Assembly: GCF_045679555.1 (NCBI RefSeq)
Contig: NC_092122.1
Coordinates: forward strand, 14,747,506-14,811,505
DNA: 64,000 nucleotides
From: Salvelinus alpinus
Lineage: Eukaryota > Chordata > Actinopteri > Salmoniformes > Salmonidae
Direction: 5' to 3'
Part shown: positions 1 through 64,000 of the stretch, one piece after another
Layout of the letters: each line of letters begins with the position of its first letter
How positions within the stretch are numbered: the stretch's first letter is position 1
Notes under the pieces: generated by a model
Seen by the model: only the letters and a program-made list of their open reading frames with translations
Databases searched by the model: none
What the model was told of the DNA's origin: nothing
Position numbers and translations under genes: made by a program

Positions 1-168
1 ATTAACATGTATTACAAGCCGAATGTTTTAAAAGTTAACACAATTGTAATGCCAGATTTCTAATTTTATTGAGTAAAATGTATCAAGGATACAATGCGAT
101 ACAGGTCTTTTAAGAGTGGCCTCAAACTATACATTATTAGACATTGAGACCTTTCCAGGTGCAACAAT
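1..168. other. AT-rich flank, nothing recognised
   Basis: I see no gene, repeat or conserved motif here. It is the unique flank of the Tc1 remnant that starts at 171. Confidence 0.5.
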
Positions 169-170
169 TA

Positions 171-1497
171 CAGTGCTGTGAAAAAGTATTTGCCCACTTC
201 CTGATTTCTTATTTTTTGCACATTTGTCACACATAAATGTTTCAGATCATCAAAGACATTTTTATATTACACAAAGATAACCCAAGTAAACACAAAATGC
301 AGTTTGTAAGTGATCATTTTATTTATTATTAAGGGAAAAAGGCTATCCGAACCTTCATGGCCCTATATGACAAAGTAATTGCCACCCCTTGTTAAATCAT
401 GAATTTACTGTGGTTAATCACAATTTTTGGAAAGCTGAGTTCAATTTCACTAGCCACACCCAGGCCTGATTACTGATTAAAATTACAAAGTGAGCGCAGC
501 GACGACTCATCAAAGAGGTCACAAAAGAACCCACAACAACATCTAAAGAACTGCAGGCCTCACTCGCCTCAATTAAGGTCAGTGTTCATGACTCAACCAT
601 AAGAAAGAGACTGGGCAAAAATGGATATCCATGGCAGAGTTCCAAGGCGAAAACCACTGCTGACCAAAAATAACATAAAGGCTCGTCTCACTTTTGGCAA
701 AAAACATCTTGATGATCCCCAAGACTTTTGGCAAAATATTCTGTGGACTGACGAGACAAAAGTTGAACTTTTTGGAAGGTGTGCGTCCCGTCACATCTGG
801 CGTAAAAGTAACACAGCATTTCAGAAAAAGAACATCATACCAACAGTCCAACATGGTGGTGGTAGTGTGATGGTGGTGGTGGTAGTGAGATGATCTGGGG
901 CTGCTTTGCTGCTTCAGGACCTGGACGACTTGCTGTGATTGATGGAACCATGAATTCTGCTCTCTACCAAAAAATCCTGAGGGAGAATGTCCAGCCATCA
1001 GTTCGTGAAGCGCACTTGGGTTCTGCAGCAGGACAATGATCCAAAACACACCAGCAAGTCCACCTCTGAATGGCTTAATAAAAACAAAATGAAGGTTTTG
1101 GAGTGGCCTAGTCAAAGTCCGGACTTGAATCCGATTGAGATGCTGTGGCTGAATTAAAACAATTCTGCAAAGAAGAGTGTGCCAAAATTCCTCCACAGCG
1201 ATGTGAAAGACTCATTGCCAGTTATCGCAAACGCTTGATTGCAGTTGTTGCTACTGAGGGTGGCACAACCAGTTATTAGGTTTAGGGGGCAATTACTTTT
1301 TTTACATAGGGCCATGAAGGTTCGGATAGCTTTTTTCCCTTAATAAATAAAATCATCACTTTAAAAACTGCATTTTGTGTTTACTTGGGTTATCTTTGTG
1401 TAATATTTAAATTTGTTTGATCTGAAACATTTAAGTGTGACAAATGTGCCAAAAAATAAGAAATTAGGAAGGGGGCAAATACCTTTTCACCGCACTG
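171..1497 (+). mobile_element. Tc1/mariner-type DNA transposon, degraded copy
   Basis: The element is bounded by TA dinucleotides (169-170 and 1498-1499), the target duplication of Tc1/mariner elements. Its ends form imperfect inverted repeats: CAGTGCTGTGAAAAAG at the left, and on the right the inverted complement of a GTGAAAAGGTATTTGCCC-like sequence. A second pair of inverted blocks lies inside, with GGGCCATGAAGGTTCGGATAG-type sequence at about 345-365 and 1308-1330. Between them is a broken transposase. The family moves by cut and paste using a DDE nuclease. At 1327 bp the copy is slightly shorter than a full Tc1 element (about 1.6 kb). It has stops and frameshifts and cannot encode an active enzyme. 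Confidence 0.9.
621..1280 (+). pseudogene. Tc1-like transposase remnant
   Basis: The reading frame at 621-893 gives a Tc1 transposase middle section with the first catalytic block WTDETKVELFG, followed by the usual H-x-WR and P-T-V-x-HGGGSVM segments. At about 868-893 a GGT-rich stretch has been duplicated (the VMVVVVVR section), and the frame stops there. Homology resumes at about 890 with the IWGCFAASG block. Several further stops and shifts follow in the region that should carry the second Asp and the final Glu; the QSPDLNP-like text near 1110-1140 is out of frame. It is non-functional as a transposase. The antisense frame at 579-1196 is a shadow. Confidence 0.85.
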
Positions 1498-1499
1498 TA

Positions 1500-2175
1500 T
1501 ATGTACATGTTTAAATGTATAGGCCTATCTGTTTTGAATATAATTTGACATGGCTATAATTAGGTTTAAAATGGTGTATGTTTGACTATGACAGTAAACT
1601 AGGTCTTGCAAATTATTCAAGAATTGAAGCCCTCGTGTTAATTGCTCAATTACCTATTTAATGAGCTTTAACAAACACGGACACCCCGTGTATGACACCT
1701 TCAATGATGAGTTAGGACCGGTTAGAGGAGTTACCGCTGCAATGTGAATGATCGGGATTTGAAATGTTACACCTCCCTTTGCAGCTGGGCTGCATCTGTA
1801 ACGCTGCTATTTGTCTCAAGCATAAAATTGGCCTGCAAACTCTTGTACATGGTTCACCTCGTTGCTATTGCTCAGTTTTAGAAAACAAAACTAATCTCCA
1901 TTATTATCACACTTACATATGTGTAAGATTTTGAGTGTTGGCTCATTGCAATATTAGTAGTGTATATATTTAAAAATTGGTATAGAAAAAGTACTATTTT
2001 GTCGGATCTAAGAGGTAAAGTTATTCTCCTCTTTACCTGTTCAACTATTGGTGTTCACCAACCATTACTTTTACTCAGAATAGGTCTTTCTTAACAGAAA
2101 AGGGCCATGTAGTGGTGTAATGAGTGGGAAAATACCAGGGAGTGCAGATGTGGGGAACTCTGCAGGGTACTGGGG
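1500..2175. other. Upstream flank of myf5, no gene seen
   Basis: This is unique-looking sequence between the Tc1 remnant and myf5. A GCAGCTGG E-box-like motif lies at about 1782. No open frame here resembles a known protein. Proximal regulatory elements of myf5 would be expected here, but I cannot identify them with confidence. myf6 (MRF4), which usually lies upstream of MYF5 in vertebrates, is not in the 2.4 kb available. Confidence 0.5.
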
Positions 2176-2225
2176 GTGAGGGAGCGGGTGGGGCGGAGAG
2201 CTGAGCTAACCCCAGCCTGCCTGGG

Positions 2226-2295
2226 CCAATGGGGCATGGTAATTAGATCTGGCCAATGTAGGCCTGGGGCTGTGGACTGGGGGCATATAAGGGGG
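2226..2295 (+). promoter_or_regulatory. Probable myf5 core promoter (CCAAT and TATA boxes)
   Basis: CCAAT pentamers occur at 2226-2230 and 2253-2257, and a CATATAAGG TATA-like box at 2284-2292. The box is about 120 bp upstream of the start codon at 2410, which leaves roughly 90 bp for a 5'UTR. A TAATTA homeodomain-type core at about 2240 lies between the CCAAT boxes. The assignment rests on motif order and position only. Confidence 0.6.
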
Positions 2296-2409
2296 GCCCC
2301 ATGGCAGCAGCCCCCTCATATCACTCAGAGGTCTCCTCTCTCACCCCACTGCTCTCCCAAAGCAGAGAGTTATTTCCTTCTTCTCTTCAACCACAACAAC
2401 AGCCCAGCC

Positions 2410-2859
2410 ATGGATGTCTTTTCCCCATCCCAGGTCTTCTATGACAGCGCCTGTGCCTCCTCGCCAGAGGACCTGGACTTCGGCCCCGGGGAACTGGACG
2501 GCTCAGAGGAAGACGAGCACGTCCGGGTCCCTGGGGCTCCTCACCAGGCGGGTCACTGCCTTCAGTGGGCCTGCAAGGCCTGCAAGCGTAAGTCCAGCAC
2601 GGTGGACCGGCGTCGGGCTGCCACCATGAGGGAACGACGCCGGCTGAAAAAGGTGAACCACGGCTTCGAGGCTCTGAGGCGCTGCACCTCAGCCAACCCC
2701 AGCCAGAGGCTGCCTAAAGTGGAGATCCTGCGCAACGCCATCCAGTACATCGAGAGCCTCCAGGAGCTGCTCCATGAGCATGTGGAGAACTACTACGGCC
2801 TTCCTGGGGAGAGCAGCTCAGAGCCTGGGAGCCCCTCGTCCAGCTGCTCCGACAGCATG
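2410..2859 (+). CDS. myf5: myf5 exon 1 (coding part)
   Basis: This exon encodes residues 1-150: the acidic N-terminus, the His/Cys motif and the entire bHLH domain. It ends with SCSDSM followed by the donor GTGAGA at 2860, phase 0. An all-in-one-exon bHLH is the standard MyoD-family structure. Confidence 0.95.
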
Positions 2860-4668
2860 GTGAGACTGAGACCAGACACACACGGACTCATATACAGCTT
2901 TTCTCACTGTCTCCTCATCTCTGTGCAGCACACAGAGGTTTTATCAGGTCCTGCTAGTTCAGTGTCTGCTGCAACGTTTTCCCTCTTTGGACTAATTCAG
3001 AGTACTCTATTTGAATGGTGGATCACATTGCTGTTAGCCTCTGTCTTGTTGTATCTCCCAAGATCTTGAGTTAAAAAGCTTTTGTTTGGGACTCTACCAT
3101 AGTAGCTTAATTCCCGATGTCTCTGAGCATGCATATTGTAATACTAATTTGCATTTAGAGTATCTCCCTGGATCTGAAGGGGAACAGGCTCACTTCAAAT
3201 GTAGAATGTTTATTGAATAGACTTGCACTGATTGTGATGTTGGGGGATCTCAAATACAATATTCCCTTGTGCATTTCATCTTCTTTGGCTGCATCATTAA
3301 TGCAAACAGCTCTTTTGCAGTGTTATACATGCATGATGCATTACGTTTCACATGGAAATGCTATCCTTTTTTTATTGGTGTGTTTGGTGCATGTACATTA
3401 CCCCAGTGCATGCATGATACCTTCTCAGTTGGCCAGTCAAGATTAGAATCAGCTCTACAAAACAGTGGTTAAAAGGGTGATGCAATGCTAAATAATAGAA
3501 TGGATCTTTATGATGGTGGATGGAGTAATGGCTTTCCCACCGCTGGACACGTTATAGCCTAATAAACCCTGCTAAATCCACCTTACTGAAGTCTGGCAGG
3601 AAAGACTGTGCTTTTCTGCATTCCATCCTGACTGCATGTTCTCCGCCGCTGCCAGGATTTTCTGCAGATTTACTGGGACAAAGTGTCATCTTGCACAAAC
3701 TGGTGTTGCTTCCACTGATACAATCGATTCGCCACGGCTAGAGCCGGGCAGATCATGGGAGTAGCCTGCAACTTTGGCCCTGAGGTGGCTGTGAAATAAA
3801 GAACCCTAGCCAGACAGGCAGGAACACTGTGGATTTATCAGTCTGGCAAGATGACCAAGGATTACATTATTTACCTATATTTTAATATTATTTCATATTT
3901 GTATGTTTTTATTAGTAGCTTTCTTTATTGTGCACCAGTTGAGGAAAATGCATTTCAGACACTTCAAAATGTCTGAAACGTAGAAAGGGGAATAATATCA
4001 CGTGCTTTGTCATGACTGCTGTGCTAACGTCAGTTTGCTCTGTTTGTTTCCTTGTAGGTTGACTGTAACAGTCCTGTTGTGTGGCCTCAGATGAACACAA
4101 GCTTTGGCAACAACTACAGCTACACTAAGAATGGTAAGACACATTGATTAATATGTTTTCTTTGTTATGTAATATTAAACTATTGACATAGTATAATGAA
4201 TACACGTAATGGACTTATGTTAGGCTATGGTCTGGCTACCACCTGTGTATGTTGAGTATTGTAAAACTTGCCAGGTTTACATTCATTCGTTTTGATTCGT
4301 ACTATAAAGACACAAATTATGTTCCAAGTTACGTGAATAATTCTGCCTATCCATTTAAGTTCACCATACACATAAATTGATTCAATGGGACATGGTAGTT
4401 AACTGATCTCATCCATAAGATAGCTCCCTTATTGTCTTGACTGACCTTGTCCTTCCCCTGTTTGTCCTGTCCAGTGAGCTCTGGAGAGAGAGGTGCTGGT
4501 GCCTCCAGCCTGGCTTGCCTGTCTAGCATAGTAGATCGCCTCTCCTCGGTGGATGCCAGTGCCCCAGCAGGGCTCAGAGATATGCTTACCTTCTCGCCCT
4601 CCAGCACCGACTCCCAGCCTTGCACTCCAGAAAGCCCCGGGACCAGACCCGTGTACCACGTGTTGTGA
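2410..4668 (+). CDS. myf5: Myogenic factor 5, complete gene in three coding exons
   Basis: Myf5 is a nuclear bHLH transcription factor that binds E-boxes as a heterodimer with E proteins and commits cells to skeletal muscle. Exons 2410-2859, 4058-4133 and 4475-4668 join in phase to 239 codons plus TGA, close to the usual vertebrate length. Residues 50-60 hold the His/Cys-rich [11 protein letters not shown] motif. Residues 68-81 are the basic region, with the Ala-Thr pair (71-72) that marks myogenic bHLH proteins. The helix-loop-helix runs to about 122 and ends in [19 protein letters not shown], typical of Myf5. The C-terminus ends in YHVL, as in Myf5 of other vertebrates. The start is the ATG at 2410 in a good Kozak context (GCCATGG). 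An in-frame extension upstream to 2176 would run through the TATA box and is not credible. lin7a follows downstream, as in other vertebrates. Confidence 0.96.
2860..4057 (+). other. myf5 intron 1
   Basis: The intron runs from GTGAGA to CTTGTAG, about 1.2 kb, and I see no transposon in it. An open frame continues from exon 1 to 3069 but has no similarity to Myf5 past residue 150, so it is read-through into the intron. Confidence 0.85.
4058..4133 (+). CDS. myf5: myf5 exon 2
   Basis: A 76-nt exon between CTTGTAG and the donor GTAAGA encodes [20 protein letters not shown] and a few more residues, matching the C-N-S-P-V-W segment after the bHLH in Myf5 proteins. It ends in phase 1. Confidence 0.93.
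4134..4474 (+). other. myf5 intron 2
   Basis: A short intron of 341 bp from GTAAGA to TGTCCAG. No other feature was seen in it. Confidence 0.85.
4475..4668 (+). CDS. myf5: myf5 exon 3 (coding part)
   Basis: This exon starts in phase 1, completing a GTG codon, and encodes the conserved helix III / transactivation segment [14 protein letters not shown] and the TDSQPCTP motif, ending YHVL-TGA at 4666-4668. Confidence 0.95.
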
Positions 4669-4985
4669 AGAAAACCTGCATTAGAATATAAATAATCTGA
4701 TGGCCCTGATCTTCAACCACATACCACTTTTACTTCCTATTTCGGTGATGGCTAAGATCGATCAACACCTGCCAACTTTTGTATTGTAAATAAGATTGTA
4801 AATATGTACTGTAAATGTTCATTTATATTAAACAATATTATACCAAATGTAACATATTTAATTGATCCTTTTCATGTGTCTGTCCTAATATAGGCCTATG
4901 CATCATTCAAACAAGTTGTATTTAAGCTATTGTCTTTGTTAGCTTCACGTTTCTCATGATCAATAAACGTTTCAACAATTCTAGA
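4669..4985 (+). other. myf5 3'UTR with polyadenylation signal
   Basis: AT-rich sequence follows the stop codon. A canonical AATAAA lies at 4962-4967, so the transcript probably ends near 4980-4990. No competing AATAAA is seen closer to the stop. Confidence 0.7.
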
Positions 4986-6231
4986 GTTCCCACATCTGTT
5001 GGTGTAAATGTTGTTTAATCCATCAAATGCAGTGACTACAGAAGAAAGAGTAGCTTGCATTCCATTCCTGGTCAGAGTGTTGGTGTGGCGGGTGGAGATC
5101 GGAAGGGGAGGAGAGAGTGTTTGTGTACCTGTTTTTTCTTCAGTAACAAATGTTTCTCATTGTTAACATCCCTAACTACAACCTAAACACCATCGCTTTG
5201 AACAAATGGCCTGAACGTAACACTTGAAATTGTGTGTAAGGGAGGGGAAGGGGTTACTAGTATCATATGTTGCGTCTCATCAAAGCCTATAGCTCATAAA
5301 ATCAAAGTGTTACAGTCTTTTTCCTGTTGTATTGTGACCCCATTAGGCTAAAAGGATTTCCCTCACTTTTATAACACATTTATAATAGAAGAACACAGTG
5401 AAATCGAATGTGTCACTGCAGTTTTTTTTACTTGGGTTTGAGAGTAACCAACAGATTATGTAACTCCTATATCACTTGCCCCATGGCAGTACAGCACACA
5501 GTCTGCCCATGTGAAAACATAGAAACCTGTCTCGTCGTGACACAACCTTCGAGAGACACTCAAGTCTTCATGTTTATGACAAGCACCTTCCTATTGTGAC
5601 ACCAGAGGGGGAGACTCAGTGGCGAGTGGCTAATACTAGTAGTTAAACACTAGCTCTGCCTCTGTGGCACTATGCTAGATGGCTCTGTGGCATAGCAGGC
5701 ATACCAGCGAGGGCTTCTATTTCAGTAAGCCACACCGCTGGCTACGAAGCTCCCCACGCATTGAAGTAATTTTCCATGGCTAAACCTTGGATATATTCAT
5801 AAATCACTCATGCACCAGGCATGTGACGTCATGAGATGACAAGATATATAATCTTTGTTTCCACATCAACAGATAGTATGACAAGGTTACAACAGGGGGG
5901 AATTTGCATCAAGTACTTTATTATTAGGATATCATTCATCTATTTCCATTTGATTCGTCTTCCAACCTGGACAATGTAAGGACTAAACGTAGCCTGACAC
6001 AAATCACTCTAATGTGAGGTACTCTGGCATTTCTCACAAGAGCCAAAGCCCGTATTTGCAGTACTGAGTATACACTATTACCACAAGAGGGAGGTATTTC
6101 TAATACTTGACTATGAGATGTCAGTTGTCATGCTCACATGACTCCAGAGCTTTTTTAATTGCTTATCTAATAAGTAGGCTGTGATATTGTTTGTGTCATA
6201 TTCCAGTTAAACAATAACTACCTGACAAATT
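4986..6231. other. Intergenic, no gene seen
   Basis: Nothing coding was recognised. A palindromic CRE-type TGACGTCA sits at 5824-5831, of unknown relevance. The open frame at 5408-5599 has no recognisable protein features. Confidence 0.5.
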
Positions 6232-6505
6232 GATACAGATATAGGATCTTCATTTTACTCCGTTTACTACAGCAGGAAAATAATTCTGCAGCAACAGGAA
6301 ATGTGAATTATTATGTGGATTATAATTAACAGACATTTTTGTAGGGGTTGATACTTTTTTCATAAGGGAAAATCAAGTCTGAGATTTTATAGTGTAAATT
6401 ACAGACGTCAGAAGTCTTTTTAAACCTCATATATAGTACACGTTTTACATTTCCTGAAATGCAGGAAAGTTCTCCTGGAACAGGGTGATCCAATTCAATT
6501 TGACA
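6232..6505 (-). mobile_element. MITE-like interspersed repeat
   Basis: The segment contains paired, inverted motifs: TAGGATCTT near the left edge, a GCAGGAAAATAATTCTGCAG core, and GCAGGAAAGTTCTCCTG near the right edge. It matches my recollection of a small non-coding element that is very common in salmonid genomes, usually seen in the opposite orientation. The open frame at 6326-6559 is read across it and is not a gene. The exact ends are uncertain. Confidence 0.6.
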
Positions 6506-6681
6506 GACATTGTGCTCTTTTAATAGGACATGTTGGGATGAAAGGTGGACAGTTAACAATTCAATTTCTCTGTAGGCTCCTTCAAAACTCCAAAACCCAC
6601 GTGCTCAAGTGGAGCCAATGTTGTCCTCATGCTCACTGCAAATCCCTCCTTTAAATTATGAGGCGGCTATGAGGAGGTTAG

Positions 6682-6832
6682 CTAGCTGCCAGACTCTTAC
6701 ATTAAATATATTTAACAATATTAAGTGAATAATCACATCAATACAATATAATTAGCTAGCTGCCAGACTCTTACATTAAACATAATTTAACATTAAGTGA
6801 TTCATAATCACATCAATACAATATCATTCAAA
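6682..6832. repeat. Tandem duplication of about 75 bp (two copies)
   Basis: Two adjacent copies each begin TTAGCTAGCTGCCAGACTC and end near ATCAATACAATAT, with several substitutions and small gaps between them. It looks like a simple local duplication. Confidence 0.85.
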
Positions 6833-6918
6833 TGGTTTTGTCATTATGAAGGCTAACTATTGCCCTTACATTGAGGACCCACCTTTGAGTGAGTAATCTA
6901 GACACCATGTTGATTTAT

Positions 6919-6999
6919 CCCACTGGGCACAGATGTCCATCCAAAGTCTATTCTACATTGGTTAACCAACGTTGATTCAACCAGTGTGTGCACAGTGGG
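6919..6999. mobile_element. Short MITE with CCCACTG terminal repeats
   Basis: An 81-bp segment starts CCCACTGGGCACA and ends with the imperfect inverted complement TGTGCACAGTGGG. ATTT-like flanks on both sides are compatible with a short target duplication. The GTTGATTCAACCAGTGTG core is one I associate with a common fish element. No coding capacity. Confidence 0.65.
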
Positions 7000-7736
7000 A
7001 TTTTAGGCTATAGCTAGTTGTCTAGTTAATAATAGTATATACCCCTCAAATTCAAACCTGGACCTCAAACCATAAAAAAGTCCCCTCTAATCAGGGACTG
7101 ATTTAAACTTGGGACACCAGGTTTAAAGGTTAAATACATAAATACTACACAGCAGGATCAATCAATCAATCAAATGTATTTATAAAGCCCTTCTTACATC
7201 AGCTGATATATCAAAGTGCTGTACAGAAACCCAGCCTAAAACCCCAAACAGCAAGCAATGCAGTTGTAGAAGCACGGTGGCTAGGAAAAACTCCTTAGAA
7301 AGGCCAGAACATAGGAAGAAACCTAGAGAGGAACCAGGCTATGAGGGGTGGCCAGTCCTCTTCTGGCTGTGCCGGAAGAGATTATAACAGAACATGGATG
7401 TTCAGATGTTTAAATGTTCATAGATGACCAGCAGGGTCAAATAATAATAATCACAGTGGTTGTAGAGGGTGCAACAGGTCAGCACCTTAGGAGTAAATGT
7501 CAGTTGGCTTTTCATAGCCGATCATTCAGAGTATCTATACCGCTCCTGCTGTCTCTAGGGAGTTGAAAACAGCAGGTCCGGGACAAGGTAGCACATCCGG
7601 TCAACAGGTCAGGGTTCCATAGCCGCAGGCAGAACAGTTGAAACTGGAGCAGCAGCACGACCAGGTGGACTGGGGACAGCAAGGAGTCATCAGGCCTGGT
7701 AGTCCTGAGGCATAGCCCTAGGGTTCAGGTCCTCCG

Positions 7737-7800
7737 CGAGAAAGAGAGAAAGAGAGAGAGAGAGGGAGAGAGAGAGAAAAAGAGAGAGTTAGAGAGAGCA
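7737..7800. repeat. GA-rich microsatellite
   Basis: An imperfect (GA)n run lies inside the 3'UTR of the LINE, followed by a short repeat of CATACTT(A)AA units to about 7835. Confidence 0.9.
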
Positions 7801-8353
7801 TACTTAAAGCATACTTTAAGAGCATACTTAAATTCACACAGGACACCGGATAAGACAGGAGAAATACTCCAGATATAACAGACTGACCCTAGCCCCCCGA
7901 CACATAAACTGTTGCAGCATAAATACTGGAGGCTGAGACAGGAGGGGTCGGGAGACACTGTGGCCCCGTCCGACGGTATCCCCGGACAGGGCCAAACAGG
8001 CAGGATATAACCCTACCCACTTTGCCAAAGCACAGCCCACACACCACTAGAGGGATATCTTCAACCACCAACTTACTATCCAAGGCCAAGTATAGCCCAC
8101 GAAGATCTCTCCCACGGCACGAACCCAAGGGGGGGGCGCAAACCCGGACAGGAAGATCACGTCAGTGACTCGACCCACTCAAGTGACGCACCCCTCCTAC
8201 CAACGGCATGGAAGAGCACCAGTAAGCCAGTGACTCAGCCCCTGTAATAGGGTTTGAGGCAGAGAATCCTAGTGGAGATAGGGGAACCACCAAGGGTGGT
8301 TCGTTGCTCCAGTGCCTTTCCGTTCACCTTCACACTCCTGGGCCAGATTACAC

Positions 8354-11015
8354 TCAATCATAGGACCTACTGAAGAGATGAGTCTTCAATAAAGACTTAA
8401 AGGTCGAGACCGAGTCTGCGTCTCTCACATGGATAGGCAGACCATTCCATAAAAATGGAGCTCTATATGAGAAAGCCCTGCCTGTAGCTGTTTGCTTAGA
8501 GATTCTAGGGACAGTAAGGAGGCCTGCGTCTTGTGACCGTAGCGTACGTGTAGGTATGTACGGCAGGACCAAATCAGAAAGATAGGTAGGAGCAAGCCCA
8601 TGTAATGCTTTGTAGGTTAGCAGTAAAACCTTGAAATCAGCCCTAGCCTTAACAGGAAGCCAGTGTAGAGAGGCTAGCACTGGAGTAATATGATCATATT
8701 TTTTGGTTCACGGCCTAGCAGCCATGTTAAGCACTAACTGAAGTTTGTTTAGTGCTTTATCCGGGTAGCAGGAATGTAGAGCATTGCAGTAGTCTAATCT
8801 AGAAGTAACAAAAGCATGGATACATTTTTCTGCATCATTTTTGGACAGAAAGTTTCAGATTTTTGCAATGTTACGTAGATGGAAAAAAGCTGTCCTTGAA
8901 ACAGTCTTGATATGTTCGTCAAAAGAGAGATCAAGGTCCAGAGTAACGCCGAGGTCCTTCGCAGTTATATTTGAGAAGACTGTACAACCATCAAGATGAA
9001 TTGTCAGATTCAACAGAAGATCTCTTTGTTTCTTGGGACCTAGAACTATCTCTGTTTTGTCCGAGTTAAATAGTAGAACATTTGCCGCCATCCACTTCCT
9101 TATGTCTGAAACACAGGTTTCCAGGGAGGGCAATTTTGGGGCTTCACCATGTTTCATTGAAATGTACAGCTGTGTGTCGTCCGCATAGCAGTGAAAGTTA
9201 ACATTATGTTTCTGAATGACATCACCAAGAGGTAAAATATATAGTGAAAACAATAGTGGTCCTAAAACGGAGCCTTGAGGAACACCGAAATGTACAGTTG
9301 ATTTGTTAGAGGACAAACCATCTACAGAGACAAACTAATATCTTTCCGACAGATAAGATCTAAACCAGGCCAGAACTTGTCCATGTAGACCAATTTGGGT
9401 TTCCAATCTCTCCAAAAGAATAGATGGTATCAAAAGCAGCACTAAGGTCTAGAAGCACGAGGACATATGTAGAGCCTCGGTCTGATGCCATTAAAAGGTA
9501 ATTTACCACCTTCACAAGTGCAGTCTCAGTGCTATGATGGGGTCTAAAGCCAGACTGAAGCGTTTCATATACAATGTTTGTCTTCAGGAAGGCAGTGAGT
9601 TGCTGTGCAACAGCACATTTTTTTGAGAGGAATGGGAGATTCAATATATGCCGATAGTTTTTTATATTTTCTGGGTCAAGGTTTGGCTTTTTCGAGAGAG
9701 GCTTTATTACTACCACTTTTAGTGAGTTTGGTACATATCCGATGGATAGAGAGCCATTTATTATGTTCAACATAGGAGGGCCAAGTACAGGAAGCAGCTC
9801 TTTCAGTAGTTTAGTTGGAATAGGGTCCATTAGGCAGCTTGAAGATTTAGAGGCCATGATTATTTTCATCAATGTGTCAAGATATATAGTATTAAAAAAC
9901 TTAAGTGTCTCCCTTGATCCTAGGTCCTGGCAGAGCTGTGCAGACTCAGGGCAACTGAGCTTTGGAGGAATATGTAGATTTAAAGAGGAGTCCGTAATTT
10001 GCTTTCTTATGATCATGATCTCTTCGTCAAAGAAGTTCATGAATTTGTCACTGCTGAAGTGAAAGCCATCCTCTTGGGGAATGCTGCTTTTTAGTTAGCT
10101 TTACGCAAGGTTAAATTGAGTTCCTCAGTTAGGTAGTTAACTGACTTTTGTACTCTGACGTCCTTGGGTAGGTGTAGGGAGTCTGGAAGGGCATCTAGGA
10201 ATCTTTGGGTTGTCCGCAAATTTATAACACAGCTTTTGATGATCCTTGGTTGGGGTCTGAGCAGATTATTTGTTGCGATTGCAAACGTAATAAAATGGTG
10301 GTCTGATAGTCCAGGATTATGAGGAAAAACATTAAGATCCACAACATTTATTCCACGGGACAAAACTGGGTCCAGAGTATGACTGTGGCAGTGAGTAGGT
10401 CCGGAGACATGTTGGACAAAACCCACTGAGTCGATGATGTCTCCGAAAGCCTTTTGGAGTGGGTCTGTAGACTTTTCCATGTGAATATTAAAGCCACCAA
10501 AAATGTGAATATTATCTGCCATGACTACAAGGTCCGATAGGAATTCAGGGAACTCGGTGAGGAACGCTGTATATGGCCCAGGAGGCCTGTAAACAGTAGC
10601 TATAAAAAGTGATTGAGTAGGCTGCATAGATTTCATGACTAAAAGCTCAAAAGACGAAAGCGCAGTATTTTTTTTTTGTAAATTGAAATTTGCTATCGTA
10701 AATGTCAACAACACCTCCACCTTTGCGGGATGCGCGGAGGATATGGTCACTAGTGTAACCAGGAGGTGAGGCCTCATTTAACACAGTAAATTCATCAGGT
10801 TTAAGCCAGGTTTCAGTCAGGCCAATCACATCAAGATTATGATCAGTGATTAGTTCATTGACTATAACTGCCTTGGAAGTGAGGGATCTAACATTAAGTA
10901 GCCCTATTTTTAGATGTGCGATATCACAATCTCTTTCAATAATGACAGGAATGGAGGAGGTCTTTATCCTAGTGAGATTGCTAAGGCGAACACCGCCATG
11001 TTTAGTTTTGCCCAA
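8354..11015 (-). pseudogene. LINE endonuclease / reverse transcriptase ORF, frameshifted
   Basis: Five fragments in different frames cover one ORF. 11015-10647: endonuclease N-terminus (LLNVRSLTSK, LTETWL). 10777-10091: the rest of the endonuclease, with VYRPPG and LSDHHF, but the catalytic GDFN is GGFN here. 10040-9360: RT N-terminal half with LLDLSAAFD. 9316-8855: the [16 protein letters not shown] and CYADDTQ motifs of the RT active site. 8680-8354: the C-terminal ASLHWLPVKAR and LWNGLP motifs typical of L2/CR1 elements. Frame changes near 10700, 10070, 9340 and 8700 break it. Confidence 0.88.
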
Positions 11016-11250
11016 CCTAGATCAATGCACAGACACGGTCTCAATGGGGATAGCTGAGCTGACTACACTGACTGTGCTAGTGGCAGACTACACTAAGCTG
11101 GCAGGTTGGCTAACAGCCTGCTGCCTGGCCTGCACCCTATCTCACCTATCTCATCTCAATGAGTTAGCCAGCAATTTGGGGGGGGGGAAGGATAAGCCCA
11201 GAAAATCAATAGTTATTTGTGATTGTTTATCAAAGTTAGCTGACTAACTC

Positions 11251-12454
11251 ACTGATCCTACTTTGTAGTATACGGCTCAGGGGGGTGCAATTAACTATGA
11301 GGTCATTAACAGAAAACCAGCAGTAGTCCGGACTTCGTAAGGTAAGACTTGAATAGGTCGATTTGGGTCGGAATACCCCTGGTCTATACTATTAGCATGG
11401 CTAACGCGCAACCCATGTGACTACACAGCGAGGTGTGACTGGAAGACTTCTAGACCTGGTGCCAGACAGACTACTATACTATAGGCTTCAGTCTAATCTT
11501 CTGTATAGTAACATAATTTATGTTAACACTACATAACCTTTGTAGTTTATCCTACAGATAGTATCCTTGGCCTTTTCTTCTTCATTTGCTTCCATGGGGA
11601 ATCATACAAAGTATTGTTTTATCACCTACCACCAAATGTCTGTGGCACAAAGGCAGCGTTTTCTGCCTCTAGGTTGCCACGGCAGACCAACAGGGTATCA
11701 CATCACATGCAATGCCCCCACCCTATAGAGTAAAGTCTGACCCCCCCCCCCCCCACACACACACACACCTGCATCTGGAAGTATGTTGTCACGGAGACAG
11801 AGAGGATGTGATTTCACCTGGCTATAAAGTAAGTGGTGTGTTCCAGCATTACACAGACATACATCAATTCACACCAGCCATATAAGTTTGAATTCCTTAC
11901 AGTGTTATACAGTGAATACATATGCCAGCTATGCTGTTATTAATTTGCATTCGACTCATCAGATCAATCTGATTAATTTAAAGGTTGTGCTAATGGAAAT
12001 GACTTGTAGCCAGGATTCATATGTCCACAAAGATGAGATTAGATGCATATAATGCAATGTCATTCCTGAGGGCTCAAATGTCAGTAACCACGACATGGCC
12101 CAGTCTCTGTAGCTTGTACATTCTCCAACACAAGCCCTCTAGACTATATGAAGGTCTCTGTAGTGTGTAGCCAACTGAACGATTAATTCAAGCTGAGATC
12201 TATTCATTTTACAGAATAAGAATGACAGATATGAACATATTTCACTGATCTCTCATCAGTGATGCCTAATTACGAGTTTGCGTTTCCATCCTCACTACTC
12301 AGTTCATTAGCGCCGTGGAATGAGAAAAGAGGTGATTAAATAGATAGATGGATTGCGAGGATGAGTCGCTGTTTATGAATTAGACATTCCTGATGGAAAT
12401 ATTCCTTTGATTCTATCTGAGGGAAGTAGAATTAAGCAATAAGTCCCAAGGAGG
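11251..12454. other. Intergenic; poly-C/CA microsatellite at 11741-11768
   Basis: No gene or clear transposon was recognised. A run of 14 C followed by (AC)n lies at 11741-11768. The first 150 bp might still belong to the 5' part of the preceding LINE. Confidence 0.5.
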
Positions 12455-12608
12455 TGTAGTATATGACCAATATACCATGGCTAAGGGCTGTTCTTAGGCA
12501 CAATGCAAGGCAGTGTCTGGAAACAGCCTTTAGCCGTGGTATATTGGCTATATATCACAAACCTCAGAGGTGCATTACTGCTAATATAAACTGGTTACCA
12601 ACGTAATT
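12455..12608 (+). mobile_element. MITE-like palindromic element, left part (split by a LINE)
   Basis: GACCAATATACCATGGCTAA at about 12464 and its inverted counterpart TTTAGCCGTGGTATATTGG at about 12528 form a long imperfect hairpin, followed by AAACTGGTTACCAACGTAATT. The sequence continues at 15733, where GTAATTAGAGCAGTAAAA resumes exactly at the break. I recall this as an abundant salmonid repeat. No coding capacity. Confidence 0.75.
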
Positions 12609-12635
12609 GTACGTAACGTAACGTAAACGTAATAA
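12609..12635. repeat. ACGTA filler at a LINE insertion junction
   Basis: 27 bp between the target copy ACGTAATT (12601-12608) and the first base homologous to the other L2 copy consist of near-perfect repeats of ACGTA. They appear to be made from the target sequence itself, perhaps during insertion. Confidence 0.6.
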
Positions 12636-15583
12636 TGTCAACTATGTGTCTGTCTATCCCTGTTCTCTCCTCTCTGCACAGACCATACAAACGCTTCACA
12701 CCGCGTGGCCGTTGCTACTCTAACCTGGTGGTCCCAGCGCGCACGACCCACGTGGAGTTCCAGGTCTCAGGCAGCCTCTGGAACTGCCGATCTGCGGCCA
12801 ACAAGGCAGAGTTCATCTCAGCCTATGCTTCCCTCCAGTCCCTCGACTTCTTGGCACTGACGGAAACATGGATTACCACTGATAACACTGCTACTCCTAC
12901 TGCTCTCTCCTCGTCTGCCCACGTGTTCTCGCACACCCCGAGAGCTTCTGGTCAGCGGGGTGGTGGCACTGGGATCCTCATCTCTCCCAAGTGGACATTC
13001 TCTCTTTCTCCCCTGACCCATCTGTCTATCGCCTCCTTTGAATTCCATGCTGTCACAGTTACCAGCCCTTTCAAGCTTAACATCCTTATCATTTATCGCC
13101 CTCCAGGTTCCCTTGGAGAGTTCATCAATGAGCTTGACGCCCTGATAAGTTCCTTTCCTGAGGATGGCTCACCTCTCACAGTTCTGGGTGACTTTAACCT
13201 CCCCACGTCTACCTTTGACTCATTCCTCTCTGCCTCCTTCTTTCCACTCCTCTCCTCTTTTGACCTCACCCTCTCACCTTCCCCCCCTACTCACAAGGCA
13301 GGCAATACGCTTGACCTCATCTTTACTAGATGCTGTTCTTCCACTAATCTCATTGCAACTCCCCTCCAAGTCTCCGACCACTACCTTGTATCCTTTTCCC
13401 TCTCGCTCTCATCCAACACTTCCCACACTGCCCCTACTCGGATGGTATCGCGCCGTCCCAACCTTCGCTCTCTCTCCCCCGCTACTCTCTCCTCTTCCAT
13501 CCTATCATCTCTTCCCTCTGCTCAAACCTTCTCCAACCTATCTCCTGATTCTGCCTCCTCAACCCTCCTCTCCTCCCTTTCTGCATCCTTTGACTCTCTA
13601 TGTCCCCTATCCTCCAGGCCGGCTCGGTCCTCCCCTCCTGCTCCGTGGCTCGACGACTCATTGCGAGCTCACAGAACAGGGCTCCGGGCAGCCGAGCGGA
13701 AATGGAGGAAAACTCGCCTCCCTGCGGACCTGGCATCCTTTCACTCCCTCCTCTCTACATTCTCCTCTTCTGTCTCTGCTGCTAAAGCCAATTACTACCA
13801 CTCTAAATTCCAAGCATCTGCCTCTAACCCTAGGAAGCTCTTTGCCACCTTCTCCTCCCTCCTGAATCCTCCTCCCCCTCCTCCCCCCTCCTCCCTCTCT
13901 GCTGATGACTTCGTCAACCATTTTGAAAAGAAGGTCGACGACATCCGATCCTCGTTTGCTAAGTCAAACGACACCGCTGGTTCTGCTCACACTGCCCTAC
14001 CCTGTGCTTTGACCTCTTTCTCCCCTCTCTCTCCAGATGAAATCTCGCGTCTTGTGACGGCCGGCCGCCCAACAACCTGCCCGCTTGACCCTATCCCCTC
14101 CTCTCTTCTCCAGACCATTTCCGGAGACCTTCTCCCTTACCTCACCTCGCTCATCAACTCATCCTTGACCGCTGGCTACGTCCCTTCCGTCTTCAAGAGA
14201 GCGAGAGTTGCACCCCTTCTGAAAAAACCTACACTCGATCCCTCCGATGTCAACAACTACAGACCAGTATCCCTTCTTTCTTTTCTCTCCAAAACTCTTG
14301 AACGTGCCGTCCTTGGCCAGCTCTCCTGCTATCTCTCTCAGAATGACCTTCTTGATCCAAATCAGTCAGGTTTCAAGACTAGTCATTCAACTGAGACTGC
14401 TCTTCTCTGTGTCACGGAGGCGCTCCGCACTGCTAAAGCTAACTCTCTCTCCTCTGCTCTCATCCTTCTAGACCTATCGGCTGCCTTTGATACTGTGAAC
14501 CATCAGATCCTCCTCTCCACCCTCTCCGAGCTGGGCATCTCCGGCGCGGCCCACGCTTGGATTGCGTCCTACCTGACAGGTCGCTCCTACCAGGTGGCGT
14601 GGCGAGAATCTGTCTCCGCACCACGTGCTCTCACCACTGGTGTCCCCCAGGGCTCTGTTCTAGGCCCTCTCCTATTCTCGCTATACACCAAGTCACTTGG
14701 CTCTGTCATATCCTCACATGGTCTCTCCTATCATTGCTATGCAGACGACACACAATTAATCTTCTCCTTTCCCCCCTCTGATAACCAGGTGGTGAATCGC
14801 ATCTCTGCATGTCTGGCAGACATATCAGTGTGGATGACGGATCACCACCTCAAGCTGAACCTCGGCAAGACGGAGCTGCTCTTCCTCCCGGGGAAGGACT
14901 GCCCGTTCCATGATCTCGCCATCACGGTTGACAACTCCATTGTGTCCTCCTCCCAGAGTGCTAAGAACCTTGGCGTGATCCTGGACAACACCCTGTCGTT
15001 CTCAACTAACATCAAGGCGGTGACCCGTTCCTGTAGGTTCATGCTCTACAACATTCGCAGAGTACGACCCTGCCTCACGCAGGAAGCGGCGCAGGTCCTA
15101 ATCCAGGCACTTGTCATCTCCCGTCTGGATTACTGCAACTCGCTGTTGGCTGGGCTCCCTGCCTGTGCCATTAAACCCCTACAACTCATCCAGAACGCCG
15201 CAGCCCGTCTGGTGTTCAACTTTCCCAAGTTCTCTCACGTCACCCCGCTCCTCCGCTCTCTCCACTGGCTTCCAGTTGAAGCTCGCATCCGCTACAAGAC
15301 CATGGTGCTTGCCTACGGAGCTGTGAGGGGAACGGCACCTCCGTACCTTCAGGCTCTGATCAGGCCCTACACCCAAACAAGGGCACTGCGTTCATCCACC
15401 TCTGGCCTGCTCGCCTCCCTACCTCTGAGGAAGTACAGTTCCCGCTCAGCCCAGTCAAAACTGTTCGCTGCTCTGGCACCCCAATGGTGGAACAAACTCC
15501 CTCACGACGCCAGGTCAGCGGAGTCAATCACCACCTTCCGGAGACACCTGAAACCCCACCTCTTTAAGGAATACCTAGGATAG
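12635..15583 (+). CDS. L2-type LINE protein: endonuclease plus reverse transcriptase, intact
   Basis: A 982-residue open frame. The N-terminal third is an APE-type endonuclease (ALTETWI, IYRPPG, LGDFNLPTS, GNTLDLIFTR, SDHYLVSF) that would nick the target DNA. The middle is the reverse transcriptase: motif [12 protein letters not shown] with the presumed catalytic Asp at residue 613, [16 protein letters not shown], and the CYADDTQ box. The C-terminal SLHWLPVEAR and QWWNKLP segments are typical of L2/CR1. No separate ORF1 is visible. The first ATG (12635) is created by the insertion junction; the second (Met 4) matches the start of the other copy. All key residues I can check are present, so it may encode active enzyme, but the missing 5'UTR probably leaves it without its own promoter. 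Confidence 0.92.
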   Translation: MSTMCLSIPVLSSLHRPYKRFTPRGRCYSNLVVPARTTHVEFQVSGSLWNCRSAANKAEFISAYASLQSLDFLALTETWITTDNTATPTALSSSAHVFSHTPRASGQRGGGTGILISPKWTFSLSPLTHLSIASFEFHAVTVTSPFKLNILIIYRPPGSLGEFINELDALISSFPEDGSPLTVLGDFNLPTSTFDSFLSASFFPLLSSFDLTLSPSPPTHKAGNTLDLIFTRCCSSTNLIATPLQVSDHYLVSFSLSLSSNTSHTAPTRMVSRRPNLRSLSPATLSSSILSSLPSAQTFSNLSPDSASSTLLSSLSASFDSLCPLSSRPARSSPPAPWLDDSLRAHRTGLRAAERKWRKTRLPADLASFHSLLSTFSSSVSAAKANYYHSKFQASASNPRKLFATFSSLLNPPPPPPPSSLSADDFVNHFEKKVDDIRSSFAKSNDTAGSAHTALPCALTSFSPLSPDEISRLVTAGRPTTCPLDPIPSSLLQTISGDLLPYLTSLINSSLTAGYVPSVFKRARVAPLLKKPTLDPSDVNNYRPVSLLSFLSKTLERAVLGQLSCYLSQNDLLDPNQSGFKTSHSTETALLCVTEALRTAKANSLSSALILLDLSAAFDTVNHQILLSTLSELGISGAAHAWIASYLTGRSYQVAWRESVSAPRALTTGVPQGSVLGPLLFSLYTKSLGSVISSHGLSYHCYADDTQLIFSFPPSDNQVVNRISACLADISVWMTDHHLKLNLGKTELLFLPGKDCPFHDLAITVDNSIVSSSQSAKNLGVILDNTLSFSTNIKAVTRSCRFMLYNIRRVRPCLTQEAAQVLIQALVISRLDYCNSLLAGLPACAIKPLQLIQNAAARLVFNFPKFSHVTPLLRSLHWLPVEARIRYKTMVLAYGAVRGTAPPYLQALIRPYTQTRALRSSTSGLLASLPLRKYSSRSAQSKLFAALAPQWWNKLPHDARSAESITTFRRHLKPHLFKEYLG

Positions 15584-15732
15584 GATAAAGTAATCCTTCT
15601 AACCCCCCCCCCCCTTAAAAGAGTTAGATGCACTATTGTAAAGTGGTTGTTCCACTGGATATCATAAGGTGAATGCACCAATTTGTAAGTCGCTCTGGAT
15701 AAGAGCGTCTGCTAAATGACTTAAATGTAAAT
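12636..15732 (+). mobile_element. L2-clade LINE, 5'-truncated, ORF intact
   Basis: A non-LTR retrotransposon that lacks the long 5'UTR present in the copy at 25108-29259 but keeps the whole ORF and the 3' tail (GTAAGTCGCTCTGGATAAG, then an ATGTAAATGTAA end). It splits the MITE at 12455/15733, with GTAATT on both sides as the likely target duplication. The two L2 copies in this window are nearly identical over 3 kb, so both insertions are recent. The tail is the one shared by the tRNA-derived SINEs nearby, which probably use this LINE machinery. Confidence 0.93.
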
Positions 15733-15806
15733 GTAATTAGAGCAGTAAAATTACATGTTTTGTCATAATCGTGGTATACGGTCTACAGCTTCAGCCAAGT
15801 TTATAA
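15733..15806 (+). mobile_element. MITE-like palindromic element, right part
   Basis: This is the continuation of the element broken at 12608, with TAATTAGAGCAGTAAAA, then CGTGGTATACGGTCT and AGTTTATAATAGC. The right terminus is shorter than I expect for the family and may be eroded. Confidence 0.65.
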
Positions 15807-16320
15807 TAGCACACACAGCCTGGTTTGTCTAGTCGTGTAAAAAATACATGTTCCCTTTGACAAACACAATAGTAGGCCGATACACACTATGTTCTATATA
15901 GTCAGTGTAGCCGGTGCAAGCAAATCCACATCCTCAGCTTGAGTTTCCTTCCGCCATCTTACAAGGACCACTGAGTTCCGGCATTAGTTTCAGTGTCTGC
16001 CTTCTGTATTGACATCCATTGGCGATTGGGTTTATATCGATGCTTAAATTCAAGGGGGAATTATAATGTAAAAGCGTCATCCACAGGCACTTCATCTCAG
16101 TACCTGTCAGTGGAAGGCAGTGTCAGAACCAGTGACCCAATCACTGAGAGACCATTATTGCTTTGGAAGAGTGCTACACTGCTGCCCTGTAACTCCTGTT
16201 CACAGCTCAAACAGACAGGGGTCAGGAGTTAGCTGTAGCCTGCTTCCCCTTACCCCAGATTTCAGACAAGCACAATAGACACAGTAGAAGAAGAAGCAGT
16301 TCGGGGTCAATTAAGTCATC
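15807..16320. other. Intergenic, no gene seen
   Basis: No recognisable coding or repeat content. It separates the LINE/MITE block from the presumed 3' end of lin7a. Confidence 0.5.
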
Positions 16321-16340
16321 ATTGTACACAAGCACATATA

Positions 16341-16346
16341 TTTATT
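16341..16346 (-). terminator. Candidate lin7a polyadenylation signal
   Basis: AATAAA on the minus strand (TTTATT on plus), at the 3' end of the putative lin7a terminal exon. It is the only feature used to place the transcript end near 16320. Confidence 0.4.
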
Positions 16347-16406
16347 TATACAAATATAATATGTATAACAATTGCATATCACTTGGTGTTGTCTTTTTTT
16401 CTGTAC

Positions 16407-16538
16407 AATCAGGAAGTACAGTACGTCCAGTCAGGAAGTACAGTACGTTGAATCAGGAAGTACAGTACGTCGAATCAGGAAGTACAGTACGTTGAATCAG
16501 GAAGTACAGTACGTCCAGTCAGGAAGTACAGTACGTCC
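16407..16538. repeat. 22-bp tandem repeat, six copies
   Basis: Units of the type (A)GTCAGGAAGTACAGTACGTC repeat six times. The last bases of each unit alternate between TCCAG, TTGAA and TCGAA. It lies inside the putative lin7a 3'UTR, just upstream of its polyadenylation signal on the minus strand. Confidence 0.92.
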
Positions 16539-17774
16539 AGCCTAAAAAATGCAAGTCGGCAATAAGAAAGAGAATGAGTAAATGTACAAAAGGGATCTGT
16601 CAGAGGCAAGATGAACTGCTCAAAAGTTGAGGGACAAAACACGTTCACAGCCCAATCTGGTTGGACTATCAGGATGGCACATTGCACACAGTATGGATGT
16701 TAAATGATCTTGCACTACTTCAATACCCACCCACAAAGGAACTAGGCCTATATAGAAAATACATACTAGAGTTTGCTACTAGGAAAACCATCCAATGTAA
16801 TGTTTGTCTGACAGTACTACAGATACAAGACCACTTTTGATCAGTGTCGATCATCAACTGGTTTTCTAATAGCTTCAATGAATCCACAGTGCAACATGTT
16901 ATACTTAAATATGGTTACTTGTCATGAGAATACTACGCCAGACTATAGGTAGAGGGTTGAAAGAGAGAGTTTATAACAGAGGTCCCTTATTGATAAGACG
17001 ACTAGAACATTCCACAGTCTCTTCTCTTTTAACAGCCGTTTGATTTTAATGGCAGAAGCTGCCTTATGACACACAGTGCATAAGATACAGTTGACCTAGT
17101 ATTACATTGTTAACTTTTGTATCTTTCCCACATACTGTATATATCTAATCATTACTTTTATGTGAAATGTAAAACCAACGAAAGTCTGTTATTGCTAAAT
17201 CTACAAGTTTCCATACAAAATATTTTCTCGCTGCAATATATATAAGGTAAAAAAAGAGTTCACGTTTATCCAAAGCAGGACAAGTTGGACACAAAAAAAG
17301 CAATGTTCATTCACACACAGACAAGCTCCCATAGAAGAAACAATAGACATAGAAATATCACTGTACAAAGCTATAGCAAAACCAAAGTCAGGAAACAAGT
17401 GAAATGAATTCAAAATATATAACAGAAAGAAGTAAACTATCACAAATGACAAGGAGCATTGTGGAGGGTTACAACTTTCAACTGTTAGAGGACAACTTAA
17501 AATGAACACAAACAAAATAAAAGTTAAAAGGATGAGTTTCAGTGCTAGCCTCCAATCTCTCAAGTCACAAGCACCATTGTTTACATTTCAGAACACATAT
17601 CTTTCAGTTGTGCTTCACTCTGTTGGCAGTACATTGAAGGGGGAGAGAGAGTCTTCACTGCTTAACAGTATCATATTCTCCTCTACCAGGTGGTTCCTTC
17701 GGGATCCTCCGCACAGAGATGGACTTAGAAACTTCCTTTCAGTGTCCTTCACTTCTTCTTCTTTTGGAACAGCC

Positions 17775-18889
17775 TGTGAAGGATAGGTGTAAGAAAAGCT
17801 GAGAACAATGGTTGAAACCATTTGACAAGTCAGTACTTTGACAGGTCAGTAAAGTGGGATGCTAATTTCATATTCTGGTACAATAAATTACAAAAAAGTG
17901 TAGTGTACTCTGCTGTGAACTGCGAAAAGCTCATTGAACTGTGAAAAGCCAATTAAAAATGATTGTGAATTAACCTTTTACTGCAGTGGGCTAAATCAGG
18001 GTCACGCAGAGTGTTTCTTGGTAGTCTTAAACAAATCTACTTTGAAACAAAAGCATACACCTCACACACGAGGTTATGGACTTATCTGTACCATGTCAGA
18101 TAAAGAGTTTAAATGTATTACATTTTGAGTTTGCATCCCAATATTACACTTAATATACATCACAGAAGACTGAAATATAACAAAACCGTTTGACATAAAA
18201 ACACCGGATTTTCGGTCAGGTTTTAGAAATAAAGTTGATTAATTATGAAAAATATGAGTAACATTCCACCTATGAGGCCACTAGGTCATTTGACAGCAGG
18301 AAATGGCTACATGTCTGTGGAATTCCCACTACTACTGAGAACAGAGATATAGCAGAGCCTATTGTGTCCTCGGCCTTGGTCAGCCTGGCCAGGTATGCGA
18401 GAGAGAGACAGAATGGCCGGGCAGTGTATCAGAGAGGAAGGCTACATGACGAACAGATTCCATGCAATCCCATGGTGCTTGCCACCTAGCAGTCTGTCCG
18501 CGGTGCGTGTTGCTTGCTTGGCCACCGGTCTCTTGGCCACTGTGGCAAAGCCCTGTAGTCAGCATGCCAGGGTTGATACAACATGATCCCTGCTCAGTCC
18601 CCACACCTCATGCCTCTACTGCACAGGTCTACAAGCTCTCACATACCTCCCCGAGCTAAACGAGGGCTACATGAGGAGGGTTAGTATCAAACGATCAGTG
18701 CCACTGAGGATCCCTTAGCCTGCAGGTGGTGTTAAGTCTTTTGTGATGTGGCCCAGACAGGCTTAGTAATACTACTACCTATTTTCAGAGTTGTTGTTAT
18801 TTTTGCTTTATCACCTCCAGCAATCCAAGCAATGACGGGGTATATTTGTATACCATAAGTCTGCCTCAACTTTGCACTGATGCAGTCAA
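17775..18889 (-). other. Probable lin7a UTR intron, distal part; no gene seen
   Basis: No repeat or coding region was recognised. The open frames around 18362-18659 have no recognisable features on either strand. Confidence 0.4.
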
Positions 18890-19226
18890 TGTCACGCCCT
18901 GACCTTAGAGAGCCTTCTTTTTCTCTATTTGGTTAGGTCAGGGTGTGACTAGGGTGGGCAATCTATGTTGTATTTTCTATGTTGGCCTGGTATGGTTCCC
19001 AATCAGTGGCAGCTGTCTATCGTTGTCTCTGATTGGGGATCATATTTAGGCAGCCTTTTTTCCACCTTAGTTTGTGGGATCTTGATTTTGTATAGTTGCT
19101 GTGTAGCCTGCAGAACTTTACGTTTGTTTTGTATTTTGTTGTTTTTCGGTGTTCATTTTAATAAAAGTAAGATGTTCGCCTACCACGCTGCACCTTGGTC
19201 TCCTCATTCAAACGGCGAGCGTAACA
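18890..19226 (+). repeat. 5' LTR
   Basis: 337 bp, TG...CA ends. Contains ATAAAAGTAAG at about 19160 as a probable polyadenylation signal region. Confidence 0.82.
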
Positions 19227-19315
19227 GAAGATCCCACCAGCAAAGGAACAAGCAGCGTGGCCAGGAGGAGCAGGGATCCTGGTCCCGGGAGAAAAGTGAG
19301 TGGAGGACATCATGA

Positions 19316-19602
19316 ACATGGGAGGAGGTTATGGCAGGGGACAAGACCCTGCCATGGAAGCAGGCCGAGGCAGCGAAGGAGGATCAACGACGACTCCGGG
19401 GTTCGCAACCACGACGGAAGCCCGAGAAGCAGCCCCCCAATTTGTTTTGGGGGGGGGGGCACACGGAGTGGTCGGCGGAGCCGAGGGGTGAACCAGAGCC
19501 AGTCAGGGAGTCGAGTGAGGAACTCGACGAAAGATTACGGAGAGAAGTGTTGGCGTTGAGAGCGCTGCAGAGCGGGCGTGCTGAGGAGTGTGACACCAGT
19601 CC
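19316..19602 (+). pseudogene. Gag-like fragment of the LTR element
   Basis: Frames at 19331-19624 give an arginine- and proline-rich text (KEDQRRLRG, KPEKQPPNLFWGGGHT, ESSEELDERLRREV) that I associate with the internal region of salmonid Gypsy-type elements. A G9 run at about 19450 may shift the frame, and a stop lies in the first repeat unit at 19622. No zinc knuckle or other gag landmark is visible, so gag is a guess based on position. Confidence 0.4.
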
Positions 19603-20087
19603 GGTGATGATCCATGGCCCGTAGCCTCCAGTGATGATCCATGGCCCGGAGCCTCCAGTGATGATCCATGGCCCGGAGCCTCCAGAGACGATCCAAGGTC
19701 CGGCATCTCCAGCGACGGTCGGCGGTCCAGAGCCTCCAGTGACGGTCGGCGGTCCGGAGCCCCCAGCGACGGTTCCCGGTCCAGAGTCTCCAGCGGGGGT
19801 TCCCGGTCCGGAGCCTCCAGCGGGGGTTCCCGGTCCGGAGCCCTCTGCGACGATCTACGGTCCGGAATCCCCGGCGACGATCCACGGTCCGGTTCCTCCG
19901 GCGACGATCCACGGTCTGGTTCCTACGGCGACGATCCACGGTCCGGTTCCTACGGCGACGATCCACGGTCCGGAGTCCCTGGCGACGATCCACGGTCCGG
20001 TTCCTCCGGCGACAATCCACGGTCCGGTTCCTCCTGGCGATGATCCATGGCCCGGAGCCTCCGGCGACGATCCACGGTCCGGTTCCA
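19603..20087 (+). repeat. 27-bp coding-type tandem repeat inside the LTR element
   Basis: About 18 units of 27 bp, e.g. GACGATCCACGGTCCGGTTC plus CTCCGGC. In one plus-strand frame (19631-20329) they give nine-residue units of the type TIHGPVPPA; the minus strand is also open and gives RTVDRRR-type units. Neither is likely to be a host protein. One unit near 20030 has a small length change that shifts the plus frame. Confidence 0.85.
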
Positions 20088-20169
20088 TGGAAGCGGAGGG
20101 ATCTGCGAGTGGAGCGGGGTCTACGTCCCGAACCGAAGCCGCCACTGAGGCTAGATGCCCACCCGGACC

Positions 20170-20506
20170 CTCCCCCATAGAGTCTGGTTTTACGGGTTTA
20201 TTCTCTGTTTGGTTAGGTCAGGGTGTGACATGGGTGGGCAATCTATGTTGTATTTTCTATGTTGGCCTGGTATGGTTCCCAATCAGAGGCAGCTGTCTAT
20301 CGTTGTCTCTGATTGGGGATCATACTTAGGCAGCCTTTTTTCCACCTTAGTTTGTGGGATCTTGATTTTGTATAGTTGCTGTGTAGCCTGCAGAACTTTA
20401 TGTTAGTTTTGTATTTTGTTGTTTTTCGGTGTTCATTTTAATAAAAGTAAGATGTTTGCCTACCACGCTGCACCTTGGTCTCGTCATTCAAACGACGAGC
20501 GTAACA
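20170..20506 (+). repeat. 3' LTR, first 31 bp not homologous to the 5' LTR
   Basis: From 20201 to 20506 it matches the 5' LTR without a gap. The segment 20170-20200, which should carry the TGTCACG start, does not match. This end has been replaced or heavily mutated. Confidence 0.75.
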
Positions 20507-20511
20507 GCCAA

Positions 20512-21543
20512 GTAAAGTTTCCTCTGTGGTATGTGTTATAAAACATGTAGCATCCCATGAGCATGAGCTCTTATTTGCTCAGCCATATCTCAAATAATTC
20601 ACAAGCCACGCAGCTGAATTACTGACACAACATAGACGGTTATGACTGTACAGGGGATTGCAACTGCTTCGTTAACAAACACCCTGAAATAGATTAAGCG
20701 CTCATTCCAGGAACTTAATGTGTGCTGCAAGCAAATGTTTAATGAAAAATTTAAACGCTTGATGTAATCCTCTGTAACTTTTACCCGAAGGACAAGGCCT
20801 GGTATCATTGTGCAGTAGGAGCCTCTCTGACAGGAGCCTCTCTGGTACTCTCTCTGGGTATAAAGAGCACAATGGGTTTTAAAGAACCACTGAACATGCC
20901 GATTGGCACTTCTGTTTTTCTGTTGCTCATTAGAAAAACAAGATTTCAGTCTTGGAGGTTTGTTTCCGGACCGATTCCACGCTTGGTTAATGATGTTTGT
21001 CCCCCATGAGACACTGTAGATGCAGAAGCCTATTTCACTTCCTCAAAATCCCAAGAATTAATCGAAGATAACTCAAGAAATCTGTAATTACATTTGGGCG
21101 TTTTTGCTAAGGATGTTTAAGTTGTGCAATTTTACATCTGATTAAGGTGTTTGTTGCAGTATTTCTCAAGTAAAAAAATGCACAACATGCTGTCTTATGT
21201 AAACAAAGCCAGGGTGCTGGGCAGGTCTGTCTCAATGTATGCTATTGAATAGAGAGCAATCACTGCAGGTGTTCACCCCATGTTAGTAGGCAAATGTACT
21301 TAGTCTAATCAAAACCCATCCTTCATTTACCCGTTGTGACACACAATTGTTCCACACACTTTGTAGTCAATTTGGACACTAGAATAACTGTTTCTGACTC
21401 ATATCGATGCCACATAGGCAGTTTTCAAAGGCATTCGTTGCGTTTTAAATGCTGTTGCTCTTTCAATGGTGCAATGTGTATCTCCAGACAATGCCAGCGT
21501 CCTTCAGTACACCCTATTCCCCAAAAACCTTTGAGGTGCTAAA
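20512..21543. other. Probable lin7a UTR intron; no gene seen
   Basis: No repeat or coding sequence recognised. Confidence 0.45.
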
Positions 21544-21544
21544 G

Positions 21545-21687
21545 AGTCCCGTGTGGCTCAGTTGGTAGAACATGGCGCTTACAACGCCATGGTTGTGGGT
21601 TTGATTCTCACGGGGACAAGTGTGAAAATGTATACACTCAAGTCGCTCTGGATAAGTGCGTCTGCTAAATGACTGAAATGTAAAATC
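21545..21687 (+). mobile_element. tRNA-derived SINE with L2-type tail
   Basis: The head is tRNA-like, with an A-box-like TGGCTCAGTTGG at 21554 and a degenerate B box GGGTTTGATTC at about 21597. It is followed by a short body and the tail AAGTCGCTCTGGATAAG, with GTCTGCTAAATGAC, the same tail as the L2 LINEs at 15690 and 29210. The shared tail implies mobilisation by those LINEs. It is not a functional tRNA gene because the promoter boxes are degenerate and the tRNA fold is incomplete. Confidence 0.88.
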
Positions 21688-21965
21688 CCTGTCAGATCCT
21701 TAAAACAGTATAAATCTAAATGAAATCATAGTTTGGTGAAGATATGGCCAGTTTAGAGTACTGGTCTTCTTACTGTACCAGCTGTTATCTTCATCCGTGT
21801 GGTCCAACTCCTTCTCCTCGGTGGTCCCAGATCTGGTTTGTGCTGTCTTGCCAACACCTACAGTCATTTTTGGTGTGATAATGCCCATAGGAGTCGGCAA
21901 GACAGTACAAATAGATCTGGCACCAGGCTACGGTCCCCCACCCTTGAAGCAATGAAAAGCCTCAC

Positions 21966-51353
<29,388 letters not shown>

Positions 51354-51560
51354 GACTGCTGTTATGGGGAGATAGAGCGACTACGGTAGCTGCAGCATCT
51401 GAAGCAACTCAAGCTAAACGGGCGAGTGAGAGCACAGAGCTCGTCTGTGGGAGTGGCTGGAAGGGAGGGGATTACCTCCCGCGCCGCTGCTCCATCGGAC
51501 TGACACAATGATCCTGTCAAACCGAACAACCGCGGGATAAATATCTTTATGCAAATAATT
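51354..51560 (-). promoter_or_regulatory. lin7a 5'UTR and presumed promoter, with an octamer motif
   Basis: The 200 bp upstream of the lin7a start is richer in CpG than its surroundings and has no TATA box in the expected place. On the minus strand ATTTGCAT, the POU-factor octamer, lies at 51556-51549, about 195 bp before the ATG. Promoter assignment rests on position. Confidence 0.45.
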
Positions 51561-52146
51561 GAGAGTGGATGGGACTGGATTGACATATAGCCCAATTGAA
51601 TAGCTGATATGAACATTTTGATATTGAATTATTCACGGACAATTTCATAGGCAGGGGTGATGGCAGGGGATTTTTGTTGTCCTGCAGCCTCAGGCTGATA
51701 TAGTAGTCTACAGTAACCACAAAGTGATAAACAGGTTTCAATGATGGCGTGGAACTGCATATGATGAAAGGGTTTATAGATTGATCCCCGTGTTTATAGT
51801 ACTGTAGAAAAGAGACCCATGCATAGACAGGAACTGGCTCTGGGCTCTCTCTGTATATCTGTTGCCTTTACTAATGCCTGTTGCAGCTACAGCTTAAAGC
51901 TTTGGCAAATCTACTGTATGACCTGTAGCAGTGTGGCCAAAAACCAAGGAAAATGGAATACCGCCCTCCCCATAGAGGTTGTGCTCAATCCCATGCCCAT
52001 GGGTACATCCTCTACAATGGAGGAAGCAGGACTGAAACAAGATGACATATCACACTGTAGGCTACAGCATTTCATAGGCCTGTACATTTTCAGTTGTAAA
52101 TGCTATTATAGATTTAAAGCAAATGAGGAACATTTTTCAAGATGGA
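51561..52146. other. Intergenic between lin7a and acss3; no feature seen
   Basis: No gene or repeat recognised before the Tc1 element at 52147. Confidence 0.5.
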
Positions 52147-53586
52147 CAGTTGAAGTCGGAAGTTTACATACACCTTAGCCAAATACATTTAAACTCAGTT
52201 CTTCACAATTCCTGACATTTAATCCTAGAAAAATTCCCTGTCTTAGGTCAGTTAGGATCACTACTTTATTTTAAGAATGTGAAATGTCAGAATAATAGTA
52301 GAGAGAATGATTTATTTCAATTTTTATTTCTTTCATCACATTCCCAGTGGGCCAGAGGTTAACATACACTCAATTAGTATCGGTAGCATTGCCTTTTAAT
52401 TGTTAAATTTGGGACAAACTTTTTGGGTAGCCTTCCACAATCTTCCCACAATAAGTTGGGTGAATTTTGGCCCATTCCTCCTGACAGAGCTGGTGTAACT
52501 GAGTCAGGTTTGTAGGTCTCCTTGCTCGCACACACTTCTTCAGTTCTGCAAACACATTTTCTATGGGATTGAAGTCAGGGCTTTGTGATGGCCACTTAAA
52601 TACCTTGACTTTGTTGTCCTTAATCCATTTTGCCACAACTTTGGAAGTATGCTTGGGGTCATTGTCCATTTGGAAGACTAATTTGCGACCAAGCTTTAAC
52701 TTCCTGACTGATGTCTTGAGATGTTGCTTCAATATATCCACATAATTTTGCTACCTCATGATGCCATCTATTTTGTGAAGTGCACCAGTCCCTCCTGCAG
52801 CAAAGCACCCCCAGAACATGATGCTACAACCCCTGTGCTTCACAACTGGGATGGTGTTCTTCGGCTAGCAAGCCTCCCCCTTTTTCCTACAAACATAACG
52901 ATGGTCATTATGGCCAAACAGTTCTATTTTTGTTTCATCAGACCAGAGGATATTTCTCCAAAAAGTGCAATCTTTGTCCCCATGTGCAGTTTCAAACCGT
53001 AGTCTGGCTTTTTTATGGTAGTTTTGGAGCAGTGGCTTCTTCCTTGCTGAGCGGCCTTTCAGGTTATGTCGATATAGGACTTGTTTAACCGTGGATATAG
53101 ATACTTTTGTACTTGTTTCCTCCAGCATCTTCACAAGGTCCTTTGCTGTTGTTCTGGGATTGATTTGCACTTTTCGCAGCAAAGTATGTTCATCTCTAGG
53201 AGACAGAAAGCGTCTCCTTCCTGAGCGGTATGACGGCTGCGTGGTCCCATGCTGTTTATACTTGCGTACTATTGTTTGTACAGATGAACGTGGTACCTTC
53301 AGGCATTTGGAAATTTCTCCCAAGGACGAACCAGACTTGTGGGGGTCTACAATTTTTTTTCTGAGGTCTTGGCTGATTTCTTTTGATTTTCCCATGATGT
53401 CAAGCAAAGAGGCACCGAGTTTGAAGGTTGGCCTTGAAATACATCCACAGGTACACCTCCAATTGACTCAAATGATGTCAATTAGCATATCAGAAGCTTC
53501 TAAAGCCATGACATCATTTTCTGGAATTTTCCAAGCTGTTTAGAGGCACAGTCAACTTAGTGTATGTAAACTTCTGACTTCAACTG
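52147..53586 (-). mobile_element. Sleeping Beauty-group Tc1 transposon with a collapsed 5' terminal repeat
   Basis: Inverted relative to the copy at 32994. Both outermost CAGTTGAAGTC sequences are present, with TA after 53586, but the base pair before 52147 is GA instead of TA. The element is 1440 bp, exactly 193 bp shorter than the other copy. At the 53.5-kb end the outer tip (CAGTTGAAGTC) runs directly into the inner direct repeat (AGAAGTTTACATACACTAAG). The sequence between the outer and inner direct repeats is therefore missing. That end now has only one direct repeat. Confidence 0.93.
52403..53392 (-). pseudogene. Sleeping Beauty-group transposase with two in-frame stops
   Basis: One frame on the minus strand, beginning [17 protein letters not shown]. 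The N-terminal DNA-binding domain, [21 protein letters not shown] and NPIENVFAELK are all present. TAG codons at 52867-52865 (after CRKKGEAC) and at about 52748 (after GIMR) truncate it. No frameshift was seen. It ends near KSLSQI. Confidence 0.92.
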
Positions 53587-53588
53587 TA

Positions 53589-54690
53589 TTTAGCCGGATT
53601 ACTTTTCGGTGCACAATTAGTTATAAAGTAAACAACAATGTTTAAGTTTCAAATTATTCCATTTCTTTTTTAATTATGTCTAGGCTACTCTCAGTGAAGT
53701 CTACGTATACATTGGAAAATCAATGATCTCACTTTCAGGTAGATTTCCATTCTAATGTGGGAAAGTGTAACAAGGGAAGAGAATATGACTCTGCAGCCTA
53801 CTGTGTACCGCTGTGCCATTTTTCAAGATTGCATTTCAGCAACCCATTCCATACTGTATCCTTCATCTTAAAGTGCTTTTCGACTTGCACTTGTAATCAA
53901 CTCCACACAGACCATATGTGCTGGCGAATCACAACCGCACAGCAGCTCCACCCAGCTGCATGCAGATGCAAATTGTATACGAGTGGTAAGTGGTGAGATG
54001 GAGGGAGGGCTTAAGGCCAGTGAGAAAAAGGACACAGGAAGATTATGCACTCACATCCATATGGGCTGCTGCGCTAGCGTTTGGAAAACATTTCTGTTTT
54101 TAAAAAGAGGAGGGGATTAGACTGCAGTGCTCTTAAGACCCTGCAACTGAATGTGAATTGATGACACTTTCTACTTCAGGTGATAGAGAGAGAAAGAAAG
54201 AAAGAGAGAGCACTTAAGGAAGTCAGGAACAAACAAATGCCATTGCTTATGTGCAGACTGCACCATCCAAGAGGTAAAAGGCTCAGGGTTGCAGAGATGA
54301 TCTGATCAAGCCCCATTTCCAAGGAATGATACATTGCTATTGGGGTTGTTGAGGCTGAAATCAGCAGGTAACAACATCAGTGACAACACAATACACTGAA
54401 GCTGGTTGCCAGGATGCCATCCTCCTCCTGCTATAATCTGCAACAGGGATACGGGGAGAATTGATCCAGTAGATGGATGCATGGATCTCCTGACTCCTGT
54501 CCAGGCAAGAATTTCTTATTAGTTATTAAAAGCAGCAGAGTTATCAATTTGACAAGAGGACACCTTCTAATATTGTTGCTGTATTCACAAGTATCTGTGA
54601 CATGTCGCACACACACAAGCACCAGGGAAACATTGGCAAGTAGCTTTTTTTGGGTGAACTACATTGTTTTTGGTCGGCTCTGGCTACGTT
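53589..54690. other. Intergenic; short GA microsatellite at 54185-54212
   Basis: No gene recognised. A short imperfect (GA)n run is the only repeat. Confidence 0.5.
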
Positions 54691-54694
54691 TGTG

Positions 54695-55125
54695 ATGGCA
54701 AGCGGTACCGGAGCACTAAGTCTGGGTCCAGAAGGCTTCTAAACAGCTTCTACCCCCAAGCCATAAGACTGCTGAACAGTTAATCAAATGGCCACCCAGA
54801 CTATTTGTATTGACCCCCCTTTTATGCTGCTGCTCCTCGCTGTTTATTATCTATGCATAGTCACTTTACCCCTACCTACATGTACAGTACATATTACCTC
54901 AATTAGCCTGTACCGCCGCACATTGACTCGGTACCAGTACCCCCTGTATATTGCCTCGTTATTGTGTTACTTTAAAAAAAACTTTAGTTTATTTAATAAA
55001 TATTTTCTTAACTCTTGTTTTTCTTAAAACTGCATTGTTGGTTAAGGGCTTGTAAGTAAGCATTTCACGGTAAGGACTACACCTGTTGTATTTGGCGCAT
55101 GTGACAAATAAAACATTTCATTTGA
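54695..55125 (+). mobile_element. Rex1-type LINE, 3' end only
   Basis: The last part of the ORF (SRRLLNSFYPQAIRLLNS, stop at 54782) is followed by the 3'UTR with CACATTGACTCGGTACCAG, TAAGCATTTCACGGTAAGG and the tail TGTGACAAATAAAACATTT. Strongly 5'-truncated. A different subfamily from the Rex1 copy at 23992. Confidence 0.85.
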
Positions 55126-55449
55126 CATTCTGCTTTGCCATCGCGGTGTTCCAGACTGTTCAAATCCATCCAACAGGCAGCTGTTGACAGCTGATCAAAG
55201 AGAGCAGTGAGGAAATCAGTGTCAACATGTGAGTGTTATGCTGGCACTGCATGTCAGCTCTTCTGGAAAACATATCCTATTCCCTATGGAGAGGGAGGGA
55301 AATGCCATCTACATATCCTGTATAGTGGTACTATGACAGACACACGAGACATTTACCTTATGCATTCAACAACTTTCATTCAACTAGCCTGGTCTCGGCA
55401 GAAAAGGCAGGCAACACGTCCAAGTGTCAAATGAGAATAAATCAAACGT
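55126..55449. other. Intergenic, no feature seen
   Basis: Nothing recognised. Confidence 0.5.
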
Positions 55450-55632
55450 GATCTAGTACTAGAGGTTAAGATCGTTCGGCCAGTAACCAAAAGGTCATTG
55501 ATTAGAATCCCTGGCTTCGAGCTCCAACATGCAGGACTTGCAAGACTTGAGCAAAGCACTTAACCTTAATTGCTCCTGGAAGTCACTCTGGTTAAGAGGG
55601 TCTGCTAAATGACTAACATTTAAAAATGTCAA
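55450..55632 (+). mobile_element. tRNA-derived SINE with L2-type tail, diverged
   Basis: The head has GGCCAGTAACCAAAAGGTC and a weak B box (TTAGAATCCC), then ACTTGAGCAAAGCACTTAAC, and the tail AAGTCACTCTGGTTAAGAG with GTCTGCTAAATGAC. It shares the L2 LINE tail with the SINE at 21545. Confidence 0.8.
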
Positions 55633-58600
55633 ATGTAGCCAACTAGTTTGTATTTCTGATCTCTGAGAAGCCAAAATGTGTCAGGATAAACTGGCAACCA
55701 TCCAACCTAGTCACAGCAAGTCAGTCATGTGATTGAAACTGTAAGGAAATGGTTCAGAAGTAGCTACTTCAAAATGACTTCTGACAAATCACTTAGATTA
55801 ATGAAACTAAACATCTACTGCGCTGCTACATTAAACCCAGTCACACAGTGAGGTATAAAATGACAATCACTGTAATTACAACAAATATCATCTCATAAAT
55901 CCACTTTTATGCTGGCATATTGTAACATTGGGTTTTAAATCAATCACAGTACGATAAAATAATAATTATATAGACTTTTACATAGGCTTCAACCTGCCCT
56001 TAATGAGTAGCCAGTGGGTGGAGAGTGCGTTTCGGTCCCATACAAGCTCACACTGACTCCTCATATCTAACAGAGAGGGAGAGAGGTGAATGGAAGAGCC
56101 CTTATGATTAAACCCAGTGCAGCCCCTGTTTACAGGAGATTATTGAGTGTCCACTGCACGTCCATGCCCCGTGCCAGACACAGAATGAAAATGAAACATG
56201 TCCTGCTAGCAGCAGGTGCGCTACTATAGGAAGAAGTATTGCTTTATCGCTGGGTACTGGGATTTACAGAGCGCTTCAGGTTGGACAAATTAAACCACTG
56301 GGAGAATTGACAGCCTTTGACGATCCAAGGTTTTGAATGTAGTCAAAGACTCCCGTCCTGTACATGAAAACACAATCTCCCATTTGATGACATGGCAGTA
56401 ATTCATTAATGAGAAGCAAGCAGAGAACAGTCGAGGTGCAGATCCCAGTGGCTGATCAGAAACCTGTACAAATCCATTATCATGTTGAGTCATGCAGACA
56501 AACCAGCTACGGAGAGTTTACTGCACTAAGGCCAGGCACCACAAGCTGAAATGCCATTTTTGCATCTAACTATCAATTTTGAGATTTGTTGGTATATTGG
56601 TCCATTAATATTAGTATTTTCAAAAAGTAAACACAACATTTGGAAAAAAATGGATTAAAATGTGTATTTGTAATACCACTGTCATCAACATTTGAATGAA
56701 TTTAACCACCTTAAATTGGACATACATCAATAACTGCTAAGCTCAGCTCACTATATTAAATTACACCATTTAAAGGCCATTTCATAGAGAATGTTACAAA
56801 CTGGACTATATTTAGTAACTTACTTTTAATAGATGGTAATTGGGTCTAAACAGGGGTTTGGCGTTTGGTAGTCTAAATTTAGTGTACTTGTCTTTAACAG
56901 CCATTTCCCAAAAGACAGGCTCTTCCCACACAGCATCTGCATTCATAACATTTTGTGTGGTTATCCTTAGAAATATCCTCCAGACTTTCCCAGAAGGAAT
57001 TGTTGATATTGTTGATATGTTTGAATGTTAACATGTCTATTTATTCCCATTTATCAGCCAAAACATGACACCCACTCTGTCTTCAAGAGCATGTTGTGTC
57101 TCATCCGATTGCGTGCACAACACAAAACCTTAGATGGTGTATAATAGGCTCTAAACTACAACATACTGTGTGTGAATTATGTTTTAGTTCACACGTTTTT
57201 GGATAATTGATGTTAAAGGTTAAAGCATTATCTTTATTAAAAAAAACGTGTTTTTCCAGAAATTATAAAATAGTTTGACAACCCTGTTGTTAGCATTTAA
57301 ATGATATCAATCACAACCGTTGGTTATCTTTTCCAGTGATGGAAGGTCATGGATATCTTGTGGTATGGTGGGGTATGCAAAATGTGCCAACTTCGAGCAC
57401 CTTTATCTCTTGAATGTTTTGACATTCAGATCCAAAAAGTCACTTTCTGAGCACTTCTAAAATGATCATATATGTATGGAAGGTTTCATTCAAATCGAAA
57501 GGGATTCTGTCAAAAGTGATTGAATTTAAATGCATTTATCCTCTTATAATCCACTACTTGGATTCTGGATCTTTTTCTGTGAAATACAGGTTGTTGATAG
57601 AGTTCTGCCAATGCAAACTGAATCAACTGACACCAGGCATTTCATTACATTTCATTGAATTGATATATGAACTCATTTACTTGCAGGTTGCCACAAAGGC
57701 TGTGTCTAAGATTTACGTGTTTAGTATTGATTGATGCCTGAGAAACCCAAATGGAAAACATTAGTCAGGGCATTTGTAAATCACATTGGACCGAAACGCC
57801 AGCCAGATTGATGAGTTGCTCAATCATTGTTTCCAGGTACCAGAGTCAACTCAAGATAGGTATTTTTCTGGGGAGTAAGCAGCATTGTGGGTAATTACCA
57901 GAGACTCGCTGATGACATTGATGAAGTGCAGGGGACGTGGGCAACAACATCTGAGCCGACAGCAGTCAATGAACGAAATACACAGGCAGTGTGACGAGAT
58001 AAAGGTGTGCACAAGCAAGTCTTGTGTAAGCACTTCAATCAACATGTTTGCAAGACTTCCCACATTGCATTGCTCTTCACTCTAGTAGGTCTATAGGGGC
58101 TGCAAATGCTATGGGAAGTGAGACAAAATCATGATCAATAATAAAGTACATTCAGTGTGTTCACTCTTGCGCTTGAGGAGACAGGACTTGACTTCTGGAA
58201 CATCCATCATTTCCCTTAATTGCTCTCCATATGGCCATTTTACAAATACCCTCAGGGCTTTTCCAAGGAGCTGCTAACTACAATATTTGCCATTAATCCG
58301 AGTCCTCCATAGATCATTTAAGATCAACTTTACCCTAAAGGACCTCAGGACTTCCGAGTGTTTCAAATAAACAAACAAGGTCATTTTGGTAAGGTGCCTG
58401 AAGCAGGGTACACAGTGTGCAGCAAACTCTGCTCACTGAACACCATTCAACACACCAATGGCTGAACATTTTTTGTTGTTGTTATACTATTGTACACAGA
58501 CAAATTGTCTTCAGATCTGTTGGTGAGCTGAGGATTCAGCAACATGACATTAGCAACTCATTTTTATATGGAATATAAGACTAATATTAACAATATTTGT

Positions 58601-58924
58601 ATGTGCCCAATGCTCCATGAATTTGCAATGCCTTCACCCTGTTCATGTACTTAAGTATTTTGTATCAGAACAGCATACGATATAATAGAATAATGTATTT
58701 CTTGGCTTCACAACATTCAAGTTAAACTAAAATCATTTATTTTGATGGTTCAAGGTATTTTATAAACTGCTTATTATGAAGGCAATCTAGATACGCATCT
58801 TTAAAGTACCTATTAGGAAACCTTTGATAAAGCTCACAAATAAAAATCTGGGTAACACTTTACAACCACTCCCGATGTTCTTATTAGGCCTATACTTTGT
58901 AGATGTTCCTGCATAATAGCCAGG
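55633..58924. other. Intergenic upstream of acss3, no gene seen
   Basis: AT-rich unique sequence. The open frames here are short and lack recognisable features. Confidence 0.5.
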
Positions 58925-59140
58925 GCCGGATTACAAACAGGTATGCAGGGTCAAGCTCAGGGCACGCGCCCCAACCCATGGCAAAACGTTTAGAATTGCA
59001 GGAAATTAGCTTTAAAACTGCAACATGTTCTCTTAGCCTCACGACAAAATATGTAGAGTAGAATTATAAAACTGCACATTTTTCTTTCTGCACCATGGCA
59101 AAATGTGTTGAAATACAGGAAGTTAGCTGAGCATGTTGTT
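58925..59140 (+). repeat. Interspersed repeat fragment
   Basis: Motifs GGCAAAACGTTTAGAATTGC, AGGAAATTAGCTTTAAAACTGC and a second, related unit (TGGCAAAATGTGTTGAAATAC, AGGAAGTTAGCT) suggest an internally repetitive element common in salmonids as I remember it. Class unknown, ends uncertain. Confidence 0.5.
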
Positions 59141-59614
59141 GTTGCTTAAATGTACCAAATCAATTATTAGTAGGCTAAGAACTGATGGAAAAACGTATAA
59201 AAATGATTGTGAATTTCTATGGGCATAGTTGCAACTTGCAGAAGTTGTCTCAAATTTCACCTATTACCTCATTCTTAAAATCGACTAAATCAACAAGAAG
59301 TGCATGCATGTTCTCTTGTGCAAGCACTCACTACTAATATGAAGGGAATCTTGCCAAGATTGACTAACCTTGAGAACAGCACTACCCCTGAATCAACTTC
59401 CCACATCCAGTTCGTTATCCTTGAGATTACTGCATTTCCATTGAAGTGGCCTCTGATGACGCTGTAGCCACTATCGCGTCTGAAGAAGTAACAAACACCT
59501 TGATACATCTGCGGATGAGATCAAGGGCTCCCTCTTTCGCTTTGGCAGCACGCGTCTAAACTAGATTTAACCAGGAAAACACATTCAGGAGCCTAGTTTA
59601 CCAACACTATAGAG

Positions 59615-60012
59615 ATGCGTCTTTTTCGGCCAACAAGATTAAGTATGACTTTAAAAAATGTCATTATCGCAAAAGTCAGACCAGAGAATGGTATTGCTTG
59701 TAAAGGTTACTGCACTTTCCTTGCCATTCCAAATACCAGGAGCGAGAGAAGGCTAACTTTGGGACCGTTAAATTTCAATAATTCCTGGACAGCGACTGCA
59801 CAGCGTGAGTTGAGAGTTCTCTCATCTTTGTCAACAACTAACAAGCAACAATGTAACAGAACATTAACAACAAATAACAACGCATACGACGAAGCTTTCA
59901 GAACAGCGAGGGATGACCCTGAACAGTTTTGGAGTGAAGCAGCACAGAATGTAACCTGGTTTGAGCCATGGAGCCGAACAATGGACAATGGGGACGCCAT
60001 ATTTCCAAAGTG
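59615..60012 (+). CDS. acss3: acss3 exon 1 (coding part)
   Basis: 398 nt, codons 1-132 plus two bases of the Trp codon. Ends AAAGTG followed by donor GTAACA. Start chosen as the first ATG of the frame; an internal ATG at Met 11 is possible. The conserved ACS text begins only at about residue 90, so the first part rests on the presequence-like composition. Confidence 0.9.
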
Positions 60013-63000
60013 GTAACAATTTACTGTATGTTGCTAAGTTTCAGTGCATCGATACCAATGAGGTGAACGCCAAATACGGGTTTGTTGCATAATGGTAAAT
60101 ACTAGTCATTTTACAACCGCTGGTGAACGACAAAATAATGGTAAAAGCTACTATTAACTACATGGGCATTATCATGCAAGTCGTTTCGGTGTAACGTCCA
60201 ATTCGCTCAGTCAGTCACACTTGGGTCACAGAGTGTAAACCCAGTGGCGAGACTTCCGGGAACGCTTGCAAAGCAGACCAGTCCTGGGTTTGAGATGTCA
60301 ATGAAAGAGGTGAAAAACTCTTCCTTAGTTGTTAATTTTTTCGAAATCTAAAGGCACAACGTAGATTTCAGCAAATGTCCTACCTAACTAGTTGAACATA
60401 TTACTACTCCCAACCTTGTGAAAGTGACAAACGTTTTCATTTTCGTCAAAAACATCAATATATTGAAGGACATGCTTTGAGACATGCGCAGTTCGGCGCG
60501 AGACAACCTTTAGACCCGATGACGTTATCTGAGCACTACCTCCACCTACCACTTTGGCGCTATAGAATTTTTCCTACTACTTGAAAGCATTATATGTGTG
60601 GACGTTATGTACACTGTACATACAGTTAGTAGTCTATGACTATCCAATTGTGAAATATAATGCAGTTGTGCTTAATTGTTACATATTTTGTAATGGTTGT
60701 CAGAATTAATTTTGTGCACCAAGGTCACATTAAACCATGTATAGCTGTCCAAAGTATTTGATGGCAGACCTCACAAGATGAACCTTAAATTCTGCATGGT
60801 AAAAATCCCATATGCTCTCTAGATTGACCTCAGTGTTGTAATAGTTTTAAAACCAAAGGCATATGGCTAGAGAGCGACTGTGCATGATGTCTCATCTTTC
60901 TGTGTGCGTGCATATTTAAAACAACAGGAATCCAGACACCATCTGCTTGTCTCAGCACCTCAGTACCTCAACAGAGCTCATAATGAGTTGAGAGTCCCAT
61001 TTCATCAAAAGATCTGGGGTTGTACATAGATCCTGTACGTTGCAGGAAAAACGGTCATTTTTGACTGTTCATCTTATCATACACATTCTCTAATTGCAGA
61101 CTAAGCTACTGTGCTTACTGTTATCTTTATGTTATTTCATAACATTGACAGATCTATAGTGAAAGTATTACAGTAGTTATTTATTGGCTCTTAATGACAA
61201 TATGCTACCTCTAATGTGGGGCTTTCTCTTTGTAAGGTACGCCGGGGGGGAGTTGAATGTTTGCCACAATGCGGTGGATCGCCATGTCGAGAGCGGACGA
61301 GGAGATCAACCGGCCATCATTTATGACAGCCCAGTGACTGGAACTAAGCAGACCATCACTTTTAGAGAACTACAGGAACAGGTAAGGATCTCAACCACTT
61401 TTAGAGAACTACAGGAACAGGTAAGTATCTCAACCACTTTTAGAGAACTACAGGAACAGGTAAGGATCTCAACCACTTTTAGAGAACTACAGGAACAGGT
61501 AAGGATCTCAACCACTTTTAGAGAACTACAGGAACAGGTAAGGATCTCAACCACTTTTAGAGAACTACAGGAACAGGTAAGGATCTCAACCACTTTTAGA
61601 GAACTACAGGAACAGGTAAGGATCTCAACCACTTTTAGAGAACTACAGGAACAGGTAAGTATCTCAACCACTTTTAGAGAACTACAGGAACAGGTAAGTA
61701 TCTCAACCACTTTTAGAGAACTACAGGAACAGGTAAGTATCTCAACCACTTTTAGAGAACTACAGGAACAGGTAAGGATCTCAACCACTTTTAGAGAACT
61801 ACAGGAACAGGTAAGGATCTCAACCACTTTTAGAGAACTACAGGAACAGGTAAGGATCTCAACCACTTTTAGAGAACTACAGGAACAGGTAAGGATCTCA
61901 ACCACTTTTAGAGAACTACAGGAACAGGTAAGGATCTCAACCACTTTTAGAGAACTACAGGAACAGGTAAGGATCTCAACCACTTTTAGAGAACTACAGG
62001 AACAGGTAAGGATCTTAACAAACCTCTTCACACTGTAGATATTAATTTAGACTGTAGGACATCCCTCTAAATATACATTTTCACCCGTATGTTGTAACAT
62101 AGCATAGCCTCCCCTAAGCAGCTTGAACCCTTTCCCCTCCTCTCTGCCCAGGTGTCCAGGCTGGCTGGGGTCCTGGTGAAACACGGGGTGTGGAAGGGCG
62201 ACCTGGTGGTCATCTACATGCCCATGGTGCCCCAGGCCATGTTCACCATGCTAGCCTGTGCCAGGATCGGAGCCCCGCACAGCCTCATTTTTGGGGGATT
62301 CGCCTCCAAGGAGCTGTCTGTCCGCATCGACCATGCCAAGGTCAGCCGACCATCATCGCTTCACATTGTGTCTCTTTAGTTTGATGTGCTGGATGACACC
62401 ATCATCGCTTCACATTGTGTCTCTTTAGTTTGATGTGCTGGATGACACATCTTTGTTCTCTCAATTTAGTTTGAAATGGACCATGCACTCAAATATATTT
62501 TGCTATTTGGTATTTTCTCCACTGTCAGATCTGTTTTAATGGTTAAATGTGAAATGTACATGCCACATTTATAGGACTGTTTATAGAAGAGTTGATGGCC
62601 CACTTTCACAGTCACAGAGACAGTAATATTGCAGTAGATAAAGGTCTCACTGAAGCCAAGTGAAGCACTTTGTTGGAGGGATTTCATCAAAGCGGCAGGG
62701 ATATTAGCCAGTATGCGACTCTGACGGTGAATTGCATATACTGAAATCCTTTTAAGCTATTTAAGCCAGACCTTAAAGCCTTTTAAGTTCCAGGCCTATA
62801 TAACATTCAGAGAGGAGCACCTCCACTATTGCTGAAGATTCCTCCTCAAGCATTTGGGTAGAGTTGAGTTTTATATTATATTAGAATGAAGGACATATTA
62901 GTGACACTCATTCTATGTGGAATGAGACAGTAATTTCAGATCCCTTATTAAATTTGATCAGTAACCCGAGGAAGGTATCATGGTGTGCAGATAGTAATTG

Positions 63001-63295
63001 AGAGGTAATATCGGTCATATTGATAGTACAATACTTTCAGAATGTTCTAAAGTCCATTTCAGACTAATGCATTTGTTGAGCTGTGTTGTATCACATCTCT
63101 TAAGTCTTGTTTCTTTTAAGAGGCACCACTAACACACTGTGTGAATGCTGTGTCTTCCAGCCCAAGATGATAGTGACGGCCTCCTTTGGCATTGAGCCTG
63201 GCAGGAGAGTGGAGTACATCCCCCTGGTGGAGAAAGCCCTGGAGCTCAGCTCTCACAGTCCCTCCAAGGTCCTCATCTACAACCGGCCCGGCATG
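59615..63295 (+). CDS. acss3: Acyl-CoA synthetase short-chain family member 3, first four coding exons
   Basis: ACSS3 is a mitochondrial enzyme that activates short-chain acids, mainly propionate, to acyl-CoA with ATP. Exons 59615-60012, 61237-61381, 62152-62340 and 63161-63295 join in phase to 289 residues. The N-terminus is Arg-rich with almost no acidic residues (MRLFRPTRLSMTLKN), fitting a mitochondrial presequence. The ACS N-terminal domain follows from about residue 90 (AFRTARDDPEQFWSEAAQNV), then GGELNVCHNAVDRHVE, VVIYMPMVPQAMFTMLACAR, IGAPHSLIFGGFASKELSVR and ASFGIEPGRRVEYIPLV. VTASFGIEPGRRVEY is characteristic of ACSS3. The catalytic Thr/Gly-rich ATP loop and the C-terminal domain would lie downstream, beyond 64000. 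The end of exon 2 has been amplified into an in-frame minisatellite that includes the splice donor. Confidence 0.95.
60013..61236 (+). other. acss3 intron 1
   Basis: 1.2 kb, from GTAACA to CTTTGTAAG. No transposon or repeat recognised. Confidence 0.8.
61237..61381 (+). CDS. acss3: acss3 exon 2, minimal form
   Basis: 145 nt from the acceptor TTTCTCTTTGTAAG to the first of 17 equivalent donors (GTAAGG at 61382). Encodes YAGGELNVCHNAVDRHVESG, RGDQPAIIYDSPVTGTKQTI, TFRELQEQ. The next exon starts at the residue that follows in other ACSS3 proteins, so this short form gives the normal protein. Longer forms using later donors would stay in frame. Confidence 0.9.
61357..62021 (+). repeat. 39-bp minisatellite made from the acss3 exon 2 / intron 2 boundary
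   Basis: The unit is the last 24-25 bases of exon 2 (ACTTTTAGAGAACTACAGGA, ACAG) plus the first 14-15 of intron 2 (GTAAGGATCTCAACC). There are 17 copies of the exon end. Donors occur every 39 bp from 61382 to 62006, exactly 16 periods. Four donors (after copies 2, 8, 9 and 10) read GTAAGT, the others GTAAGG. 39 bp is 13 codons, and there is no stop until TAG at 62036-62038, so the array reads as FRELQEQVRISTT repeats. The copies are almost identical, so amplification is recent. Confidence 0.97.
62152..62340 (+). CDS. acss3: acss3 exon 3
   Basis: 189 nt, phase 0 at both ends: VSRLAGVLVKHGVWKGDLVV, IYMPMVPQAMFTMLACAR and on to SVRIDHAK. The acceptor TCTCTGCCCAG is strong. The donor GTCAGC is non-consensus after the GT. 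Confidence 0.93.
62349..62448 (+). repeat. 49-bp tandem duplication next to the exon 3 donor
   Basis: Two virtually identical copies of ACCATCATCGCTTCACATTG plus TGTCTCTTTAGTTTGATGTG and the rest up to GGATGAC, beginning 8 bp inside intron 3. Confidence 0.93.
62449..63160 (+). other. acss3 intron 3, remainder
   Basis: No repeat or coding sequence recognised. Ends with a good acceptor, TGTCTTCCAG at 63151-63160. Confidence 0.75.
63161..63295 (+). CDS. acss3: acss3 exon 4
   Basis: 135 nt, phase 0 at both ends: PKMIVTASFGIEPGRRVEYI, PLVEKALELSSHSPSKVLIY, NRPGM. Donor GTGAGG at 63296. Confidence 0.94.
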
Positions 63296-64000
63296 GTGAG
63301 GTCCATAGAGATAGAATACTGTAGTATGTTATTCTGTGGTAAGGCCTAACTCACTAACTTCAACTCTCAGAGAGATGCCTGTCATGTCCCAAAGACAATA
63401 ACTCTGCTGACATGCAATAGTTTTACATTATCCTCTCTATTTCTTACCTAATGCTATTACTTCCTGAATGGACCACGAATCCGGTTCCAGTGTATATATA
63501 AATCCGATTATTTCAGCCCTGAGCTTGTATGGAGTTATGGATGGTTCGACAGATCTGTCGCTCCTAAACGGCCTGTTGAAACAAAGGTGGGAGAGCGAAA
63601 CGTTGCGCGTGAGGGACTGAATCACGCAACACACTCAACGCTGAGATGTGCCCCTAGGCTGTGGTGGGAAGCCTGGCACAGGGTCAGAGTGAAACCAGCC
63701 AGAACCGGTAGAATAGAAGACAGTCAATTTCCCACAAAACAGCCTGCAGCCACTTCCAGTAATGTGTTGGCACTCCAGGAAACTGAAATGAGTTTCCTCT
63801 CAACCCGTTCATAAAAACAGCCAAATCTGTGCTCAGGGAAATCATTCTAAAAATGCTTTGCAAAATATTGTAATCACTCTGCTCAGGCAATCTTTCACAC
63901 CTATTTTATTAGTACCACCTATGTTTGGAATGTATCACAATGACTGGGGCTTTGCACCCTGATTGCTGCTGTGTTACCTTTATGCTCAGTTACCCTAGTA
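63296..64000 (+). other. acss3 intron 4 (to window end)
   Basis: No further acss3 exon was recognised before 64000. The open frame at 63587-63814 has no similarity to the family. The remaining exons must lie outside. Confidence 0.65.

What the first reader, a model, noticed from the sequence alone, without database searches (positions are those of the whole stretch)
61357..62021. acss3 exon 2 ends in 17 interchangeable, in-frame splice donors
Seen directly: a 39-bp tandem array made of the exon 2 end and the intron 2 start, so that every unit contains a GTAAGG or GTAAGT donor at identical spacing (61382 + 39k, k = 0 to 16). Because 39 is a multiple of 3 and no unit has a stop, splicing at any donor joins exon 3 in the right frame and adds k x 13 residues (up to 208) between FRELQEQ and VSRLAG of ACSS3. 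Inference: the array could act as a length-tunable protein segment, or as a donor cluster that keeps splicing robust while copy number varies among individuals. I know of no described system in which a minisatellite copies a working donor in frame like this. If only the first or last donor is used, the rest is a neutral intron repeat or an inserted repeat domain.
Basis: partly seen in the sequence, partly recalled or inferred. Interest (0 to 1): 0.88.

Follow-up and report, generated by a model that had tools for sequence, protein, structure and literature searches.

The report
Tandem array of duplicated splice donors
In a charr gene for a mitochondrial acyl-CoA synthetase, the end of one exon with its splice signal is repeated 17 times in frame; it is most likely a tolerated minisatellite, but a good natural test of how cells choose among identical splice sites.

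Summary
The array is real: 17 units of 39 bp (61357-62019), donors at 61382+39k, all 17 giving an open, in-phase exon 2-exon 3 junction. It lies in an intact 16-coding-exon acss3 (722 aa), most likely of Salvelinus alpinus. Phase and openness alone are not surprising (about 1 in 4).

New here: (1) a collinear duplicate of the region on contig C11 (91.8% identical, probably the homeolog) carries the same array at the same exon end with the same seam: 30 donors, only 2 usable in frame, in a decayed acss3 copy. So the array predates that duplication. (2) Database models show such units in Oncorhynchus mykiss and Salmo trutta, where a unit other than exon 2's own is joined to exon 3. (3) In three capped searches no protein carried extra units between an intact exon 2 and exon 3; the charr model uses donor 1.

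A minisatellite containing a working donor is already described (human ABCA7 intron-18 VNTR, out of frame; one-unit retention is a minor isoform).

Best reading: an old, homogenised minisatellite; donor 1 dominates; downstream leakage is harmless because it is in phase. A tuned protein segment is not excluded, but unsupported. No charr RNA was available.

The parts
59615..60012 (+). acss3 coding exon 1 (start codon to donor GTAACA)
   Evidence: 721-aa homolog of S. fontinalis P0001 matches it
61237..61381 (+). acss3 exon 2 as ended by donor 1 (145 nt)
   Evidence: junction as in P0016, P0001
61357..62019 (+). 17 x 39-bp array: unit = last 25 nt of exon 2 + first 14 nt of intron 2
61382..61387 (+). 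donor 1, GTAAGG (intron 2 of 770 nt)
61421..61426 (+). donor 2, GTAAGT; with donors 8-10 the only ones complementary to U1 at all 11 positions tested
61655..61738 (+). donors 8, 9 and 10 (GT at 61655, 61694, 61733), all GTAAGT
62006..62011 (+). donor 17, GTAAGG, the last; keeps the original right flank ATCTTAACAAAC (intron 2 of 146 nt, exon 2 of 769 nt)
61382..62151 (+). intron 2 as read from donor 1
62152..62340 (+). acss3 exon 3, the acceptor partner of all 17 donors (phase 0)
63161..63295 (+). acss3 exon 4; exons 5-16 lie beyond the window in L001-L004, to position 102958 of the extended sequence

Best explanation
A tandem duplication joined the last 25 nt of acss3 exon 2 and the first 14 nt of intron 2 to a second copy of the exon end, before the acss3 region was duplicated in salmonids. 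It grew into a minisatellite that copies a complete donor in every unit, and the arrays were homogenised separately. In charr the transcript is most likely spliced mainly at donor 1 (145-nt exon, normal enzyme), with some leakage to later donors. Because 39 is a multiple of 3 and the unit is open, leakage and changes of copy number do not shift the frame, so the array is tolerated in the working gene; in the dead copy it has gone out of frame. Shown: array, second array, shared seam, phase, donor pairing, related units in other genera. Inferred: dominance of donor 1, leakage, and tolerance rather than benefit.
For: Array and phase. Intact gene with AG acceptors and GT donors at its exons. The S. 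alpinus model P0016 lies on a contig of 18,865,345 bases, the length of C37, and has the donor-1 junction. Of the 120 proteins listed, 113 show the direct exon 2-exon 3 junction motif, 2 begin inside a unit, 5 lack the motif; among 21 entries named as salmonid, 17, 2 and 2. Two unnamed 721-aa entries (P0004, P0005) lie on contigs of 2,848 and 2,687 bases, too short for the 43-kb gene, so they are spliced sequence, and have the direct junction. Same seam and place on C11 in a collinear chain of 53 blocks, 63,355 bp, 91.78% identical. C11 copy decayed: no exon 1 within 30 kb, exon 7 cut after 53 of 96 bp, 5-bp deletion in exon 8. Usable in-frame donors 17 of 17 here, 2 of 30 on C11. Precedent: in ABCA7 the first donor is canonical and one-unit retention is 2 +/- 1% (PMC5954066).
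Against: O. mykiss isoform X2 and S. trutta isoform X1 join a unit other than exon 2's own to exon 3, so later donors may be more than leakage in those fish. From the last donor intron 2 is only 146 nt, which by intron definition (recalled) could favour donor 17. All 17 donors of the charr gene are stronger than those of C11 (-11.5 or -14.0 against -8.1 kcal/mol), which neutrality need not give. Direct-junction models in other species say nothing if they have no array there. No charr RNA was available.
Confidence: 0.62

Rival explanations
1. The last donor (or the array as a whole) is the main choice: the short intron of 146 nt is recognised by intron definition, the whole array becomes exon, and ACSS3 carries a 208-residue repeat between FRELQEQ and VSRLAG.
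For: Donor 17 makes the shortest intron. O. mykiss and S. trutta models contain a unit joined to exon 3; the S. trutta one carries the ILTT form, which matches the TTAAC of the last unit here and on C11.
Against: The S. alpinus model and the other 16 direct-junction salmonid entries lack any unit. A search with the array as scored region and E up to 10 returned one protein, an unrelated EF-hand-type protein. The junction falls inside a helix of the enzyme (residues 55-71 of P0016, in a model poor overall but with pLDDT 67-86 there).
Confidence: 0.12
2. Selected, length-tunable protein segment: several donors are used in regulated amounts and the 13-residue steps matter.
For: 17 of 17 units in phase and open here against 2 of 30 on C11; stronger donors in the working gene; units kept in at least three genera.
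Against: The 17 units are nearly identical (mean pairwise difference 1.3%), so they are close to one observation, not 17. In phase and open has odds near 1 in 4. No length variant in any protein seen.
Confidence: 0.07
3. Donor cluster as insurance or as U1 magnet: extra donors keep exon 2 recognised or recruit U1 snRNP, whatever donor is finally cut.
For: Four sites complementary to U1 at 11 of 11 positions, thirteen at 10 of 11; best other acss3 donor -9.6 kcal/mol. The array RNA is not unusually folded (z +1.74), so sites are accessible.
Against: Nothing shows that exon 2 needs help; GC-biased gene conversion (recalled) would also turn GTAATG into GTAAGG.
Confidence: 0.1
4. The array serves a short isoform: in O. 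mykiss and S. trutta a unit supplies a start codon (GTAATG) for a 552-aa form, by an alternative first exon or after a frame break upstream.
For: P0023 and P0027 both begin at the Met of a unit.
Against: In the charr gene that codon is AGG or AGT in all 17 units, so this start is absent; the form lacks the N-terminal part and may only reflect how the models were made.
Confidence: 0.08
5. Assembly artefact.
For: None found.
Against: Second array on another contig with different units; units in proteins from other species' assemblies.
Confidence: 0.01

Closest known systems
ABCA7 intron-18 VNTR, human (PMC5954066; abstract and passages, one results section)
   Same: Minisatellite directly at an exon end, including the exon's donor; the unit begins with the donor GT (23.7 copies of 25 bp in the reference); splicing from the next unit's donor (retention of one unit) seen in cDNA as a minor form, 2 +/- 1%.
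   Different: 25-bp unit is out of frame, so unit retention gives a premature stop; the VNTR starts at the GT, whereas here 25 nt of exon are in the unit; there, length affects skipping of the next exon (exon 19), not tested here.
Internal tandem repeats at exon-intron boundaries in human segmental duplications (PMC2812944; abstract and passages)
   Same: Minisatellites of about 30-bp units at exon-intron boundaries of recently duplicated genes, kept or spliced out.
   Different: Described as making new introns through cryptic sites in exonic repeats; here an existing donor was copied.
[quoted passage not shown] potato RdRp PMC4974935; fission yeast SPOG_01682/SOCG_00815 PMC3629103, passages)
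   Same: Tandem duplication of a segment carrying a splice site, in potato across an intron-exon boundary, in fission yeast in several 24-nt copies.
   Different: No sign that a new intron arose here; the acceptor-like AGs of the unit are weak and the donor is the old one of intron 2.

Membership tests
Donor-copying VNTR of the ABCA7 kind | Minisatellite at an exon end that includes the exon's own donor | tested here: met
Donor-copying VNTR of the ABCA7 kind | Each unit offers a donor | tested here: met
   17 of 17 units GTAAGG or GTAAGT
Donor-copying VNTR of the ABCA7 kind | Unit retention seen in RNA | tested here: inconclusive
   No charr RNA; O. mykiss and S. trutta models include a unit
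Donor-copying VNTR of the ABCA7 kind | Length polymorphism among individuals | not testable with these tools
   one assembly only; the two loci of this genome differ (17 and 30 donors)
Intron gain by tandem duplication (AGGT model) | Unit carries AGGT that can serve as acceptor and donor | tested here: inconclusive
   AG|GT present, but the AACAG before the GT has 5 pyrimidines in 16 upstream positions; the 15 real acss3 acceptors have 9-15
Intron gain by tandem duplication (AGGT model) | New intron absent from relatives | not tested
   no genomic sequence of relatives available; the junction is continuous in relatives' proteins
ACSS3 (acyl-CoA synthetase short-chain family member 3) | Full-length similarity to named ACSS3 proteins and their domains | tested here: met
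   S. fontinalis P0001, 94% over 100% of a 760-aa query that had three added units; domains PF16177, PF00501, PF13193 listed for it

The most novel reading that the evidence does not exclude
The array is a selected, length-tunable donor cluster: selection keeps phase, openness and donor strength in the working gene, and the choice among 17 donors makes ACSS3 forms differing by 13-residue steps.
Probability: 0.07. Interest if true: 0.85.

Novelty: new variant of a known kind. Interest (0 to 1): 0.5.

Why it matters
Identical donors at equal spacing in one natural transcript are what splice-site-choice experiments build by hand: product lengths 145+39k nt would read out directly how exon definition, intron definition and U1 affinity (four perfect sites among thirteen near-perfect ones) set the choice. 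The out-of-frame array in the decayed copy of the same genome is a ready control for whether phase is kept by selection. Being in frame, it is also a harmless counterpart of the disease-linked ABCA7 VNTR.

Tried and rejected
One search covered the genome for a mistyped pattern (not part of the array) and found nothing; ignored. Recursive splicing or a self-contained intron inside the unit: rejected as main reading because the AG next to GT has only 5 of 16 pyrimidines upstream, and the better AGs (9-11 of 16) would leave 16-nt or shorter pieces out of phase. RNA structure: the 663-nt array folds no better than 20 shuffles, all 20 folding at least as well. Structure of the repeat peptide: never run, machine busy. 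AlphaFold of P0016 was poor (mean pLDDT 50.2); only the local helix is used. Salvelinus isoforms X3 (P0095, P0103), which start in exon 3, were considered as evidence for array use, but exon 2 skipping explains them equally. P0123 (Coregonus suidteri) was returned but has the plain junction. Papers: DDX3Y MSY2 minisatellite, earthworm metallothionein and a VNTR review were looked at by passages and are not this case; search listings; two of them (56 on FLT3-ITD, 57 on competing donors) and one search returned nothing. That an in-frame donor-copying minisatellite is not in print rests only on these ten searches of an open-licence library.

Full report
What is there. The window is G000:C37:14747506-14811505 of a 2.37-Gb genome in 928 contigs. 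Tandem Repeats Finder reports 17.0 copies of 39 bp at 61357-62019, 99% matches, no indels. Every unit is CACTTTTAGAGAACTACAGGAACAG (exon end) plus GTAAG[G/T]ATCTCAAC (intron start); donors lie at 61382+39k; units 2, 8, 9 and 10 have GTAAGT, unit 17 ends ATCTTAAC. All 17 donors give an open frame in phase with exon 3.

The gene. Exons were located with composite family peptides (recalled) and then read from the sequence. They make a 16-coding-exon acss3 from 59615 to 102958 (extended coordinates, L001-L004), with an unbroken protein; S. fontinalis isoform X1 (721 aa) matches throughout. The species is most likely Salvelinus alpinus, because the S. alpinus entry P0016 lies on a contig of 18,865,345 bases, the length of C37. 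P0016 uses donor 1 of exon 2, and an exon 1 donor at 60026, 13 nt downstream of the one I used (my reading).

How surprising is it. The array is beyond chance, but phase and openness are not: 1 in 3 for the length, 11 of 15 acss3 introns open over the first 14 nt. The donors are strong: four match all 11 positions complementary to the U1 5' end (recalled), thirteen match 10; duplex energies are -14.0 and -11.5 kcal/mol, the best other acss3 donor -9.6.

A second array. A DNA search of the genome found only one other locus among two candidates, C11:30802908-30804061, minus strand. There, 30 donors are spaced 38 bp (16 times) or 39 bp (13 times), all GTAATG. The seam between units, AAC followed by CACTTTT, is the same. 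The surrounding DNA is collinear with the window and beyond: 53 blocks, 63,355 bp, 91.78% identity, from window 1,498 to extended position 103,093. This fits a homeologous block of the salmonid genome duplication, though a later block duplication is not excluded. The C11 acss3 has no exon 1 within the 30 kb searched, a truncated exon 7 and a 5-bp deletion in exon 8. Only 2 of its 30 donors would give an open in-phase junction. The array therefore began before the two regions separated (or was passed between them by gene conversion), and each was homogenised: mean pairwise difference 1.3% in the window, 1.6% (39-bp) and 3.3% (38-bp) on C11.

Other salmonids. O. mykiss isoform X2 (P0023) begins MISTTFRELQEQVSRLAG and S. 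trutta isoform X1 (P0027) MILTTFRELQEQVSRLAG. These are units with ATG where charr has AGG or AGT, i.e. GTAATG as on C11. In O. mykiss exon 2's own copy reads FSELQEQ (P0006) and the X2 copy FRELQEQ, so the two are different genomic copies. An O. tshawytscha entry (P0122) has exon 2, one full unit and a shifted one, like the beginning of the C11 array (39 then 38 bp), and no exon 3; I take it for the C11-type copy. So units exist in Salvelinus, Oncorhynchus and Salmo, and the stronger charr donor (+5 T to G, in all 17 units) is probably derived. That is the one sign of possible selection; GC-biased gene conversion (recalled) is an alternative.

Which donor is used. Of 120 proteins listed, 113 show the direct junction, 2 begin in a unit, 5 lack the motif; of 21 named salmonid entries 17, 2 and 2. 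A search scored on the array alone (lengths about 511-1627 aa) returned only an unrelated protein; one scored on the junction with four units (about 188-596 aa) returned P0122, P0027, P0023 and P0123, the last with a plain junction. Limits: the database is clustered at 90% identity, so a member with one or two extra units can hide; only the 8000 candidates sharing most words were scored; models may follow homology, not RNA. Within these limits nothing shows a length series, and donor 1 is the supported junction in charr.

Protein level. In the model of P0016 (poor overall, pLDDT 50.2; 67-86 near residues 51-70) the junction lies inside helix 55-71 after strand 49-54. Since each unit ends TTFRELQEQ, added units would rebuild the first half of this helix before VSRLAG; whether the enzyme would tolerate this is open.

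Compared with what is known. ABCA7 intron 18 has a 25-bp VNTR beginning with the donor of exon 18; retention of one unit occurs at 2 +/- 1% and is out of frame, and longer alleles increase skipping of exon 19 (PMC5954066). Repeats at exon-intron boundaries and intron gain by tandem duplication are also described (PMC2812944; PMC4974935; PMC3629103). Here the same kind of thing is in phase and open, includes 25 nt of exon, is shared by several salmonids, and has an out-of-frame counterpart in the same genome. I file it as a new variant of a known kind.

Noticed in passing
62349-62448: A perfect 49-bp tandem duplication just inside intron 3, eight bases after the exon 3 donor; C11 has one copy.
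   Followed up: partly
L025 3909-5062 (C11:30802908-30804061): Second donor array of 30 units in a decayed acss3 copy within a collinear block.
   Followed up: yes
60013-60031: The S. alpinus model P0016 implies a second exon 1 donor 13 nt downstream (GTATGT at 60026), giving a 601-aa form without the N-terminal part.
   Followed up: partly
46783-47163: A 42-bp minisatellite, 9.1 copies, open over at least 143 codons on both strands; period a multiple of 3.
   Followed up: no
19611-20082: A 27-bp array of 17.4 copies with long open frames on both strands.
   Followed up: no
extended positions about 70430-71780 (L001): Another minisatellite in acss3 intron 8, also present on C11 (many overlapping matches).
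   Followed up: no
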